Assembly: GCF_900176505.1 (NCBI RefSeq)
Contig: NZ_FWYB01000002.1
Span: 645,237-709,236, forward strand
Reading direction: 5' to 3'
Length of the DNA: 64,000 nucleotides
DNA from: Pedobacter nyackensis
Lineage (GTDB): Bacteria > Bacteroidota > Bacteroidia > Sphingobacteriales > Sphingobacteriaceae
Part shown: in pieces, positions 1 to 64,000 of the stretch
Position numbering within the stretch: position 1 is the first letter of the stretch
How the letters are laid out: the number at the start of each line of letters is the position of its first letter
Notes under the pieces: generated by a model
Databases searched by the model: none
What the model was told of the DNA's origin: nothing
Seen by the model: the letters and a program-made list of their open reading frames with translations, nothing else
Translations under genes and position numbers: made by a program

Positions 1-459
1 ACGCTTTACTTCATCAAGTTCTGCCTTATGGATATAAGCTTCGATGTGCGCGCCTCTACGCTTAGAATTAAGATAAGGCCCCTCCAGATGCAACCCCAAA
101 AAACCTTTGGCATGTGGCATGTATGCTTTTGCAGCATCCAGACATTGGTAAATGATTTCCATGCTATTGGTCGCTACACAAGCTAAAAAGCCTGTAGTCC
201 CTTTGCTCATCAGATCGTCATCCATCTGCTTCAATGTATCAGCCGTTGGATAGGCGGAGAAAAGCGGGCCACCACTGCCATAAATCTGAAGTTCAATAAA
301 GGAAGGACTAACGAAATCCCCATTTGCATCAATCCGTTGATATTCTGTCGGAATTTCTTCATTGGAGATCCTTTGGATCTTTCCGTTTGCGATGAGAACA
401 GATTGATCTGTCAACAGCGCACCGTCTTTAAAGAGCTTACAATTGGTTATTGCGATCAT
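1..459 (-). CDS. nagA: N-acetylglucosamine-6-phosphate deacetylase, N-terminal part (runs off the window)
   Basis: The complement strand reads from an ATG at 459 to the window edge, giving 153 residues with no stop. The product begins MIAITNCKLFKDGALL and carries the amidohydrolase segment GFLGLHLEGPYLN followed by KRRGAH, which is typical of NagA. The known reaction removes the acetyl group of GlcNAc-6-phosphate to give glucosamine-6-phosphate during amino-sugar recycling in the cytoplasm. The catalytic metal-binding His and Asp of the later strands lie outside the window. It follows the ribosomal operon on the same strand but is separated from it by a terminator. Confidence 0.88.
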   Translation of the reverse strand, partial: MIAITNCKLFKDGALLTDQSVLIANGKIQRISNEEIPTEYQRIDANGDFVSPSFIELQIYGSGGPLFSAYPTADTLKQMDDDLMSKGTTGFLACVATNSMEIIYQCLDAAKAYMPHAKGFLGLHLEGPYLNSKRRGAHIEAYIHKAELDEVKR

Positions 460-490
460 ATTCGTGTATTGTAGAACCCAAATATAAGGC

Positions 491-530
491 AAAAAAAAGA
501 GCCTCCTGAAAACAGAAGGCTCTTCTAAAA
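491..530 (-). terminator. Rho-independent terminator after tsf
   Basis: GAGCC(T)nCTG and CAGAAGGCTC form a roughly 10-base-pair stem (499-508 with 513-522) around an AAAA loop, with one mismatch. On the minus strand it is followed by a run of T (plus-strand A run 491-498). It lies 15 bases after the tsf stop and before nagA, so it should end the ribosomal operon. Confidence 0.8.
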
Positions 531-544
531 AAATTAACTAAGTA

Positions 545-1384
545 TTAAGCTCCTAATTGGATACGTTTAAACGCAACAACAGTTAAATCTTTAGAAACAT
601 CATTTAAGAATTTACGTACATCTTTAGATGAATCTTTAACAAACTCCTGGTTCAATAAAGTGTTGTCTTTATAGAATTTATTCAATTTACCAGCAGCAAT
701 TTTCTCAACCATTTCTTCTGGTTTACCTTCAGCGCGGATTTGATCTTTAGCGATTTCAGTTTCACGCTCGATAGTAGTAGCGTCAACATCACCTTTATCT
801 AAAGCAACCGGGCTCATAGCAGCAATTTGCATAGCTACATCTTTACCAGCTTCTTCAACACCAGCACCTGCCTGGTTTAAAGCAACCAATACACCTAAAC
901 GGTAGTTACCGTGGATGTAAGGAATAACTTTTTCACCTGTAACAGATTCAAATTTAGAGATACCAATTTTCTCACCGATTTTACCAGTGTTTTCAATGAT
1001 GATATCAGAAACTTTTTGTCCGTCAATTTCAAGAGCTAAAAGTTCTTCTAAAGTAGCAGGGTTATTCTCGATAGCTAAATCAGTGAATTTGTTAGCCAAA
1101 GCAACGAAATCAGCATTTTTAGCCACGAAATCAGTTTCGCAGTTTAATTCAACTACAACACCACGTGTACCATCAGTAGTAGCTTTAGCGATAACTACAC
1201 CTTCGTTAGAATCACGATCCTGACGAGAAGCAGCTACTTTAGCACCTTTTTTACGTAAATAATCAACCGCAGCTTCGAAATCACCATTAGCTTCGATTAA
1301 CGCTTTTTTGCAGTCCATCATACCAGCACCAGTTTGTTGGCGCAATTTGTTTACATCAGCTGCAGAAATTTGTACTGTAGACAT
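545..1384 (-). CDS. tsf: Translation elongation factor Ts
   Basis: EF-Ts is the nucleotide exchange factor that releases GDP from EF-Tu in the cytoplasm. The 279-residue product starts MSTVQISAADV and shows both family signatures: TGAGMMDCKKAL near residue 15 (the UBA-like N-terminal domain) and CETDFVAKN near residue 83. The reading frame is open for 29 codons further upstream, but that extension runs through the hairpin between rpsB and tsf and has no family resemblance, so the ATG at 1384 is chosen. It is the last gene of rplM-rpsI-rpsB-tsf, 96 bases after rpsB and followed by a terminator. Confidence 0.96.
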   Translation of the reverse strand: MSTVQISAADVNKLRQQTGAGMMDCKKALIEANGDFEAAVDYLRKKGAKVAASRQDRDSNEGVVIAKATTDGTRGVVVELNCETDFVAKNADFVALANKFTDLAIENNPATLEELLALEIDGQKVSDIIIENTGKIGEKIGISKFESVTGEKVIPYIHGNYRLGVLVALNQAGAGVEEAGKDVAMQIAAMSPVALDKGDVDATTIERETEIAKDQIRAEGKPEEMVEKIAAGKLNKFYKDNTLLNQEFVKDSSKDVRKFLNDVSKDLTVVAFKRIQLGA

Positions 1385-1407
1385 TTTATTTCTTTTTAAG
1401 TTTATTA

Positions 1408-1469
1408 TCAAAAAACAAGGGTTGTGCACGACGTGTTGTAGTAAACCTGCAACGCACCATACACAACCC
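1408..1469 (-). terminator. Hairpin with T run between rpsB and tsf (attenuator candidate)
   Basis: On the minus strand GGGTTGTG (1469-1462) pairs perfectly with CACAACCC (1426-1419), and CTTGTTTTTTG follows directly. The 35-base interior can itself fold imperfectly (GCGTTG with CAAC). This has the form of an intrinsic terminator placed inside the operon, so it could lower tsf expression relative to rpsB. Whether it terminates partly, fully or conditionally cannot be told from sequence. Confidence 0.6.
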
Positions 1470-1480
1470 AATTATATTAT

Positions 1481-2305
1481 TTAAGCTTCTTCGCTTGTAC
1501 CTTCTTCAGTATCAGCTTCAACTTTTTTTCTTCTTGCACCAGGCGCAGCAGCTTCCGGAGCATCAGCAGCAGCTTTAGCAGCTACAGCTTCTTTTTCAGT
1601 TTCCTCGTCTTTTTCGCGTTTGCGCTCATCTAAACCTTCTTCAATTGCTTTGATGATAACATCAGTAATTAAAGAGATAGATTTAGTAGCATCATCATTC
1701 GCTGGGATTGGGAAATCGATGTTAGAAGGATCAGAGTTGGTATCAACCATTGCAAAAGTTGGAATGTTTAATTTCAACGCTTCGCTAACAGCGATATGTT
1801 CTTTTTTAACGTCAATTAAAAAGATAGCAGCAGGTAAACGGTTTAAGTCCGCAATACCACCTAATAAGCTTTCTAATTTGATACGCTCACGTTGGATCAT
1901 TAAACGCTCTTTCTTAGAAAGGATCGAGTAAGTTCCGTCTTTAGTCATCTTATCGATGGTAACCATCTTCTTGATTGACTTGCGAACAGTAGCAAAGTTA
2001 GTTAACATACCACCTAACCAACGCTCAGTTACGTAAGGCATGTTTACTTTTTTTGCTTGATCAGCAACGATTTCTTTAGCTTGTTTCTTAGTAGCTACGA
2101 AAAGAATCTTACGACCAGATTTAACGATCTGTTTGATTGCTGAAGCAGCTTCTTCAGTTTTAGTTAAAGTTTTATTTAAATCTATAATGTGGATACCATT
2201 GCGCTCCATGAAAATGTATGGGGCCATTTTTGGGTTCCATTTACGGGTAAGGTGACCAAAGTGTACACCTGCATCCAGTAAGTCTTGATATGTAGTTCTT
2301 GCCAT
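1481..2305 (-). CDS. rpsB: 30S ribosomal protein S2
   Basis: The 274-residue protein opens MARTTYQDLLDAGVHFGH, followed by the S2 signature region around LTRKWNPKMAPYIF and IIDLNKT, and contains the conserved PTFAMVDTNSDPSNIDFPIPANDD segment in pieces near residue 188-212. The last 45 residues are a charged, Ala/Glu-rich tail, a common extension in Bacteroidota. S2 binds the small subunit platform. An AGGAG lies a few bases before the start, which is unusual in a phylum that mostly lacks Shine-Dalgarno sites. It is the third gene of the operon, 18 bases after rpsI. Confidence 0.97.
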   Translation of the reverse strand: MARTTYQDLLDAGVHFGHLTRKWNPKMAPYIFMERNGIHIIDLNKTLTKTEEAASAIKQIVKSGRKILFVATKKQAKEIVADQAKKVNMPYVTERWLGGMLTNFATVRKSIKKMVTIDKMTKDGTYSILSKKERLMIQRERIKLESLLGGIADLNRLPAAIFLIDVKKEHIAVSEALKLNIPTFAMVDTNSDPSNIDFPIPANDDATKSISLITDVIIKAIEEGLDERKREKDEETEKEAVAAKAAADAPEAAAPGARRKKVEADTEEGTSEEA

Positions 2306-2323
2306 TGTTTTGTCTCCTTAAGA

Positions 2324-2710
2324 TTAACGTTTACTGAATTGGAATTTCTTACGTGCTTTCTTGCGTCCTGGTTTCTTACGCTCAACCATACGCATATCAC
2401 GGGTCATTAACCCTTTAGCGCGTAATGCTGGTTTTTTCTCAGCATCTAATTCAACAATAGCTTTAGCAATAGCTAAACGAACAGCTTCTGCCTGACCTTT
2501 AACGCCACCACCGGCTACATTTACAGTTACATCATACTGACCAACTAGTTCAGAAACTGTGAACGATTGGTTAACGATGTATTGTAAAGGCAATGTTGGG
2601 AAATATTCTTTGTGATCTTTACCGTTTACGGTAATTGTGCCGTTGCCTTCTTTTAAATAGATACGAGCAACTGCAGTCTTTCTTCTTCCTGAAGTGTTTG
2701 TAACTGACAT
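2324..2710 (-). CDS. rpsI: 30S ribosomal protein S9
   Basis: The 128-residue product begins MSVTNTSGRRKTAVARIYL, contains VNVAGGGVKGQAEAVRLAIAKA in two overlapping blocks near residues 63-84, and ends in the very basic tail ERKKPGRKKARKKFQFSKR whose last residues reach the P-site tRNA in ribosome structures. Size and order fit S9 exactly. It lies 11 bases after rplM, the usual L13-S9 pairing. Confidence 0.97.
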   Translation of the reverse strand: MSVTNTSGRRKTAVARIYLKEGNGTITVNGKDHKEYFPTLPLQYIVNQSFTVSELVGQYDVTVNVAGGGVKGQAEAVRLAIAKAIVELDAEKKPALRAKGLMTRDMRMVERKKPGRKKARKKFQFSKR

Positions 2711-2721
2711 TTCTTCCTTAA

Positions 2722-3165
2722 TTAAAGTTTAATGGTTGTTGGTGATTGAGCTGCATGCGGATGCTCAGCACCTGCATAAACAAAAAGATTTGTGTACAAT
2801 TTTGCACCTAATTTTGTTTTAGGTAACATACCTTTTATTGCCTTTTCCACAACACGCTTAGGATGTTTCGCCATTAACTCTTTTGGAGAAATGAAACGCT
2901 GACCACCTGGATAACCAGTGTAGGAAGTATAAACTTTGTCGTTCATTTTATTTCCGGTCAACTTGATCTTGTCTGCATTAATAACGATAACGTTATCACC
3001 GCAGTCTACGTGTGGGGTGTACTCAGGCTTGTTTTTACCACGGATGATCATAGCGATCTTCGATGACAAGCGCCCCAAAATCTCGCCTTCAGCATCCACA
3101 ACAACCCACTGTTTGTTAACAGTTTTTGCATTGGCAGAGACAGTTTTGTAACTTAACGTATTCAC
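2722..3165 (-). CDS. rplM: 50S ribosomal protein L13
   Basis: The 147-residue protein has the L13 features WVVVDAEGEILGRLSSKIA near residue 20, GDNVIVINADKIKLTGNK near residue 57, and KELMAKHPKRVVEKAIKGMLP near residue 98. L13 is an early assembly protein of the large subunit. It is the first gene of the leftward operon and is preceded by a well-formed promoter and a short leader with a hairpin. L13 leaders that control their own operon have been reported in Bacteroidia, so autoregulation is plausible but not shown here. Confidence 0.97.
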   Translation of the reverse strand: MNTLSYKTVSANAKTVNKQWVVVDAEGEILGRLSSKIAMIIRGKNKPEYTPHVDCGDNVIVINADKIKLTGNKMNDKVYTSYTGYPGGQRFISPKELMAKHPKRVVEKAIKGMLPKTKLGAKLYTNLFVYAGAEHPHAAQSPTTIKL

Positions 3166-3201
3166 TTGCTTGTATTTAATTTGTTTAACAATTATTTATT
3201 C

Positions 3202-3217
3202 CCCTAAGATTTTAGGG
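3202..3217 (-). promoter_or_regulatory. Short hairpin at the 5' end of the rplM leader
   Basis: CCCTAA (3202-3207) and TTAGGG (3212-3217) form a six-pair stem with a four-base loop. It falls right at the transcription start predicted from the adjoining promoter, about 40 bases before the rplM ATG. It could be part of an L13-type autoregulatory leader. That role is inferred from position only. Confidence 0.45.
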
Positions 3218-3221
3218 ACTG

Positions 3222-3252
3222 CAAAGATAGATAGAAATATTTAATTACCAAA
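3222..3252 (-). promoter_or_regulatory. Promoter of the rplM-rpsI-rpsB-tsf operon
   Basis: On the minus strand TTTG (3252-3249) is followed by exactly 19 bases and TATCTTTG (3229-3222). This matches the Bacteroidota consensus of TTTG at -33 and TAnnTTTG at -7. The predicted start near 3215 leaves a leader of about 50 bases before rplM. Confidence 0.82.
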
Positions 3253-3479
3253 CAGTTGAACATATATTTATTTAAGCAGAAATCAATTATAAAAAATCAT
3301 GCTCTTCGCTTATCTCTAAAACGCACTCAAATCCGGACGTTATTGAAGAGAAGGGAATTATCCATGCCCCGTTAATCTTAAGCCTGGCATGTCAGCAAAC
3401 TGTCATGAAATTACAATTACGAATTAGCCCCAAACTTTTCAACAACATTCTCCGTTATAGTTGCAGTTTGTTTGGTTTA

Positions 3480-3548
3480 GGTTGATCTGTGGTGGATCAA
3501 CCATCTTTATAGCAGGGACGAGTCGAAAGACTGTCCCTGTTTCTTTTT
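3480..3548 (+). ncRNA. Candidate small RNA ending in a terminator
   Basis: Two strong hairpins follow each other in a 587-base gene-free stretch. GGTTGATC pairs with GATCAACC (3480-3487 with 3495-3502). CAGGGAC pairs with GTCCCTG (3513-3519 with 3533-3539), continued inside by AGTC and GACT around a GAAA loop. TTTCTTTTT follows, as in an intrinsic terminator on the plus strand. No gene precedes it on this strand, so the terminator suggests a short independent transcript. The 5' end is unknown; no confident -33/-7 pair was found. The remainder of 3253-3752 shows only a weak TACCTTTG (3559-3566) and a small TGTAC/GTACA palindrome. Confidence 0.45.
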
Positions 3549-3752
3549 ACAGCCAGTGTACCTTTGTACAGAAAACTACACGACCAATCATTTTAAGAAA
3601 TCAGCAACCCCACAAAACTAAATTTAAACTACTAAAACTATAACTACACGTTAAAAAAAGTAATTTCTATTCAACAGTTATCTAGAATAAGTCGCTTTGG
3701 CACAGTTTTTTCTGATGGGAGGATTAATAATTTTTTAACCAAATCAATCATC

Positions 3753-4172
3753 ATGAAAAAAGCAATTATCATCCCTATTTTATTATTATTCTCAGTAATC
3801 ATCACCTCTTGTAGTAAAGACAAAGACGAGCCAGAAAACACCGACAAATCAGCTGCAGTTTCACAAACCTATCAGGGAAAGTTAACATTAGGCACTTCGC
3901 CTAATACAGTAGAATACCAAAATGTTAAAATTAAAATCACACGCAAAGGCACCAATGAAGTAGCCATTGAACCTGTAAGTGGCGAATCTTATCCTGCTTT
4001 TGCTGCAATCACCTTTTCTAGCTTTCTATTTTCAAGCGCGACAAACATGTATGCATCTTCTAATCCGGGCCCAATGATATTCACTTTCCAGAGCAATGGA
4101 ACTATAAACATGCAGCTAGCATATAATTTCAACAATACAGTTGTCTTCTTTGAAGGTCCAAACGTAAAGTAA
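3753..4172 (+). CDS. Small lipoprotein of unknown function
   Basis: The 139-residue product has a signal peptide with a lipobox (hydrophobic stretch followed by ITSCSKDKDEPEN), so Cys20 is probably lipidated and the Asp/Glu-rich residues after it resemble the lipoprotein export signal of Bacteroidota. The rest looks like one small beta-rich domain with the segments QTYQGKLTLG and VKIKITRKGTNEV. I do not recognise a named family with certainty. It stands alone, with a terminator 50 bases after its stop. Confidence 0.8.
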   Translation: MKKAIIIPILLLFSVIITSCSKDKDEPENTDKSAAVSQTYQGKLTLGTSPNTVEYQNVKIKITRKGTNEVAIEPVSGESYPAFAAITFSSFLFSSATNMYASSNPGPMIFTFQSNGTINMQLAYNFNNTVVFFEGPNVK

Positions 4173-4222
4173 CAGAATCCCCACCTCTACTTTAATGGAG
4201 GTACATCATTTAAACAATAAAG

Positions 4223-4254
4223 AAAAGGGCCGAAACTATTTCGGCCCTTTTTTT
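4223..4254 (+). terminator. Rho-independent terminator after the 3753 lipoprotein gene
   Basis: AAGGGCCGAAA and TTTCGGCCCTT form an 11-pair stem around a short loop, followed by TTTTTTT. It is also A-rich on the left side, so it could work in both directions, but only the rightward gene needs it. Confidence 0.88.
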
Positions 4255-4328
4255 GTTAATTCAACATTAGCTAATGTATCGGGGCTCAAACACCTGATCT
4301 TAATTTCATCACTTAACAATACATTACC

Positions 4329-4535
4329 ATGAAGAAAGAAACTAAAATAATTGCAGGCGTATTAGCAGGAGCTGCCTTAGGTGCAGCTGTTGCATTAATA
4401 TTATCTACAGATAAAGGCGGCGAAGTAAAAGATAAAATGACGGACTGGTTTTGCGACCTATTAGACGCCTCCAAAGATAAACTGGCAGATATGACTGATC
4501 AGGTTAAAGAGACAATAGCTAAAGTAAGAGCGTAA
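4329..4535 (+). CDS. YtxH-like small membrane protein
   Basis: The 68-residue protein starts MKKETKIIAGVLAGAALGAA, giving one short glycine/alanine-rich transmembrane helix (about residues 8-26). An amphipathic, Lys/Asp-rich helix follows (DLLDASKDKLADMTDQVKET). This is the layout of YtxH-domain proteins, which are often linked with stress responses; the function here is unknown. It lies 9 bases upstream of the beta-CASP hydrolase gene and may be cotranscribed with it. Confidence 0.8.
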   Translation: MKKETKIIAGVLAGAALGAAVALILSTDKGGEVKDKMTDWFCDLLDASKDKLADMTDQVKETIAKVRA

Positions 4536-4544
4536 TTTTATTAA

Positions 4545-5942
4545 ATGAAGATAGCTTTTCATGGGGCAGCACGCGCTGTAACAGGTAGTAAACACCTAAT
4601 CACACTAAATAATGGCACGCAGATTTTGTTAGACTGCGGCATGTTCCAGGGAATGGGTGACATTACCGAAAGTTTAAACGAGTCATTTGGATTTAAGCCG
4701 ATAAACGTGAATTACTTCATTTTGTCGCACGCCCATATAGACCATTGCGGACTGCTGCCCCGTTTGGTAGCTGAAGGTTTTAGAGGCCCTATTTTTTGCA
4801 CCCCTGCAACCAGAGACCTAGCCGAAATCCTGCTATTGGATTCGGCAAAAATACAGATGCAGGATGCCGAATATGCAAACAGAAAAATCAGACCAGCTGA
4901 CGAACCCGAAGTCCCACTTTACACGGATAAAGACGTTGAAAAAGCCCTTAGCCTGTTTAAAACCTATCCTTACGATCATATTTTTAATATAAGTCCCGAT
5001 ATTGCCGTCGAATTTACCGATGCCGGCCATATTGTAGGCAGCTCTGCAGTCCATTTACAAATCAACGAAAATGGTAAAGAAACCCGAATCACCTTTAGTG
5101 GAGACGTAGGTAGATATGGCGACCTGCTACTTAAAAGCCCTCAAAAATTCCCTCAGGCAGATTACATCATCATGGAATCCACCTATGGAGATTCCCTACA
5201 CACCGAACTTGCCCCAACCGAAAGCATGCTTGCCGAGGTCATCAGGCACACCTGCGTAGACAAAAAAGGCAAAGTAATCATTCCCGCATTTAGCGTTGGA
5301 CGCACCCAGGAACTACTTTACGCACTAAACTCCCTGGAGTTAAAAGGAGAGCTACCGAATATCCCTTATTACGTAGACAGTCCCCTTTCGCTGGAAGCGA
5401 CACAAGTATTAAAAAACCATCCTGAGGTTTATAACTACGGCGTAAAAGAAATACAAAAAGTAGATCATGATATCTTTAACTTTAAAGGGCTCAGGTTTAT
5501 TGAAAGTGTTGAAGAATCCAAAGCGTTAAACAATGACCCGCAGCCTTGCGTAATCATTTCATCATCAGGAATGGCTGAGGGCGGAAGGGTCAGACATCAC
5601 ATCAAAAATAACATCGGCGATCAAAGGAATACCATTCTAATGGTAGGATATGCCAGTCCGGGCTCATTAGCAGGCCGTTTAATGGCGGGACAAAAACAAG
5701 TATGGTTTTTCAGACAAAATTTCGATGTTATAGCCGAAATCAGGTCAATTAAATCAATGAGTGCACATGGTGACTATGAGGATCTTTTACAATTCCTATC
5801 CGTCCAGGACCCCACAAAAGTGAAACAAGTATTTTTAGTACACGGTGATTACGATGTACAGCAAAACTTCGCTGTAAAGGTATGCAACGCTGGTTTTAAA
5901 AATGTAGCTATCCCCGAATATCACCAGGAATTTGAACTGTAG
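4545..5942 (+). CDS. MBL-fold beta-CASP hydrolase (RNA-processing nuclease family)
   Basis: The 465-residue protein has the metallo-beta-lactamase motif HAHIDH at residues 62-67, a later metal ligand in DAGHIVGS near residue 165, and the SGDVGRYGD segment near residue 185. The beta-CASP part has the characteristic IIPAFSVGRTQELLYAL near residue 245 and the RMxG-type segment SSSGMAEGGRVRHH near residue 340, and ends with MSAHGDYEDL and a VHGD motif. Members of this family (CPSF73-like, YbcI-like proteins) cut RNA; the exact substrate here is inferred only from family. Complete, cytoplasmic. Confidence 0.88.
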   Translation: MKIAFHGAARAVTGSKHLITLNNGTQILLDCGMFQGMGDITESLNESFGFKPINVNYFILSHAHIDHCGLLPRLVAEGFRGPIFCTPATRDLAEILLLDSAKIQMQDAEYANRKIRPADEPEVPLYTDKDVEKALSLFKTYPYDHIFNISPDIAVEFTDAGHIVGSSAVHLQINENGKETRITFSGDVGRYGDLLLKSPQKFPQADYIIMESTYGDSLHTELAPTESMLAEVIRHTCVDKKGKVIIPAFSVGRTQELLYALNSLELKGELPNIPYYVDSPLSLEATQVLKNHPEVYNYGVKEIQKVDHDIFNFKGLRFIESVEESKALNNDPQPCVIISSSGMAEGGRVRHHIKNNIGDQRNTILMVGYASPGSLAGRLMAGQKQVWFFRQNFDVIAEIRSIKSMSAHGDYEDLLQFLSVQDPTKVKQVFLVHGDYDVQQNFAVKVCNAGFKNVAIPEYHQEFEL

Positions 5943-5969
5943 AAGCTTCTCTTTTTCTATCTTTGCCGC

Positions 5970-6671
5970 ATGGATGTTTTCGGAGAAGCTTTAAAAGACC
6001 AGTTTATAAAACCACCGGCAGAAACCCTATGGGTGCACAATTCCTATGATGAACCAGAGGAAATGCCTGTCGACATTTACTTTAGGGACGAAAAAGAAAT
6101 GCCTGAACTGGAGCTAAAAGCCCTTGACCTTTGCAAAGGCAAGGTGCTGGATGTAGGTGCAGGCGTAGGTAGCCACGCCTTAGTATTACAAAAAAGAGGA
6201 TTTGATATCACCGGCATGGACATATCCGCAGCCGCGGTAACCATCATGAAGCAACGTGGCCTAAAACAAGCGATCGAAGGGAATATTCTCAAATACAATG
6301 TACCAAAAGGTAATAAAAAATACGACACCCTGTTATTTATGATGAACGGTATCGGTCTTACCGGATCAATCCCAGGATTGAAAGCCTTTTTGAAACAAGC
6401 AAAAGACTTAATCAATAAGGATGGGCAGTTAGTTTTCGACAGCTCAGACCTTTCTTACCTATACCTGGAAATACCGTTCCCTGAGCATGGTTATTTTGGC
6501 GAAGTGAGTTTTAGATATGAGTACAAAAGCGTAAAAGGAAACTGGTTCAAATGGATCTATGTAGACCAGAAGACGCTAATTGATATTGCAAAAGCCACTG
6601 GCTGGAATGCAGAGGTTATTTTCGAAGATGATTCGGACCAATATTTAGCAAGACTAACGCGCGTTAATTAG
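5970..6671 (+). CDS. Class I SAM-dependent methyltransferase
   Basis: The 233-residue protein has the SAM-binding motif KVLDVGAGVGSHALVL near residue 58, followed by DITGMDIS at the end of strand 2 and LLFMMNGIGLTGSI near residue 120. The substrate is unknown. It lies 27 bases after the MBL hydrolase gene and may share its transcript. Its final codons form one arm of an 11-base perfect inverted repeat with the sequence just beyond the stop. Confidence 0.85.
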   Translation: MDVFGEALKDQFIKPPAETLWVHNSYDEPEEMPVDIYFRDEKEMPELELKALDLCKGKVLDVGAGVGSHALVLQKRGFDITGMDISAAAVTIMKQRGLKQAIEGNILKYNVPKGNKKYDTLLFMMNGIGLTGSIPGLKAFLKQAKDLINKDGQLVFDSSDLSYLYLEIPFPEHGYFGEVSFRYEYKSVKGNWFKWIYVDQKTLIDIAKATGWNAEVIFEDDSDQYLARLTRVN

Positions 6672-6684
6672 CACGCGTTAGTCT
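6651..6684. terminator. Inverted repeat between convergent genes (terminator-like hairpin)
   Basis: AGACTAACGCG (6651-6661) and CGCGTTAGTCT (6674-6684) match perfectly as an 11-base inverted repeat with a 12-base loop. The left arm encodes the last residues of the methyltransferase and the stop is in the loop. There is no good T run on either side, so termination is only likely. The hairpin lies where the methyltransferase and pepT transcripts meet. Confidence 0.5.
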
Positions 6685-6697
6685 TAAAAAGAAGCAT

Positions 6698-7951
6698 TTA
6701 TGCGCGTTCTTCCCAGATCGCAGCAATATTAACAATCGTCTCAACCGCTTTCTCCATATCCTGTACAGAAGCCCATTCCTGTTTACCATGGAAAGCATGC
6801 TCTCCCGCAAAAATATTAGGACAAGGCAAGCCCATAAACGACAATCTTGAGCCATCGGTACCACCTCTGATGCTTTGTTGCTTAGGCGTAATTCCGGCGC
6901 GTTTTATAGCTTCAATACCAAACTCAATAATCTGAGGGTGTTTATCTAACACCTGTTTCATATTGCGATATTGTTCCGTAATCCTCAATTCATAAGTTGA
7001 ATTAGGGAAATCCTCGATAATATTCTGTACCGTAGCGTCCAATAACTCACCATTCGCTGTCAACTCCTCATCATTAAACGCACGAAGGATAAAGCGAGCT
7101 TCAGCCTGCTCTACATTACCACTAATGGTAACAGGATGAATAAACCCTTCTTTCAATTCTGTTGATTCAGGAGAAAGACAATCAGCAGGCAATGAACTGA
7201 TCACATCTGACAAGATTTTAATCGCACTTTCCATTTTGCCCTTAGCAAAGCCCGGATGTGCGCTTACACCTTTAATAGTCAATACCGCTCCATCAGCAGA
7301 GAACGTCTCATCTTCAATAGAACCCAATGTTTCACCATCAACCGTATAACCAAAATCAGCGCCCAACTTCTCGATATCCACCTTATCAACGCCACGACCG
7401 ATTTCTTCGTCAGGAGTAAACAAGATCTTAATAGTACCATGCTTAAATTCAGGATTCTGTACTAAAAAAGCAGCAGCTTCCATAATCTCAGCAAGACCGG
7501 CTTTGTTATCCGCTCCTAGCAATGTGGTACCACTTGCCGTGATGATATCATTACCAATCTGGTCTTTCAGATCAGCATGCTCTTTCATTTTTAATACCAC
7601 AGAATTATCATCTGGCAGTACCAAATCCTGCCCCTGATAATTTTCGTGAATAATCGGCTTTACATTGTAACCGCTGCAATCAGGAGACGTATCCATGTGT
7701 GAGCAGAAACAAATTACAGGAACCTGCTTATCAGAATTAGAAGGAATAGTTGCATAAACGTAACCATACTCATCCAAATGTGCATCAGCTACGCCCATTT
7801 CAAGCAACTCCTCAACCAAGACCTTTCCTAAGTTTTTTTGCTTTTCAGTTGAAGGAATGGTAGGTGATTGCGGATCCGACTGCGTATCGATCTGCACATA
7901 TTTTGTGAACCTGTTTTGAAGGGATTTGTTTTTATTTATATATTTTAGCAT
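6698..7951 (-). CDS. pepT: Peptidase T (tripeptide aminopeptidase)
   Basis: M20-family zinc peptidase that removes the N-terminal residue of tripeptides in the cytoplasm. The motifs are all present: SHMDTSPD (His and Asp ligands, near residue 83), LLGADNKAG (bridging Asp, near 140), TPDEEIGRG (general base Glu and ligand, near 175), a VDGE segment, SIRGGTDGS (near 377) and a C-terminal AGEHAFHGKQEW with the last His ligand. From the ATG at 7951 it has 417 residues. A further in-frame start at 7969 would lie on top of the predicted promoter element and is not preferred. Confidence 0.92.
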   Translation of the reverse strand: MLKYINKNKSLQNRFTKYVQIDTQSDPQSPTIPSTEKQKNLGKVLVEELLEMGVADAHLDEYGYVYATIPSNSDKQVPVICFCSHMDTSPDCSGYNVKPIIHENYQGQDLVLPDDNSVVLKMKEHADLKDQIGNDIITASGTTLLGADNKAGLAEIMEAAAFLVQNPEFKHGTIKILFTPDEEIGRGVDKVDIEKLGADFGYTVDGETLGSIEDETFSADGAVLTIKGVSAHPGFAKGKMESAIKILSDVISSLPADCLSPESTELKEGFIHPVTISGNVEQAEARFILRAFNDEELTANGELLDATVQNIIEDFPNSTYELRITEQYRNMKQVLDKHPQIIEFGIEAIKRAGITPKQQSIRGGTDGSRLSFMGLPCPNIFAGEHAFHGKQEWASVQDMEKAVETIVNIAAIWEERA

Positions 7952-7966
7952 AATCTTATAAAACCA

Positions 7967-7993
7967 CAAAGTTATATAAAGATTATAGTTTTG
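7967..7993. promoter_or_regulatory. Overlapping divergent promoter elements (pepT / 8019 gene)
   Basis: A -7 element TAACTTTG reads leftward at 7974-7967 and another, TAGTTTTG, reads rightward at 7986-7993. Neither has a clear TTTG at -33. If both are used, leftward transcripts start near 7960 (leader under 10 bases for pepT) and rightward ones near 8000, so the two polymerases would compete for the same 30 bases. Confidence 0.5.
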
Positions 7994-8018
7994 CCTACAT
8001 ACTTAAATTTAAGATAAC

Positions 8019-8726
8019 TTGAAATCAATTTTAACATCGTTACTATCGTTCTTACTTTGTTTAAATGTCAATGCCCAATCCAATTTTTATAAAATGGTGG
8101 TGGGTGGTGGAGTAGGAATAACGCAATCATTTACCGACGTAGCTAAACATGATTTTGGCTTATCTGGTTACGGAACTCTTGATTACCACTTTACCCCCTT
8201 TATTAGTTTAGGGGCAGAAGGTCAGGTAGGCGAAATCAATGGAGGCGATATCAACAGCGACCCTTACGGCCGTCAATTTATCAATAGCTACAAAACCTTC
8301 ACCCTTAATGGCAAGCTTTATCTGGGCGGCTTAATTGACTACAAACGCAGCGGTTTTACCAATGCCATCAAAGGTTTATATGCCGGCGCAGGTGCAGGAA
8401 TCGTAATGAACAAAATGCGCTTTGTGGCAAGAGAAAGTTTCGATAACCCAATGGGCACCGAATTTCCGGGAAAGGATAGTTCTAAAGATCTTTTGGTTCC
8501 TTTAAACCTCGGCATCACCTTCAACTTTATGAATCAATCGGGATATTACCGATACGGTCTTAACTTTAATTACCAAACCAATATTACACTTGGCGAAGGA
8601 TTAGATGGATACGACGACTCATCAATTAGGTTTAAAACCGGGAATCCCGACATCTATACTTACTTCTCAATTGGGCTAAAATATCATTTCGGACAAGTCG
8701 GACTGTCCACAAAAACACTATATTAA
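8019..8726 (+). CDS. Outer-membrane beta-barrel protein
   Basis: The 235-residue product has a clear signal peptide (MKSILTSLLSFLLCLNVNAQ) that begins at a TTG codon; no ATG lies early enough to keep the signal. The mature part alternates short polar and aromatic strands (GYGTLDYHFTPFISLGAEGQ, YRYGLNFNYQTNITLG) and ends with a strand of barrel type (FSIGLKYHFGQ) a few residues before the C-terminus. This fits the OmpA/porin-like eight-strand barrels common in the phylum. No specific role is visible. It is 16 bases upstream of the rhomboid gene. Confidence 0.75.
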   Translation: MKSILTSLLSFLLCLNVNAQSNFYKMVVGGGVGITQSFTDVAKHDFGLSGYGTLDYHFTPFISLGAEGQVGEINGGDINSDPYGRQFINSYKTFTLNGKLYLGGLIDYKRSGFTNAIKGLYAGAGAGIVMNKMRFVARESFDNPMGTEFPGKDSSKDLLVPLNLGITFNFMNQSGYYRYGLNFNYQTNITLGEGLDGYDDSSIRFKTGNPDIYTYFSIGLKYHFGQVGLSTKTLY

Positions 8727-8742
8727 TCGGAAATCAATCATA

Positions 8743-9360
8743 ATGGAATACTTAAATCATACCCCTGTTGCCTCAATTATCTTTTTATTAACCATTGTAA
8801 CCAGCATTTACGCTTTTAGCAACAATGACCTATATGGCAAATTTATGCTACATCCATATAGCGTTTCAAGAAAACACAAACTGTACACACTAATTACCAG
8901 CGGATTAATTCATGCCGACTGGATGCACTTGATATTTAACATGATGACCTTTTATTTCTTCGCTTTTCAGCTCGAAGCAATGATTGGCTCATGGCAATTT
9001 GGAGTGATTTATATTTTAGGCTTGCTATTAAGTGATATCCCGTCCGTAATTAAACACAAGAACGACATGTGGTATAATAGCTTAGGCGCATCCGGAGCAA
9101 TTAGCGCCGTGTTGTTTAGCTATATTTTATTCCAGCCTTTTTCTTCCATGATGATATTCCCGATACCTATTCCTATCTGGGCAATCATCTTCGGTCCACT
9201 TTACCTTATTTACTGCGTATACGCTTCTAAACAATCCAGAGACAACATCAACCACGACGCTCACTTTTTCGGCGCACTAAGTGGCTTGATCATTACTGTA
9301 ATCATTGTTCCGGGAGCAATTCCTCATTTCCTGGGCCAATTACTTACCAAAATTGGCTAA
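8743..9360 (+). CDS. Rhomboid-family intramembrane serine protease
   Basis: The 205-residue protein has about six hydrophobic segments. The nucleophile lies in GASGA (Ser117) and the partner His in HDAHFFGALSG (His174), and the HADWMHLIFNM segment near residue 64 is the usual rhomboid HxxxHxxxN. These residues form the catalytic dyad that cleaves transmembrane substrates within the inner membrane. All catalytic residues are intact. Its stop overlaps by four bases the stop of the leftward gene at 9357. Confidence 0.9.
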   Translation: MEYLNHTPVASIIFLLTIVTSIYAFSNNDLYGKFMLHPYSVSRKHKLYTLITSGLIHADWMHLIFNMMTFYFFAFQLEAMIGSWQFGVIYILGLLLSDIPSVIKHKNDMWYNSLGASGAISAVLFSYILFQPFSSMMIFPIPIPIWAIIFGPLYLIYCVYASKQSRDNINHDAHFFGALSGLIITVIIVPGAIPHFLGQLLTKIG

Positions 9361-10346
9361 TGGGTTTCGGGCAGTGATGGAGGTGTAAAATAGCTGATTG
9401 GGTTAGTCGGATCTTTAATGATCTCGAACAATGTATGTCCCCATGGCTTCCAGAAATCCTGCAATACCTGAGCATAAGTTTTATGCTGCCAATGGTCGAA
9501 CAAAGACTTATTTAACGTCCCCTTTAATGGCATTGCATCAATATACACAGCGCCCTCTACAGGCATAATAGCATATTCAGGCAGTCGGTTAAACAAGTAA
9601 GCCGAATAAAAGAACCTGGCACAAAGTTCTTCAAACTGTGGTGCCGACAAAGGAGTATGACCAATCTGATCAAGCAGTTCCTGGTGATATTTTTTGTTGG
9701 TACCATTATCCTGCAAACAGGCTACAATTCCAAAATCTTTAAGTTTTAAGGAAAAAGTAAGGGTGTTGATCTCATCTCTGAAACTAAAAGGAGTTTCCTT
9801 GTCTTCCAATGGAACTACAACAATTGACCATGGTGTAAAATCCTCAAACACCACCTCACGGTAAATGCTTTGGACCATCGTATTCAGGTTACCAAACTTA
9901 TGCATCAGGCCTTGCGACATGTTAACGCCATCAGCACTTAGCTGCTGCAAACGCACCGCAGCATTCATTTCAATATAAATCAGGCTGTACATAAACTTGC
10001 CAATCCATTTAAAAAGATCAGCCTCATCCAGTTCAGACACTCCTGCATAGCCTTTGGCAAAAGCCGCAGCTATTTTATCCTCTAAAGGCTCAATAAAACG
10101 AGTTTTCACTTCTGTACTGCATGGCACTTTTAAGGCATTGTATGATCTAACACTCTCATCAAGCAGCTTAATCTGCTCTTCGCCACTAAAGTTTGCCACC
10201 TCAAGTAACCATGATGGTAATATATTAATTTCTTCAATCGGCGACTCAAATGTATCTCCACTTAAAAAGCAGTTTTTGTACTTGAAATCGAAGTTTTTAA
10301 AGGGTTGGTATATCGTGCTATTCATACTGGGCACAATATTAGGCAT
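9357..10346 (-). CDS. Conserved hypothetical protein
   Basis: The 329-residue protein shows no signal peptide, no membrane segment and no motif I recognise. Notable stretches are SMNSTIYQPFKNFDFKYKNC at the start, GLMHKFGNLNTMVQSIYREV in the middle and YAIMPVEGAVYIDAMPLKG near the end. The long, well-behaved frame and normal codon use make it a real gene. A second ATG seven codons in (10325) is equally possible as a start. It converges with the rhomboid gene. Confidence 0.7.
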   Translation of the reverse strand: MPNIVPSMNSTIYQPFKNFDFKYKNCFLSGDTFESPIEEINILPSWLLEVANFSGEEQIKLLDESVRSYNALKVPCSTEVKTRFIEPLEDKIAAAFAKGYAGVSELDEADLFKWIGKFMYSLIYIEMNAAVRLQQLSADGVNMSQGLMHKFGNLNTMVQSIYREVVFEDFTPWSIVVVPLEDKETPFSFRDEINTLTFSLKLKDFGIVACLQDNGTNKKYHQELLDQIGHTPLSAPQFEELCARFFYSAYLFNRLPEYAIMPVEGAVYIDAMPLKGTLNKSLFDHWQHKTYAQVLQDFWKPWGHTLFEIIKDPTNPISYFTPPSLPETH

Positions 10347-10411
10347 ATTATTTTTACATTCGCTTTTGCTACAACTTTTATAACTTTTAAATTACCAAAA
10401 GCCTTTCTCCC

Positions 10412-11488
10412 ATGAAGATTGCTTATACTGCCTATAACCTCGAGCTAAAGCACCCATTTTCTATCGCTAAGTTCACACGTACCAGCACTCCCGTGATGCT
10501 CATCAGACTAACCCAGGAAAACACAGGGAGCATTGAGAGCGTTGAGAGCGTTGAAAGCATTTGCGGCTATGGCGAGGCTTCGATGGTACCTTATATGGGC
10601 GAAAGCATAGAAACAGCGGTTGCCTTTTTAAAGAAGGTAGACTGGCAGCGATTTGTTCATCCATTTAATTTTGAGGAGATCAAGGCGTATCTGGATAGCA
10701 TCGAGAAAGGTCATCCTGCTATAAAAGCTGCCATCGATATTGCGCTGAATGACATCAATGGAAAACTACTAAACAAACCTTGTTATGAGATCTATGGCGC
10801 AGACCCTTTAAAAATGCCGCTTACATCATACACGATTGGCATTGACAGTTCTGAGGTAATCAGGGAAAAGGTAGCTGATGCAAAAGGATTTAAGGTTTTA
10901 AAAGTTAAACTGGGAAGGGATAATGACAAGGAACTGATCAACACCATAAGGAGTGCTAGTGATTTACCCCTGTATGTAGATGCTAATCAAGGCTGGACAA
11001 GCAGAAAGCAGGCCATTGAAATGATTTATTGGTTACACGACCAAGGGGTACAATTGGTAGAGCAACCGATGGACAAAGCCGATTTAGAGGGCAACGCATG
11101 GCTTACAGGCCGTAGCCCCATCCCTATCATAGCCGACGAAGCCGTTCAACGCTTAGCAGATTTAGACGGCTTAAAAGGCGCCTATCACGGCATCAATATT
11201 AAGCTGATGAAAAGCGGCGGAATGTATGAAGCACATCAAATGATCCTTAAGGCAAGAGCTTTAGGCATGAAAGTGCTGATTGGCTGCATGAGTGAAACTT
11301 CCTGCGCCACACAAGCTGGAATGGCTTTAGCACCATTGTGCGACTGGGCCGACCTGGACGGCCCATGGCTTACCAAAAACAATCCTTTTACCGCGCCACA
11401 AATGACAGACGGCAAATACCAGCTAAATCAGCTGCCAGGCCTAGGACTTGAAGGAATAAAACCTTCGTTATTTACTTCCGGTTTTTAA
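10412..11488 (+). CDS. Dipeptide epimerase (L-Ala-D/L-Glu epimerase type, enolase superfamily)
   Basis: The 358-residue protein has the complete catalytic set of the muconate-lactonizing subgroup: the KxK of KVLKVKLGRD (near residue 160), YVDANQGW with the first metal Asp, VEQP with the Glu, ADEAV with the third ligand, and the second base Lys in NIKLMKSGG. Such enzymes turn over the L-Ala-D-Glu dipeptide from murein, in the cytoplasm; the precise dipeptide is not certain. The N-terminal domain has an odd Ser-Val-Glu repeat (IESVESVES) between the first strands and GYGEAS, caused by a 9-base tandem repeat. Confidence 0.87.
   Translation: MKIAYTAYNLELKHPFSIAKFTRTSTPVMLIRLTQENTGSIESVESVESICGYGEASMVPYMGESIETAVAFLKKVDWQRFVHPFNFEEIKAYLDSIEKGHPAIKAAIDIALNDINGKLLNKPCYEIYGADPLKMPLTSYTIGIDSSEVIREKVADAKGFKVLKVKLGRDNDKELINTIRSASDLPLYVDANQGWTSRKQAIEMIYWLHDQGVQLVEQPMDKADLEGNAWLTGRSPIPIIADEAVQRLADLDGLKGAYHGINIKLMKSGGMYEAHQMILKARALGMKVLIGCMSETSCATQAGMALAPLCDWADLDGPWLTKNNPFTAPQMTDGKYQLNQLPGLGLEGIKPSLFTSGF
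10529..10561. repeat. Nine-base tandem repeat inside the epimerase gene
   Basis: AGCATTGAG, AGCGTTGAG, AGCGTTGAA and a partial AGCATTT follow one another in frame and encode the S-(I/V)-E repeat. Copy number changes would add or remove three residues without a frameshift, in a loop away from the active site. Confidence 0.75.
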
Positions 11489-11663
11489 GCGAATTACGCA
11501 TTTCCTTTACCAGCTGCAGCTTTAAATAAAGAAAAAATGCAGCCGTAACCACAAATAGGATTATTGCTATATAAGTTTTGTTGTTATAACCCCATATCAT
11601 TCCAAAAATAGAAAGAATGATACCCAGGTTGTAAAAAACATTTAATGCGATCTTCTTTCCCAT
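11472..11663 (-). CDS. Small two-helix membrane protein
   Basis: The 63-residue protein has two hydrophobic stretches (about residues 7-24 and 31-49) separated by a short NNK turn, and a basic tail ending in SLKNRK. The family is unknown to me beyond being a small inner-membrane protein. It lies 2 bases after the rhodanese gene and probably shares its transcript. Its end overlaps the end of the epimerase gene by 17 bases on the opposite strand. Confidence 0.65.
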   Translation of the reverse strand: MGKKIALNVFYNLGIILSIFGMIWGYNNKTYIAIILFVVTAAFFLYLKLQLVKEMRNSLKNRK

Positions 11664-11665
11664 AC

Positions 11666-11986
11666 TTAGTAAACAGGCATATTTGAATCAAAAGCCTCTT
11701 GCCATGCAAGAATACCGCCTTTTAAATTAAATAAATTAGTCAAGCCTAATTGTTGCTCCAATTGCATTACCGCAACAGCACTTCTTTTACCGCTTCTGCA
11801 ATGAATGATTACCGGTTTATCCTGAGAAATCTGATCCGCTTCGATTAAAATACCTCCCAAAGGAATATTCAGTCCATTAAGATTTGAAGTTTCATATTCA
11901 AATGTTTCTCTTACATCGATCAATTGAAAATCTTCATTGTTGTCGAGCTTTTCTTTAAGTTCCTGAACGGTTATTTCTTTTATCAT
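11666..11986 (-). CDS. Single-domain rhodanese-like protein
   Basis: From the ATG at 11986 the protein has 106 residues and is a single rhodanese domain. It shows LIDVRETFEYE (CH2A-like), the active-site loop HCRSGKRSA with the catalytic Cys, and the C-terminal LKGGILAWQ motif. Rhodaneses carry sulfur as a persulfide on that Cys; the partner is unknown. An upstream in-frame Met (12004) adds only a lysine-rich hexapeptide and is less likely. Confidence 0.88.
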   Translation of the reverse strand: MIKEITVQELKEKLDNNEDFQLIDVRETFEYETSNLNGLNIPLGGILIEADQISQDKPVIIHCRSGKRSAVAVMQLEQQLGLTNLFNLKGGILAWQEAFDSNMPVY

Positions 11987-12151
11987 GTTTTTCGATTTTT
12001 TCAAAGATAATTAAATCGGTCGTCATCCTGAGAATCTAGCAATAAATGATACAAAAATGTGGCAATTATAGTCTCCATAAAACACAAAATTCTGTAACAA
12101 CTTAATATCCCGAGCGTTTAATAGTCAACTCTTTACTAAATTGACTACATC

Positions 12152-13234
12152 ATGAATGCTATATCCCGTTTCTTCTGGTTTTGTTCAGGTGTGCACATCT
12201 CAACGTTAGAGAAGCACTCAACAGAACAGAACAAGTACATAGGTATCGGTGCCACCATATTCTTTACCGGACTATTTGCAGCCCTATCAGGTGGTTATGC
12301 CATGTATTTTGTTTTTAAGGGAGCTGAGGGAGCTGTGTTCTTCGCCCTGTTTTTTGGCATCATCTGGGGCCTGGCCATTTTTAATATGGATAGATATATC
12401 GTATCCAGCATCAATAAAAGCGCTTCTACGAACAAGCAAATCCTGCAGGCTACTCCACGGATCTTATTGGCCATCATGATCGGGATTGTAATTTCCCGCC
12501 CGCTGGAGCTTAAAATATTCGACAAAGAGATCAAAGAACGTTTAAAAGTCAGCTACCTAAACAATCAGCGCTCAAATATCGATACCCTGAACGCAGCCTT
12601 CGAAAACAAATATGCCATAGAAATGGGCAAACTAAACGATGCCAAAGCACAAAGAGATTCGATGGCCAGCGCCATAAAAACCGACCGACAGAAGCTGAAC
12701 TTTGAAATATTCGGAAATAAAACCACCGAAACTTCGGGAGTAATGGGCTATGGGCCCTACGCCAAAAGAAAAGAAGCAGAATTGAAACAAAGGGAACAGA
12801 ACCTGGATACCTTAACAGCTGATGTTCGTACGCTTGAAAAGTTTATCGATAGTCGAAAGCAATTTGATGGCCTGATGACCGAAAAACTATATACAGGGAA
12901 GCAATTGGATAGTCTTGCCAATATCGCTGGCTTTGCAGACCGAAACTGGGCGCTCGGCCAGCTTAGTTTTAACCGGGATGGATCGAGAGACACGAGTACC
13001 TATCTTGCTGTAACATTTATAGGATTATTGTTTATTTTTTTTGAATGTCTGCCTGTTTTCGTAAAATTGATGAGCAGTAGAGGGCCGTACGACAATTCAG
13101 TAGAAAATATTGAGATAGCCCAGGAGTATGAATCCGACAAGGACAAAGATTTTGAAATAGCTGCCATAGATGGGGTGCACGATACACGGGTATCCACAGA
13201 AATTGAAAAAAGAAAAAACCAACTTTACGAATAA
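12152..13234 (+). CDS. DUF4407-family membrane protein
   Basis: The 360-residue protein opens with MNAISRFFWFCSGVHISTLE and has hydrophobic segments near residues 28-50, 55-72, 105-120 and a final one near 280-300. The central 150 residues are charged and predicted coiled coil (EMGKLNDAKAQRDSMASAIK, KEAELKQREQNLDTL). This is the layout of DUF4407 proteins, whose function is not established. It lies 17 bases before the M28 peptidase gene. Confidence 0.82.
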   Translation: MNAISRFFWFCSGVHISTLEKHSTEQNKYIGIGATIFFTGLFAALSGGYAMYFVFKGAEGAVFFALFFGIIWGLAIFNMDRYIVSSINKSASTNKQILQATPRILLAIMIGIVISRPLELKIFDKEIKERLKVSYLNNQRSNIDTLNAAFENKYAIEMGKLNDAKAQRDSMASAIKTDRQKLNFEIFGNKTTETSGVMGYGPYAKRKEAELKQREQNLDTLTADVRTLEKFIDSRKQFDGLMTEKLYTGKQLDSLANIAGFADRNWALGQLSFNRDGSRDTSTYLAVTFIGLLFIFFECLPVFVKLMSSRGPYDNSVENIEIAQEYESDKDKDFEIAAIDGVHDTRVSTEIEKRKNQLYE

Positions 13235-13251
13235 ATAACAAATATATACTG

Positions 13252-14208
13252 ATGAAAAAAACCTTTTACACTTTATTAGCCTTGCTGTTTACCCAGTTCT
13301 CATGGGCGCAGGACATCAATAAAATTATAACCGCAGAATATGTGGACGGGCTAATAAAAACCCTAAGCAGCGACGAAATGGAGGGCAGAGCGACTTTTAG
13401 TCCGGGCATTGAGAAGGCCGCCCAATTTATTGAGTCGGAGTTTAAAAGCATCGGACTCCTGCCACTGGAAGGAGAAACCGGATTCAGACAAAGCTTCGAA
13501 TTAAAGGGAAAACCACTGTTTAACGTTGCAGGGATCATTCCCGGTAAGTCCAGAGCCAAAGAACTGGTAGTCATTTCAGGACACTACGACCACCTGGGCA
13601 TCATGAAGGTAAAAGACGGTCAGCAAGACAGTATTGCCAACGGCGCTGATGACGACGCTTCGGGTATTACCGCTATGATTGCATTGGCAAAATACTACAA
13701 AGCATTAAATAACAATGAGCGCACCTTAGTTTTTGTGGCCTTTACAGCCGAAGAAATCGGAGGCTTCGGTTCAAGACATTTCTCCAAGAAACTCAACCCG
13801 GATGATGTAGTGGCGATGTTTAACATTGAAATGATCGGAAAAGAGAGCAAATTTGGTAAAAACACGGCTTTTATTACAGGCTATGATAAATCTGACTTTG
13901 GTAAGATCCTTCAAAAAAACCTAAATGGCACACCGTTTACTTTTCATCCTGACCCATACACCAAACAGAACCTGTTCTACAGGAGTGACAATGCAACACT
14001 TGCTGCATTAGGTGTCCCTGCTCATACGATCAGTACCGATCAAATCGATACAGATCAGTTTTATCATACAGAAAAAGATGAATACAGCACATTAGATACT
14101 GCGAATATACTAGCAACCATTAAAGCTATTGCACTTAGCGCTACAAGTATTATCAAGGGGATTGATACCCCCTCAAGGATTCCAAGATTGGTAGAGCAGC
14201 ACGATTAA
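13252..14208 (+). CDS. Secreted M28-family zinc aminopeptidase
   Basis: The 318-residue protein has a signal peptide ending in FSWAQ. The M28 motifs follow in order: SGHYDHLG (His and Asp ligands, near residue 111), NGADDDASGITAM (bridging Asp), FTAEEIGGFGS (base Glu and Glu ligand), NIEMIGK (Asp is replaced by Glu-Met in the usual spot) and AHTIST with the last His. It is probably periplasmic. The leader AACAAATATATACTG before the ATG closely resembles the leader after the hairpin elements at 31.7 and 39.4 kb, although no hairpin is present here. The stop overlaps the opposite GNAT gene by four bases. Confidence 0.87.
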   Translation: MKKTFYTLLALLFTQFSWAQDINKIITAEYVDGLIKTLSSDEMEGRATFSPGIEKAAQFIESEFKSIGLLPLEGETGFRQSFELKGKPLFNVAGIIPGKSRAKELVVISGHYDHLGIMKVKDGQQDSIANGADDDASGITAMIALAKYYKALNNNERTLVFVAFTAEEIGGFGSRHFSKKLNPDDVVAMFNIEMIGKESKFGKNTAFITGYDKSDFGKILQKNLNGTPFTFHPDPYTKQNLFYRSDNATLAALGVPAHTISTDQIDTDQFYHTEKDEYSTLDTANILATIKAIALSATSIIKGIDTPSRIPRLVEQHD

Positions 14209-14699
14209 ATCGCCATCTGCATCACATAGTCATTCATAAGGAAACCGTTACCAACATCAAGGTCAACGGTTTCTTTTATTTTAAAGCCGATTCTTTTATA
14301 AAACTCAACGGCATTATTTTCCCTGTTTACATTGAGCTCAACCGACTTTCCTCCGGCCTGCCTGATCAGATCTGTTACTTCATTAATCAACAGCTTACCC
14401 AAGCCCTTACCATGTGCCTCGGGCAACACATATAACTTGTGCAGTTTATAAATATGCGGTTGTGAATCAATTGTAGAAAAAGCAGCAAAACCAAGATCCT
14501 TATCATTCTCCTCAGCAATCAAGAAAGTATAACCTTGCTTTAACTGTGAGAGCAACTCGCCACGGTTGTACATCTTTTCCAGCATATAACTGATTTGTTC
14601 TGCGCTGATAATACTACCGTAAGCATCAGGCCAGGTCTTACTCGCCAGCTGCTGAATGCTTTCAATATCCTCTTCTTTGGCTTTTCTTAAAAGAATCAT
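14205..14699 (-). CDS. GNAT-family N-acetyltransferase
   Basis: The 164-residue protein has the GNAT core: the acetyl-CoA-binding segment LPEAHGKGLGKLLINEV (Q/R-x-x-G-x-G/A type) near residue 95, VELNVNRENNAVEFYKRIGF near residue 120 and an N-terminal LRKAKEEDIESIQQL. The substrate is unknown. Its ATG overlaps the stop of the preceding gene (ATGA), so the two are probably translationally coupled. Confidence 0.87.
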   Translation of the reverse strand: MILLRKAKEEDIESIQQLASKTWPDAYGSIISAEQISYMLEKMYNRGELLSQLKQGYTFLIAEENDKDLGFAAFSTIDSQPHIYKLHKLYVLPEAHGKGLGKLLINEVTDLIRQAGGKSVELNVNRENNAVEFYKRIGFKIKETVDLDVGNGFLMNDYVMQMAI

Positions 14700-15259
14700 A
14701 ATACCTCACTGATAAATAAATATTCTGTTGTAAACTTAAACTCAACGAAACCATCATTGATCACCACAAAATCACCATTCTCTTCCTGTTTCAGGTTGCT
14801 GGTTTCGAAATAAGACAGCACTTCAATTTTGAATACACTCCCCTTAGGTTTCCAAACATTAAATCCGGATTTAATGGCATATGCTTTCTCCGTTTCCGTG
14901 AGCACTACAATATTGATTTCGGCAATATAGCTACCCAACTCCCTCAAATTGCTTGTTGTATCAATCACATTAACGGCCTGATATTCATCCGCTATCAAAA
15001 AATCTAACACCGCATCAAGATCTTCCGTTTTAACCTCAATTACTTTTGTATTCTCCTGAAACACATGATCACCAGAAGAATTCACAACAGCATCGACCTT
15101 TAAACCCATGCTGATTACCTTTTCATAAATGGAATCATTAACGATTAAGGTAGGGCTCCACTCCAATAGCTGCCCTAAGTACTCTTCATTAAACGTGCCC
15201 AATTGATGAATATAAAGTGCAGGTTCCTGTTTCTCTCTGATGATATGATGTGATGACAT
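14696..15259 (-). CDS. Thiamine pyrophosphokinase-like protein
   Basis: The 187-residue protein resembles the thiamine diphosphokinase fold: a first half with GLKVDAVVNSSGDHVFQ (the usual place of the GDxDS motif) and alternating strands such as YQAVNVID, and a C-terminal beta part (KIEVLSYFETSNLKQEENGDF). The usual catalytic GDFDS and DKTD-type acidic motifs are not recognisable, so enzyme activity is doubtful. Its stop is coupled (ATGA) to the acetyltransferase start. Confidence 0.55.
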   Translation of the reverse strand: MSSHHIIREKQEPALYIHQLGTFNEEYLGQLLEWSPTLIVNDSIYEKVISMGLKVDAVVNSSGDHVFQENTKVIEVKTEDLDAVLDFLIADEYQAVNVIDTTSNLRELGSYIAEINIVVLTETEKAYAIKSGFNVWKPKGSVFKIEVLSYFETSNLKQEENGDFVVINDGFVEFKFTTEYLFISEVL

Positions 15260-15291
15260 AAAGCAAATATATAAAAACGACCCGTTGAATT

Positions 15292-18165
15292 TTACCTTAT
15301 TAGCGTTAAACTACCACTAATTGTTGAGCAACCCGCTCTTAAGTTTAAGACATAATAATAGACCCCTACTGGCAGAGCTCCAGTACGTCTCGTTCCATCA
15401 AATGCAAAATGAGGGTCTCGGGTGGTAAAAACATTCTGACCATATCTACTGAAGATTTTTAGCACGAACTCAGGGTAGCTCCTAAGGCCATTAATCCTCC
15501 AGGTATCATTAACCCCATCATTATTAGGACTGAAGGCATTAGCTATGTCTAAAGAATTCTCTGTAATCTCTACCAATACAGGCACCCTGACACTTTCACA
15601 AATACCATTGGCATAGCTCACAAAATAAGTCTCGCTTTTGCTCACTTGAATATTGAAAATATCTTTTGTAGTAGCTATTGGCTGTGTGGCTGTCAAACTT
15701 GGGTATAATAAAAATTCGCCCCCATGGATCTGATCTGGAACAATTGTGGCTCTACCGGCTGCACATATCTGAACTGGTAAAACCACAGGGGCAGGAAGCA
15801 AAAATTTTTCAATGGTAAAAATCGAACTTGTTTTTGTGCAATATGCATTGGAAATAACCATTTTGTACTTTCCGGATGGCACTTGAATCAGATCAAGATC
15901 TTGACCAACTTCAACATTATTTTCATTTAACCATTTTACAGTGCCAGTACCAACAAGCTTTATTCCCGTTATCGATCCATTGGTGTTTTCACAGGTAGTT
16001 TTGGTTATGTAAACCGCCTGTTCATCAAAACCAATTGTATTTTCAGCTGGTATTTCAAATGAGGAGCTAATGATCCCGCAAGCGCTTTCATCTTTAACTT
16101 CCAAAGTATACTTGCCCGTCCTAACATTGATTAAATCAGCAGTCTGAGCAACGATTACATCCTTTTCATCTTTCCAAACAAATTGAATATTGCCAAATCC
16201 TGTTGCCGTAACACCAGTTATGCTACCATCAGTATTATCACAATTTGCATGCATAATTATGGCGTCGGTACGGTTAATCCCAGGGCCAATAGTATTTTTT
16301 AAAACAATCGGTCCGTAAGATTTTGTACAATTTGTTCCCATAGTTACCACTAAAGTATAACTGCCGGGCCCAACATTGTTCAAGTCTAAATCCCCAGTAG
16401 GCAAAACCTGGTTATTTTCATCCACCCATTTATAACTAACAGCAGCACCAACGGAAAGGGTATAATACAAGCCCTTGATAGAGCCATTATTTTTACCACA
16501 TCCAGGTTGTTGAATTTTTAAGTCAGTGGTTACGAATTCGAGCTCCACATTAAATAAAACAACCTTAGGCGATAAGGTGTAACACTTTCCATTGTACCCC
16601 TTTGCGTAATATTCTCCGGGAGGCAAATTTTCAACGCTCAATTCATCTCCAACCTTTACATCATTGGAATCATACCATTCTACCTTTAATAAATTAGCCG
16701 GATTAGCTAATGCTAGCTTACCATTGCTTTCACCGCAAGAAGGATCAGTTTTTATGTACCAATGACCATCAATCCCATTTAAAATCCGTGGTTGGGTAAA
16801 TTCACTCGAAGTATTAATTAATGTGGTATTCGCGATAAATCTATTGTTGCTGAAATTGCCTGTGATGCCCCACTTACCTGTTACATCAGCTCTTACTTTT
16901 TCATAAAACTGCAATGGACTACAAGAAGGGCAATCAGTATTGTCATTGTAGATGTAAACCTCAGAATTTGGGGTCGCTGTGCCCGAATACTCCGAATCAT
17001 TGTTTACGAGTACCTGGATTTTAACAGCAACTCCATCCCGGATACTATAAGCAAACTGTGTGCAATGAATAATATTTTTTCTTACTTCTACATTCTTGCT
17101 GCCAAAATTAAAAAGTGGTCCGTAGTCACGGGGCAGAAACTCATTTACATCAGCAATATTATCGTTCCCAATTTGGATGTCCTCGGCATTATTAAGTCTT
17201 ATACCCGGACTTAAAATTTGTATTGGTATAGCGAATTCTTTATTCCGCAATATGCTTAAGTTTTTCCCGCCTATATCAATTCCAAATCGATTGGCTAGAT
17301 TATCTGTAAATTCACCATTCATAATACCTAATGAAACGCCTACCCCTAGAATCCCTAAACTTTTGTCTCCCAGATAACCAAACCAATTAGAGCGAACTTT
17401 AACATTACTCCCATTAATAGATACGCCCGATACAGAATAACCGCCAAGAACATTACCGTAGGTTCGATCGGGCCCTCCAAATTCCATATCGTCGGCTACA
17501 ATACTTGCATGCCCGCTTTTACTGTTACTTGATTCTGATCCATCGAGGTTAAGTCCAAACCAGTTTGCTTGCACTTTAATTTTAGCATTTCTATTTTGAT
17601 TATTCTGATCAGCTGATACATGTACTCCAAGACCATTATCTATGAAAACATTCCCCCTACGTGGACCTCCAATTGTTATATCACTGCTTGCCACAACATA
17701 AACTCCATTACCTGCTGCCAATTGGCCATCTGGATTTGTTGTTACCTTTAAATCTATAAATTGATCAAAAGCGCAGCCATAAATTTCTACATTGGTAACA
17801 CTGACAATATTGAAACAGCCAAAGGCATACGAAGAGGATTGGTAAACTAATCGATTAGCCTTAATCATAACTTTGGCCTCGCCATTACCTAAATCCGGCC
17901 CAGGCTGAGTAGTGCCATCAATAATAACATGGCTACTAACTAAAGGCAATTCACTTTGAAGTAAAATAGTTCTATCGGTCTCCGTATCTCCAGGTAAATC
18001 AAAATTAATATTATCGTAGACAAGGGTTCCATTCGCAGCGGCCAAAGTAAGTGCTTCGCGTAGCGTCCCAGGGCCACTATCGGCATTGCTGGTTACGACA
18101 AAAACATCAGCCTGTGTAGTAAAACAGGCCAGAAATAAAAAGAATATGCAAAGCAATCTTTTCAT
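15292..18165 (-). CDS. Large surface protein with beta-helix and gliding/T9SS-type C-terminal domain
   Basis: The 957-residue protein has a signal peptide (ending CFTTQADV), then a parallel beta-helix-like region (about 25-390) rich in short N-rich turns with NADSGPGTLREAL at its start, a sequence often seen in right-handed beta-helix adhesins and choice-of-anchor proteins. Four to five repeats with a C-x(n)-NGSI/TDGSITG core follow (about 470-790). The last 85 residues have SPNNDGVNDTWRI ... FSRYGQNVF ... LPVGVYYYVL, the CHU_C/type B sorting domain used by the type IX secretion system. It is predicted to be exported to the cell surface; ligand unknown. Confidence 0.85.
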   Translation of the reverse strand: MKRLLCIFFLFLACFTTQADVFVVTSNADSGPGTLREALTLAAANGTLVYDNINFDLPGDTETDRTILLQSELPLVSSHVIIDGTTQPGPDLGNGEAKVMIKANRLVYQSSSYAFGCFNIVSVTNVEIYGCAFDQFIDLKVTTNPDGQLAAGNGVYVVASSDITIGGPRRGNVFIDNGLGVHVSADQNNQNRNAKIKVQANWFGLNLDGSESSNSKSGHASIVADDMEFGGPDRTYGNVLGGYSVSGVSINGSNVKVRSNWFGYLGDKSLGILGVGVSLGIMNGEFTDNLANRFGIDIGGKNLSILRNKEFAIPIQILSPGIRLNNAEDIQIGNDNIADVNEFLPRDYGPLFNFGSKNVEVRKNIIHCTQFAYSIRDGVAVKIQVLVNNDSEYSGTATPNSEVYIYNDNTDCPSCSPLQFYEKVRADVTGKWGITGNFSNNRFIANTTLINTSSEFTQPRILNGIDGHWYIKTDPSCGESNGKLALANPANLLKVEWYDSNDVKVGDELSVENLPPGEYYAKGYNGKCYTLSPKVVLFNVELEFVTTDLKIQQPGCGKNNGSIKGLYYTLSVGAAVSYKWVDENNQVLPTGDLDLNNVGPGSYTLVVTMGTNCTKSYGPIVLKNTIGPGINRTDAIIMHANCDNTDGSITGVTATGFGNIQFVWKDEKDVIVAQTADLINVRTGKYTLEVKDESACGIISSSFEIPAENTIGFDEQAVYITKTTCENTNGSITGIKLVGTGTVKWLNENNVEVGQDLDLIQVPSGKYKMVISNAYCTKTSSIFTIEKFLLPAPVVLPVQICAAGRATIVPDQIHGGEFLLYPSLTATQPIATTKDIFNIQVSKSETYFVSYANGICESVRVPVLVEITENSLDIANAFSPNNDGVNDTWRINGLRSYPEFVLKIFSRYGQNVFTTRDPHFAFDGTRRTGALPVGVYYYVLNLRAGCSTISGSLTLIR

Positions 18166-18276
18166 TTGAGAGTATAATAGGGTTATACCTAAAATAACTC
18201 TTTTTTCCCGTTAATCAAAGCTCCATTTATGATGAAAATCGGCTCGCTCTCAATTGATCAATTAGGGGCCAATTAA

Positions 18277-18316
18277 CAAAAAGGGTGAAACATTCTAAAA
18301 TGATTCACCCTTTTTC
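18277..18316. terminator. Bidirectional Rho-independent terminator
   Basis: AAAAAGGGTGAA (18278-18289) and TTCACCCTTTTT (18304-18315) form a 12-pair stem, flanked by A on one side and T on the other. It lies after the stop of the 18339 gene (leftward). Nothing rightward ends here. Confidence 0.8.
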
Positions 18317-18338
18317 AGACGCTCATGCCACAGCATGA

Positions 18339-18683
18339 TTATTTTGAATCCACGCTATAAACGTAAAACTTTTTATCTCTTAAAGGTTGCCCTTTAATCA
18401 CTAAATATTCTCCTTTTTTATCTCTTGTGTATTTTATTTTGAATGGCTCATCGCTCTCTTTACATGCCTCAAAAGCTAGTTTCAATCTATCTATATGCGT
18501 ATCTGCTCCAACTTCCCATTTCTTATCCAAATACCAAAAATAAGCTGAGACCTTCCTTGTACTCCCTAGCATTTTTCCATCTAACCTAATGTCAGTCGGA
18601 TTTTTTTCTTTGTAAGGAAGAACCGCTTGAATATAAAACTCATTAAAATCCTTGTATTCCGGAATAACATTTATCGTGCTCAT
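18339..18683 (-). CDS. Hypothetical protein
   Basis: The 114-residue soluble protein begins MSTINVIPEYKDFNEFYIQA and is rich in Lys, Asp and Tyr (KIKYTRDKKGEYLVIKGQP). No signal, membrane segment or family motif is recognised. The frame is free-standing, between a luciferase-like oxidoreductase gene and a terminator. Confidence 0.6.
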   Translation of the reverse strand: MSTINVIPEYKDFNEFYIQAVLPYKEKNPTDIRLDGKMLGSTRKVSAYFWYLDKKWEVGADTHIDRLKLAFEACKESDEPFKIKYTRDKKGEYLVIKGQPLRDKKFYVYSVDSK

Positions 18684-18743
18684 AATTCATTTTTGCGCAA
18701 TTTACATGATTTCCTTTTCTCAAGATAATTTTTTGCGATAATA

Positions 18744-19775
18744 TTATAATAGTCCCGCTCTTACTTCCGGAGCTACTTTAGTTCCAAAAAGTTCTATTGC
18801 CTTCATCATTTCCTTATGCGAAGGATCGCCAACATCCATGTGACCTATAAAGCGGGTTATACCAAACAGCTCATGCATATACAAGATTTTATCTACTACT
18901 GCAGCAGACTCTCCAATAAATAAAGCACCCTCTTTGCTTCTGCCCCCGTTATATTGGGCTTTAGTATAAGGTGCCCAACCCCTCGTAGCTCCAATCCTAT
19001 CCATCTGTGCAGCATAGTTAGAATAGTACTTGTCCAGATCAGCTTCAGCATCACTCACAAAACTATGTGAATGTATTCCAATCTGCATTTTAGTCACATC
19101 GTGTCCGTGCTTAACATATTCTTGTTTGTAGAACTCGATTAAAGGCTGAAACTGCTTCGGCATTCCTCCAATTATGGCTACAATTAAAGGCAAACCTAAT
19201 TTTGCAGCCCTTAAAACAGATTCAGGTGTTCCGCCAACGGCAATCCATATAGGTAGTTTACCATTGTTTACTGCTCTCGGCAATACCATTTGATTTACCA
19301 TTGGCGCCCTAAGCTCACCAGTCCAGTTTACAACTTCATTGTTATTGATATTCAACAACAGGTCAAGCTTCTCCTCAAACAGCTGATTGTAATTCTTTAA
19401 ATCGTAACCAAATAGCGGAAAGGATTCAATGAAGCTACCACGGCCCACACCAATTTCTGCCCTACCATTAGAAATCAAGTCAATAGTAGAAAAATCCTGG
19501 TATACTTTTACAGGCTCTGCCGAGCTCAAAACGGTTACAGTACTAGTTAATTTGATGTTTTTGGTAATACTTGCAGCCGCAGCCAAAACGATCTCGGGAG
19601 CCGAAACTGCATAGTCCGGCCGATGGTGTTCTCCTAAACCAAAAACATCCAATCCAACTTCATCTGCCAATTTTATTTGCTCCAGAATCTCATGAAGCTT
19701 TACCTTTGCTTCACGTGGTTTCCCTGTTTGCGGATCAATTGACAAATCACCAAACATTCCAATTCCTAATTCCAT
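18744..19775 (-). CDS. LLM-class flavin-dependent oxidoreductase (bacterial luciferase-like)
   Basis: The 343-residue protein is a single luciferase-like TIM barrel with the family landmarks GLDVFGLGEHHRPDYAVSAP near residue 40, SSAEPVKVYQDFSTIDLISN near residue 83, RAEIGVGRGSF near residue 105 and PIWIAVGGTPES near residue 175. The family uses reduced flavin; the substrate is unknown. An AAGGAG lies nine bases before the ATG, and a TAATTTTG -7 element at 19805-19798 suggests its own promoter. Confidence 0.88.
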   Translation of the reverse strand: MELGIGMFGDLSIDPQTGKPREAKVKLHEILEQIKLADEVGLDVFGLGEHHRPDYAVSAPEIVLAAAASITKNIKLTSTVTVLSSAEPVKVYQDFSTIDLISNGRAEIGVGRGSFIESFPLFGYDLKNYNQLFEEKLDLLLNINNNEVVNWTGELRAPMVNQMVLPRAVNNGKLPIWIAVGGTPESVLRAAKLGLPLIVAIIGGMPKQFQPLIEFYKQEYVKHGHDVTKMQIGIHSHSFVSDAEADLDKYYSNYAAQMDRIGATRGWAPYTKAQYNGGRSKEGALFIGESAAVVDKILYMHELFGITRFIGHMDVGDPSHKEMMKAIELFGTKVAPEVRAGLL

Positions 19776-19797
19776 AATATCTCCTTTTTTAATGACT

Positions 19798-19805
19798 CAA
19801 AATTA
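19798..19805 (-). promoter_or_regulatory. -7 element of the luciferase-like gene
   Basis: TAATTTTG on the minus strand fits TAnnTTTG and lies 23 bases before the ATG. No TTTG is found 19 bases further upstream, so the assignment rests on one element. Confidence 0.5.
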
Positions 19806-19954
19806 GGCAAACACACCTAGGCTTACATTGATGTAGGATAAGAAAGAGGAAAACCATGATTTTTACCGAAACTTCTGTTATTATTATTACCTTTCCTTGA
19901 GATTAATACGATTAATAAAACAAGAGTATTCAAACCTATTTTTAAAATTAATTA

Positions 19955-20698
19955 ATGAACAACAGTTTAAAAGCTACCCTAAAAAGGCACTTGCCCACTT
20001 TTATGAAAAGGCTTGCAAACCGCTTTAATTTGTATCCTGAATTTGTACCCGCTCAGGGAAAAATCAACTGGGGTGATTTTAAGTCAGGGAAACCATTTAG
20101 CAATGATTTTGGCTATGACCGCGGCGGACCGGTTGACCGTTACTATATCGAGAATTTTTTAGAAACAGAATCCGCAGCTATTAAAGGCAACGTTTTAGAA
20201 ATTGCAGATAATGCCTATACACTAAAGTATGGTGGTGTAAAAGTTACCAAAAGCGACGTATTGCATGTAAATGAAGGCGCTCCAGGGGCAACCTATATTG
20301 CCGATTTAAGTAAGGCCGACAATTTACCTTCAGATCATTTTGATTGCATTATCCTTACGCAAACATTGCAGTTTATATTTGACTATACATCGGCATTAAA
20401 ACATTGCTACAGGATGCTAAAAAAAGATGGCATACTGTTAGTCACAGTCCCAGGCATTAGCCCTATTGAGGGTGGCGAATGGCGTAAAAACTGGCTCTGG
20501 TCTTTTAACGAAGCATCTATGAACCGCGTATTCTCGGAGCTTTTTCCTGTTGATAGCTTTACAGTGCAGGCATACGGAAATATATATGCAGCAATATCAT
20601 TTTTGCACGGCGTTGGAATTGTTGAGACGGATAAGTCCAAACTTGAGGTTAGAGATACTTCGTATGATGTCGTTATAACAATCCGATTAAAGAAATAA
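19955..20698 (+). CDS. SAM-dependent methyltransferase of the polysaccharide locus
   Basis: The 247-residue protein has a class I methyltransferase core: GNVLEIADNAYTLKYGG in place of the glycine-rich loop, an acidic strand end (KSDVLHV), and the FDCIILTQTLQFIFDYTSAL and LKKDGILLVTVPG segments. The usual GxGxG is degenerate. It is the first gene of a six-gene rightward run ending at 26901 whose other genes make and export a surface glycan, so it probably modifies a sugar or chain end. The stop is one base before the next gene. Confidence 0.75.
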   Translation: MNNSLKATLKRHLPTFMKRLANRFNLYPEFVPAQGKINWGDFKSGKPFSNDFGYDRGGPVDRYYIENFLETESAAIKGNVLEIADNAYTLKYGGVKVTKSDVLHVNEGAPGATYIADLSKADNLPSDHFDCIILTQTLQFIFDYTSALKHCYRMLKKDGILLVTVPGISPIEGGEWRKNWLWSFNEASMNRVFSELFPVDSFTVQAYGNIYAAISFLHGVGIVETDKSKLEVRDTSYDVVITIRLKK

Positions 20699-20699
20699 A

Positions 20700-21668
20700 A
20701 TGATGTTTCGCTCCTTGTTATCTTCTATTAAACAAAAGTATACGCGTCGTGGTGTTGTATTAATGTATCACCGGATAGCTACCCCTTTATCAGACCCCTG
20801 GGAACTATCCGTTAGTCCCGAGCATTTCGAAGAACACTTAAAGGTATTAAAAGCCTACCATGTAATCTCCATAAAAGAATTGGCGGATATACTTGGAAAT
20901 AAAAGACGAATGGCAACCAATACCGCAATCATTACTTTTGACGATGGTTACCGCGATAATTATTTAGCAGGCAAACCTTTACTCGAAAAATATAATCTAC
21001 CGGCAACATTCTTTATTCCCACGAATTCCATTGGAGAGCAGCAAGAATTTTGGTGGGATGCACTGGAACGCATTTGCTTGCAATCGCCTAATCTGCCCGA
21101 CAAATTAATTCTTGAGCAGCCGGATAATATCTCATGGGATATTGGTAATTCGGGCAATATGGTTAGCCCTGCCGATCTGTATTTAAACCTTTGTGTTATT
21201 TTAAGGAAAATGCCGGCAACACAGCAACAAACTTTTATCAAAACGCTTGAAACCTGGGCAAACAACACGAATAACAGGCCCGAGTATTTTACAATGGATA
21301 AAAAGGAGCTATTAGATTTACAGTCAGGCAAGCTATTTACTATTGGCGCGCATACAATGACACATCCTTTCTTGCCGGATTTTCCATATAATTATCAAAA
21401 AAGTGAGATACAGGGTGGAATTACCCATTTAGAAGAATTAACTGGCAATCCTATTAAATACCTGGCGTATCCGCATGGTGGCCGGGATCAAAACACCTTA
21501 GACATCTTAGCTGAATCAGGTGTAGGACTGGCATTCACAACAGACCCTCAGCATTTTAAAGCCGACACCGACAAACTCACTATCCCACGTTTCCAGGTCG
21601 GCAATTGGGATGGAAAAACATTTGAGTTTCACCTCAACAATTGGATGAGAAATAATACCTTAGCTTAA
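20700..21668 (+). CDS. Polysaccharide deacetylase family protein (NodB-type, CE4)
   Basis: The 322-residue protein has the NodB motifs ITFDDGYRDN (Asp-Asp metal site, near residue 78), a GAHTMTHPFL motif (HxxxH-like ligands, near residue 217) and YLAYPHGG near residue 258. The enzymes remove N-acetyl groups from sugars. No signal peptide is seen, so action on a cytoplasmic or membrane-side glycan precursor is likelier than on the wall. Start and stop are directly adjoining its neighbours, a tight operon. Confidence 0.87.
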   Translation: MMFRSLLSSIKQKYTRRGVVLMYHRIATPLSDPWELSVSPEHFEEHLKVLKAYHVISIKELADILGNKRRMATNTAIITFDDGYRDNYLAGKPLLEKYNLPATFFIPTNSIGEQQEFWWDALERICLQSPNLPDKLILEQPDNISWDIGNSGNMVSPADLYLNLCVILRKMPATQQQTFIKTLETWANNTNNRPEYFTMDKKELLDLQSGKLFTIGAHTMTHPFLPDFPYNYQKSEIQGGITHLEELTGNPIKYLAYPHGGRDQNTLDILAESGVGLAFTTDPQHFKADTDKLTIPRFQVGNWDGKTFEFHLNNWMRNNTLA

Positions 21669-22535
21669 ATGAATCTTAACGAAAAAGAAGACATAACAGC
21701 AGATTGGCAATGGGAAATAAACGCAACCCAAAGCTGGTTTAAATTAGGTCTGCGTGACCTTTATTCTTATCGGGGGTTAATTATGCGTTTTGTGCGACGT
21801 GATTTAATTGCCAGTTACCAGCAAACCATAATTGGTCCTGTCTGGATGTTTTTACAGCCTCTTTTAACCACCATAATTTACTTAATTGTGTTTGGCAGTT
21901 TTGCGAAACTATCAACTGATGGTGTTCCTAAAATATTGTTCTATTTGTCGGGGACTATTATATGGACTTTCTTTTTCGACAATATTTCGGGTACCATGTA
22001 CACTTTTATCACCAATGCACACATTTTCAATAAAGTATATTTCCCAAGATTAATTGTACCAATAAGTAATATCATTACTCAATCGGTAAGATTGTCGATA
22101 CAGCTGATGCTGTTTGTAGTTATCTTTTTATTCTATCATATCGTATATGATCAGTTTGACCTATCCTATACTTTGTTGCTTATCCCTTTTTTAATCATCT
22201 TAACCGCAGCTTTTGCATTAGGATCAGGCTTATTGATCTCTGTTTTTACAGCGCGGTATCGCGATATAGATACTTTTTTCCAATACATACTTCGTTTAGG
22301 GATGTTTGTTACCCCGGTGGTTTTTCCAAGTTCTTTGGTGCCTGAAAAGTATCAATTTTTATTTTGGCTAAACCCCTTAACACCTATCATAGAAACTTTT
22401 AGAGCTGTGTTTTTTAATCAGGGTGCGATACAGTATAATTATTTGTTATTAGCGGTTGCTAGTACTACTATTTTATTAATGCTCGGTTTGGTCTTATTTA
22501 AAAGACGAGAAACAGAAGTAATGGACATTATTTAA
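21669..22535 (+). CDS. ABC-2 type polysaccharide export permease (Wzm-like)
   Basis: The 288-residue protein starts on the base after the deacetylase stop. It has a cytoplasmic N-terminus with the KLGLRDLYSYRGLIMRFVRRD segment typical of these permeases (amphipathic entry helix), then six hydrophobic segments. With the next gene it forms a Wzm/Wzt exporter that moves a lipid-linked glycan across the inner membrane, the ABC-dependent O-antigen route. Confidence 0.9.
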   Translation: MNLNEKEDITADWQWEINATQSWFKLGLRDLYSYRGLIMRFVRRDLIASYQQTIIGPVWMFLQPLLTTIIYLIVFGSFAKLSTDGVPKILFYLSGTIIWTFFFDNISGTMYTFITNAHIFNKVYFPRLIVPISNIITQSVRLSIQLMLFVVIFLFYHIVYDQFDLSYTLLLIPFLIILTAAFALGSGLLISVFTARYRDIDTFFQYILRLGMFVTPVVFPSSLVPEKYQFLFWLNPLTPIIETFRAVFFNQGAIQYNYLLLAVASTTILLMLGLVLFKRRETEVMDII

Positions 22536-22545
22536 GGGATAAAAT

Positions 22546-23811
22546 ATGAGTAACCTGATATTAAAAGCAGAAAACATATCAAAACATTATCGCTTAGGAG
22601 TAATAGGGTCCGGATCATTTAAAGAAGACCTGCAAAATTTCTGGAAAAATACATTTTCAGCTGGCGGCAATAAAACAACGAGCAGTATTAACACTGAACC
22701 CAAAGCAAATGACCTATGGGCGCTTAAAGACATCGACTTTGAAATCATGAAAGGCGATGTGGTAGGTTTTGTGGGCAAAAATGGGGCTGGAAAATCAACC
22801 TTATTAAAAGTATTGTCGCGCATTACGCTACCAACTACCGGAACAATTAAAGGTAAAGGCCGCATTGCAAGCTTATTGGAAGTTGGGACTGGTTTTCATG
22901 CTGAACTAACAGGGCGTGAAAATATATTTTTAAACGGTCAGATCCTGGGGATGCAAAAAAAAGAGATCATATCCAAGTTTGACGAAATTGTAGCTTTTTC
23001 AGGCATTGAGCGCTTTTTAGACACTCCGGTAAAGCGTTACTCAAGCGGCATGTACGTTAGACTCGCATTTGCCATAGCAGCGCATTTAGACCCCGAAATA
23101 CTTATCGTTGATGAAGTATTGGCGGTAGGCGATGCCGAATTTCAGAAAAAATGCCTTGGTAAAATGAAACAGGTATCCGCAGAGGAGGGTAAGACCGTAC
23201 TTTTTGTAAGCCATAATTCACAGGCACTTAAAAACTTATGTACTAAAGCAATTTATCTGGAAAAAGGTCGGCTTATCGATATGGGGAATACACAAGATGT
23301 AATTACAAATTACTTAAAGCGAGAGCAAACCCTTTATCTACATAGAATATATGCAGATCCCGATACCGCACCAGGGAATGATAGCATCCGTATTAAACGG
23401 GTGGAGATGCTACCGCAATACCTGTCTGGTAGTAATATTATTGATATCAGAACACCTTTGGTCATTGATTTTGAATTCTGGTACTTGCCAAAAGAAGAGA
23501 TGGATTTGGGGGTAAGTATCGCCTTAAATACCGTGATGGGTGAGTGTATTTTTGATGTTGACTCGCTGGCTCGACCATACAAAAAAGGCTTGATCAAAGG
23601 TCAATGCACCATCCCTGGTGACTTTTTAAATAACGGTTCTTATTCAATAAACTTAATTTTTGTAAAAAACACGAGCAGTGCTTTATTTGAATTTGAAGAT
23701 TGCTTGTCTTTTGATGTTGAGGATTTTAGAGCAAACACAGCATGGTATGGTGATTGGCCAGGCGCAGTAAGGCCAAAGTTCAAAGTACAATTACAGCAGG
23801 AGGAAATTTAA
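22546..23811 (+). CDS. ABC transporter ATPase of polysaccharide export (Wzt-like, with C-terminal domain)
   Basis: The 421-residue protein has Walker A GKNGAGKST near residue 78, the signature YSSGMYVRLAFAIA near residue 165 and Walker B EILIVDEVLAVGD after it. The last 160 residues (from about 265) form a beta-rich extension like the carbohydrate-binding domain of Wzt, which in known systems recognises the chain end. That would fit a capped O-chain and the modifying enzymes at the head of the operon. Confidence 0.91.
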   Translation: MSNLILKAENISKHYRLGVIGSGSFKEDLQNFWKNTFSAGGNKTTSSINTEPKANDLWALKDIDFEIMKGDVVGFVGKNGAGKSTLLKVLSRITLPTTGTIKGKGRIASLLEVGTGFHAELTGRENIFLNGQILGMQKKEIISKFDEIVAFSGIERFLDTPVKRYSSGMYVRLAFAIAAHLDPEILIVDEVLAVGDAEFQKKCLGKMKQVSAEEGKTVLFVSHNSQALKNLCTKAIYLEKGRLIDMGNTQDVITNYLKREQTLYLHRIYADPDTAPGNDSIRIKRVEMLPQYLSGSNIIDIRTPLVIDFEFWYLPKEEMDLGVSIALNTVMGECIFDVDSLARPYKKGLIKGQCTIPGDFLNNGSYSINLIFVKNTSSALFEFEDCLSFDVEDFRANTAWYGDWPGAVRPKFKVQLQQEEI

Positions 23812-23814
23812 AAT

Positions 23815-25866
23815 ATGGAAAACTTCAGCCCCTTTGCCATTGAGCATCTTCAGATTGATCAACTCGATCAGTTTAGGCCATCTACGGCTAATTATTACCT
23901 GGTTTTTTGGTGGAAAAACATTCCGTTAGGACACATTTGGTTTTATAATGAAAACAACAGCTTTGACAGTAGTACCTTAAGGCAGAAAGCTGCTGATGCC
24001 ATGCAAAAGGCTATTGATTATTACGCCTCTTTACAAAAAAGGGATGACCAGGCATCATGGAAAAAATATCTATTAACAAACGATCAGGAAAACCTCAGAA
24101 AAGAACTACAAACCATCATTCCTTTACAAATAGGTCCTCCAACTGATGAAAAGCTTTCAGTTGTAATTTGTACCCGTAACAGGCCAAAAGCAATTGACGA
24201 CTGCGTGCAAGCGTTGATGAACTCGTACGATAAGGATTTTGAACTGATAGTAATTGATAACGCCCCTGACGATGACAGTACGGAACAGGTTATTAAAAAA
24301 TATCCTACTGTAAAATATGTAAAAGAACCCCGAAAAGGTTTAGATGTAGCACGCAACACAGGTGCGAGATATGCAACACACCATATAATAGCTTATACCG
24401 ATGACGATGTAATTGTTGACCCCAACTGGACAAGATTACTTAAAACTACCTTTCAAGACCCAAAAACTATGGCTGTTACCGGTCTCGTTATACCGGTTAG
24501 TTTAAAAACCAAAGCACAATATATTTTTGAGAAAGATTGGGGCTTTAACAAAGGCTATTTACCGCAGATTTTTGGTAAGGAGTATTTTGCTGACAATGTT
24601 AATATTGGTGTCCCTGCATGGGACATCGGTGCTGGTGCAAATATGGCTTTCAGACGTGAGGTTTTTGACCTTGTTGGATGGTTTGATGAACGGCTAGATG
24701 TTGGCGCATCTGGCTGTAGCGGTGACTCCGAATTTTGGTATCGCATAATGGCAGAAGGCTTTCAATGTAATTACTATCCGCAGCTATTTGTATACCATCA
24801 GCATCGCGATAATATGGCTTCCTTAAAAAGTCAGATTTTCAATTACATGCGTGGCCAGGTTAGCTCTGTACTTGTACAACATGAAAACTATGGTCATGCC
24901 GGAGATCTATTTCGTGTAAAAAAGAGCTTGCCTGATTATTATTTGAAAAAGATCTATCAGGACCTCAAACATCTCAGACTTAATTCCCTGTTAAATACAT
25001 TCAACGAGGTTCATGGTTGTATTTCGGGCTGGCTGTATTATCGCAAGCACCGCAATGTAATAAGAGACGGCAGCTTGTTATACCTTAAATCGCTGGAAGA
25101 AAGCGCAGTGGTTGACAAGAATACCGTTGTATCAGTTGTAATACCTTGTTATAATCATGGACAGTATTTAAGTCAGGCCATTGAAAGTGTATTAAATCAA
25201 ACTCATCAAAACGCAGAGATCATCGTTGTAGACGATGGCTCGACTGACGATACAGCGAATGTGTGTAAAAGCTATCCGGGAGTTAAATATGTCCGGACTA
25301 ATCGTTTGGGCCTTTCTGGTGCTCGCAATACCGGTGTAAGGCACAGTACGGGTAGTTTTTTGGTGTTTTTAGATGCTGATGACTATTTGTACCCAGAGGC
25401 TTTCAAAATAAATCTCGGTTATTTCTCTAATAATAGAGAAGTAGCATTTATATCTGGTTCACATGATAAGGTTGACAATAACGGAAACCTTTTACCAACA
25501 GAAAAACCAATGGAAAGGTGGGCTGAAAATTACGTGGGACTTTTACATGGCAACTATATAGCTATGGAAGCCACTGTAATGTATAGAAGTGAACTCTTTT
25601 ATTCCTACTTTTTTGATCCACGACTAAAAGCCTGTGAAGATTATGATATTAACCTAAACATCACTCAACGTTTCCCAACCATAACTCATACTGAAAAAAT
25701 TGCAGCCTATCGCATCCACGATTATAATATGTCAGCAGATAAAAGCTTAATGCTTGAGAACGTAATGATCGTTTTAAAGCGCCAGGAAAGTAAGTTGAAA
25801 GATCAAAAAGAGATAGAAGCTTATCAAAACGGAATTAAAAGCTGGCAAAACTATTACTCATCTTAA
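23815..25866 (+). CDS. Bifunctional glycosyltransferase with two GT2 domains
   Basis: The 683-residue protein starts three bases after the ATPase gene. An N-terminal module of about 110 residues is followed by a GT-A domain (LSVVICTRNRP at residue 114, acidic motif YTDDDV near 195) and, after a linker, a second GT-A domain (VSVVIPCYNHGQYL near 440, VDDGSTDDT, FLDADDY near 520). Two active sites in one protein suggest that it adds two sugars or builds a repeating unit. Donor and acceptor are unknown. Confidence 0.88.
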   Translation: MENFSPFAIEHLQIDQLDQFRPSTANYYLVFWWKNIPLGHIWFYNENNSFDSSTLRQKAADAMQKAIDYYASLQKRDDQASWKKYLLTNDQENLRKELQTIIPLQIGPPTDEKLSVVICTRNRPKAIDDCVQALMNSYDKDFELIVIDNAPDDDSTEQVIKKYPTVKYVKEPRKGLDVARNTGARYATHHIIAYTDDDVIVDPNWTRLLKTTFQDPKTMAVTGLVIPVSLKTKAQYIFEKDWGFNKGYLPQIFGKEYFADNVNIGVPAWDIGAGANMAFRREVFDLVGWFDERLDVGASGCSGDSEFWYRIMAEGFQCNYYPQLFVYHQHRDNMASLKSQIFNYMRGQVSSVLVQHENYGHAGDLFRVKKSLPDYYLKKIYQDLKHLRLNSLLNTFNEVHGCISGWLYYRKHRNVIRDGSLLYLKSLEESAVVDKNTVVSVVIPCYNHGQYLSQAIESVLNQTHQNAEIIVVDDGSTDDTANVCKSYPGVKYVRTNRLGLSGARNTGVRHSTGSFLVFLDADDYLYPEAFKINLGYFSNNREVAFISGSHDKVDNNGNLLPTEKPMERWAENYVGLLHGNYIAMEATVMYRSELFYSYFFDPRLKACEDYDINLNITQRFPTITHTEKIAAYRIHDYNMSADKSLMLENVMIVLKRQESKLKDQKEIEAYQNGIKSWQNYYSS

Positions 25867-25899
25867 TAACCCCAATATTGAAGAAAAATCACAAATAAA

Positions 25900-26901
25900 A
25901 TGCTTGAACGTACTCCCAAATCGCCACCTCAAATTGCTCCATTACCAGCCGATACGAATCAGCCCGAATGGTCGGTTATGATCCCTGCTTACAATTGCAT
26001 CCATTATCTGCGCAAAACGATTGAGAGCGTCTTAGCGCAGGCTCTGGATGCAAAACAAATGCAGATTGAAGTAATAGACGATTTTAGCACCGATAGCGAT
26101 GTAGAGGCCTTAGTAAATGAACTGGGCAAGGGGCGTATTGGTTTTTTCAAACAACCACGTAATGTAGGTAGTCTAAGAAATTTTGAAACTTGTATCAACA
26201 GAGCAAAAGGGAAATTTGTACATATCTTGCATGGCGATGATTTAGTTAAACCAGGATTTTATCAGGAAATTGGCGGGTTATTTGAAAGCCATCCTGAGGC
26301 GGGCGCCGCATTCACCGGTTGTTCTGATATTGATGAAAATGACAAATGGCTTTGGGATAGTGAGCAAATATTAAAGGAGCCTGGCATAATTGATAACTGG
26401 GTACTTAAAATAGCTGAGGGACAATTGCTACAAACACCTTGTATAGTCGTTAGACGCGAAGTATATGAAAAATTAGGTAGTTTTTTTGCCGTGCATTATG
26501 GTGAAGATTGGGAAATGTGGACTCGAATTGCTGCAAATTATCCGGTTGCCTACTCACCAAGAAAATTAGCCTATTATAGGGTGCATTCCAACAACATTAC
26601 AGGTAACTCTTTAACAACTGGTCAAAACATTAAAGACATATCCGCCGTAATTAATATTATCCAAAACTATTTGCCTGCGGATAAGCGAAAAGCGTTAAAA
26701 ACAAGAGCAAGAATGAATTATGCCATTTACATTGGTATATTGTCTGACCGAATCTACCATACACAAAACAACCCTAAGGCGGCCCTTATGCAAGTAACGT
26801 ACGCGTTTAAACTACATCCTAGCAAACGCACATTATATAGGTTTGTAAAAATTCTAACTAAAATATTAATACGATATAAGAATAAACCTCAGCAAGAGTA
26901 A
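25900..26901 (+). CDS. Glycosyltransferase family 2
   Basis: The 333-residue protein has a GT-A domain with WSVMIPAYNCIHYLRKTIES near residue 25, VIDDFSTDSD, and HILHGDDLV as the DxD-like metal site near residue 108. EDWEMWTRIA near residue 200 is the usual acceptor-side acidic motif. It closes the rightward glycan operon, 33 bases after the bifunctional transferase. Confidence 0.87.
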   Translation: MLERTPKSPPQIAPLPADTNQPEWSVMIPAYNCIHYLRKTIESVLAQALDAKQMQIEVIDDFSTDSDVEALVNELGKGRIGFFKQPRNVGSLRNFETCINRAKGKFVHILHGDDLVKPGFYQEIGGLFESHPEAGAAFTGCSDIDENDKWLWDSEQILKEPGIIDNWVLKIAEGQLLQTPCIVVRREVYEKLGSFFAVHYGEDWEMWTRIAANYPVAYSPRKLAYYRVHSNNITGNSLTTGQNIKDISAVINIIQNYLPADKRKALKTRARMNYAIYIGILSDRIYHTQNNPKAALMQVTYAFKLHPSKRTLYRFVKILTKILIRYKNKPQQE

Positions 26902-26915
26902 AATCGCTCCAATAA

Positions 26916-27767
26916 TTAAGTTTTCTTATCTATTGCCGCATCTATATAATCCAGCACATCCTTATCAATATCCATGTCAAACTTTCGAGCGTAGAACCGC
27001 TCTGAAATCATTATGTCATCTGCATCTTCCATTGTAAACACAATTGGTCTTGATCCCCCTTTCGGAAATTTTATATATCGTAAATATTCATTTACGACAT
27101 TGTCTTTCCAGACAGAATTTAGGAGGATTGTCTGAAAAACCAACTCGTCAGCACCCCATGTCATCTTAAAAAAGCGCTCTACAGATCTATTTTCCTTTAA
27201 ATAATTTATCACATACCTTGCATGTGCAGGAGCTATCGTAACCCATTGCGACAATCCATAAGGATTTAAATTATTGGGAAGCCTTTTTGGAGGTAATATT
27301 TTATTCAATATTCCTTGTATTCTATATTTAAGCGGATAATTATACTCACTAAAATGGTATTTTGTTAATCGTTCAATAGCCTCTTTCCAATCCTCGTAAA
27401 TTGAAAAGGACTTCATAAAAGTTTTGCCAGGATTTGAAAATAGAAAGCTTTGTATTTCGGCAGGACCTTTTAAAGGATAGTCTTGCCCGCTTAGTAAGTT
27501 AATATGGCTATATTCATAAGGGTTACTTAATATCTCCTCCATACTATCCAACGTCGCTTTTACCATGGTATAGTCGCCCCAGGTAACTTTAGTTCTATTT
27601 TTAATAAAAAGAACATTTGGTAGTGATGCCAGATGAACAAATTTTGTTAAGTCACTCTTTTTATCTAAATGGATGTAAACATCTGTTTCAGAATAGATTA
27701 ATCGCTTCACAAGCCGTTCAAGTTGCAATGGACTACAATGTGCAAGTATTAAATGGGCTAATCGCAT
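26916..27767 (-). CDS. Core-2/I-branching-type beta-1,6-N-acetylglucosaminyltransferase (GT14)
   Basis: The 283-residue protein shows the GT14 pattern: LAHLILAHCSPLQLERLVKR at the start, VYIHLDKKSD near residue 32, a VTWGDYTMVKATLDS segment near 65, INLLSGQDYPLKGP near 92 and TWGADELVFQTILLNS near 203. GT14 enzymes transfer GlcNAc or xylose; the exact linkage cannot be told. It is convergent with the glycan operon and probably belongs to the same surface-sugar function. Confidence 0.82.
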   Translation of the reverse strand: MRLAHLILAHCSPLQLERLVKRLIYSETDVYIHLDKKSDLTKFVHLASLPNVLFIKNRTKVTWGDYTMVKATLDSMEEILSNPYEYSHINLLSGQDYPLKGPAEIQSFLFSNPGKTFMKSFSIYEDWKEAIERLTKYHFSEYNYPLKYRIQGILNKILPPKRLPNNLNPYGLSQWVTIAPAHARYVINYLKENRSVERFFKMTWGADELVFQTILLNSVWKDNVVNEYLRYIKFPKGGSRPIVFTMEDADDIMISERFYARKFDMDIDKDVLDYIDAAIDKKT

Positions 27768-27953
27768 TAGGTTTGTTAAGCAGTTAATATCATGATGGTC
27801 AAGAGCTCTTAAATATACACGTAATTACTAGTCCAGCAAAATCACTTGTCGTAAAATATAAAGAACAAGGTCACAACTATCCTTCTAAAATAGAAATCAG
27901 ATCTCCATTGGGGTAACTTGTTAAAGCTATGTTCCTCCTTCTTTAATAACATT

Positions 27954-28853
27954 TCAATCGGCAGGTCGCAAAAAAGGGGTGCTGGTGTTCCTTTCAATAA
28001 ATACTTTACGGTATTCCCTGGGTGATATGCCCTGGTGAATTTTAAATTGCCTGTTGAAATAGGAAACATTATCAAAACCACAGGCATAACAGATGTCTGT
28101 AATGTTATATTCTTTCCCTATTAATAATTTAGTAGCATGGCTGATCCTGATCTCATTGACAAACTGCGAGAAGGTTTTGTGGGTACTTCTTTTAAAGTAA
28201 CGGCAAAACGCTGCTTTGCTCATGCAGGCCATGGAAGCCGCCGAGCTGATATCTATATTATGATGATAATTTTCAAATACATAGTTGAAAATGGAACCCA
28301 GTTTGTTAGAATCACTTTCCCTGAACCGTATTTTCCTGATATCGTCTGTTAGTAATAAAGCGCCTTCGCTACTGCGCAGGCACAGTTCTTCCAGTACCTG
28401 CAGCAACAGAATCAGGTTCCTCATCTGCTGGTTAGGCTGGAATTGGAAGAACAGGGCGCTGAGTGAAGGCCCCGCGCTACTGAATTTTATACCATAAGCC
28501 GATTGCTGCAGCAGTTCTTTTATCTTTCTCAGCTCCAGGCTCTCAAAGAAATCCTTTCCCATGAAATCCGCAGTGAACTGTACTACTATGGCGTGTGCTA
28601 CATCAGGGGTATTTTTAGATAAGTTGTCATTGGAAAAACAATGCACCAAGCCCTGCCCGAACATAAAGATCTCTCCTTCGTTATAATTCATCACCTTGTT
28701 GCCTACATATACATGGCCTGAACTTTTCACGATCAGGATCACTTCATACCCATGGTGAAAATGAAAAGTATTCGTAAACCGCGGCTGACAGTATTCCTTG
28801 ATGGCAAAACTGGCATCCTCAGGAGTAGATATATGTCGGTAAGAAGCTTTCAT
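27954..28853 (-). CDS. AraC-family transcriptional regulator
   Basis: From the ATG at 28853 the protein has 299 residues. An N-terminal cupin-like sensor (HFHHGYEVILIVKSSGHVYV, about residues 27-46) precedes a C-terminal double helix-turn-helix (DISSAASMACMSKAAFCRYF and ITDICYACGFDNVSYFNRQF, about 205-285). Codon use is GC-richer than in the genes to the left. It stands divergent to the sugar-acid gene cluster starting at 29038 and probably controls it. The 190 bases between its stop and 27767 hold nothing recognisable. Confidence 0.87.
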   Translation of the reverse strand: MKASYRHISTPEDASFAIKEYCQPRFTNTFHFHHGYEVILIVKSSGHVYVGNKVMNYNEGEIFMFGQGLVHCFSNDNLSKNTPDVAHAIVVQFTADFMGKDFFESLELRKIKELLQQSAYGIKFSSAGPSLSALFFQFQPNQQMRNLILLLQVLEELCLRSSEGALLLTDDIRKIRFRESDSNKLGSIFNYVFENYHHNIDISSAASMACMSKAAFCRYFKRSTHKTFSQFVNEIRISHATKLLIGKEYNITDICYACGFDNVSYFNRQFKIHQGISPREYRKVFIERNTSTPFLRPAD

Positions 28854-29037
28854 ATGATTGTTTTTTAGTACAATACTTATTTTCGGAAGCAATAATTAAG
28901 CATTAAGGTAAATATAGTATCAGAAATTGGCAAATGAAGTATTTTTATTTCAACCGAAATCTGAATAAGTTTGTTATAGTAGGCTTTTGCTAAGCATAGT
29001 CTTCAATCAAACCTGACCACATTTTATATAACTCGTT

Positions 29038-29922
29038 ATGGAACTCGCGATACACAATTGGATGCGTGCTGAAACTATAGAAACAACAATACGAAGGGTT
29101 TCTGCTATCGGATATACCCGGCTTGAAATAGCCGGAAGCCCGGATCAGTACAACACAAAAGACCTGAGAAAACTAATGAAGGAGCATGGCCTCTCCTGCT
29201 GGGGCTCTGTAACGCTGATGCTTGGGGAACGTAACCTGCTGGCCAGCAACGAGGCGCAACGCGCCGCTTCTGTACAGTATGTAAAGGATGTAGTGAAAAT
29301 GGTGAAAGAGCTGGATGGTCATATGGTATCAGTTGTTCCGGGTACAGTAGGAAAGATAGTGCCGGACGGAAGACCTGAAGAAGAATGGGACCGGGCTATT
29401 AATTCCATGAAGGAAATATATGAATACAGTGAAGCCGCTGGCATATTGCTGGGCATAGAGCCTATCAATAGGTTTGAAACCTATTTCATCAACCGAGCAG
29501 AGCAGGCGCTGGCACTGGCTGCAGAAGTTGGCCCAAACTGTGGCGTGTGCCTCGATACCTTTCATATGAATATCGAAGAAAGGGATATGTTCGAAGCCAT
29601 AAGAATGGCGAAGGACAAGCTGGTAGGTTTTCATGTGGCAGATAATAACAGGATGGCGCCGGGAATGGGGCACCTCAACTGGCAAAAGATCATAGACACA
29701 CTGCGGGAAGTAAATTATGACAGTGTGCTTTCTGTAGAGTTCTGTGCGCCGTTGGATCGTACACCCGCCAACCCCTACCCTGGCTGCATCGATGAAATGC
29801 CTGAAAATCTTAGCCCTGAGCAGGAGAAATTCTTGATAGATCATGGCAGTTCTTCTGTTACAGACGCATTTTATACCATGCTCACCAAAGAATCATATCA
29901 TACCTTATCAAAACTTATCTAA
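29038..29922 (+). CDS. TIM-barrel sugar epimerase/isomerase (D-tagatose 3-epimerase / hydroxypyruvate isomerase type)
   Basis: The 294-residue protein belongs to the xylose-isomerase-like TIM barrels. Metal ligands are recognisable in GIEPINRFETYFIN (Glu near residue 141), CLDTFHMNIEE (Asp and His near 173-176), GFHVADNNRMAPGMGH (His) and LSVEFCAP (Glu near 235), the pattern of ketose 3-epimerases. It is the first gene of the cluster, divergent from the AraC gene. Codon use is markedly GC-rich (many GCG, CTG, GGC) against the AT-rich host. Confidence 0.82.
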   Translation: MELAIHNWMRAETIETTIRRVSAIGYTRLEIAGSPDQYNTKDLRKLMKEHGLSCWGSVTLMLGERNLLASNEAQRAASVQYVKDVVKMVKELDGHMVSVVPGTVGKIVPDGRPEEEWDRAINSMKEIYEYSEAAGILLGIEPINRFETYFINRAEQALALAAEVGPNCGVCLDTFHMNIEERDMFEAIRMAKDKLVGFHVADNNRMAPGMGHLNWQKIIDTLREVNYDSVLSVEFCAPLDRTPANPYPGCIDEMPENLSPEQEKFLIDHGSSSVTDAFYTMLTKESYHTLSKLI

Positions 29923-29925
29923 AGC

Positions 29926-29976
29926 ATGAAAAAATCATGATAGCTTCATCACAAATAAAAAACAAATTATATTCTA
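29926..29976 (+). repeat. Stop-to-start element, copy A (shortened hairpin)
   Basis: It begins four bases after the stop of the epimerase gene and runs to the start codon of the enolase gene. It keeps the conserved right arm TCATGATAGCTTCAT (29935-29949) and the 27-base A-rich leader (CACAAATAAAAAACAAATTA at its start), but only ATGAA is left of the left arm. It is related to the complete copies at 31645 and 39395. Confidence 0.7.
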
Positions 29977-31143
29977 ATGAAAATAACTAATGTAGAAGCA
30001 TTTTGGTTACGTTGCCCAATTCCTGAAGCAAAACAACACACTTCAGACTATGGGCTGCTCACCAATTTTGACATGACCCTTGTAGTGATAACAACAGATT
30101 CAGGATTACAGGGATTTGGAGAAGCCAAAGCTGCGGTAGGCTCTTCCGGAATATGCGCTTCCATTGTAAATTGTATCGAAAATGAACTGAAACCCGTACT
30201 GCTGGGCAAGTCTGTAAAAGACATCACCCGCCTCTGGGAAGAAATGTATAACGGAACAAGAGACCACTATGCGTTGTCAAGGGGAAGAAAATTTCCTATC
30301 CTTGGCAGGCGGGGCCTTACCATATCCGCCATGAGTGGCGTTGATACGGCGTTATGGGACCTTAAGGGAAAAATGCTGAACGTTCCCATACTGGACTTGC
30401 TGGGTGGGGCCTGCAGAGCGAAAATGCCCGCTTATGCAAGTGGAGGCTGGGCAGATGAGGAGAATATCGGCGAACAATTGAAAGGCTACGTGAGTAAGGG
30501 GTTTAAAGGGGTGAAGATGCGTGTTGGGGTGATGGACGATACTGTGCAGAAAAGCATAAACAGGGTAAAGGCTGCGAGAGCTGCGCTGGGGCCGGATATC
30601 AAATTGATGGTAGATGCACATGGAACTTTCAGCGTACCGGAGGCGAAGCAATTTTGCAGGGGTGTGGAAGACTGTAATGTATATTGGTTTGAAGAGCCCA
30701 TCAGTCCTGACAATAGGAAAGGAACAGCAGAGGTAAGGGCTTCCACCCACATACCCATCGCCGCAGGCGAAAGTGAGTTTACCAGCTTTGACATCCATGA
30801 TCTCTTACAAATCAGGGCTATAGATGTTATCCAGCCGGATGCCGCCATCATTGGTGGTATTTCAGAGGCGATGCGCGTAAGCCACCTGGCAAGTGTACAT
30901 CAGGTAGAGCTGGCACCTCATTGCTGGGGTTCGGCCTTTTCTTTTATGGCCGGGCTAACCGTAGCATTTGCCTCAGCTTCTGCAACTATTATTGAGTTTT
31001 CTCTGGGCGGAAACCCTATGATGTACGAGCTGGTGAACGAACAGATCTCTGTTATAAATGGTGAGATCAGCGCGCCCTCAGCTCCGGGATTGGGGCTAAC
31101 CCCTAACTGGGATTTTGTGAAACAGTTTAAGCAGTCAGTTTAA
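29977..31143 (+). CDS. Mandelate racemase / muconate lactonizing enzyme family protein
   Basis: The 388-residue enolase-superfamily protein has an N-terminal capping domain and a barrel with KMRVGV (K-x-R base, near residue 171), VDAHGTF (Asp ligand, near 208), FEEPISP (Glu), AAGESEF (third ligand) and ELAPHCWGSAF with a His at about 312. A KxR/His pair is the mandelate-racemase-like arrangement, used in acid-sugar dehydratases; the substrate is probably a sugar acid. It lies ten bases before the VOC gene. Confidence 0.87.
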   Translation: MKITNVEAFWLRCPIPEAKQHTSDYGLLTNFDMTLVVITTDSGLQGFGEAKAAVGSSGICASIVNCIENELKPVLLGKSVKDITRLWEEMYNGTRDHYALSRGRKFPILGRRGLTISAMSGVDTALWDLKGKMLNVPILDLLGGACRAKMPAYASGGWADEENIGEQLKGYVSKGFKGVKMRVGVMDDTVQKSINRVKAARAALGPDIKLMVDAHGTFSVPEAKQFCRGVEDCNVYWFEEPISPDNRKGTAEVRASTHIPIAAGESEFTSFDIHDLLQIRAIDVIQPDAAIIGGISEAMRVSHLASVHQVELAPHCWGSAFSFMAGLTVAFASASATIIEFSLGGNPMMYELVNEQISVINGEISAPSAPGLGLTPNWDFVKQFKQSV

Positions 31144-31153
31144 ATCATTACTT

Positions 31154-31645
31154 ATGGCAAAAGCACTTAAAATTAACCACGTTACCCTCATCGTAGATAA
31201 CCTGGAAAAAGCAGGCGAGTTTTACAAACAAGAACTAGGCCTTGAACCGCTACCCGCTTTTCGGTTCGATTATCCCGTGATGTTCTTCAAATTTAATGAT
31301 GAACAGCAATTGCATATTTCGGAATGGGAAGACCGCACTTCATTTCGCGGGCATATCTGTGTGCAGGTAGACGATTTCAGCAGCATCTTCTTTCGCATGA
31401 AAGAACTGAACGCTATAGACGTAAATCCCTGGGGAAAAGTAAGAAAGCTGCCTGATGGTGCCATGCAGATGTTTGTGCGTGATCCTTCAGGCAACCTGGT
31501 AGAGATTTCTTCTATACCAGGAGCGGAAGTGGATGACCGCATCTTTAAAGATGAATTGTACGAAGAGGGCCTGTATGTTTCAAAAAGAAACGATTTCAGA
31601 GGATTAAAATCTGACGACGCTACTTTGTATCACAACAAGCCATGA
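31154..31645 (+). CDS. VOC-family (glyoxalase/extradiol dioxygenase fold) protein
   Basis: The 163-residue protein has a single vicinal-oxygen-chelate domain: INHVTLIVDNLEKAGEFYKQ at the start (His as first metal ligand), LHISEWEDRTSFRGHICVQV near residues 53-72, and FVRDPSGNLVEISS (Glu ligand) near residue 116. Members do isomerisations or dioxygenations; the role here is unclear. Its stop codon TGA overlaps the first base of element copy B. Confidence 0.82.
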   Translation: MAKALKINHVTLIVDNLEKAGEFYKQELGLEPLPAFRFDYPVMFFKFNDEQQLHISEWEDRTSFRGHICVQVDDFSSIFFRMKELNAIDVNPWGKVRKLPDGAMQMFVRDPSGNLVEISSIPGAEVDDRIFKDELYEEGLYVSKRNDFRGLKSDDATLYHNKP

Positions 31646-31783
31646 TGAAACCATCATAAGCATAACAGCTTACAAACAGCAATGAACCGAGCTTGCGAGC
31701 TCATGAATGCAATTAAACAATAAGAGCTAATGAATAATATGCTTATGATAGCTTCATAACCTTTAAAAAGAAAATATATACTG
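31645..31783 (+). repeat. Stop-to-start element, copy B (hairpin plus leader)
   Basis: The left arm (31645-31664, ATGAAACCATCAT then AAGCATA) and the right arm (31738-31757, TATGCTT then ATGATAGCTTCAT) pair over 20 bases with two mismatches. The 73-base interior includes ACAAACAGCAATGAA, shared with copy C, and a 50-base addition containing GAGCTTGCGAGCTC and a twofold GAGCTnATGAAT. A 26-base leader (AACCTTTAAAAAGAAAATAT at its start) ends at the ATG of the dehydrogenase. Confidence 0.82.
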
Positions 31784-32716
31784 ATGAAAAACGTATTGTT
31801 GCTTGAAACCATCGCAGAGGAAGCACTAGCGGTATTGCAGGAAAATGTGAACGTATTCACAGGATACGATGAAGCCGAATTAAAAGATGTCCTGAACAAT
31901 GTGGAAGTACACGCCATCATTACGAGGGGAAAAAAGCATATAGATAAGGTTTTGATGGAAGGCTGCCCCCATTTACAGGTGGCAGCCAGATGTGGTGTGG
32001 GCCTGGATAATGTAGATGTGGCCGAAGCAACTGCAAGAAAAATCAGGGTGATCAATGCCCCTGGCAGTAATGCTGCCACCATTGCGGAGCATACCCTCGC
32101 CTTAATGCTGATGTTAATGCGCGATATGTACAGATCGGTGGACCGTGTTAAACAGAACGACTGGAATTGGCGCAATCAATATGCTGGTGATGAGCTGAAC
32201 GGCAAAACCCTTGGCATACTGGGAATGGGAAATATCGGAAAACGGGTGGCCAGACTGGGAGAAGCCTTTGGTATGAAAGTCCTGTACTGGAGCAGATCAG
32301 CACAGGGCCAGCCTATGGAAGAAGTATTGCAGCAATCTGACATAGTCAGTCTGCACCTCCCCTTAAGCAATGAAACGAATGAGATAATCGGAGCAGCACA
32401 ACTCGCATTGATGAAGCCACGGGCATTCCTGATCAACACGGCAAGGGGTGCGCTGATAGATCATTTAGCACTCCTGGATGCTTTGAACGCGGGGACCATT
32501 GCCGGTTTTGCTGCAGATGTGCTGCCAGATGAACCACCTGTGCAGAGCCTGGCTGTTGTACAGCACCCGGCTGCGATTGTTACACCGCATTCCGCCAGCC
32601 TTACCGCATCCACATACCGGCAGATGTGTCTGCTTACCGTAAATAATGTAGTGGCAGTACTTACAGGCCGGCAGCCCGAATTAAACAGCGTATATAACCG
32701 TAACTCGTTTGTATGA
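31784..32716 (+). CDS. D-isomer-specific 2-hydroxyacid dehydrogenase
   Basis: The 310-residue protein has a Rossmann NAD motif GILGMGNIGKRVARLGEAFG near residue 145 and the catalytic set of the family: Arg in NTARGALIDH near 226, Glu in DVLPDEPP near 252 and His in TPHSAS near 271. It reduces a 2-keto acid or oxidises a D-2-hydroxyacid with NAD(P). It is the fourth gene of the cluster, immediately after element copy B. Confidence 0.88.
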   Translation: MKNVLLLETIAEEALAVLQENVNVFTGYDEAELKDVLNNVEVHAIITRGKKHIDKVLMEGCPHLQVAARCGVGLDNVDVAEATARKIRVINAPGSNAATIAEHTLALMLMLMRDMYRSVDRVKQNDWNWRNQYAGDELNGKTLGILGMGNIGKRVARLGEAFGMKVLYWSRSAQGQPMEEVLQQSDIVSLHLPLSNETNEIIGAAQLALMKPRAFLINTARGALIDHLALLDALNAGTIAGFAADVLPDEPPVQSLAVVQHPAAIVTPHSASLTASTYRQMCLLTVNNVVAVLTGRQPELNSVYNRNSFV

Positions 32717-32737
32717 TAATCATTAATCCTTATTAAG

Positions 32738-33595
32738 ATGAATACTTTTTTTGCAGGTTTATTGTTAACCCTAAGTACAGTGTTGTTCTGTGCGCCATCT
32801 CCGAAAAAGACTAAAAAGCCACTCGTGGTTTTTGTGTGTGGAGATCATGAATACAGTGGTGAAGAAACCCTTCCCATCATTGCGGCAGAACTGGAAAAGA
32901 ACTATGGCATGAGGGCCGTCGTTCTCAAAGCATCTCCGGACCACAACAGCGAAGAGAATATTCCAGGGCTGGAAGTATTAAAGGATGCAGACTTAGCCAT
33001 TTTCTATTTGCGCTGGCGAAGACTTCCTCCTGAACAGCTTGCCCATATTGAAGCCTACTTGAAGTCGGGAAAACCTGTGATGGGTTTCCGCACCACTACA
33101 CATGCATTCAATTTTCCCAAAGGGCATGTCAGCGAAAAATGGAATGCCTTCGGGGAGTTTGCATTGAATACGCCTCCGGGCTGGGGAGGCAAAGCTAAAC
33201 ATACACACTATGGACACAATAGCAGCACAGATGTGAGCATCGTTCCCAAAGCATCCGGCAACCCTATCCTCACAGGAGTAGCAAAGGATTTTTACGTTCG
33301 CTCATGGTTGTACCATGTGGTGCCGGATTATCCGCTGAAAGGCTCTACTATCTTGCTCACAGGCAAAGCGGTAAACCCGCAAAGAGCAGCTGTAGAAAAC
33401 CCCGTTGCCTGGACTGGCACCAACGCTTTCGGTGGAAAGATTTTTATGACCACGCTTGGCCATCCCGAAGATTTCAGGATAGAATCTTTTCAGCGGCTCG
33501 TGATCAATGCCGTTCACGATGAACTAGGCCTGAAAGTGCCAAAGAAATGGAAAGGTAAAATGGATATCCAGGTACCTTACCGTGTTGCTAAATAA
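32738..33595 (+). CDS. Secreted ThuA-like domain protein
   Basis: The 285-residue protein has a short signal peptide (FAGLLLTLSTVLFCAPSPK) and a ThuA-like class I glutamine-amidotransferase-type fold: LVVFVCGDHEYSGEE, then DLAIFYLRWRRL near residue 87, KPVMGFRTTTHAF near residue 110 and a final MTTLGHPEDFRIESFQR. ThuA-like proteins are linked to carbohydrate use; no enzyme activity is assured. The following gene lies 14 bases on. Confidence 0.78.
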   Translation: MNTFFAGLLLTLSTVLFCAPSPKKTKKPLVVFVCGDHEYSGEETLPIIAAELEKNYGMRAVVLKASPDHNSEENIPGLEVLKDADLAIFYLRWRRLPPEQLAHIEAYLKSGKPVMGFRTTTHAFNFPKGHVSEKWNAFGEFALNTPPGWGGKAKHTHYGHNSSTDVSIVPKASGNPILTGVAKDFYVRSWLYHVVPDYPLKGSTILLTGKAVNPQRAAVENPVAWTGTNAFGGKIFMTTLGHPEDFRIESFQRLVINAVHDELGLKVPKKWKGKMDIQVPYRVAK

Positions 33596-33609
33596 ATCCG
33601 TCAGAGATC

Positions 33610-36600
33610 ATGAGACTAATAAAGATCAGCTTGCTATGCCTCTTTGCAATTGTACCTGCAGCGGTAATTATAAACGCCTTTAAATATAAAGATACTCCAC
33701 TAGCCATTGCTAAAGGGACGCGTATTGCCTTGATTGGCAACAACCTGGGATCGAGAATGATCAACTATGATAATTTTGAAACAGAACTGCAGCTTCGTTT
33801 TCCAACGCATGAATTATTCATCCGCAATATGTGCGACGAGGGGGAAACGCCTGGCTTCCGGCCTCATGCCAGCAGGAATTCTCCATGGGCCTTTCCCGGT
33901 GCAGAAAAGTTCCAGGTAGAAAGGGCAAACCTTGTAAAAAGGAAAGATGCCGGTGGCACATTAGAAATGGATGACCCCGGTGAAGGTTTTTTTGAGACGC
34001 CTGATCAATGGCTCAGCAGACTCAAAACGGATGTGATCATTTCCTTTTTTGGATTTAATGAGTCTTTTGCAGGAAAAGCGGGGCTTGACAACTATAAAGC
34101 AGAACTTGATGCTTTTATTAAATGGACACTGAAGCAAAAATATAATGGTACTTCGGCGCCGCAGCTGGTGATTGTTTCACCCATTGCTTTTGAGAACCTT
34201 AGCAGTAAAAGCAGCTACGATCTGCCAGATGGCCGAAAGGAAAATGAAAACCTCCAGCTATACACCAGTGCAATGAAGGAGATTGCTGCACAAAATAAAG
34301 TACGTTTCGTAGATGTATTCAACCCTTCATTAAAATGGTATGCAGCTACTACAGCGCCATTAACCATCGATGGTTCTCAACTGAATGAAGAAGGATACAA
34401 AAAACTCGGGGTATTGCTGGCAGACCAGATCTTTGGGGAAGGTTCTTCCTCGGCAGAAAGCAATAGAAAGCTGGTGCACGATGCCGTAATGGAAAAGAAC
34501 TGGATGTGGTTGAACGATTTCAAAATTCCTAATGGGGTGCACGTATATGGCCGCAGGTATAAACCATATGGGCCAGACAATTTTCCTGCCGAAATAAAGA
34601 AGATCCGTGAGATGACAACGATCAGGGACACTGCTATCTGGCTGGCTGCCGCTAAAGGGACGAAAATGAATCTGGAAGCTGCTGATAAGCATACAAGCGT
34701 TTTACCAGAGGTTAAAACCAACTATACATCCAGCAATAAAACCGGTAGCCTTAAGTATCTCATGGGGCAGGAAGCTGTAAACAGTCTGAAAGTACCTCCA
34801 GGCTACAAGGTGGAATTATTTGCTTCAGAAACGGAGTTTAGCTTCCTGGCCAAACCTGTACAGTTATCGTTCGATAATAAAGGACGGCTGTGGGTAGCCG
34901 TCATGCCCAGCTATCCGCAATATAAGGTAGGAGATGCAAAGCCTAACGACAAGATCATTATTCTTGAAGATACCAACCAGGATGGCAAAGCAGATAAACA
35001 AACTGTTTTTACAGATGGACTCCATTTACCACTCGGTTTTGAGATTGCACCGGAAGGTGTATACGTAGCACAGGGACCTAATCTAATCCTTTTGACAGAT
35101 ACCGATGGTGATGATAAAGCAGATAAGAAAGAAATTTTGTTAAGCGGTTTTGATGACCACGACTCGCACCATAGCAGTCATGCCTTCACAACAGATCCTT
35201 CCGGGGCCATTTATTCGGGCGAAGGGGTGTTCCTCCGTACCAATGTAGAAACTTCCTACGGGCCTGTTTATGCTACCAATGGTGGTTTTTACAGATACGA
35301 CCCACGGCGCAGGAAACTGGAACGCACGGCACAACTGGCCATTCCAAATCCATGGGGCATTACATTCGATGATTGGGGGCAGCCCTTTTATGCGGAAACA
35401 TCTAGTCCCGATTTTCGCTGGATGCTTCCCGGAACAATATTGCCAAGATATGGTCAGGCCACACACAAATCAAGACAACTGATAGAACAGCAGCATCTGG
35501 TACGACCAACATCAGGTATTGAAATTGTATCCAGCCGCCATTTTCCTGATGATATTCAGGGAGATTTCCTGATCAACAATACCATTGGTTTCCTGGGAAC
35601 GAAACAACATACGCTGGAAGACGACGGAACAGGTTATAAAACCCGTTTCCGTATGGACCTGCTGGTGAGCGATGATCCTAATTTCCGCCCGGTAGATCTG
35701 GAGTTTGCACCCGACGGTTCCTTATTCGTAATCGATTGGCATAATATCCTCATCGGGCATATGCAGCACAATGCACGGGACCCCTTGCGTGACCATTCAC
35801 ATGGAAGGATCTACCGCATTACTTATCCTTCCAGGCCTCTGGTAAAACCGGCAAAAATAGCGGGTGCCAGTATAGAAGAACTCCTGGATAATCTGAAACT
35901 GCCCGAGTATCGGACCCGTTACAGGACCCGCCGGGAACTTAGGGGGCGTGATGTTGCTCAGGTACTGGCTAAACTCACAACCTGGGTAGCGAAACTGGAT
36001 ACCAGCGACGCCAGGTATGAACATCATTTACTTGAAGGCCTGTGGGTGAGCTGGGGAATGAACAAAGTAGATCAGCGACTTTTAAAACAAGTATTGAAAG
36101 CGAAAGATTATCGTGCAAGAGCTGCGGCAGTACAGGTAGTACGTTATACCGGACACCAGCTGCCAGACCAGGCGAACTTACTGATGGAAGCCGCCAGGGA
36201 TAAAAATAACCGTGTAAGGCTCACGGCTATTGTAGCTGCTTCATGGATCGGGAAGGAAAAAGGGCTTCCTGTTTTAGCAGAAGCCAGTAAATTGCCGCTG
36301 GATAGCTGGATGGTTCATGCCCATAAAACCGCTGTGGCACATTTGAACGGGAAAAATGTAGCAGAAGAAAAAGTGAAAAAGGAAGAAACAGCGCTCAAAG
36401 GCGCAACACTTGCATTATTTAACCAGGGAAAAATTATTTATAACAAAGAAGGATACTGTACAACTTGTCATCAACCTGATGGCAAAGGGCTCACAGCTGC
36501 AGGCTTCCCCCCGCTTACACCCAATATATGGGTAAACGGGAGTGACGATAGACTCATCAAACTGGTACTGAAAGGCATAATGGGGCCGATAGAGGTAAAT

Positions 36601-36828
36601 GGTAAAAAGTACCCCGGACAAGTTCCTATGACGCCATTTGGAGGCTTATTGAAAGATAATGAAGTAGCAGCAGTATTAACTTATCTCCGTAAATCATTCG
36701 GAAATAACGGGCCTGCTATTTCTCCGGAGAAAGTGAAAGCAGCAAGGAAGGCCACCGAAACTAAAAAGGATTTCTATACAACAGAACAATTACTGAAAGA
36801 ACATCCAATGGAAAGGGCGAAAAGATAA
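33610..36828 (+). CDS. Large SGNH-hydrolase / propeller dehydrogenase / HEAT / cytochrome c fusion protein
   Basis: The 1072-residue protein has a signal sequence and four parts. Residues about 35-280 look like an SGNH/GDSL hydrolase (RIALIGNNLGSRM, FFGFNESF, IDGSQLNEEGYKKLG). From about 395, PPGYKVELFASE starts the PVC-type propeller with DTNQDGKADK repeats. A HEAT-like stretch follows near 830-900. A cytochrome c domain is last, with the haem motif CTTCH (Cys950, Cys953, His954) and a later Met ligand candidate in PGQVPMTPFGG. Family relatives oxidise sugars at the cell surface or periplasm; the substrate here is inferred only from the cluster. Confidence 0.82.
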   Translation: MRLIKISLLCLFAIVPAAVIINAFKYKDTPLAIAKGTRIALIGNNLGSRMINYDNFETELQLRFPTHELFIRNMCDEGETPGFRPHASRNSPWAFPGAEKFQVERANLVKRKDAGGTLEMDDPGEGFFETPDQWLSRLKTDVIISFFGFNESFAGKAGLDNYKAELDAFIKWTLKQKYNGTSAPQLVIVSPIAFENLSSKSSYDLPDGRKENENLQLYTSAMKEIAAQNKVRFVDVFNPSLKWYAATTAPLTIDGSQLNEEGYKKLGVLLADQIFGEGSSSAESNRKLVHDAVMEKNWMWLNDFKIPNGVHVYGRRYKPYGPDNFPAEIKKIREMTTIRDTAIWLAAAKGTKMNLEAADKHTSVLPEVKTNYTSSNKTGSLKYLMGQEAVNSLKVPPGYKVELFASETEFSFLAKPVQLSFDNKGRLWVAVMPSYPQYKVGDAKPNDKIIILEDTNQDGKADKQTVFTDGLHLPLGFEIAPEGVYVAQGPNLILLTDTDGDDKADKKEILLSGFDDHDSHHSSHAFTTDPSGAIYSGEGVFLRTNVETSYGPVYATNGGFYRYDPRRRKLERTAQLAIPNPWGITFDDWGQPFYAETSSPDFRWMLPGTILPRYGQATHKSRQLIEQQHLVRPTSGIEIVSSRHFPDDIQGDFLINNTIGFLGTKQHTLEDDGTGYKTRFRMDLLVSDDPNFRPVDLEFAPDGSLFVIDWHNILIGHMQHNARDPLRDHSHGRIYRITYPSRPLVKPAKIAGASIEELLDNLKLPEYRTRYRTRRELRGRDVAQVLAKLTTWVAKLDTSDARYEHHLLEGLWVSWGMNKVDQRLLKQVLKAKDYRARAAAVQVVRYTGHQLPDQANLLMEAARDKNNRVRLTAIVAASWIGKEKGLPVLAEASKLPLDSWMVHAHKTAVAHLNGKNVAEEKVKKEETALKGATLALFNQGKIIYNKEGYCTTCHQPDGKGLTAAGFPPLTPNIWVNGSDDRLIKLVLKGIMGPIEVNGKKYPGQVPMTPFGGLLKDNEVAAVLTYLRKSFGNNGPAISPEKVKAARKATETKKDFYTTEQLLKEHPMERAKR

Positions 36829-36903
36829 TATGTCCAGATTCGCCGATCTCAAACTCTTTTATTAGGGACTAAGCTAAAGAAAACCAACAGCTCCCATAAT
36901 AAG

Positions 36904-38163
36904 CTATCCTGTAACTAATGTAAATGCAGGAGACATGGTCTCCTGGTCGGCGCGTGATATCCCCAATTTCGATGCTAATGCCCGCCAATCCTTAGTGACC
37001 ATAACGATTTCATCGAGAATTTTATCCATCTGATCTTTATTAAGCTGGAAAAATTGACCAACACTTTTAGCTAGCTCGAAATCCAGCGCATTATTATCCA
37101 TATCAACATTTAAAGCCAGTCCATTTTTATCTATTGAGGGATTAATATCATAGGCGGGTGATAATCTCCAACCTTTTTCTTCCAGCAGAAATCCGTGGTT
37201 TCTAAAATGATCGTCGGTATTGGAGATCGCCATATGAAATACTATCCGCCTCCACAATTGATGTAAATCCGCCTCTATGTTTGAACCATATGTTTGTATA
37301 AATTCGGCTATTTCAAGGTAACTCGGGGTCGCATCTCTAATGGTATCTTCACTGTTCCTTGTCATGGTCATTGCTGATGCGAAATGAATCCGTTGCTCTG
37401 CTTCCCTATCAAACCGCCTCGACAAAAATGTATGATATGGCGCCCTTACCTTTTCAAGAGTGCAGATAGGCATATTAATTCCTGCTCTGCAGGCTAGTTC
37501 GTATGCCAGGTATTCCCATGCTGCTTTGTCAGTTGTGTCAGCTTTTGAAGGAAACTTTGCAATACATAGGTGACCATCTAAATCTATAACATTTGCTTTC
37601 GGCCGAGCTCCACCCAATGACGATCCGGGTGCAAAAAGAATTGGAATCCATTCATCTCCATTTTTTCCTTCCTCATCCTCTTCATATGCTTTAACACTGG
37701 CCTGCAACTCTCGCAAATGCGTTATTGGTGGGGTTGGATTATCCTTGTTGTCATCTAGAAAGGGACCGTTAGGGTCCAACTTAAATCGGAGTGCACCCAT
37801 TCTTGAAACATCGTGGACGCCCAACAAGAAGTCAATTTCGTATAGTTTTGGTGTTGACTCTCCTTTTACGAGCGCTGTTTGTGCAGCACGGCGAAGCATG
37901 AGTTTTCTCCCCCATGTATCGGGCATCGAATCCATAAATACACCAAAATTGTCTTTTTTATCTGGATATTGAGTTCCTGAGTATAATCCAATTTCGGGAT
38001 CAAGCAAGAATACCTGATCTGACTTTAGCCAGTCTTTATCGTACTCAAAACCGAATATTCTGCTCCCTTTACTTTGCTGTGCAGATATTACACCAATGCA
38101 TTTCGAGGCATCCATACCTTTCCAATGAGCATACACCCATATATCTGTTTTCGTTGCTGCCAT
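36904..38163 (-). CDS. hipA: HipA-family serine/threonine kinase (toxin of a type II module)
   Basis: The 419-residue protein has the HipA landmarks: the nucleotide-loop segment SSLGGARPKANV (residues 181-192), Lys203 in IAKFPSKAD, the catalytic NTDDHFRNHG (315-324) and the metal motif LSPAYDINPS (335-344). HipA kinases phosphorylate aminoacyl-tRNA synthetases and stall growth; the target here is unknown. The start overlaps the hipB stop (TAATG), so the pair is coupled. Confidence 0.9.
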   Translation of the reverse strand: MAATKTDIWVYAHWKGMDASKCIGVISAQQSKGSRIFGFEYDKDWLKSDQVFLLDPEIGLYSGTQYPDKKDNFGVFMDSMPDTWGRKLMLRRAAQTALVKGESTPKLYEIDFLLGVHDVSRMGALRFKLDPNGPFLDDNKDNPTPPITHLRELQASVKAYEEDEEGKNGDEWIPILFAPGSSLGGARPKANVIDLDGHLCIAKFPSKADTTDKAAWEYLAYELACRAGINMPICTLEKVRAPYHTFLSRRFDREAEQRIHFASAMTMTRNSEDTIRDATPSYLEIAEFIQTYGSNIEADLHQLWRRIVFHMAISNTDDHFRNHGFLLEEKGWRLSPAYDINPSIDKNGLALNVDMDNNALDFELAKSVGQFFQLNKDQMDKILDEIVMVTKDWRALASKLGISRADQETMSPAFTLVTG

Positions 38164-38453
38164 TAGGTTAACAGATCTAGATCCTGAAGTTTTCTACCAA
38201 GCTCATCATCAACAGCCAGTTTAAGGAAATCCTCCTGTAAATTTAATGCCCTTAGCACATTGAAATAAGCCCCCATAGATACACTAGGATCACCTCTCTC
38301 TATTTTTCGAAGGGTTAGCCTTTCAATAGCAGCGCGTTCAGCAAGCTGAATGGCAGTCAGTTTCCTACGTTTTCTCGCCAACTTGATATTCTCACCAAGC
38401 TGGTCCCAAATTTTTTGATACTTGGGAAAGATCACAGCCTTCCTTGATTTCAT
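38163..38453 (-). CDS. hipB: HipB-family antitoxin, XRE helix-turn-helix
   Basis: From the ATG at 38453 the protein has 96 residues with the XRE helix-turn-helix LTAIQLAERAAIERLTLRKI. Upstream TTG (38474) would place the start inside the operator palindrome and is rejected. It should bind the palindromes before the gene and neutralise HipA. A Lys/Arg-rich N-terminus (MKSRKAVIFPKYQKIW) and an acidic C-terminal tail flank the helix-turn-helix. Confidence 0.87.
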   Translation of the reverse strand: MKSRKAVIFPKYQKIWDQLGENIKLARKRRKLTAIQLAERAAIERLTLRKIERGDPSVSMGAYFNVLRALNLQEDFLKLAVDDELGRKLQDLDLLT

Positions 38454-38455
38454 AA

Positions 38456-38504
38456 TGGATATTATTATATCCAAATATAACTAAAATAGATATAATAGTA
38501 TCCA
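38456..38504 (-). promoter_or_regulatory. Operator pair in the hipBA promoter region
   Basis: TGGATATTATTATATCCA (38456-38473) is a perfect 18-base palindrome. A second copy, TAGATATAATAGTATCCA (38487-38504), keeps most positions, with centres 31 bases apart (about three helical turns). The half-site TATCC also occurs in the operators of E. coli HipB (TATCC-N8-GGATA), but there the half-sites face the other way. Confidence 0.75.
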
Positions 38505-38644
38505 TTTTAGTTATATAGTTATCACTAATAGCTCTTTTTTCATTTATGAAATTTGATTTTTAAGGTGAATGAATCAATATGCATCAAAGTCATCCATAAT
38601 GGGATGCTGTACCTTAAAAACGGCATACTGGCAACGGCCCCTTA

Positions 38645-39409
38645 ATGGAACCGACTTATGAGGATTGTGATGGTATTGCTGTCCCACAGGACACCATAGG
38701 TGGCATAGTATTACCCCCATTGTCAAATCCAACGGATACATTAAATAAAATTATGAGGAATACCAATTTATCTGAGGCACAACTGGCAAAACTAAGGACT
38801 ATGTTGAGCAGGTTTTTATCTGGAGATGGTAATGAAAGATGGGCATGTATCCACAAACAGCTGTATAGGCATATGGCGTCGAATAATTTAAAATTCGACT
38901 TTATGATGAACTCAAATAATCTTGTACCCCAGTCCTATAATCCGGTGACTTCAACATTTTCCTTCTTGAATGATGATTCATTTAATTATCCAAATATTTT
39001 CGAGCATGAATTTTTTCATGCCTTTCAGGATATGTTTATCGCTACTGATACCTATGCCATCGCTACCTCAGAAGGCTATCCTGATGGCTATACAAATATT
39101 GAATTTGAAACAGCAGTATTTACCGACCTCTTGAAAACCAATACTGTGGAATATGGTGCATTTATGAATGCAGATGAAGAATTGAGAGAAGACTATAGTG
39201 GTTGGCTTAATTTAATAAAAGATAATAACAAGAAATACCCCACAACATTTGATGATTTTCAGGGCAGATACAATTTCTTCTTAAAGAAATTCCAATTTAA
39301 CTCCGGATACGCTGATAAAGGACAAATACTTCTTAATATGAAACCGGTATCTTTACTTGAAGTTTTTTTCAACTTCTCCATGCAAATAAATCCTATGAAA
39401 CCATCATGA
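38645..39409 (+). CDS. Truncated hypothetical protein with an HExxH motif
   Basis: The 254-residue frame has no signal peptide and a Pro/Asp-rich start (DCDGIAVPQDTIGGIVLPPL), typical of the middle of a longer secreted protein, so it looks 5'-truncated; the frame is closed by a stop 28 bases upstream. It contains NIFEHEFFHAFQD with an HExxH zinc-peptidase motif near residue 120 and EFETAVFTDLL near 158. The last codons ATG AAA CCA TCA TGA are the left arm of hairpin copy C, so the element supplies the C-terminus and stop. Probably a pseudogene or remnant. Confidence 0.65.
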   Translation: MEPTYEDCDGIAVPQDTIGGIVLPPLSNPTDTLNKIMRNTNLSEAQLAKLRTMLSRFLSGDGNERWACIHKQLYRHMASNNLKFDFMMNSNNLVPQSYNPVTSTFSFLNDDSFNYPNIFEHEFFHAFQDMFIATDTYAIATSEGYPDGYTNIEFETAVFTDLLKTNTVEYGAFMNADEELREDYSGWLNLIKDNNKKYPTTFDDFQGRYNFFLKKFQFNSGYADKGQILLNMKPVSLLEVFFNFSMQINPMKPS

Positions 39410-39481
39410 GTTTACACTCACAAACCGAAATGAATAAACTCATGATAGCTTCATCACCTTTAAAAAACAAATTATATACTG
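39395..39481 (+). repeat. Stop-to-start element, copy C (hairpin plus leader)
   Basis: The left arm (39395-39414, ATGAAACCATCAT then GAGTTTA) and the right arm (39435-39454, TAAACTC then ATGATAGCTTCAT) pair over 20 bases around a 20-base interior (CACTCACAAACCGAAATGAA). The outer 13-base parts equal those of copy B, including the same two mismatches. The inner seven bases differ but still pair. A 27-base leader ends at the ATG of the next gene. Confidence 0.85.
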
Positions 39482-40048
39482 ATGAAAAATATCCTCTTAA
39501 TCGTGTTTTTATGTTTTGCACTAGCGTGCAAAGCACAGCAACCTATTTCAACCATCAACACAACACAGGTCAAAGCTTCTGGTATAACATTTAAAATAAA
39601 AAGAACGACTACTGACAGTGGAAAAGACTATGTTAAAATCTCCAATACTAGGAATAAATTAGATAATGTAAAACAGGTTACGCCTAACCTAAATTTCAGA
39701 TTAAATGTTAACGAATATATATTATTTGATCATGATATTATTAAAGACATATGCGCCTCTGTTATTCCATTAAACGAGCTGAAAAAGATGGCAACAAAGC
39801 GAGGTGGATTATTTATTGCAATGAAGTACAATACCAGGGGCTATCCTTTGGAGTTGGTTTTTTTGATAGAAAAATCATCATTAATTAGCGCAGAGGATCT
39901 GGCTAAAATTGAAACTAGAATCAAAAAAAGTGCTTTTCACATTACCTTTAAAAAGGAAGTCCAGAAATTAGTAGTGGGTGCAAATTACCTTCTTGTTGAC
40001 TTTAGTTATACCTACGCAGAAATACTTGAAGCTAAATCAGGCCGGTAA
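39482..40048 (+). CDS. Secreted or lipid-anchored hypothetical protein
   Basis: The 188-residue protein has a signal region (MKNILLIVFLCFALACKAQQ) with a possible lipobox ending at Cys16 and a mature part rich in Lys and Ile, without a known motif. Neighbours on either side are truncated or immunity-like, so a role as an orphan partner of a secreted toxin is possible, but only from context. It starts directly behind hairpin element copy C. Confidence 0.62.
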   Translation: MKNILLIVFLCFALACKAQQPISTINTTQVKASGITFKIKRTTTDSGKDYVKISNTRNKLDNVKQVTPNLNFRLNVNEYILFDHDIIKDICASVIPLNELKKMATKRGGLFIAMKYNTRGYPLELVFLIEKSSLISAEDLAKIETRIKKSAFHITFKKEVQKLVVGANYLLVDFSYTYAEILEAKSGR

Positions 40049-40128
40049 ATATAGCTACCTTCAGTATTAAAGGCTGATTATTTTAAAGAATAATCGACCA
40101 TTGTTCCTTACAAAGAATTTAAACATAG

Positions 40129-40248
40129 CAACACTTTCCTGTAACCGGGGAAGAACCACATTCACCGAAATGTACACTTTATGGTCTCCCGCACGTTTAT
40201 AATGCACCAGGAGGTGTACCTAAGATAACATTATGGAAATTGCAATGA
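40129..40248 (+). pseudogene. C-terminal fragment of a protein upstream of the Tai4-like gene
   Basis: Between an in-frame TAG at 40126 and a TGA at 40246 the plus strand reads VTGEEPHSPKCTLYGLPHVY followed by NAPGGVPKITLWKLQ. This composition looks like real coding sequence rather than chance. Its TGA overlaps the ATG of the next gene (ATGA), as in a coupled effector/immunity pair. No start codon and no further homologous sequence is seen upstream, so only the end of the gene remains. I do not recognise the family. Confidence 0.5.
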
Positions 40249-40655
40249 GAAAATACCATTTTTTATTTTTATCGCTTTTATCAATAAACTTGGGAAGCTG
40301 CACGAATCAACAAACATCAAACTCAACTGATAAACCTCCGGGTACCTCAGTTGAGTCTAGGCGCCAATGGCTGAAGGACTATGCTTTTTGCAGTTGCCTT
40401 TCCTATGCGAATACTGCGGATTCAACCTATTCCAATGATATTAGTATGGGGATATACAGAGATATCAGTGCTTATAACCAAGACGCATACGATGCTGTCG
40501 ATAACTTATCGAAAATCACGGCCTCGAAAATTAGTCCTTCAGTAATAGCAGATTATGAAGAAAAAAAACCAATCCTAAAAAGTTGCTTGGAGTATTATCA
40601 GAGCAAGACCCTTGATTCCTTGGTAAATAAATATGAGTCGAATTCAATGGAGTAA
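40245..40655 (+). CDS. Tai4-like lipoprotein (T6SS amidase immunity family)
   Basis: From the ATG at 40245 the protein has 136 residues. A lipoprotein signal (ending LGSCTN) is followed by SRRQWLKDYAFCSCLSYAN, MGIYRDISAYNQDAYDAVDN and LKSCLEYYQSKTLDSLVNKY, which match the layout of the Tai4 family, including two Cys. Tai4 proteins bind and block the peptidoglycan amidase Tae4 in the periplasm. No Tae4 gene is present, so this would be an orphan immunity gene. The earlier ATG (40233) lies in the preceding fragment and is not preferred. Confidence 0.68.
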   Translation: MRKYHFLFLSLLSINLGSCTNQQTSNSTDKPPGTSVESRRQWLKDYAFCSCLSYANTADSTYSNDISMGIYRDISAYNQDAYDAVDNLSKITASKISPSVIADYEEKKPILKSCLEYYQSKTLDSLVNKYESNSME

Positions 40656-40710
40656 CATCACCTGAAAAGCGTAAGGTTACATTATGTTTATACCAAAAAA
40701 CAAGTCATTA

Positions 40711-40750
40711 AAAAACCCTCTTTAAATAGAATTAAAGAGGGTTTTGCTTT
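40711..40750 (+). terminator. Rho-independent terminator after the Tai4-like gene
   Basis: AAAACCCTCTTTAA and TTAAAGAGGGTTTT (40712-40725 with 40732-40745) form a 14-pair stem with a short loop, followed by TT-rich sequence. It lies just left of the first tRNA-like direct repeat and reads as a terminator in both directions. Confidence 0.85.
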
Positions 40751-40755
40751 ATGCG

Positions 40756-40886
40756 GTGGTCTCGACGGAAGGAAGAACGTCATTTTTTATGGCTTAAATT
40801 GAGTCCCGTTTGTTCAAATCAGATCATTTTTGATCAAATAAGTTTTCCTTTTATTTACCTCTATAATATCACAAGATTTTCCACCA
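40756..40886 (-). repeat. tRNA-Arg-derived attachment-site repeat R1
   Basis: GTGGTCTCGACGG (40756-40768) equals the 3' end of the tRNA-Arg gene read on the minus strand. It continues into a 131-base sequence (to 40886) that repeats at 42433-42563 with about 85 percent identity and no length difference. The pattern fits a displaced attachment core plus a conserved arm, with possible recombinase binding sites such as GATCATTTTTGATCAAA. It is the outer one of the two copies. Confidence 0.75.
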
Positions 40887-40930
40887 GGCTCTGATTGACC
40901 TTACTATTCCTTATTAAAAATTACTCTTAA

Positions 40931-42073
40931 TTAACGATGAACAATACCACGAGAATCAATCAGACACGGAGTGGAGGTGGAGATTCCAGACATATCTGAA
41001 TTCTTCCATTTAACATCTCCAGTTCTTGCATCATAAGCATAAATATTTTTATAACCACCAGCACCAACGAATACCAATCCGTTAGCACCAACCGATCCAG
41101 AACCATTTGGCAATATATTTTTAGACCATAATTCCACTCCTGTTAGCGCATCGAATGCATGAAAATATCCATCATCAGCAGATACGTACAATAATCCTTT
41201 CAAAATAAAAAGACGACCGCCAATACCGATCCCTTTAAGGCTCTCCCACTTTAATTTACCCGTGACCTCATCAAGAGCAAGCAAAGATCCACCGATACTA
41301 AAATCATTTACGTTATACCAGCCTCCAACATGTACCAACCCGTTATTTACTTCAGGACTAGCCTGCTCCAGAGATATTCCACCTGTTGAATACTTCCACT
41401 TCAAACTGCCATCGTTCGCGTTCAAAGCATACAAATGACCATCACGACTCCCAATAAAGATAACACCATTACTTAAAGCTGGACTGGACTGACCAATCAT
41501 GCCCTCAGTTTGATAATTCCAAATTAAATTCCCGGTCTTTGCACCAACTGCATACATGATACCATTTGAACTCCCGAAATAGACTATATTATTAGTAACG
41601 ATCGGACTGGAACTGACATTTTTTGATGTTTCAATTTTCCATTTAAGTTCACCGGTCTCGGCATTCAAGGCATAAAAAAAGCCATTATTACTCCCGAAAT
41701 AAATTATGCCATCAGAAACAGCTGGACTTGACTCAATACCAACTGTAGCAGTAAAGAATTTCCATTTGACTCTACCATTAATAGCATCAAATGCATACAT
41801 ATTCCCATCTACTGACCCTGCATAGACCGTTTCACCTACAACAATCGGATCAGAATATGAGAAATCTTTAGCTGCATACTTCCAAATCAAATTACCATTG
41901 GTGGCATTCAATGCATAAAAACTACCATCACTACTTCCTATATAAACTTTATCCTTAAGTCTAATTCCCGGCATTTCCGGCTCTTTTAATCTATCTTTTT
42001 TACATGAGAATAGAAACGTAACGAGAAAGAATATCCCGAATACCAGATACTTACAAGCGTTTTTGTTTTTCAT
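40931..42073 (-). CDS. PQQ-like beta-propeller lipoprotein
   Basis: The 380-residue protein has a lipoprotein signal (FLFSCKKD) and seven to eight propeller repeats of the pattern G-x-V-Y-x-G-S-x-D-G-x-x-Y-A-L-(N/D)-A-x-(T/N)-G-x-L-(K/I)-W-K (for example YIGSSDGSFYALNATNGNLI near residue 44). The repeats resemble PQQ-dependent dehydrogenases and BamB, but no catalytic PQQ-binding residues are recognisable, so it is probably a non-enzymatic propeller at the cell envelope. It is the only clear gene of the outer tRNA-Arg cassette. Nothing convincing is seen in 42074-42400. Confidence 0.85.
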   Translation of the reverse strand: MKNKNACKYLVFGIFFLVTFLFSCKKDRLKEPEMPGIRLKDKVYIGSSDGSFYALNATNGNLIWKYAAKDFSYSDPIVVGETVYAGSVDGNMYAFDAINGRVKWKFFTATVGIESSPAVSDGIIYFGSNNGFFYALNAETGELKWKIETSKNVSSSPIVTNNIVYFGSSNGIMYAVGAKTGNLIWNYQTEGMIGQSSPALSNGVIFIGSRDGHLYALNANDGSLKWKYSTGGISLEQASPEVNNGLVHVGGWYNVNDFSIGGSLLALDEVTGKLKWESLKGIGIGGRLFILKGLLYVSADDGYFHAFDALTGVELWSKNILPNGSGSVGANGLVFVGAGGYKNIYAYDARTGDVKWKNSDMSGISTSTPCLIDSRGIVHR

Positions 42074-42400
42074 AAGAATAATTTACAAATTTTAAATACC
42101 TCAGTAACACATGTAACTGTTTCTTTACAAGAAAATGCGATAAAACGCTGATTAAGCTTAGTGCGATTTAGTCCTTCCCTCCGTACCACCAATGGGTAGC
42201 TTCTGTTTTTCAACCATTTACCTCCAATCACCAAGCCCATTAAACACCTCACCATTCAGAAACATTTCAAAAAATTCAGAAAACGGATCTGTTGGAATTA
42301 CTTCTGCTTCGGCAACATTATACAAGGAGCATTTGTTGTCTTCTCCATGTATAGAAATCGTCTACGTATCACAATTATATAGCCCCGTAATACAAAAAAA

Positions 42401-42424
42401 CCAGCAGTTATATATAACTACTGG
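42401..42424 (-). terminator. Palindromic hairpin at the cassette boundary
   Basis: CCAGCAGTTATATATAACTA followed by CTGG is a nearly perfect 24-base palindrome with A runs on its left side, so on the minus strand it reads as a terminator. It stands nine bases left of repeat R2, as the terminator at 40711 stands near R1 and the tRNA terminator near the tRNA. Confidence 0.55.
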
Positions 42425-42432
42425 CAAAAGGA

Positions 42433-42563
42433 GTGGTCTCGACGGAAGAAAGAACGCTGTTTTTTATGACTTAAATTGAGTCATCTTTGTTCAAATCGGA
42501 TCATTTTTGATCAAATAAGTTTCCCTTTTATTTACCCTTATATTGGCACCAGATTTTCCACCA
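42433..42563 (-). repeat. tRNA-Arg-derived attachment-site repeat R2
   Basis: It begins with the same 13 bases GTGGTCTCGACGG (42433-42445) as R1 and the tRNA end, and matches R1 over all 131 bases (about 85 percent). The shared parts include AAATTGAGTC, TTTGTTCAAATC, GATCATTTTTGATCAAATAA and, at the far end, AGATTTTCCACCA. R2 separates the outer cassette (40887-42432) from the inner cassette (42564-44058). Confidence 0.78.
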
Positions 42564-42671
42564 AAGCTTCAACAACAAACTCCACCCATTCCTTATATTC
42601 GTTCATCGGATCAAAACTAAGTCAGTCAGCAACCGGAATGCAGCGATAGGTGTATTTTTTAACCTTCCCTT

Positions 42672-43592
42672 TTATGGTTTGCTCTTCAACCTATTAACCG
42701 CCTTGTCCAGCCACTCGTTAACAGTGGAACGACCGCTGTTTCCGAATAAAAATGATTCAGCAGTTTCAAGGGTATAGGATTTTTTAAAAAAGACGTAAGG
42801 CTCTGCGATCGCATCCATGGCTACTTTTTCAATTATCCCTTCGTCATAAAGAGAGTAAATTAGATGACCATGGTCTATGTATCCAAACAAGTTGATGTGC
42901 CCCTTTGTACTTTTGGGGTTTGTTGTGTGAACCTCGAGGTTTAGAACAATGGGCTTTTTACCTAATTTCTTTATTTGAGTATAGCCTCCCGTAATAAAGT
43001 TGGGCATCCACACTATTTTACTATTGCCGTTAGAAAAGTTTAAATAGCCGACCAGTCTATTGCTCCTGAACATTAGGTATGTAAACCCTCCGGTCGCAAG
43101 ATTATAATATTTGGCAACATTCTCTCCAATTTGAAATAGAGCAACATTGGGGGTGACGTAATAAACGGGAATATGCAGAAACGTTATTGAATTGAGATCG
43201 GTTTCATTAGCGAGATTGTATTTACTCATGTATTCCCTGGACATCTTGCCTGTTTTGATGCACTGTAAAAGGGCGAGCCTGGCCTCAGGCAATCTTTGTC
43301 GAGCCTCCCTTAGGTGGCACAGATATATGGGGTGCGATTGATTTCCGGGATCTACAATCTCCGAAACCATGTAGGGTCTTAAGGCCTGCACTACCGTTTC
43401 ATCTCTCTTGTAGTTGTTAGGGAAGGTATTGTTAAACGAGAGCTCGGTTTTTCTTGTGATGATTGTATCAAGCTTATTTCCGCTCCCCTTGATGGTATCG
43501 ATACGAATATTCTCCTGTCCGGTTTTTCCGGTCTGGCCATGGCCATAGGCAGCGAACAACAGGAATACGGCGATGAGTGCTATCTTTTTCAT
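42672..43592 (-). CDS. Secreted hypothetical protein of the inner tRNA-Arg cassette
   Basis: The 306-residue protein has a signal peptide (ending AAYGHGQT) and no membrane segment. The mature part starts with a Thr/Lys-rich stretch (DTIKGSGNKLDTIITRKTEL). No family motif is recognised. It is followed by repeat R2 about 110 bases beyond its stop and preceded by the small fragment at 43594 with only a one-base gap. It may be a partner of that upstream gene. Confidence 0.65.
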   Translation of the reverse strand: MKKIALIAVFLLFAAYGHGQTGKTGQENIRIDTIKGSGNKLDTIITRKTELSFNNTFPNNYKRDETVVQALRPYMVSEIVDPGNQSHPIYLCHLREARQRLPEARLALLQCIKTGKMSREYMSKYNLANETDLNSITFLHIPVYYVTPNVALFQIGENVAKYYNLATGGFTYLMFRSNRLVGYLNFSNGNSKIVWMPNFITGGYTQIKKLGKKPIVLNLEVHTTNPKSTKGHINLFGYIDHGHLIYSLYDEGIIEKVAMDAIAEPYVFFKKSYTLETAESFLFGNSGRSTVNEWLDKAVNRLKSKP

Positions 43593-43593
43593 A

Positions 43594-43782
43594 TTAATAG
43601 TCTGTAATGGTTTTGGAACGGATAAAATAATTGGCCGTAGCCAGGTTGATATTGCCCCTGTAGGTTACGGTATTGGTTAAGGTTTCTACTATTCTCGAAT
43701 AATTTGAGTCCACCCCATAAGGATATGCACCACTACATTTTTTTGTAAATAAAGACTCAAGAGCTTGTATAGTCCTTTCCAT
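43594..43782 (-). CDS. Short fragment, probably the C-terminal end of a longer gene
   Basis: The 62-residue frame ends in VTYRGNINLATANYFIRSKT plus a short tail, a beta-strand pattern like the C-termini of large secreted or surface proteins, while its first 25 residues resemble nothing. Coding is likely only for the last part. It stops one base before the 42672 gene's start, as if that gene followed the end of a larger reading frame that is no longer present. The 200 bases further right (43783-43999) contain nothing recognisable. Confidence 0.4.
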   Translation of the reverse strand: MERTIQALESLFTKKCSGAYPYGVDSNYSRIVETLTNTVTYRGNINLATANYFIRSKTITDY

Positions 43783-43999
43783 TCTGAGAGTTTAAGACTT
43801 ATAAAACACTAAATTTACTATATATAAATGAAATTATTGGTTTGTGCTTAACTACGTTGATTGGAGTTTCTTTGTCTGCATTAGGCCCTCCTAATTTTGA
43901 GGTTAATCTCTGCCATTTTAAGTAAGTATTGTAACCACGACAACGGAAAACTATTGTCGGTTTGGTTTTCAGATACCGACTAGTTTATCCAGTTCTGAG

Positions 44000-44036
44000 A
44001 AACAGAAATGGCCTCTCTGTAACAGAAAGGCCATCT
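44000..44036 (-). terminator. Terminator of the tRNA-Arg gene
   Basis: On the minus strand ATGGCCTTTCTG and CAGAGAGGCCAT (44034-44023 with 44019-44008) form a 12-pair stem with one G-U pair and a three-base loop, followed by TTTCTGTTTCTC. It lies 24 bases after the end of the tRNA. Confidence 0.8.
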
Positions 44037-44059
44037 GAAGGAGTATTTCACCTTCCCGG

Positions 44060-44131
44060 TGGTCTCGACGGGAATCGAACCCATATCTAAAGTTTAGGAA
44101 ACTTCTATTCTATCCGTTGAACTACGAAACC
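44060..44131 (-). tRNA. tRNA-Arg, anticodon CCU
   Basis: The 72-base minus-strand sequence folds as a normal cloverleaf: acceptor GGTTTCG with CGAGACC (one G-U), D-arm GTTC with GAAT, anticodon arm GAAGT with ACTTT around TTCCTAA (anticodon CCT), four-base variable loop AGAT, and T-arm ATGGG/CCCGT around TTCGATT, then discriminator A. CCA is not encoded (the next bases are CCG). The last 13 bases recur in repeats R1 and R2 as expected for an attachment site. Confidence 0.93.
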
Positions 44132-44140
44132 ATGCCCGTT

Positions 44141-44158
44141 TCAAACATATATGTTTGA
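44141..44158. repeat. Perfect palindrome in the tRNA-Arg leader
   Basis: TCAAACATATATGTTTGA is an 18-base perfect palindrome lying between the predicted start of transcription (near 44161) and the tRNA 5' end. It could be an operator or a 5'-leader hairpin removed by RNase P. Confidence 0.55.
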
Positions 44159-44167
44159 CAGGAGGCG

Positions 44168-44175
44168 CAAATATA
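44168..44175 (-). promoter_or_regulatory. -7 element of the tRNA-Arg gene
   Basis: TATATTTG on the minus strand fits TAnnTTTG and lies 37 bases before the tRNA. A TTTG at -33 is not evident. Confidence 0.6.
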
Positions 44176-44276
44176 ACAATAAAACACTTTGTTTAAATAA
44201 GAGATTAAACAATTTTGCAGGTAGTAAATTTTATCACAAACCACTGATGACGATTTATTTGTGCTCTATTTATTCT

Positions 44277-45158
44277 TCATGCTTCTTTTAACAAAGCATT
44301 TTCATACACTTCTCCCTGCTGCTGTAGTTCAGCTATTTTACTTTCGCACATCTCCCTAACTAGCGTTAAAAAAGCCGAAACGCGATCGTAAAGCAACTCG
44401 GCATCTTGTTTATCTACGGAGAAACTATCTTTATAACGAGCCTGGGAATAACTTTTAATCAGCATATCGAAAAGCCTGTCGTCACTTACGTTGCCAGTAA
44501 CAAACAACCCGTACGGTTTCTCCGAAAAACAAAGGCTCAGACGAAGCAACCGATGTAAATTATGCATTTCTAAACGATAACCAATATGCACCCGGATCAA
44601 AGCAATACATGCTTGTTCCATCGCCTGATGCAGCATAAACACGCAAACCTTATGTTGATCTTTTAACAAACATTGTACAGCTCCGTGCAAAAAGCCTTCG
44701 GCCAGAGGTAAACGGTGATTAAAATGCTTCTGTGCGCCCTCGGCCGCGTTCAAAGGAATAAAAGATATTTCAAAGTCAAATTCCGGTAAGCCATTCTGAC
44801 TATAGAGCAATTCCCCGCTTGTGTATACACCGATAAAAAACCGGCTGTTGGCTTTAATAGCTTCTTCAATCGATGCTTTGCTATGGCACAGAATAGTAAC
44901 TGTACCTTGCTTATAATGCGCATTGGCATAATCCTGCACCTCATGGTCGATACGACTTTGACTTTCAGTAACCATAAGCAAAGCATAGTGTCCACTTTGA
45001 ACTAGCGATCCGCCAGTAAAACAACCATTAATTTCAGCTGATGAAAAACGCCGGCTAAAACATATGATCTGCAAAGGATCAAACTTTTTTGCAAGTGACA
45101 GAATAAGCTCTTTAAAATGTACTTCATTTAACGGCTTAGGTACGCTGTTTCTTTTCAT
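44277..45158 (-). CDS. HEPN-domain protein (nucleotidyltransferase-like N-terminus plus HEPN)
   Basis: The 293-residue protein has an N-terminal half resembling a degenerate nucleotidyltransferase domain (FTGGSLVQSGHYALLMVTE; the GSx(n)D acidic motif is not clear). The C-terminal half is an HEPN domain (FMLHQAMEQACIALIRVHIG, LHRLLRL, SYSQARYKDSF near residue 243). HEPN domains of toxin type use an RxxxxH motif for RNA cleavage; here R-x-K-x-x-F is present, so the nuclease role is doubtful. It is divergent from the XRE gene at 45283. Confidence 0.75.
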   Translation of the reverse strand: MKRNSVPKPLNEVHFKELILSLAKKFDPLQIICFSRRFSSAEINGCFTGGSLVQSGHYALLMVTESQSRIDHEVQDYANAHYKQGTVTILCHSKASIEEAIKANSRFFIGVYTSGELLYSQNGLPEFDFEISFIPLNAAEGAQKHFNHRLPLAEGFLHGAVQCLLKDQHKVCVFMLHQAMEQACIALIRVHIGYRLEMHNLHRLLRLSLCFSEKPYGLFVTGNVSDDRLFDMLIKSYSQARYKDSFSVDKQDAELLYDRVSAFLTLVREMCESKIAELQQQGEVYENALLKEA

Positions 45159-45242
45159 AATTTTTGATTTTAGTTGAGTTCAAATGTTCGAAAAGAACTG
45201 GCCGTAAAGAACCACAGGCAGTTGTATCTAACAACCTTACAA

Positions 45243-45277
45243 TTGTTGTTTACTATGATTGCTTTTAATTATATTTG
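45243..45277 (+). promoter_or_regulatory. Promoter of the XRE gene
   Basis: TTGTTG (45243-45248) stands 21 bases before TATATTTG (45270-45277), which fits TTG/TTTG at -33 and TAnnTTTG at -7. The start is predicted at or just before the ATG at 45283, so the message may have almost no leader. Confidence 0.6.
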
Positions 45278-45282
45278 CTCAT

Positions 45283-45696
45283 ATGGAAACTACAGCTAAA
45301 ACCAACAAAGTGCATATTGGCAGAAAAATTAGTCGCATTCGTGAAATACGAGGGATTAAACAAGACGCATTGGCTACAGAATTAGGTGTAAGTCAACAGG
45401 CGATCTCAAAAATTGAACAAAGCGAAGAAGTTGAAGATTCTACACTGGAGAAAATTGCTGCTGTTTTAGGAGTAACAATAGACAGCATAAAAAATTTCAG
45501 TGAAGAAGGCATTGTAAATTATTTTAACACCTTTAATGACACAAGTGTTAATCAAGGATCAATTGGCTCCTACAATGTTTGCAACTTCAATCCTTTAGAA
45601 AAAGTCATCGAACTTTATAACGAAAAAGTAGAACTTCTGGAACGCTTACTCCAAAGCGAACGTGAAAAAATTGAGCTCCTTAAAGGAAAATCTTAA
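45283..45696 (+). CDS. XRE-family transcriptional regulator
   Basis: From the ATG at 45283 the protein has 137 residues. A helix-turn-helix of XRE type (IKQDALATELGVSQQAISKI, about residues 28-47) is followed by LEKIAAVLGVTIDSIKNFSE, the usual remainder of the domain. A 40-residue middle and a C-terminal coiled coil (EKVELLERLLQSEREKIELL) follow, probably for oligomerisation. An upstream TTG start is less likely because the promoter covers it. Confidence 0.87.
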   Translation: METTAKTNKVHIGRKISRIREIRGIKQDALATELGVSQQAISKIEQSEEVEDSTLEKIAAVLGVTIDSIKNFSEEGIVNYFNTFNDTSVNQGSIGSYNVCNFNPLEKVIELYNEKVELLERLLQSEREKIELLKGKS

Positions 45697-45798
45697 CGAA
45701 ACCATCTTCTGCTTTCTGTCTGACAAACAATCTCTCCTATTAAAACATCCCGAACACTAGAATATACGGCTCCATTTTAGGACCATCCCGTACTGCAA

Positions 45799-45842
45799 GT
45801 CCATAGTGAGTCCATGGTCAGTCCATATCAGGTCCATGTTTT
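45799..45842 (+). repeat. Four 11-base tandem repeats upstream of the 45948 gene
   Basis: GTCCAT recurs at 45799, 45810, 45821 and 45832, exactly 11 bases apart, each followed by a variable pentamer (AGTGA, GGTCA, ATCAG, GTTTT). The sites therefore lie on one face of the DNA, about 110 bases before the next start codon. Apart from these repeats, 45697-45947 shows nothing recognisable. Confidence 0.75.
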
Positions 45843-45947
45843 GCCATAAAAACTTGGATATGATATAAAAGTAACTTACATTGTATATGAAATTATATCT
45901 AGCCGTTCCCGAACCGTTCTTAATTAACCTCTTAATCCTTTCTTATT

Positions 45948-46778
45948 ATGGCCACATTTGATGGTAAATTTATCCGGGGAGCCGCTGGAGATCTCATATT
46001 CAAAAAAAATGGGAAGAAACAAGTTGTACAAGGCAAATCTAAAAAGGCCAAAATAGACATGACCCAGGCCACCTTTGATGCCGCGTTTGTTTTTGGGCGG
46101 GCGAGTACGCTGGCTTCTTACATTAGAGGCAATATAGAAAAAATAGTACGCTATTACGATGGGGGTATGATATCACGCTTTACAGGCGAATGCAATCAGA
46201 TCCTTCAAAAAGCTACTACTGGAAAGGACAACGAATTCGACTTCAGCCAGGATTACTTCAGCCGCCTTAACGGCTTTGAATTTAACGACGTTTCACTGGT
46301 AAAAAGCTGCCTTTTTGCCCAACCTGTCGTAAGTTTGACCGAACAAACTGCGACTATTGATTTTCCGGAAATGCAGATTCCGAAGGATATTAAGTTTCCG
46401 TCTAGTGCCACATACTGTGTTGTTGCCTTTAGTGTAACTTTATTTGACCTGAAAAACGACCAATATAAAAGCCAGGAAGTGCAATCATTTGAAATTGAGC
46501 TTAAAAACCACCCATTTACATTCCCTGCACAACAATTAAATTTTGAAGGCGCACCCGGCGCCCTCTGCGTTATTGCCCTGGGCTTATATTATTTTGAAAA
46601 AACTTTCGCGGGAAAAGCTATGATCAACAACAAGGATTTAAGCCCATCTGCCATCCTAAAAGCAGCCTTTTGCCCAGGAGAAATTGACATTCAGAACAAA
46701 TGGCGCGAAATGATCTTTAAAGAAAAGAAGACACGAAAGTTAAAGAAGCCTAAAAAGCAAAGTGATCAGACTACCTGA
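45948..46778 (+). CDS. Conserved hypothetical protein
   Basis: The 276-residue protein begins [20 protein letters not shown] and continues with [10 protein letters not shown], a start resembling the family of Bacteroidota proteins that open with a GxxGxxxFrKxxGkQ pattern (DUF6266-like). That assignment is uncertain. There is no signal peptide, and the C-terminus is strongly basic ([14 protein letters not shown]), so nucleic-acid contact is possible. Its end overlaps the end of metG by eight bases on the opposite strand. Confidence 0.68.
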
Positions 46779-48879
46779 TCACACTGCCGTTATTATGTTG
46801 AGCTATTGGCGCCACAAAAGCCAGCTTACCGTCTGCATCCTCCGACATCAGGATCATGCCCTGCGACACAATGCCTTTAATCTCACGAGGAGCAAGATTA
46901 ACGATTAAGCTTACCTGTTGTCCGATTACCTCTTCAGGCTTATAATACTCTGCTATACCCGACACAACCGTACGCTGATCTATTCCTGTATCCAGGGTCA
47001 ATTTTAATAGCTTCTTAGTCTTTTCCACCTTTTCCGCAGCAATGATGGTCGCTACACGAATATCAACCGCTGTAAACTGCTCAAATTGAATATTCTCTTT
47101 CGCAGACCCTACAATCGCTACAGAAGCCGAATTACTAGCTTTGCTTAAGTTCAGTTTATCAATTTGCGCCTGTACTTCTTCATCTTCGATTTTATCGAAC
47201 AATAATACTGGCTCATTCAACTGATGCCCACGATGCAGCAAATTAACCGCACCAGCGTCTTCCCACTGATGTCCGCCATAGTTCAGCATCTTCATCAACT
47301 TATCCGCTGTAAATGGCAGGAATGGCTCAATTAGGACCTCTATGTTGGCAGCAATCTGCAAACTGATATTTAAAATGGTACGTACGCGATCTTCATCTGT
47401 TTTAATAACCTTCCAGGGCTCTGTATCAGCCAGGTATTTATTTCCTAAGCGAGCAACATTCATCACCTCACCCAAAGCCTCTCTAAAACGATAGTTTTCA
47501 ATAGAAGCCGCAATTTTTGAAGGATATGCAGCCAACTCATCAATCACTTGCTGATCCTCAGGCTTAATTTCCATACACATAGGCACCTTACCATTAAAGT
47601 ACTTATGGGTCAATACCATTACCCTGTTTATGAAGTTACCAAGGATAGCAACCAATTCATTGTTATTTCTTGCCTGAAAATCTTTCCAGGTAAAATCATT
47701 ATCCTTAGTTTCAGGAGCCGTTGCCGTCAATACATAACGTAACACATCCTGCTTATCCTTAAACTCTACCAGGTACTCATTTAACCAAACCGCCCAGTTT
47801 TTAGAAGTCGAGATCTTTTGACCTTCCAGATTCAGGAATTCATTAGCAGGCACATTATCCGCAAGGATATAGTCACCATGAGCCATCAACATCGCCGGGA
47901 ATATGATGCAATGGAAAACGATATTGTCTTTTCCAATGAAATGCACCAGCTTCGTTTCTTCATCTTTCCAGTAATCTTCCCAGTTTCCACCCTCTAGTTC
48001 ATTCTGATTGATGTAATACTCTTCAGCTACAGGATTCCAAACGCCCAAACGCGCATATTCAAAAAGTTCCTTAGTTGCCGAGATATAACCAATTGGCGCA
48101 TCGAACCAAACATAAAGCACTTTACCCTCCGCATCCTTCACCGGCACTTTAACGCCCCAGTCCAGGTCGCGCGTCATGGCGCGAGGCTGTAAGCCTGCAT
48201 TTAACCACGACTGGCATTGTCCAAAAACATTTGGTTTCCATTCCTTGTGGCTGTCAATATATGTTCTTAATCGATCTTCGTATTTATCTAAAGGCAAAAA
48301 CCAGTTCTTCGTTTCTTTCCTTACCGGAGGTTCGCCGGATAATGTAGACTTAGGGTTGATCAGGTCAGTAGCATTTAATGTACTGCCGCAGCTTTCACAC
48401 TGATCACCGTAAGCGTTTTCATTTCCGCATTTCGGACAAGTTCCGGTAATGTAACGATCGGCCAAAAAAGTTTGAGCCTTTTCATCATAATACTGCTCGG
48501 TAACTTCTTCTGTAAAAACACCTTTTTCGTATAAGGTTTCAAAAAAATCAGAAGCCGTTTGGTGATGTGTCAGAGATGATGTCCTGTGATAAATGTCAAA
48601 AGAAACACCAAATTCTTTAAAAGAATCACCGATAATTTTGTGGTATTTATCAACAACAACCTGAGGTGACACACCTTCTTTTTTAGCTTTTAACGTAATC
48701 GGAACACCGTTTTCGTCAGAGCCGCAAATAAATTTAACATCTCTATTATTAGAGCGCAGGTACCTTACATAAGTATCCGCAGGCAAATAAACACCTGCCA
48801 AATGTCCTATGTGTACCGGTCCGTTTGTATAGGGCAATGCCGCTGTAACGGTATATCTTTTTATTTTACTGTTATCCAA
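46771..48879 (-). CDS. metG: Methionyl-tRNA synthetase
   Basis: The 702-residue protein has the class I signatures HIGH (PVHIGHLAG, residues 21-29) and a KMSKS variant KISTS (near residue 355), and a zinc knuckle with four Cys ([18 protein letters not shown], about residues 150-167). The C-terminal part is the tRNA-binding dimerisation domain ([20 protein letters not shown], from about 600). It charges tRNA-Met in the cytoplasm. Length and order are typical. Confidence 0.96.
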
Positions 48880-48899
48880 AACTATTTTTATTATTTTGG

Positions 48900-48907
48900 C
48901 AAAGATA
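48900..48907 (-). promoter_or_regulatory. -7 element of metG
   Basis: TATCTTTG on the minus strand fits TAnnTTTG and lies 20 bases before the metG ATG, so the leader is about 14 bases. Confidence 0.65.
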
Positions 48908-48920
48908 AGTGTTTTTACCT

Positions 48921-49820
48921 ATGATTAAACAGCCAGCATACTTAAAAAAGGGCGACAAAATTGCAATCGTTTGTCCGGCAAAGAAATTACCCGGCGACAT
49001 TGATACTGCCATTGCTATTCTCGAAAGCTGGGGCCTGCAGGTTGTAATCGGCAAAACTGTTACCGCTGCGCATCACCAATTTGCCGGCAGCGATGCTTTA
49101 AGGACATCAGACCTTCAAACTTTCCTCGACGACTCCGAAATTAAGGCCATTATTGCAGGAAGAGGAGGTTACGGTACCCTCAGGATAATTGATGAGTTAG
49201 ATTTTACAAAATTCAAGAAAACACCCAAATGGATTATCGGGTTTAGTGACATTACCGTTTTGCTTTCTCATTTGCTGGCCGAACTTAACACTCAGAGCAT
49301 TCATGCACAAATGCCTTACACATTTCATTCTGCGAGTCCTCAATCATTAGAATCACTAAGAAAAGTACTATTCGGAGAAGAGGTTAAATATGATTATACC
49401 AGCACGTTTCCTTGCAAACCAGGAATCGCTGAAGGCACATTGATTGGGGGTAACCTAACACTTATGGTGATGCTACAAGGTTCCGCTTCAGAGATTGATT
49501 TTACAGATAAGATTTTATTCCTTGAAGATGTTGGTGAGCGCGAATATTCAATAGACAGAATGATGCGCATGTTGAAACGCAGTGGCAAGTTGGCTAAGTT
49601 AAAAGGACTGGTAGTAGGAGCCTTTAATGAAATCACTCCAGAGACTATTTCTTTTGGCGCGAGTCCCGAGCAGGTAATCTGGGATATTGTAAAGGAATAT
49701 GACTATCCGGTTTGTTTTAACTTCCCTGTGGGGCATATTGACGACAATAGAGCAATGGTAATAGGGAAGGTAGTAAAGCTATCTATCGGGAATCACAGCA
49801 CTATTCGATTGACCCAATAA
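48921..49820 (+). CDS. LD-carboxypeptidase (S66 family)
   Basis: From the ATG at 48921 the protein has 299 residues. It shows AIVCPAKKL at the start, AGRGGYGTLRI near residue 76, FSDITVLLSHL near residue 110 (nucleophile Ser in the S66 GxSD-type motif) and HIDDNRAMVIG near the end with the catalytic His. S66 enzymes trim the D-Ala from the tetrapeptide of recycled murein in the cytoplasm. An upstream non-ATG start is not needed. Confidence 0.88.
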   Translation: MIKQPAYLKKGDKIAIVCPAKKLPGDIDTAIAILESWGLQVVIGKTVTAAHHQFAGSDALRTSDLQTFLDDSEIKAIIAGRGGYGTLRIIDELDFTKFKKTPKWIIGFSDITVLLSHLLAELNTQSIHAQMPYTFHSASPQSLESLRKVLFGEEVKYDYTSTFPCKPGIAEGTLIGGNLTLMVMLQGSASEIDFTDKILFLEDVGEREYSIDRMMRMLKRSGKLAKLKGLVVGAFNEITPETISFGASPEQVIWDIVKEYDYPVCFNFPVGHIDDNRAMVIGKVVKLSIGNHSTIRLTQ

Positions 49821-49993
49821 AAAAGGCTGTAGCTAAAATGATTAGTACAACCTTGCTCGCGAAATATGTTATTTCCGATCAGGGACCTATTACCAGAATT
49901 TCCTGGCAAAATATCTTCACACTTATAAAAACATACGGTGCGAAGAAAAGATCCTGAATATAAGATATCATAATTACAACAGGCATTCAAATT

Positions 49994-50042
49994 AAAAAGG
50001 GCGCCTCATAGACTCTTTGTTCTATTTAAGGCGCCCTATAAA
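49994..50042 (-). terminator. Rho-independent terminator between the S66 gene and the SUS region
   Basis: GGGCGCCT (49999-50006) pairs with AGGCGCCC (50029-50036) around a 22-base loop, flanked by AAAAA on the left. It serves the leftward transcript that ends with the 50072 gene. Nothing coding was seen in 49821-49990. Confidence 0.65.
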
Positions 50043-50071
50043 TTATCGTTCCTAATGATTAAAGAATCAAA

Positions 50072-50515
50072 TTATAAATTAACATTAATCACCACCTTCT
50101 GATTTTGAGGATCATTTTTTGATCCGATAGTTAAAACTGTCCCATCAGCCTTAACTGCACTTACCAAAGTTAAAGTTGCAGTAGCTGTAGTAGCCGGAGC
50201 AACAATACTTCCTGCGGTTGGTATAGAAGCGGCAACGGTAAAAGCTTCTCTGTTCAGAACTACTGTTGCACTTGGTATATTAATAGCTCCGGTCACTTTA
50301 TAAGTAATTGTTACCTGTTGCTGTATAGCCGTTTTTACAAGGAACGAAATGTTGGCTGCTGTTCCTTGTTTAACACTTACAGCAGCAGTGCTACTTAGTG
50401 CTACATACGGAGGTAAACTATTACTAAAATCATAATTATCTCCTGGCCCTTTTTTTTCACATGCCTGTAGTAAAAAAACGGCAGTTATCGATAGTAAAAC
50501 TATTATCTTTTTCAT
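50072..50515 (-). CDS. Lipoprotein with a beta-sandwich domain, last gene of the first SUS operon
   Basis: From the ATG at 50515 the protein has 147 residues with a lipobox (LLQACEKKG) and a Ser/Thr/Ala/Val-rich domain with TAAVSVKQGTAANISFLVKT and PATTATATLTLVSA, similar to Calx-beta-like sandwich domains. It probably sits on the outer membrane and helps the SusC/D pair bind its substrate. It starts seven bases after the SusD stop. Confidence 0.72.
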   Translation of the reverse strand: MKKIIVLLSITAVFLLQACEKKGPGDNYDFSNSLPPYVALSSTAAVSVKQGTAANISFLVKTAIQQQVTITYKVTGAINIPSATVVLNREAFTVAASIPTAGSIVAPATTATATLTLVSAVKADGTVLTIGSKNDPQNQKVVINVNL

Positions 50516-50522
50516 ATTCATA

Positions 50523-52019
50523 TTATAAATCAAACCACATTTTTTCATTGTACTTAATTGTCGTTTTTGGCGCATTAGGATTTCTGGAGATCTCATTTAA
50601 TATAGGATACTCATATCTCCTAAAGATCGGTCCAGCAGGAGCACCAAGTGGCAATGTTAGCACAGGCACTTCACTTCCGTCAACCCCCGACCTTCTCCAC
50701 TGAGTAAATGCATCTAAGCCTCTATCCATTTTGTCAACCCATTGCTGAGCATGGATAGCCCTAATAGCTTCAGCCTGTGAACTAAAAACACCAACCGGGT
50801 ATTGATTTGAAAAATTAGTCGATGATGTCGCATCAACCCCAAAAAATAAGCACGATGCTTGTAGCGCATTTTTGTATAGCTGGCTTGCTTTGGCTAAATC
50901 AACTGCAACACCTAATCCTCTTGCATAAACCTCAGCTTCATTAAACAACTGCTCCTGATAAGTGAACATTACCTCTGGCGCTGTAGGAGAATGAAGGGAT
51001 TTGGCTATCCTCGGATTTAAAGCATCCACACCATCATCACCAGGCACAACCCCTACATACTTTGTAGCTGTAGCCGGCTTATCAAAGAATTTCGGCAATC
51101 TTGGATCAGCAACTGCAAGCGCTGGTGTTGGGTCCATAATATCCGTAACAGGTTTTGTCGCAAAGAAAAAGTTATTCCCGTTGTTATACTGTAAACCAAT
51201 CGCATATTTAGGATTTCGTTTATTTGCAATATCCTGGTACGCAATCAAGGCATTATCAGCTGCCGAACTCACTAAACTTGTAGTCCCTGCTGAAAAAATC
51301 GCCCCAACAGCAGCTGCTTTTGTAGGATCTTTATCTACCATGGTAAGTAATGAACGCAACTTAAGCGATTTTGCCAGTTTTTTCCACTTAGCAATATCTC
51401 CTTTATAAAACAAGTCGTACCCGTCAGCGTTTGCTCCGATTTTCAAAGGGCTAGCCTCATCAAATTGGGCCAGCGCTTCATCAAGAATAGATATTGTTCC
51501 TTCAAGCACCGTTTTTTGATCATCAAACTTTGGATAAATAATGTCAGGATTCCATGCTTCTGTAAAAGGAACATCACCAAAAGTAGTAGTGATATCGTAA
51601 ACAACCATCGCTAGGAGCACTTTACATTGTGCTGCAGCATTATTATTAACCGGGCTTGCTGCTTCAGACAATTTAATAGCCTGTTTAAGATTAGCTCCGG
51701 CTCTTACATAAAGTGAAACCCAGGTGTTATTTAAAAAATTTGCAGAAAATGTATAAGTATCTGCACTAGGATCGCCTCCAGACCATCCTGTAGGATTATT
51801 ACCTCCTCCGCCCAAACTTTGACTAGCGAGTCCAACAGGGATGTATAAATCTCCGCTAGACCTCAGGTTTATATAGGCGACTGATGCATAAGAAAATAAT
51901 AATTTAGGATCTACAGCGGTAGCTGTATTGGGACTCTTATTAATGTCCAGATATTTTTTGCAAGATGATAGTGTTAACAATAAAGTTAATACACTAAACG
52001 TATATATAATTTTTTTCAT
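50523..52019 (-). CDS. SusD/RagB-like outer-membrane lipoprotein (SusD-like 2 type)
   Basis: The 498-residue protein has a lipoprotein signal (LTLSSCKKYLDINKSP), then the SusD pattern of helix repeats with TTFGDVPFTEAWNPD near residue 148 and the late YEYPILNEISRNPNAP. It is the substrate-binding lid of the SusC/D complex on the cell surface. It lies five bases after the SusC gene. Confidence 0.88.
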   Translation of the reverse strand: MKKIIYTFSVLTLLLTLSSCKKYLDINKSPNTATAVDPKLLFSYASVAYINLRSSGDLYIPVGLASQSLGGGGNNPTGWSGGDPSADTYTFSANFLNNTWVSLYVRAGANLKQAIKLSEAASPVNNNAAAQCKVLLAMVVYDITTTFGDVPFTEAWNPDIIYPKFDDQKTVLEGTISILDEALAQFDEASPLKIGANADGYDLFYKGDIAKWKKLAKSLKLRSLLTMVDKDPTKAAAVGAIFSAGTTSLVSSAADNALIAYQDIANKRNPKYAIGLQYNNGNNFFFATKPVTDIMDPTPALAVADPRLPKFFDKPATATKYVGVVPGDDGVDALNPRIAKSLHSPTAPEVMFTYQEQLFNEAEVYARGLGVAVDLAKASQLYKNALQASCLFFGVDATSSTNFSNQYPVGVFSSQAEAIRAIHAQQWVDKMDRGLDAFTQWRRSGVDGSEVPVLTLPLGAPAGPIFRRYEYPILNEISRNPNAPKTTIKYNEKMWFDL

Positions 52020-52024
52020 TTCTA

Positions 52025-55000
52025 TTAAATCTTAAGTCTTATGTTAAAACCAAGGGTTCTTGTAGATGGTATTGAATTAAACTCAACACCTTCAGCTACA
52101 CTTTCAGTTCCAAAAAAGTTTGCTTCCGGATCAATATGTGGAACATTATCATGGATGATCCATAAATTTCTACCTTCAAGTCCTATTTCTGCAGCCTTTA
52201 TGAATTTCGCCCCACCTTTAAAAAGTTTCGATGGCAACAGGTAGGACAATCTAACTTCTCGAAGTTTTACGTAAGAAGCATCAAAGATATTTGCTTCTGT
52301 ATTTGTAGTTGAATATTGAGCCCAATATTCCTGCATACTTGTAACAGGGATCGTGTTAGGAATAAATGTAGCACCTGAAGCAACAACCCCTTTGTCGATA
52401 AATATATTACCTCTGTTTAGTAAAGTTTCCTTCGCAAGACCATTCGTTCTCAGTGTAGAAACAGAGTTAGAGAATATTACACCACCTTTTCTCATATCAA
52501 CCAAGAAACTAAGAGATGCTCCTTTGTAAGAAAAAGTATTATTAATACCACCTAGCCAATCAGGGCTCATGTTACCCAATCTCTTGTCACTAGCTGTTTT
52601 TCTTAATCCGTTAGCAGCATCAATAACTATATTTCCTGCATCATCTCTCAGCCAGGCAACACCATAGATACCAAATGACTTACCAGATTCAGCTTTGATT
52701 GACAGTCCGCTCCAGCCGCTAGCCAGTGAATAAGACGTTAGTTCTTTAGGCAACTCAACTGTTTGTACATTTTTAGAGAAATTGATGTCCATGTTCCAGG
52801 TAAAATCAGACACTTTAACCGGGACTAAACCTAGAGTAACCTCAACCCCATGATTTTTAACTGAACCTGCATTTCTTAGTGCAGTCGAATATCCTGTCGA
52901 TTGTGGAAGTGGTAAGCTTACTATCTGATCTGAAGTATTCGTATTGTAGTAAGTCACATCTAGATTTACACGGCTATTTAAGAACCTTAATTCAGTACCA
53001 ATCTCAAACGAAGCTTGGTTTTGCGGTTTTAGATTTAAGTTCGGGATAGCTGAAGGACTACTGAATGCCAAGACACCATTAAATGGAAAAGTTGAACCAT
53101 AGCCATACTGCGCAAATGCAGCACTAATTGGACTATAAGTAAATGCACCTTGATAAGGCTCAGTATCACTACCTACGTTTGCATAACTGGCTCTTAATTT
53201 ACCATAGTTAAACCAAGAGGTTTTAGGCAAAACTTCACTGAAAACGAAACTTGAACTCACCGAAGGATAAAAATACGATTGATTTTGAACAGGTAATGTC
53301 GAAGACCAATCATTTCTTCCTGTAACGTTTAAGAATAAAAAGTCTTTGTATGAAAGTCCTATGTCACCATAAACGCCTTGAATTCTTCTTTTATTAGAAG
53401 TATTGGTCGTAACCACACTCCCTGCATTTGAATAATTGTACAACTCATCAATCGTCAATTGCTGAGCATCAGTAAGATCTCTGCGATAAAACGATTCAAA
53501 AACGTTGTAACCAGCAATCACCTTTAAATCAAGATCACTAGTTAGCTTTTGCTCAGCTGTGACAATCAAATCGTTATTTATAATCCTGTTATAAATGTTT
53601 GCTGCATAAAAATCACCAGTTAATGACCCAATTGTCCCTTGTCTGGTCACTCCCTTTCTATACTCATTGTAAAAATCCGTACCTAAGTTGTTAGAGATGG
53701 TTAGCCATTCAAGCGGTTTATATGTAACAATTGCATTTCCAAAAAAGCGATCGACAACGTTAGAGAAATTGTTGTTATTCACTACCCAAAATGGATTATT
53801 ACCAGTTCTGGTTGGTGTTAGAGCAATCTGTTGCTTAGTAACAGGATCAACGTAATTATCTCTTAATAAATTTACGTCAATTGTTCTAGGCAAGCCAAAA
53901 ACGATAGACTGCAATACACTTGGATTGTTTGAACTCTGTACCGGACGGCCATCCGCTGCTGTGCGCGTATAGTTTGCGCTCGTCCTAATATCTAAACCTT
54001 TGAAAATATTTCGGCCAGAATTTAAGCTCAACGAATTCTTTCTAAGCTTCTCATTTGGAACGATCCCGTCTTGAGTAGTATTTGTAAATCCGAAACGATA
54101 ATCGCCAGAATCACCCCCACCTTCAAATGAAACTGAATTAATATATGTTTTACCTGTTTCATAGAAATCCTTAACATTATCCGGATAAGCTTGTAAAGTT
54201 ATATTCCGACCAAGGTAATCAGTATATGTTCGGTCCTGAACCTCACTGATCTTAGGGCCCCAACCATTCACGCTTGGGCTATTCTGAGTCGGATTTGCAC
54301 TATTATAAGCTCCTTGAACTCCCTGAGCATATTCATTTTGAAATTCAGGAAGCTTTAGCACATTGTCAAAACGTGTAGAAGAATTGAAAGATACCGAAGC
54401 CTGTCCTTTCTTCCCTTTTTTAGTCGTGATAACAATCGCGCCATTTTTTGCTCTTGCACCATACAACGCTGTAGCAGATGCTCCCTTCAGGACGGTAATG
54501 CTTTCGATGTCATCTGAATTTAAATCCCCAGCTCTATTACCATAATCAGAACCTGCACTTCCCTGAGGAACACTACTGGTTGTAATGGTATTAATCTGCT
54601 GAGAACTGTTATCTACAGGTAATCCATCAATTACAAATATTGGCTGATTGGATGTTCCTGTTGAGTTAAACGAAGACGCCCCTCTAATGATAATTTTGGA
54701 AGAACCACCTACAGTCCCTGACTGAGACGTAACTCTAACACCTGAAACTTTACCCGCAAGGGAATTGATTACATTAGTTTCTCTGGCCTTAGTCAATTCA
54801 TCACCCTTTATCGTAGTAACAGCGTACCCAAGAGATTTGGCAGTTCTTGTTATACCCATTGCAGTTACAACAACTTCGCCCAGTTGCCTCGCATCTGTAG
54901 CTAAAGCCACATTTAATACATTTGATGAACCAATCGATACTATCTGGGTAAGATAGCCTATTGAAGAGACTTCAATTGAAGCTTGTCCCGATGCAATCTT

Positions 55001-55186
55001 AAGAGCGTATTTACCATTTGCATCTGTTGAGGTACCATTCTGAGTACCCACGATTTTTACAGAAACCCCAGGAAGCGGAAGACCGTCTTCCTTTCCCGTA
55101 ACTGTACCAGTAATTGTTCGATCTTGCGCCATCGCAGCTCCTGCGATAAACACCAAAATGAACAAACTTTGTAAAAGTTTTTTCAT
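52025..55186 (-). CDS. SusC/RagA-family TonB-dependent transporter
   Basis: The 1053-residue protein has a signal peptide (ending AAMAQ), a carboxypeptidase-D-like repeat (TITGTVTGKEDGLPLPGVSV, about residues 25-105), a TonB-box region, a plug (IIIRGASSFNSTG, AKNGAIVITTKKG) and a long barrel ending in FNIRLKI. It transports a substrate through the outer membrane with energy from TonB. The N-terminal 200 residues are closely related to those of the SusC at 57180, so the operons are tandem relatives. Confidence 0.93.
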   Translation of the reverse strand: MKKLLQSLFILVFIAGAAMAQDRTITGTVTGKEDGLPLPGVSVKIVGTQNGTSTDANGKYALKIASGQASIEVSSIGYLTQIVSIGSSNVLNVALATDARQLGEVVVTAMGITRTAKSLGYAVTTIKGDELTKARETNVINSLAGKVSGVRVTSQSGTVGGSSKIIIRGASSFNSTGTSNQPIFVIDGLPVDNSSQQINTITTSSVPQGSAGSDYGNRAGDLNSDDIESITVLKGASATALYGARAKNGAIVITTKKGKKGQASVSFNSSTRFDNVLKLPEFQNEYAQGVQGAYNSANPTQNSPSVNGWGPKISEVQDRTYTDYLGRNITLQAYPDNVKDFYETGKTYINSVSFEGGGDSGDYRFGFTNTTQDGIVPNEKLRKNSLSLNSGRNIFKGLDIRTSANYTRTAADGRPVQSSNNPSVLQSIVFGLPRTIDVNLLRDNYVDPVTKQQIALTPTRTGNNPFWVVNNNNFSNVVDRFFGNAIVTYKPLEWLTISNNLGTDFYNEYRKGVTRQGTIGSLTGDFYAANIYNRIINNDLIVTAEQKLTSDLDLKVIAGYNVFESFYRRDLTDAQQLTIDELYNYSNAGSVVTTNTSNKRRIQGVYGDIGLSYKDFLFLNVTGRNDWSSTLPVQNQSYFYPSVSSSFVFSEVLPKTSWFNYGKLRASYANVGSDTEPYQGAFTYSPISAAFAQYGYGSTFPFNGVLAFSSPSAIPNLNLKPQNQASFEIGTELRFLNSRVNLDVTYYNTNTSDQIVSLPLPQSTGYSTALRNAGSVKNHGVEVTLGLVPVKVSDFTWNMDINFSKNVQTVELPKELTSYSLASGWSGLSIKAESGKSFGIYGVAWLRDDAGNIVIDAANGLRKTASDKRLGNMSPDWLGGINNTFSYKGASLSFLVDMRKGGVIFSNSVSTLRTNGLAKETLLNRGNIFIDKGVVASGATFIPNTIPVTSMQEYWAQYSTTNTEANIFDASYVKLREVRLSYLLPSKLFKGGAKFIKAAEIGLEGRNLWIIHDNVPHIDPEANFFGTESVAEGVEFNSIPSTRTLGFNIRLKI

Positions 55187-55501
55187 AAGAAATTAAAATT
55201 TAGGTTAGTTAATAATGGTCTAATATAGAGATATTGATATGCTTGCATAGCTTAAAAAGAGCTAGATGTTAATTTATGACTATTCAATGACTTAATATAC
55301 AAACACCATAAGCTACAAAAAGGTTTTAAAACAAAATATTATATTGAATATCGAGCGATATTTAACATTTAATTACAATAAGCCCCTGACACAACTCATG
55401 TAACAAAACTTTTAACATTAATTAACACTTCTTATAGACTATTATTATAACATCATTTTTTTTTACAAAAAAAAACCAGTAAGGCCCTAGGCTTACATAT
55501 T

Positions 55502-55624
55502 AATCTGCAAAGTCACAGGCTGCCCCCCAACCTTAAAGCAAAAAATAACCTTATTCGCAAGATCAATGGAATACTAGACTTTACATTCATCTATGAAGAG
55601 TTCGTGCACAAGTATTGCGGCTAA
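55502..55624 (+). pseudogene. Possible transposase N-terminal remnant
   Basis: The plus strand reads LPPNLKAKNNLIRKINGILD followed by FTFIYEEFVHKYCG and a stop. This resembles the N-terminus of IS1182-type transposases (LIRKID-x-x-LDFSFVYD-like). No other part of the enzyme and no inverted terminal repeats were found, so it would be a small scar. It lies in the 604-base gap between the two SUS operons; the rest of the gap shows only A/T runs and the terminator. Confidence 0.4.
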
Positions 55625-55729
55625 TGCCTTAAATTGTACAGTTGGCCTCATTGTCATTTGAACAGCTCCAATTTTTGTGCAGATTCCGATCCGGAGTTAC
55701 TCGGTGATTGCAATGCATAATGGGACAAT

Positions 55730-55765
55730 AAAAAAAGGGTGTTCATACTTTTTGGACACCCTTCA
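55730..55765 (-). terminator. Rho-independent terminator after the second SusD gene
   Basis: AAGGGTGT (55735-55742) pairs with ACACCCTT (55756-55763) around a 13-base loop; on the minus strand T residues follow. It lies 26 bases beyond the SusD stop at 55791. Confidence 0.8.
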
Positions 55766-55790
55766 TCATTATATCTTTTGATCTTAAAAT

Positions 55791-57158
55791 CTATTGAACA
55801 TCCCATCCAACACGCCTCAACATCGACGTGTTTTTAGGCGCATTCGAGTTGTACCTCTGCTCCCCTGAAGGATAAAGCAATGTCCTTGGTAAAGCACCAC
55901 CCAGTGAACTTCCAGCTGGAGCTGTTAACACAGGCAACCCTGTTCTTCTCCAGTCAGTCCAAACCTCCGGATTAAGAAACAATGCAAAATATTTCTGCGT
56001 CATGATGTCGTTTAATGTAATAGTCACAGCAGTTTTAGCTACGATTGGTGCATATGAAGCACTATTTACTGTCCTTGTTAGATTAGCTACAACTCCCGCA
56101 TTATAAGCCGCCGCAGCAGCGATTCTATCCTGCCCTGGTTTTTGAAAGTGAGCCTCAGCCTCAATAAATTTAAGCTCATCATAACTCATTAAAACAACAG
56201 GAGAGTTAGAGCTTCCATAAAGAGGCCCTAAAAAGATATCCGGTCCATCTACAGTTTGATAAGCCTCCAACCTGGGATCAGCTGCGGCCGCAAGTTTATC
56301 ATAAATAGTACCAACAAAAGCAATGTCACCACGTTGTTCGTTAAATTGGGCCCATGGATTTTGCGTCCCCACACTTGTACCCGAAAAATTAATAGCGGCC
56401 ATTTCTCCTGGCTGAAAGCCTAATGCAGCTTCAGCAATAGCTTTAGCATAGTTTGTATTGTCCTTTTTTGCCTGGTGCAAATAAAATTTAGCCCTTAACG
56501 AATGAGCAAACCTGCTCCAACGCTGAAGATTACCCCCAAAAAGCATGTCATCTCCTTTATCCCCAGGCTGAAATGGACTACCGTCGTCAGTACTTAAGGT
56601 AGTGATGGCAGTTGCCAATAAATTATCAAGAGTGGCATAAATACTTGCTTGACTATCGTATTTTGGTTGCAAATTTGCCTTACCTAAAAAAGCCTCAGTA
56701 TATGGAACATCGCCCCATAAATCTGTAGCTAAGCCCAAATTATACGCCATTAAGATCTGTCCAACAGCAGCATAATGCTTTTGATTTTTCGTTTCTGCAA
56801 CTTTAATTAACGAATTTGCATTACTCATTATACTAGGATACAAACCGGCAGTCCACATATTGTCCACGTCATCAGCAGACACCTCATAATTATTTGCCAA
56901 AAGAGATTGATTTGCAGACCCCGTTACCTGTTGCATAAAATTTGCTGTAAACCTTGATGCATCTCCCCCAACAAGATAGCCTGTAGATTGAATCACTCCA
57001 GCTAACAAATTTGATGGAACCGGATCTTTTAACTGAGATGGGTCATCGTTAATCCCATCATAAAAATAACTCTTTTTACAAGAAGAAACGACCAATACCG
57101 CTAACAGCAGTACAAGTATTTGGTTTCTCTTAATTCTATTTATAAATATTCGTTTCAT
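55791..57158 (-). CDS. SusD/RagB-like outer-membrane lipoprotein (second operon)
   Basis: The 455-residue protein has a lipoprotein signal (VVSSCKKSYFYDG) and the SusD features LATDLWGDVPYTEAFLGK near residue 140 and a conserved late block WRRTGLPVLTAPAGSSLGGA. It binds the polymer or peptide substrate for the SusC partner. It lies 21 bases after the SusC gene at 57180. Confidence 0.88.
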   Translation of the reverse strand: MKRIFINRIKRNQILVLLLAVLVVSSCKKSYFYDGINDDPSQLKDPVPSNLLAGVIQSTGYLVGGDASRFTANFMQQVTGSANQSLLANNYEVSADDVDNMWTAGLYPSIMSNANSLIKVAETKNQKHYAAVGQILMAYNLGLATDLWGDVPYTEAFLGKANLQPKYDSQASIYATLDNLLATAITTLSTDDGSPFQPGDKGDDMLFGGNLQRWSRFAHSLRAKFYLHQAKKDNTNYAKAIAEAALGFQPGEMAAINFSGTSVGTQNPWAQFNEQRGDIAFVGTIYDKLAAAADPRLEAYQTVDGPDIFLGPLYGSSNSPVVLMSYDELKFIEAEAHFQKPGQDRIAAAAAYNAGVVANLTRTVNSASYAPIVAKTAVTITLNDIMTQKYFALFLNPEVWTDWRRTGLPVLTAPAGSSLGGALPRTLLYPSGEQRYNSNAPKNTSMLRRVGWDVQ

Positions 57159-57179
57159 GTCCTTAATGTTTTAGATAGA

Positions 57180-60100
57180 TTAAAATTTAAATCTAAGATT
57201 CAAACCATAACTTGCTGTGCCTGGACTATTAAAATAGTCAATACCCTGCGCACTTGTAGAACCGGTTAAGCTAGTCTCGGGGTCGATGCCGTGGTAAGGT
57301 GTCCAAATAATAATATTCCTTGCGAACAAACCAGCGGTCAACCCTTTAACAAAAGGATTTTTCATGTTTCCGAAGACATTTTTGAAATCATAAGACAACG
57401 CGACTTCTCTTAATTTAATGTAAGATCCGTCTTCAACAAAAGCTTCATTTAAATTACCAAAACCACCACCATTACCAGTATACCAAGCCTCATCTAAAAG
57501 CACCCCAACTGAGTTTACACCTCCAGGTCCAGGCGCTTCAACACCGGGGGAGGTAAAGTGAACCAGATCACCATTCGCATTTAAATGCCCTAGCACTCCA
57601 GGAAACACCGTCGTTGTATTTCTATTGTTAGTTAAATCAGAAGTACCTATCGCGGCAAGCGAACCACGTGTTCCATTCCAGATATCACCCTTAAATTTCC
57701 AATCTAGCAATGTATATAATGACAGGTTCTTGTAAGTAAATGTATTCCCCAAACCCATTAAAAATTTAGGATTAGGATTTCCTATTTCTTTTTGAACGCC
57801 CGTATTTACAACCGGATATCCTCCACCATCTGCTATTGCATTATCATCTATAACAATATTTCCCGCATCATCCCTGGTATATCCATATCCATAAATAATC
57901 CCCGTTGGCATATTCGGAACCTGAGCGATTACCGTACCCGTAAACCCATTCAAAGTAATCTGCTGAACCCCATCAGCTAATGAAAGGACTTTACTCCTTG
58001 TCATACTAAAGTTCAGAAAAGCAGACCATTCGAAATCTGTATTCTTTATAGGCGTACCGGTAACCTGAATCTCTAAACCTCTATTTCTAACAGAACCAGA
58101 ATTCAAAGTTATAAACTGATAACCTGTAGCTCCGGAAATAGGAGCTTCCAAAATCAGATCTTTACCCTTACTATAATATCCGGTAATATCAATTCCCAAA
58201 CGATTTTGAAAAAATTGCAATTGTGCTCCAATCTCATAAGCCGTAGTTTTTTCTGGTTTCAAATCTGGATTTCCAAGCACATTGAATAAACCATAGCCCG
58301 CCACACCATCACTTGGGAAGGAAATACCACTGGTATAACCATCAGGGAAGGTAGTTGGTGCATAAAAAGTTCTTGTCTTAAACTCTTCTGCATCCTTACC
58401 TACCTGAGCTATAGATGCACGAATTTTAGCAAAACTCAAAACATCCCCTCCTTTTAGCCCATCAAGCTCCGAAAGCACAAAGCTTACATTAGCAGAAGGA
58501 TAAAAGAAGGAATTACTTCCCTTAGGCAAAGTTGAGGTCCAGTCATTTCTTCCAGTCGTTTCAAAATACAACATTGATTTATAAGATAAATTCAACGTAT
58601 AATAAAGACCCGATTTTCTGTATGGGGTAATAAAGTTTGCAGATTTTACAGCACTTGCATTATAGATGTTATCAAAACCAGGAGCAGTAAGATTATCCCC
58701 TTGTGTATACAATTCATCCATTTTTCTGCCATATAAGTTACCACCTACCTTTCCATCAAACCTAAGGTTCTCTGAAATATCCTTACTGTATCCAATGATT
58801 AAATCCGTATTTAAACTTCTATAAGTATAGCGATCATCGAAAATTCGTCCATCAGGGAATGCACCCGATTGAATCTCATAATACTGATGTCTGTTATCCT
58901 GGTAAGTATCCATACCGGCGCGATACATCGCTGTAAAACCTTGGCCAATATCATAATCGGCTTGAATATTAGCCAATAAACGACCTAGATTTGTAGAGTA
59001 AGGATTTTTATTAATTGTCCAGTATGGGTTATCATAAACTGCATTCCGATAAGAACGAACCAATCCATCAGATAATAAAAATGCTTTTGGATCATCCGCC
59101 TTACTGGCACCATTCGAGTTATCAAATGAAATAGGTGTTCTGGTTAAGCCAAGCATAATACCGGAAACATTACTTCCTTGTTGAGGCATATTTCCATCAC
59201 TGGCGATATAATTTACATTACTGGAGATCTTTAATTTTTCAGAAATTTTTAAATCCCCTGCAAAAGAAACCGAAGTACGCTGAAAATTTTGCAATGGAAC
59301 AATTGAATTAGAATAAGCATTACTCACAGCAGCTCTATATGTTGCGATCTCATTACCGCCGCTTATTGCAACAGAATTTGTGAAAGTGGAACCCGTTCTA
59401 AAAAAGGTGCCTAAGTTATCATAAGGAACAAACGGAATTTTAGCAGAAGGGTCTGTTTTTAAAACAACATCCCCGTGAGAATCAAACTCATTAGGAATTC
59501 CATTCCAGGATACGTCATTTACATGTGGCCCCCAAGAATAACGATTGGATGAAGTAAAGGGAGAAAGAACACCACCAGAGCCCTTAACCCACTGATTTTG
59601 GAGGCCAGGATAACGATTTATCGCATCAAAGGATACTCCGGTATTAAAATCCACCTGAATTTTCCCTGCTTTACCTCTCTTAGTTGTAATTACAATAGCC
59701 CCATTTGCAGCTTCGATACCGTAAATTGCCGCAGCTGCAGGCCCCTTTAAAACTGTTATACTTTCGATATCATTAGGATCAATATCTGCCCCTCTATTCG
59801 AATTGGTAGCTCCTGCCAGCAAGTTATTCTCAGCATCCGAAGGATCTCCAGAATAATTTTGGGCATTATTAATTGGATTCCCATCTACCACAAATAAAGG
59901 CTGATTGTTCCCCGTTAAAGTATTTGACCCCCTTAATTGAATATAAGTAGAGGCTCCAGGGGTACCTGATGAAGAGGTGATCTGTACACCTGCAATCTTA
60001 CCGGATAGTGATTTTAAGACATCTCCCTGATCAGTTTTTGTCAAATCATCCCCTTTAACACTTTGAGCAGAATAACCGAGCGCTCTAACCTCCCGCTTAA

Positions 60101-60434
60101 TACCAAGCGCAGTAACCACAACCTCTCCCAATTGCTTCGCGTCAGTAACCATCGTCGCATTAACAATATTTGACGAGCCTACAGCGACTACCTGTCGCAC
60201 ATAACCAAGAGAAGAAAATTCGATTGAAGCTTGCCCTGACGCAACCTTAATGGCATACTTACCATTTGCATCTGTTGATGTACCTATAGAGGTCCCAACA
60301 ATTTTTCCAGAAACACCTGGAATTGGAAGTCCATCATCTTTTCCTGTAACCGTACCAGTAATTGTCCGATCCTGTGCCATTGCAGCTCCAGCAACAAGCA
60401 CCAAAATGAACAAACTTTGTATAAGTTTTTTCAT
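57180..60434 (-). CDS. SusC/RagA-family TonB-dependent transporter (second operon)
   Basis: The 1084-residue protein has a signal peptide (ending AAMAQ), a carboxypeptidase-D-like repeat (TITGTVTGKDDGLPIPGVSG), the plug with YIQLRGSNTLTGNNQPLFVV and IEAANGAIVITTKRG, and a barrel ending in LNLRFKF. The first 110 residues differ little from the SusC at 52025, while the barrels differ, so the two probably import different substrates. Confidence 0.93.
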   Translation of the reverse strand: MKKLIQSLFILVLVAGAAMAQDRTITGTVTGKDDGLPIPGVSGKIVGTSIGTSTDANGKYAIKVASGQASIEFSSLGYVRQVVAVGSSNIVNATMVTDAKQLGEVVVTALGIKREVRALGYSAQSVKGDDLTKTDQGDVLKSLSGKIAGVQITSSSGTPGASTYIQLRGSNTLTGNNQPLFVVDGNPINNAQNYSGDPSDAENNLLAGATNSNRGADIDPNDIESITVLKGPAAAAIYGIEAANGAIVITTKRGKAGKIQVDFNTGVSFDAINRYPGLQNQWVKGSGGVLSPFTSSNRYSWGPHVNDVSWNGIPNEFDSHGDVVLKTDPSAKIPFVPYDNLGTFFRTGSTFTNSVAISGGNEIATYRAAVSNAYSNSIVPLQNFQRTSVSFAGDLKISEKLKISSNVNYIASDGNMPQQGSNVSGIMLGLTRTPISFDNSNGASKADDPKAFLLSDGLVRSYRNAVYDNPYWTINKNPYSTNLGRLLANIQADYDIGQGFTAMYRAGMDTYQDNRHQYYEIQSGAFPDGRIFDDRYTYRSLNTDLIIGYSKDISENLRFDGKVGGNLYGRKMDELYTQGDNLTAPGFDNIYNASAVKSANFITPYRKSGLYYTLNLSYKSMLYFETTGRNDWTSTLPKGSNSFFYPSANVSFVLSELDGLKGGDVLSFAKIRASIAQVGKDAEEFKTRTFYAPTTFPDGYTSGISFPSDGVAGYGLFNVLGNPDLKPEKTTAYEIGAQLQFFQNRLGIDITGYYSKGKDLILEAPISGATGYQFITLNSGSVRNRGLEIQVTGTPIKNTDFEWSAFLNFSMTRSKVLSLADGVQQITLNGFTGTVIAQVPNMPTGIIYGYGYTRDDAGNIVIDDNAIADGGGYPVVNTGVQKEIGNPNPKFLMGLGNTFTYKNLSLYTLLDWKFKGDIWNGTRGSLAAIGTSDLTNNRNTTTVFPGVLGHLNANGDLVHFTSPGVEAPGPGGVNSVGVLLDEAWYTGNGGGFGNLNEAFVEDGSYIKLREVALSYDFKNVFGNMKNPFVKGLTAGLFARNIIIWTPYHGIDPETSLTGSTSAQGIDYFNSPGTASYGLNLRFKF

Positions 60435-60618
60435 GATAAATTAAAATTTAAGTTAATAAGCACTCAAACCATTTATCTTAATTCAAAACATCATTCGGGG
60501 GACTACCTTAATTCTAGACTTAATTGGTATATAAAAGAAGCGAAAACACGTGTAATAAAAACTACTTAAAGAACAATGATTCTTATAAGATACTTCCACA
60601 GAGAACGCTTTTCAGAGA

Positions 60619-63102
60619 TTAATTCACTAAGAAAACAGCGTTCGCAAACATTTGTTTTCCATTTTCCCAAAAAGAACGAAAAAGTACGCTGGCACCAAAA
60701 TAAACAACTACGCCTTTTCCTTCAGGTTGCACACCAAAAAGCATCCCGTTACCTAGCTTTTTAAGCGCCCCCTCACCGGCAATTCCAGCTACATAACTGC
60801 CCGATTTCAGAATACCAGTGTTCCAGCCCCGATTAAGAAACTCATACAGCCTGTCGTCCGTTTTTAAAGTATAATAATAATTACCCAGCCCGGCCGAGAT
60901 CGGATGGCTCCGGTCAAGTTCAACCTTCAAGATAGCACCAGGAATTGCATTGGATAAATTAGCTTGTTTTCTGTCCTGGTATTTTAATACAGAATTCGCC
61001 GCAAGCTCATCCTTAAAATATTCTTTCTTTTGAATATCAAACGGTTTTTTACCGATAACACTTAATATCGCGTCTTCTATCAGAATCAACTTCCCGCCAA
61101 TCTTTATCCAATCCTGTATTTTTTCATTCAAATTCTCTCCATACGATCCATCCGGAAGAATCAACGTATTTACCTTATTAATATCAAGGTTATTAATATC
61201 ATCAACCCCTATTGTCGTTACAGGATAACCCAATTCTTGCTCAAAGAAATGCCAAACCTCCCCCATACTTTGTGCCGAAACATCCGGCCCGGCAACAACC
61301 GCCACCTTTGGCACAGTCAAAGCAGGGTAAACTGACGATCCAAAATCCTTGCCCTTATCTACAAAACCACCCGTTACAGGGTAAAACAAAGTCTTCCATT
61401 GCTTTTCTATATCAGCAATTTTGGTCGACAAAGCTTTCACCGTACGTTCATTCTCAACTCTGTATACCAGCAATGTCCCTACCGGGTAAGCCCTTCCTCC
61501 AGCTGAAAACCCTTCCTCAGCAACCCGAACCTTTATCCCGGCATTCTGCAACGCGATCAGCACCTTTGCATCGTCAATAGAATTCCAGGGCAAAAGCCAT
61601 GCATAAGGATTTTGCCCATTGCCCGGTACCCCTGGCTCTTCAACAGACAGGTACTTACCTTTTATGGATTCTTTAACCGCATAAGCATTTAATCCATAAG
61701 CATAAGGCAGGGCCCATGCAGTGATGTCATAGGTATTTGAATCTTTAACGCTGGTTTGTGGCTCAAAGAGCACATTTGCCAATACCGCTGCAGGTTGTGC
61801 CAGATTTACAATCAAATCATTCCTTTCTATTTTAAAGCCATCCGTTTTCCCGGTTTCATAATTAAAACCCGTCATCGACTGCGTTCCTCCAAAAGCGAAC
61901 TCCACCCCATTCTTCTTTAAAAGCTGGGCCATTCGCTTCAGTTTGCCCAGATTTTGTCCCTTTACCACATAGCTCTTAAAAATTCCCGGAGGATTAACCA
62001 AGGCCTTTTCAAAGTACTTTCTAAACTCATCAACCAGCTTATCGGAATGCTTTGACACCGTTTCAAGTGTAGCCATACCGGCTGTATAATGATGGGCGAT
62101 CCGATCCTTTAACGTCAATGTATCCCCGTCAATGGTAACTACAGCCAAGCCCGCACCTATTCCTCCCTGTTCATAAGTCATACCTATAGCACCATTATAC
62201 AAAGGATAAGTATCCCCATACGAAGGATACAGCAAATCAAACTGCTCCCTGGTAAAATACTTCCAGCCCTTCTGATCAAAATATTTCGCATTGTTCTTAC
62301 CAACCGTCATCTGAAATTCCCTTTGCCAGGCGGTTACATCCTGGTGTATCGGCTCAGCTGCCGGGGCAAAATAATAAGGTTCATTGTAATTCTGTTCATG
62401 AAAATCAACATGAACTTCAGGCATCCACGCGCGATACAAAACCAATCGCTGCTGTGTTTCAACCTGCGATTGCCAGGCCCAGTCGCGATTCAAATCAAAA
62501 TAATAATGATTAGAACGACCAGCAGGCCAGGGTTCTATGTGCTCCCTTGCCATCGGATTGGGATTAGGCTTTATACCCGCAACACTATTAAAATAGCTCA
62601 CATAACGCTCCCTGCCATCTGGATTTAGACACGGATCAATAACAACTACAGCATTCCTTAGCCATTCTTCAATACTCGACGTTTTAGCTTCTACAAGCGC
62701 ATACAAGGTCTTTATTGCAGTTTCCGTTGAACTGACCTCATTCCCATGCACATTATAACTTAGCCACAATATAGGCGGCTGCTTAGCTAATTTTACACTT
62801 ACTTTCTGCCCCTTACTTAAATCCAGATTGTTCTTCCTGATCTGCTCCAGTTTTTCCATGTTCCCCTTTGCAGATACAATCGCCACCAGTAGCTCACGAC
62901 CTTCATAGCTCTTCCCGTAACTCACAATCTTTACGTTCTTAGTAGCCTTCCCCAGGTATTTGAAATACTCCAGTACCTTTTCATGCGGAGTAAACTTGCT
63001 TCCTAAAGGATAGCCTAAAAACTCATCCGGCGACTTTACTTGCGCTTTTACAGCACCAATCCCCAATAATAAAAACAGAAATGGAAGCAGAAAGTATTTC
63101 AT
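60619..63102 (-). CDS. Secreted M14-family zinc carboxypeptidase
   Basis: The 827-residue protein has a signal peptide (ending AVKAQ). Zinc ligands are seen in YNVHGNEVSS (His119, Glu122), with DPCLNPDGRERY near residue 155 and HVDFHEQNYNEP near residue 233 (His), and TYEQGG near residue 318 gives the general base Glu. The C-terminal 400 residues are additional domains without a known motif. The location is probably periplasmic or outer membrane. It follows the second SusC/D operon by 185 bases of A/T-rich sequence without a clear terminator. Confidence 0.88.
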   Translation of the reverse strand: MKYFLLPFLFLLLGIGAVKAQVKSPDEFLGYPLGSKFTPHEKVLEYFKYLGKATKNVKIVSYGKSYEGRELLVAIVSAKGNMEKLEQIRKNNLDLSKGQKVSVKLAKQPPILWLSYNVHGNEVSSTETAIKTLYALVEAKTSSIEEWLRNAVVVIDPCLNPDGRERYVSYFNSVAGIKPNPNPMAREHIEPWPAGRSNHYYFDLNRDWAWQSQVETQQRLVLYRAWMPEVHVDFHEQNYNEPYYFAPAAEPIHQDVTAWQREFQMTVGKNNAKYFDQKGWKYFTREQFDLLYPSYGDTYPLYNGAIGMTYEQGGIGAGLAVVTIDGDTLTLKDRIAHHYTAGMATLETVSKHSDKLVDEFRKYFEKALVNPPGIFKSYVVKGQNLGKLKRMAQLLKKNGVEFAFGGTQSMTGFNYETGKTDGFKIERNDLIVNLAQPAAVLANVLFEPQTSVKDSNTYDITAWALPYAYGLNAYAVKESIKGKYLSVEEPGVPGNGQNPYAWLLPWNSIDDAKVLIALQNAGIKVRVAEEGFSAGGRAYPVGTLLVYRVENERTVKALSTKIADIEKQWKTLFYPVTGGFVDKGKDFGSSVYPALTVPKVAVVAGPDVSAQSMGEVWHFFEQELGYPVTTIGVDDINNLDINKVNTLILPDGSYGENLNEKIQDWIKIGGKLILIEDAILSVIGKKPFDIQKKEYFKDELAANSVLKYQDRKQANLSNAIPGAILKVELDRSHPISAGLGNYYYTLKTDDRLYEFLNRGWNTGILKSGSYVAGIAGEGALKKLGNGMLFGVQPEGKGVVVYFGASVLFRSFWENGKQMFANAVFLVN

Positions 63103-63189
63103 AATGAGGAATTAATATACCAAAGTACTAAAGAATATTTTTTGTTTCTCTTTCATAGTGTAATTTTACCAATCATTATCAATAAACAT

Positions 63190-64000
63190 ATGGCCAACAT
63201 CGAATCTTTATATCAGCATTTCCTCAATCATCCAACCATCTGCACAGACACGAGGAACATCGTTGATGGCTGCTTATTCTTTGCCCTTAAAGGAGATAAA
63301 TTTGACGCCAACACATTTGCCACGCAAGCCATCAACCAGGGGGCTGCATATGCCATTATTGACAATGAAACCTATCTTACCGGCGATCGATGCATCCTTG
63401 TTGCTGATGTTTTAACCACGCTACAGGATCTGGCCCGTCATCACCGCAACCAACTCAGTATCCCTGTTATTGGTTTAACAGGAAGCAATGGGAAAACCAC
63501 CACCAAAGAACTGATCAAGGCCGTACTTTCGCAGAAATACCAAACCTTTGCGACCAAAGGAAACCTAAACAACCATATTGGTGTTCCACTTTCCATCCTT
63601 TCCCTTACCTCAAAAACAGAAATTGCGGTAATAGAGATGGGAGCAAATCACCAAAAAGAAATCGAATTTCTGTGCGGTATAGCCCAACCTACACACGGAT
63701 TGATCACCAATATCGGTATGGCCCACTTAGATGGCTTTGGCGGCTTTGAAGGCGTAAAAAAAGGGAAAGCAGAATTGTTCGCCTACCTCAAAGCACATGA
63801 AGGTTTTGCTTTCATCAATCGCAACAACCCCTACTTAATGGAGATGAGTGAAAAAGCCAATCTCAATAAAATTATTTATTACGGAACAGAAGAAATCAAT
63901 ACCGTATATGGCCGGTTAATCAAATCCGATCCATTTATCGAACTCAGTTGGAGTAGTAAATCAGGCTCATTTAACACAGAAGCGCAGCTTACAGGAACCT
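63190..64000 (+). CDS. murF: UDP-N-acetylmuramoyl-tripeptide:D-Ala-D-Ala ligase, N-terminal part (runs off the window)
   Basis: The frame is open from the ATG at 63190 to the window edge (270 codons). It begins MANIESLYQHFLNHPTICTD, has TRNIVDGCLFFALKGDKFD near residue 21, the P-loop GLTGSNGKTTTKELI near residue 96, NLNNHIGVPLSIL near 132 and EMGANHQKEI with the later TNIGMAHLDGFGG. MurF adds D-Ala-D-Ala to UDP-MurNAc-tripeptide in the cytoplasm. The region between it and the M14 gene (63103-63189) holds no clear promoter pair. Confidence 0.94.
   Translation, partial: MANIESLYQHFLNHPTICTDTRNIVDGCLFFALKGDKFDANTFATQAINQGAAYAIIDNETYLTGDRCILVADVLTTLQDLARHHRNQLSIPVIGLTGSNGKTTTKELIKAVLSQKYQTFATKGNLNNHIGVPLSILSLTSKTEIAVIEMGANHQKEIEFLCGIAQPTHGLITNIGMAHLDGFGGFEGVKKGKAELFAYLKAHEGFAFINRNNPYLMEMSEKANLNKIIYYGTEEINTVYGRLIKSDPFIELSWSSKSGSFNTEAQLTGT

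Follow-up and report, generated by a model that had tools for sequence, protein, structure and literature searches.

Three copies of a hairpin element in the window, by which we mean the whole 64,000-nucleotide stretch of Pedobacter nyackensis DNA analysed here, are members of a large family of small interspersed elements, and the element is best read as a small non-autonomous mobile repeat. We consider it probable, at roughly two chances in three, that its insertion takes place at the DNA level and into ATGAAA sequences, mostly at start codons, giving the gene a replacement translation-start region.

Copies in the window and layout of the element

The element consists of ATGAAA followed by CC, a hairpin, an A-rich tail of 26-27 nt and a second ATGAAA that is usually a gene start. 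The constant foot of the hairpin is formed by ATGAAACC and AGCTTCAT and contains two conserved mismatches. The copies in the window are arranged as follows.

29926..29976, + strand: copy A (eroded); retains the left ATGAAA 29926-29931, little of the hairpin, the right arm 29937-29949 and the tail 29950-29976
29977..29982, + strand: right-hand ATGAAA of copy A, opening a 388-aa ORF
31645..31783, + strand: copy B (long form); left arm 31645-31657, inner arms 31658-31664 and 31738-31744, right arm 31745-31757
31686..31733 (approximate), + strand: second repeat, of CCGAGCTTGCGAGCTC type, within the loop of copy B, common to long forms
31758-31783, + strand: tail of copy B, followed by the ATGAAA start at 31784
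31784..31789, + strand: right-hand ATGAAA of copy B, opening a 310-aa ORF
39395..39481, + strand: copy C (short form); left arm 39395-39407, inner arms 39408-39414 and 39435-39441, right arm 39442-39454
39455-39481, + strand: tail of copy C, followed by the ATGAAA start at 39482
39482..39487, + strand: right-hand ATGAAA of copy C, opening a 188-aa ORF

The outer arms of copies B and C lie at the positions given earlier, are identical to each other and form the A.C and C.A mismatches in the folds, and the inner arms of the two copies differ yet pair, all in agreement with a preliminary description of this DNA. Copy C, itself among the sequences used to build covariance model R1, has the top score of the genome with that model (109.5 bits), and copies B and A score 78.8 and 48.8 bits. 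RNA folding of copy C gives -16.6 kcal/mol (z -6.07), and its opposite strand gives -29.7 kcal/mol (z -8.05). Copy A folds without a stem and had been taken to keep only a right arm, but it is rather an eroded copy that retains its left ATGAAA and whose site holds a full-length copy in the relative G090. The genes between copies A and B form an operon that is conserved in relatives. The CCGAGCTTGCGAGCTC-type loop repeat occurs in the long forms L001, L019, L053 and L065 and in relatives, and is absent from short forms.

The right end is highly regular, since ATGAAA is found there in 124 of 129 copies and the right arm lies 25-27 nt from the ATG in 113 of the 130 copies whose left arm shows at most 4 mismatches. 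The element had been thought to end 26-27 bases before the start codon, but the tail up to ATGAAA belongs to the inserted sequence. This tail is richer in A than native starts (52% vs 39%) and folds little (MFE -0.15 vs -1.30). Where the element stands to the left of ATGAAA (116 cases), that sequence is a called gene start in 83, lies between genes in 30 and is coding in 3, as judged from crude ORF calls at loci that had been selected for holding an element. The earlier notion that each copy begins at a stop codon is loosely correct: in copy B a TGA stop overlaps the first base, and in copy C the upstream ORF runs 15 nt into the element. In the 130-copy set, a same-strand upstream ORF ends no more than 400 nt away in 104 copies, at -15 to 388 nt, and the stop-to-start pattern largely arises because insertions fall at gene starts inside operons. 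Head-to-tail arrays also occur, in which adjacent units have ATGAAA in common, and one of these combines two different element types; the units observed in arrays measure about 88 bp and contain no ORF. A mini-ORF reading ATG AAA CCA TCA TGA was discarded as a general feature, since the stop is missing from the CAGC and GGGC types.

Family size, stem covariation and empty sites

Across the genome of 6.08 Mb, the right arm ATGATAGCTTCAT has 26 exact matches, 16 of them forward and 10 reverse, and the same sequence read backwards has none; a single match, L020, is not accompanied by the remaining parts of the element and seems fortuitous. With the covariance model, no fewer than 36 copies are recovered in this genome, and the element is detected in 92 of 99 genomes of the genus, in 181 of 250 from the order and, as divergent forms, in a few further Bacteroidota families. 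The search of genome and relatives for the arms that had been proposed earlier thus reveals a large family, and the exact right arms together with the genus and order counts exclude a simple local duplication or arms confined to one locus. Plasmids, phages and viral contigs yielded no match to the element, and a literature search that covered subscription journals thinly yielded no description of it. The sequence ATGAAGCTATCAT occurs in papers on clinical microbes.

The proposed compensatory change in the stem is borne out over many copies. Model hits numbered 169, of which 139 remained after removal of antisense and identical sequences and 127 lay within 3 mismatches per arm; from the latter a 119-copy set was drawn with an inner part of at least 24 nt and antisense copies removed. 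A further locus set comprised 77 loci, with L100, L105, L108-L110 and own-genome duplicates excluded. Across copies, 10 of 16 stem pairs have changed on both sides, and the covariation score is 0.253 vs 0.097 after shuffling, with 0 of 500 shuffles reaching the observed score, although this covariation is a mix of inherited types and in-place change. At positions 9-19, 1944 of 2167 cells are paired (shuffled maximum 1678); it should be mentioned that the pair counts of A2 and A3 lean to the R1 structure, because both were fitted to R1. The mismatched foot is nearly invariant, with position 6 unpaired in 117 and position 8 in 118 of the 119 copies. A 197-copy set, obtained from 229 copies picked by their ends minus those with similar flanks, demanded ATGAAACC (one mismatch allowed) and GCTTCAT. 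This choice of ends predetermines position 6 and leaves free variation only to the right partner of position 8 and to higher positions; position 8 is unpaired in 195 of these copies.

Element-free orthologous sites with matching flanks exist, as would be expected of a mobile repeat. At S3 and S4 the sequence is ATGAAA-element-ATGAAA here and exactly one ATGAAA in the relative G030, but with one relative only, insertion is unpolarised against precise loss at these two sites. The insert of copy B is absent from seven relatives, where the empty sites read ATGAAA (3), ATGAAG (3) or, in the nearest, ATGAGG, and hence not always ATGAAA; among element-free orthologous sites, the polarity of insertion is clear at copy B only. 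Sites A and S2 provide no clean filled and empty pair. A long target duplication as a rule is ruled out by the shared 6 bp at S3 and S4 and 8 bp at B. At a degP-like gene several copies have about 15-28 bp, not 6, repeated on both sides, but the left and right repeats match one another within several genomes, and the long repeats are therefore read as homogenisation or old arrays. The element is lacking from 12 of 33 degP-like loci, some of which are likely losses.

Proposed mechanism and alternative explanations

We envisage that an enzyme encoded elsewhere would recognise the folded stem through its mismatched foot and join the element at ATGAAA, a target whose recognition may depend in part on pairing, TTCAT of the element being complementary to ATGAA. 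Insertions within coding sequence would be removed and those at starts would keep translation, which may be why copies gather at gene starts. Some hairpins may be retained at a later stage to serve as 5' leader structures; precise loss and homogenisation would be possible through the direct repeats that leader plus ATGAAA form.

The preliminary description offered a structured leader, an attC-like site and a small mobile repeat of REP type. That the element is a cis-regulatory 5' leader, retained for its role in controlling genes and multiplied through duplication or exchange rather than by its own movement, is in our view unlikely. Such a role agrees with the sense orientation ahead of gene starts, with the excess of G.U over A.C in the sense strand at positions 9-17 (48 and 25), with a second pairing allowed by the middle segment in 79 of 119 copies (shuffled maximum 58), and with the degP-like gene, where the stem seems to be kept and one pair occurs as C-G, T-G and T-A. 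It is however in poor agreement with the element-free sites with matching flanks, with ATGAAA sites that open no evident gene (such as S3), with arrays that mix different types and with downstream genes unrelated to each other. Nor do Rfam families, RF01715 included, match the element in the window stretch (E<=5) or in 20 element loci (E<=1), and none reaches its gathering score, in line with the earlier remark that no known family fits; plant microRNA models give the top sub-threshold matches within the element, and an L20_leader match (E 0.03) in L259 lies outside it. From the one in-place compensatory change at the degP-like gene it would seem that some inserted hairpins have been retained as leader structures; others there decay, as seen from broken stem pairs at L433, L437, L441 and L447. 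A leader function is thus plausible as a later use at this one site, and a mobile repeat fits best.

A REP in the strict sense is not supported, as the GTAG/CGTC tag is missing and the genome contains no Y1_Tnp. A mismatched, intergenic hairpin of high copy number would suit a REP-like repeat moved by a Y1 transposase, RAYT or otherwise, since lost from this genome, and subclass 2.6 of Bacteroidetes RAYTs is described with atypical flanking structures (PMC6006769). We nevertheless regard such an origin as quite improbable: copy number is unrelated to Y1 (Spearman 0.014 over 99 genomes), the seven genomes richest in copies have zero Y1, and the element is present at none of 20 RAYT-like loci and at 1 of 30 IS200-like loci. 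Other hairpins are borne by 6 of 20 RAYT-like loci in which the ORF was located. Together with the absence of Y1 here, these figures rule out RAYT/IS200 as a present driver. Integron-style recombination of an attC-like site by a tyrosine recombinase is in our view very improbable. The folded site, the unpaired bases near its foot, the short common core and the head-to-tail arrays all recall it, but the integron integrase TIGR02249 is above cut-off in 0 of 99 genomes and the array units seen, of about 88 bp, are without cargo, so attC remains an analogy; lower-scoring tyrosine recombinases are uninformative, being present in all 99 genomes and all 14 controls.

Searches for Y1/RAYT, integrase and far-apart ends recovered neither a mobilising enzyme nor an autonomous copy of the mobile repeat. 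Of the right arms found across 407 loci that partly overlap and total 1.77 Mb, 198 have a left arm within 200 nt and 17 do not, several of the latter being chance matches; none of the 17 has a left arm 200-5000 nt upstream, and an autonomous parent with far-apart ends was thus rejected. A neighbouring gene as mobiliser was likewise dismissed, since the 12 clusters of at least 3 among 306 neighbour ORFs held no transposase by eye; the clusters include SusC/SusD-type and degP-like genes, besides others, on the same inspection.

If the mobile repeat does act in this way, Sphingobacteriaceae and likely more Bacteroidota host a repeat that lands on the commonest start sequence and supplies a translation start, and many leader hairpins would be former insertions. 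Bacteroidota bacteria use Shine-Dalgarno pairing little, and the insertions would then be natural experiments on translation start where such use is low, as well as pointing to an enzyme acting on mismatched hairpins. A covarying hairpin ahead of a gene may accordingly have an origin other than a regulator. A Bacteroidota-wide class of single hairpins that invade start codons, with a TTCAT foot pairing to ATGAAA, an enzyme reading the mismatched stem, harm to the gene averted by the element's own start region and native leaders slowly swapped for element leaders, is a tentative and rather doubtful extension.

Comparison with known systems

Integron attC sites have a folded stem and conserved unpaired bases and form head-to-tail arrays. 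The element resembles them in all three respects, but has another core sequence, no cargo in the array units seen and no integrase above cut-off.

REPs are described as short palindromic intergenic repeats, presumed non-autonomous, with subfamilies that have alternative complementary stem bases, and CGTC-tagged REPs have no dedicated transposase (PMC3733652, PMC6006769). To that extent the element is like them, being a short intergenic palindrome with alternative complementary stems and presumably non-autonomous. It is unlike REP/RAYT systems in that it has no GTAG/CGTC tag, its ends being ATGAAACC and AGCTTCAT plus the tail, in its ATGAAA target with direct ATGAAA on both sides and a 26-27 nt tail to the start codon, and in being unlinked to RAYT loci. 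The Pedo-repair RNA motif RF01715 was likewise reported from Pedobacter and is possibly cis-regulatory, as the element may be (PMC2864571 for the motif), but RF01715 does not match the element. IS200/IS605 elements are described as recognising their target by pairing with bases of the element (PMC6006769). On that description the bases near the hairpin foot, complementary to the target beside the left end, are a likeness, whereas the absence of Y1 here, the single hairpin and the ATGAAA at both sides set the element apart. MITE-type repeats and Rickettsia palindromic elements are small and are tolerated as genes stay usable; here, translation would survive by way of the start region that the element itself supplies.

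Anatomy of the element and conservation of its stem

The element consists of ATGAAA, a hairpin with a constant foot, an A-rich tail and a second ATGAAA, and the window features concerned are the following.

29926-29976, + strand: copy A, eroded
31645-31783, + strand: copy B, long form
31686-31733: repeat of about 50 bp, CCGAGCTTGCGAGCTC...RTGA, nested in the loop of copy B
39395-39481, + strand: copy C
36904-38474, - strand: two neighbouring ORFs, presumably akin to a HipA-type kinase and a small DNA-binding partner
13226-13257: tail-like start region (22/31 matches), no hairpin, possibly a remnant left by element loss

Both arms lie where the preliminary description had placed them, and a sequence check found them identical between copies B and C. 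Copy A had been thought to keep the right arm alone, but it is an eroded copy with a full-length counterpart at the same site in the relative G090. The arms likewise extend beyond a single locus, the right arm having 26 exact matches on both strands of the 6.08 Mb genome as against 0 for the reversed pattern; one of the 26 (L020) is without the remainder of the element. In the aligned copies the consensus runs from ATGAAACC and variable arm bases through a loop containing ACAAA..AGCAATGAATA and the returning arm to AGCTTCAT, approximately NACCNTTAAAAAACAAATTATATACTG and ATGAAA. This terminal ATGAAA, present at the right end in 124 of 129 copies, mostly opens the following gene; 25-27 nt separate arm and ATG in 113 of 130 copies, and a downstream ORF of at least 60 aa, or one still open where the locus ends, is seen in 102 of 130. 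A pattern with the differing arm bases left open recovered a second element type, with arms ATGAAACCTGCAT and (A/T)TGCAAGCTTCAT and the same two mismatches as the first. The loop of the long form contains the nested CCGAGCTTGCGAGCTC...RTGA repeat, also seen in L100, L113 and L210 and in the tail in some relatives, which may itself be mobile. At L109 (1501-1644) the foot, ATGATTGATCAT / ATGATCAATCAT, is fully paired and the usual mismatches are missing.

The suggestion of a covarying stem held up in 81 aligned matches, an alignment that had been fitted to the model: 10 of 16 pairs have changed on both sides, 97.0% of cells are paired (88.2% shuffled), and the covariation score of 0.253 (0.097 shuffled) is reached by 0 of 500 shuffles and is at most 0.083 when the partner is shifted by 1-3 columns. 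When copies were selected solely by their ends (n = 197), pairing at positions 9-19 held in 1944 of 2167 cells (shuffled mean 1641, maximum 1678). Foot position 6 (n = 119) is A.C in 114 copies, C.C in 3 and a standard pair in 2, while no pair forms at position 8 in 118 of 119, nor in 195 of the 197 with the right partner free. Since the foot mismatches persist while the upper stem covaries, the foot is conserved in sequence and the stem above it in pairing. The left inner arm is furthermore complemented by the middle segment, with four pairs in 79 of 119 copies (shuffled mean 47, maximum 58), so that two alternative pairings may exist. On the opposite strand both mismatches do turn into wobble pairs, as had been noted, and copy C is predicted to fold more strongly there (-29.7 kcal/mol versus -16.6 for the sense strand); G.U exceeds A.C on the sense strand (48 versus 25, positions 9-17), a modest hint of RNA from the gene strand.

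Probable insertion at ATGAAA and fate of the copies

At site B only a few bases separate the upstream stop from the next start in seven relatives, as against 139 in the window genome. Three of these relatives have ATGAAA as the start and three have ATGAAG; the nearest, G071, has ATGAGG and is one base off the single site predicted for the state prior to insertion. At S3 and S4, further element sites of the window genome, the flanks match in G030, which has exactly one ATGAAA where the window genome has ATGAAA on both sides of the element, although insertion is here not polarised against loss, since G030 is the only relative for comparison. For S2 and site A, the relatives compared yielded no clean pair of filled and empty sites. 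The ATGAAA of S3 opens merely a short ORF, and the target therefore seems to be this sequence and not the start codon as such. Neighbouring units of arrays have ATGAAA in common and the L013 array combines two element types, which favours repeated insertion as the origin of arrays.

By crude ORF calls, the 116 ATGAAA with an element at their left comprise 83 gene starts, 30 intergenic sites, of which 7 or more precede a further element, and 3 coding sites, as compared with 174, 253 and 975 of the remaining 1402. This fits insertion with subsequent purging of harmful copies, or alternatively the element may prefer gene starts on insertion. Compared with 531 native start regions, the tail has more A (52% versus 39%) and less G (5% versus 13%) and is predicted to fold more weakly from -24 to +6 (-0.15 versus -1.30 kcal/mol), and part of its A peaks (-12/-11, -6) coincide with native ones; we infer that the tail can initiate translation.

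At a degP-like gene, compared across 33 loci of which a few share one genome, 21 loci carry the element or a remnant and 12 carry none. Arms CATC/GATAG (L421, L309/L423, nearly identically L424), CATT/AATAG (most other loci) and a T.G state (L346/L427) indicate that at this one site both sides of a pair changed together; broken pairs in L433, L437, L441 and L447 speak against upkeep of the stem, and L221 is of the second type. In L425, L430, L433 and L450 the leader plus ATGAAA on the left agrees with its counterpart on the right within each genome, which we read as homogenisation between direct repeats, and such repeats could also permit precise loss of the element.

Distribution and rival readings

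R1, the covariance model of the element, matched 92 of 99 genomes of the genus, with no more than 43 candidates scored in each. Within the order it matched 181 of 250 genomes, spread over 12 of 16 genera, and in a draw from the class 18 of 395, of which 10 belong to the family of the window genome; the distant counts are floors since R1 was built on Sphingobacteriaceae copies. Among the matches listed are Pedobacter, Mucilaginibacter, Sphingobacterium, Olivibacter, Parapedobacter and Daejeonella as well as MAGs named Segetibacter and Puia; plasmid, phage and viral collections held no match. In six of the eight genomes from other families 21 loci were inspected, and five of the six genomes showed a sister type. 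It is similar in loop and tail, is likewise bounded by ATGAAA and forms arrays; its arms differ (e.g. ATGAAACACCCATGA / TCATGGGTGTTCCAT), and position 4 mostly has an A.C mismatch. The sixth (L458) combines other arms with the same ACC/AGC mismatches. Head-to-tail sister-type arrays with common ATGAAA occur in other Bacteroidota families at L467, L472, L477 and L482, some units containing a different hairpin, ATCCCGATAAATCGGGAT.

Of the explanations offered in the preliminary description, that of a small mobile repeat fits best, in view of the element-free sites at B, S3 and S4, but its assignment to the REP type is not supported. A link to a RAYT transposase is made unlikely by the lack of Y1_Tnp in the window genome and by the element's occurrence at 0 of 20 RAYT-like loci. 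Y1_Tnp is found in 57 of 99 genus genomes, unrelated to element copy number (Spearman 0.014, p 0.89, 99 genomes), and the seven highest-copy genomes, one of which (G073) is 80% complete, all lack it. Six of the 20 RAYT-like loci, those whose ORF was located, have other hairpins. Perfect hairpins, e.g. AGTCTTAGC/GCTAAGACT, lie near RAYT-like genes of the genus at L238, L244, L245, L254, L255 and L256, possibly as those genes' own REP-like structures. As to recombination of the attC kind, an integron integrase scored above cut-off in 0 of 99 genomes, and no autonomous version of the element was present among the loci collected. A structured leader is plausible as a later use, by recruitment of inserted hairpins.

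We favour, with a probability of roughly 0.68, slightly lowered since S3 and S4 lack polarity, the reading that these small hairpin repeats form a mobile family which inserts at ATGAAA and supplies a start region. Small palindromic repeats as such are already known, and the element lacks those defining features of REP sequences and of integron attC sites for which it was tested.
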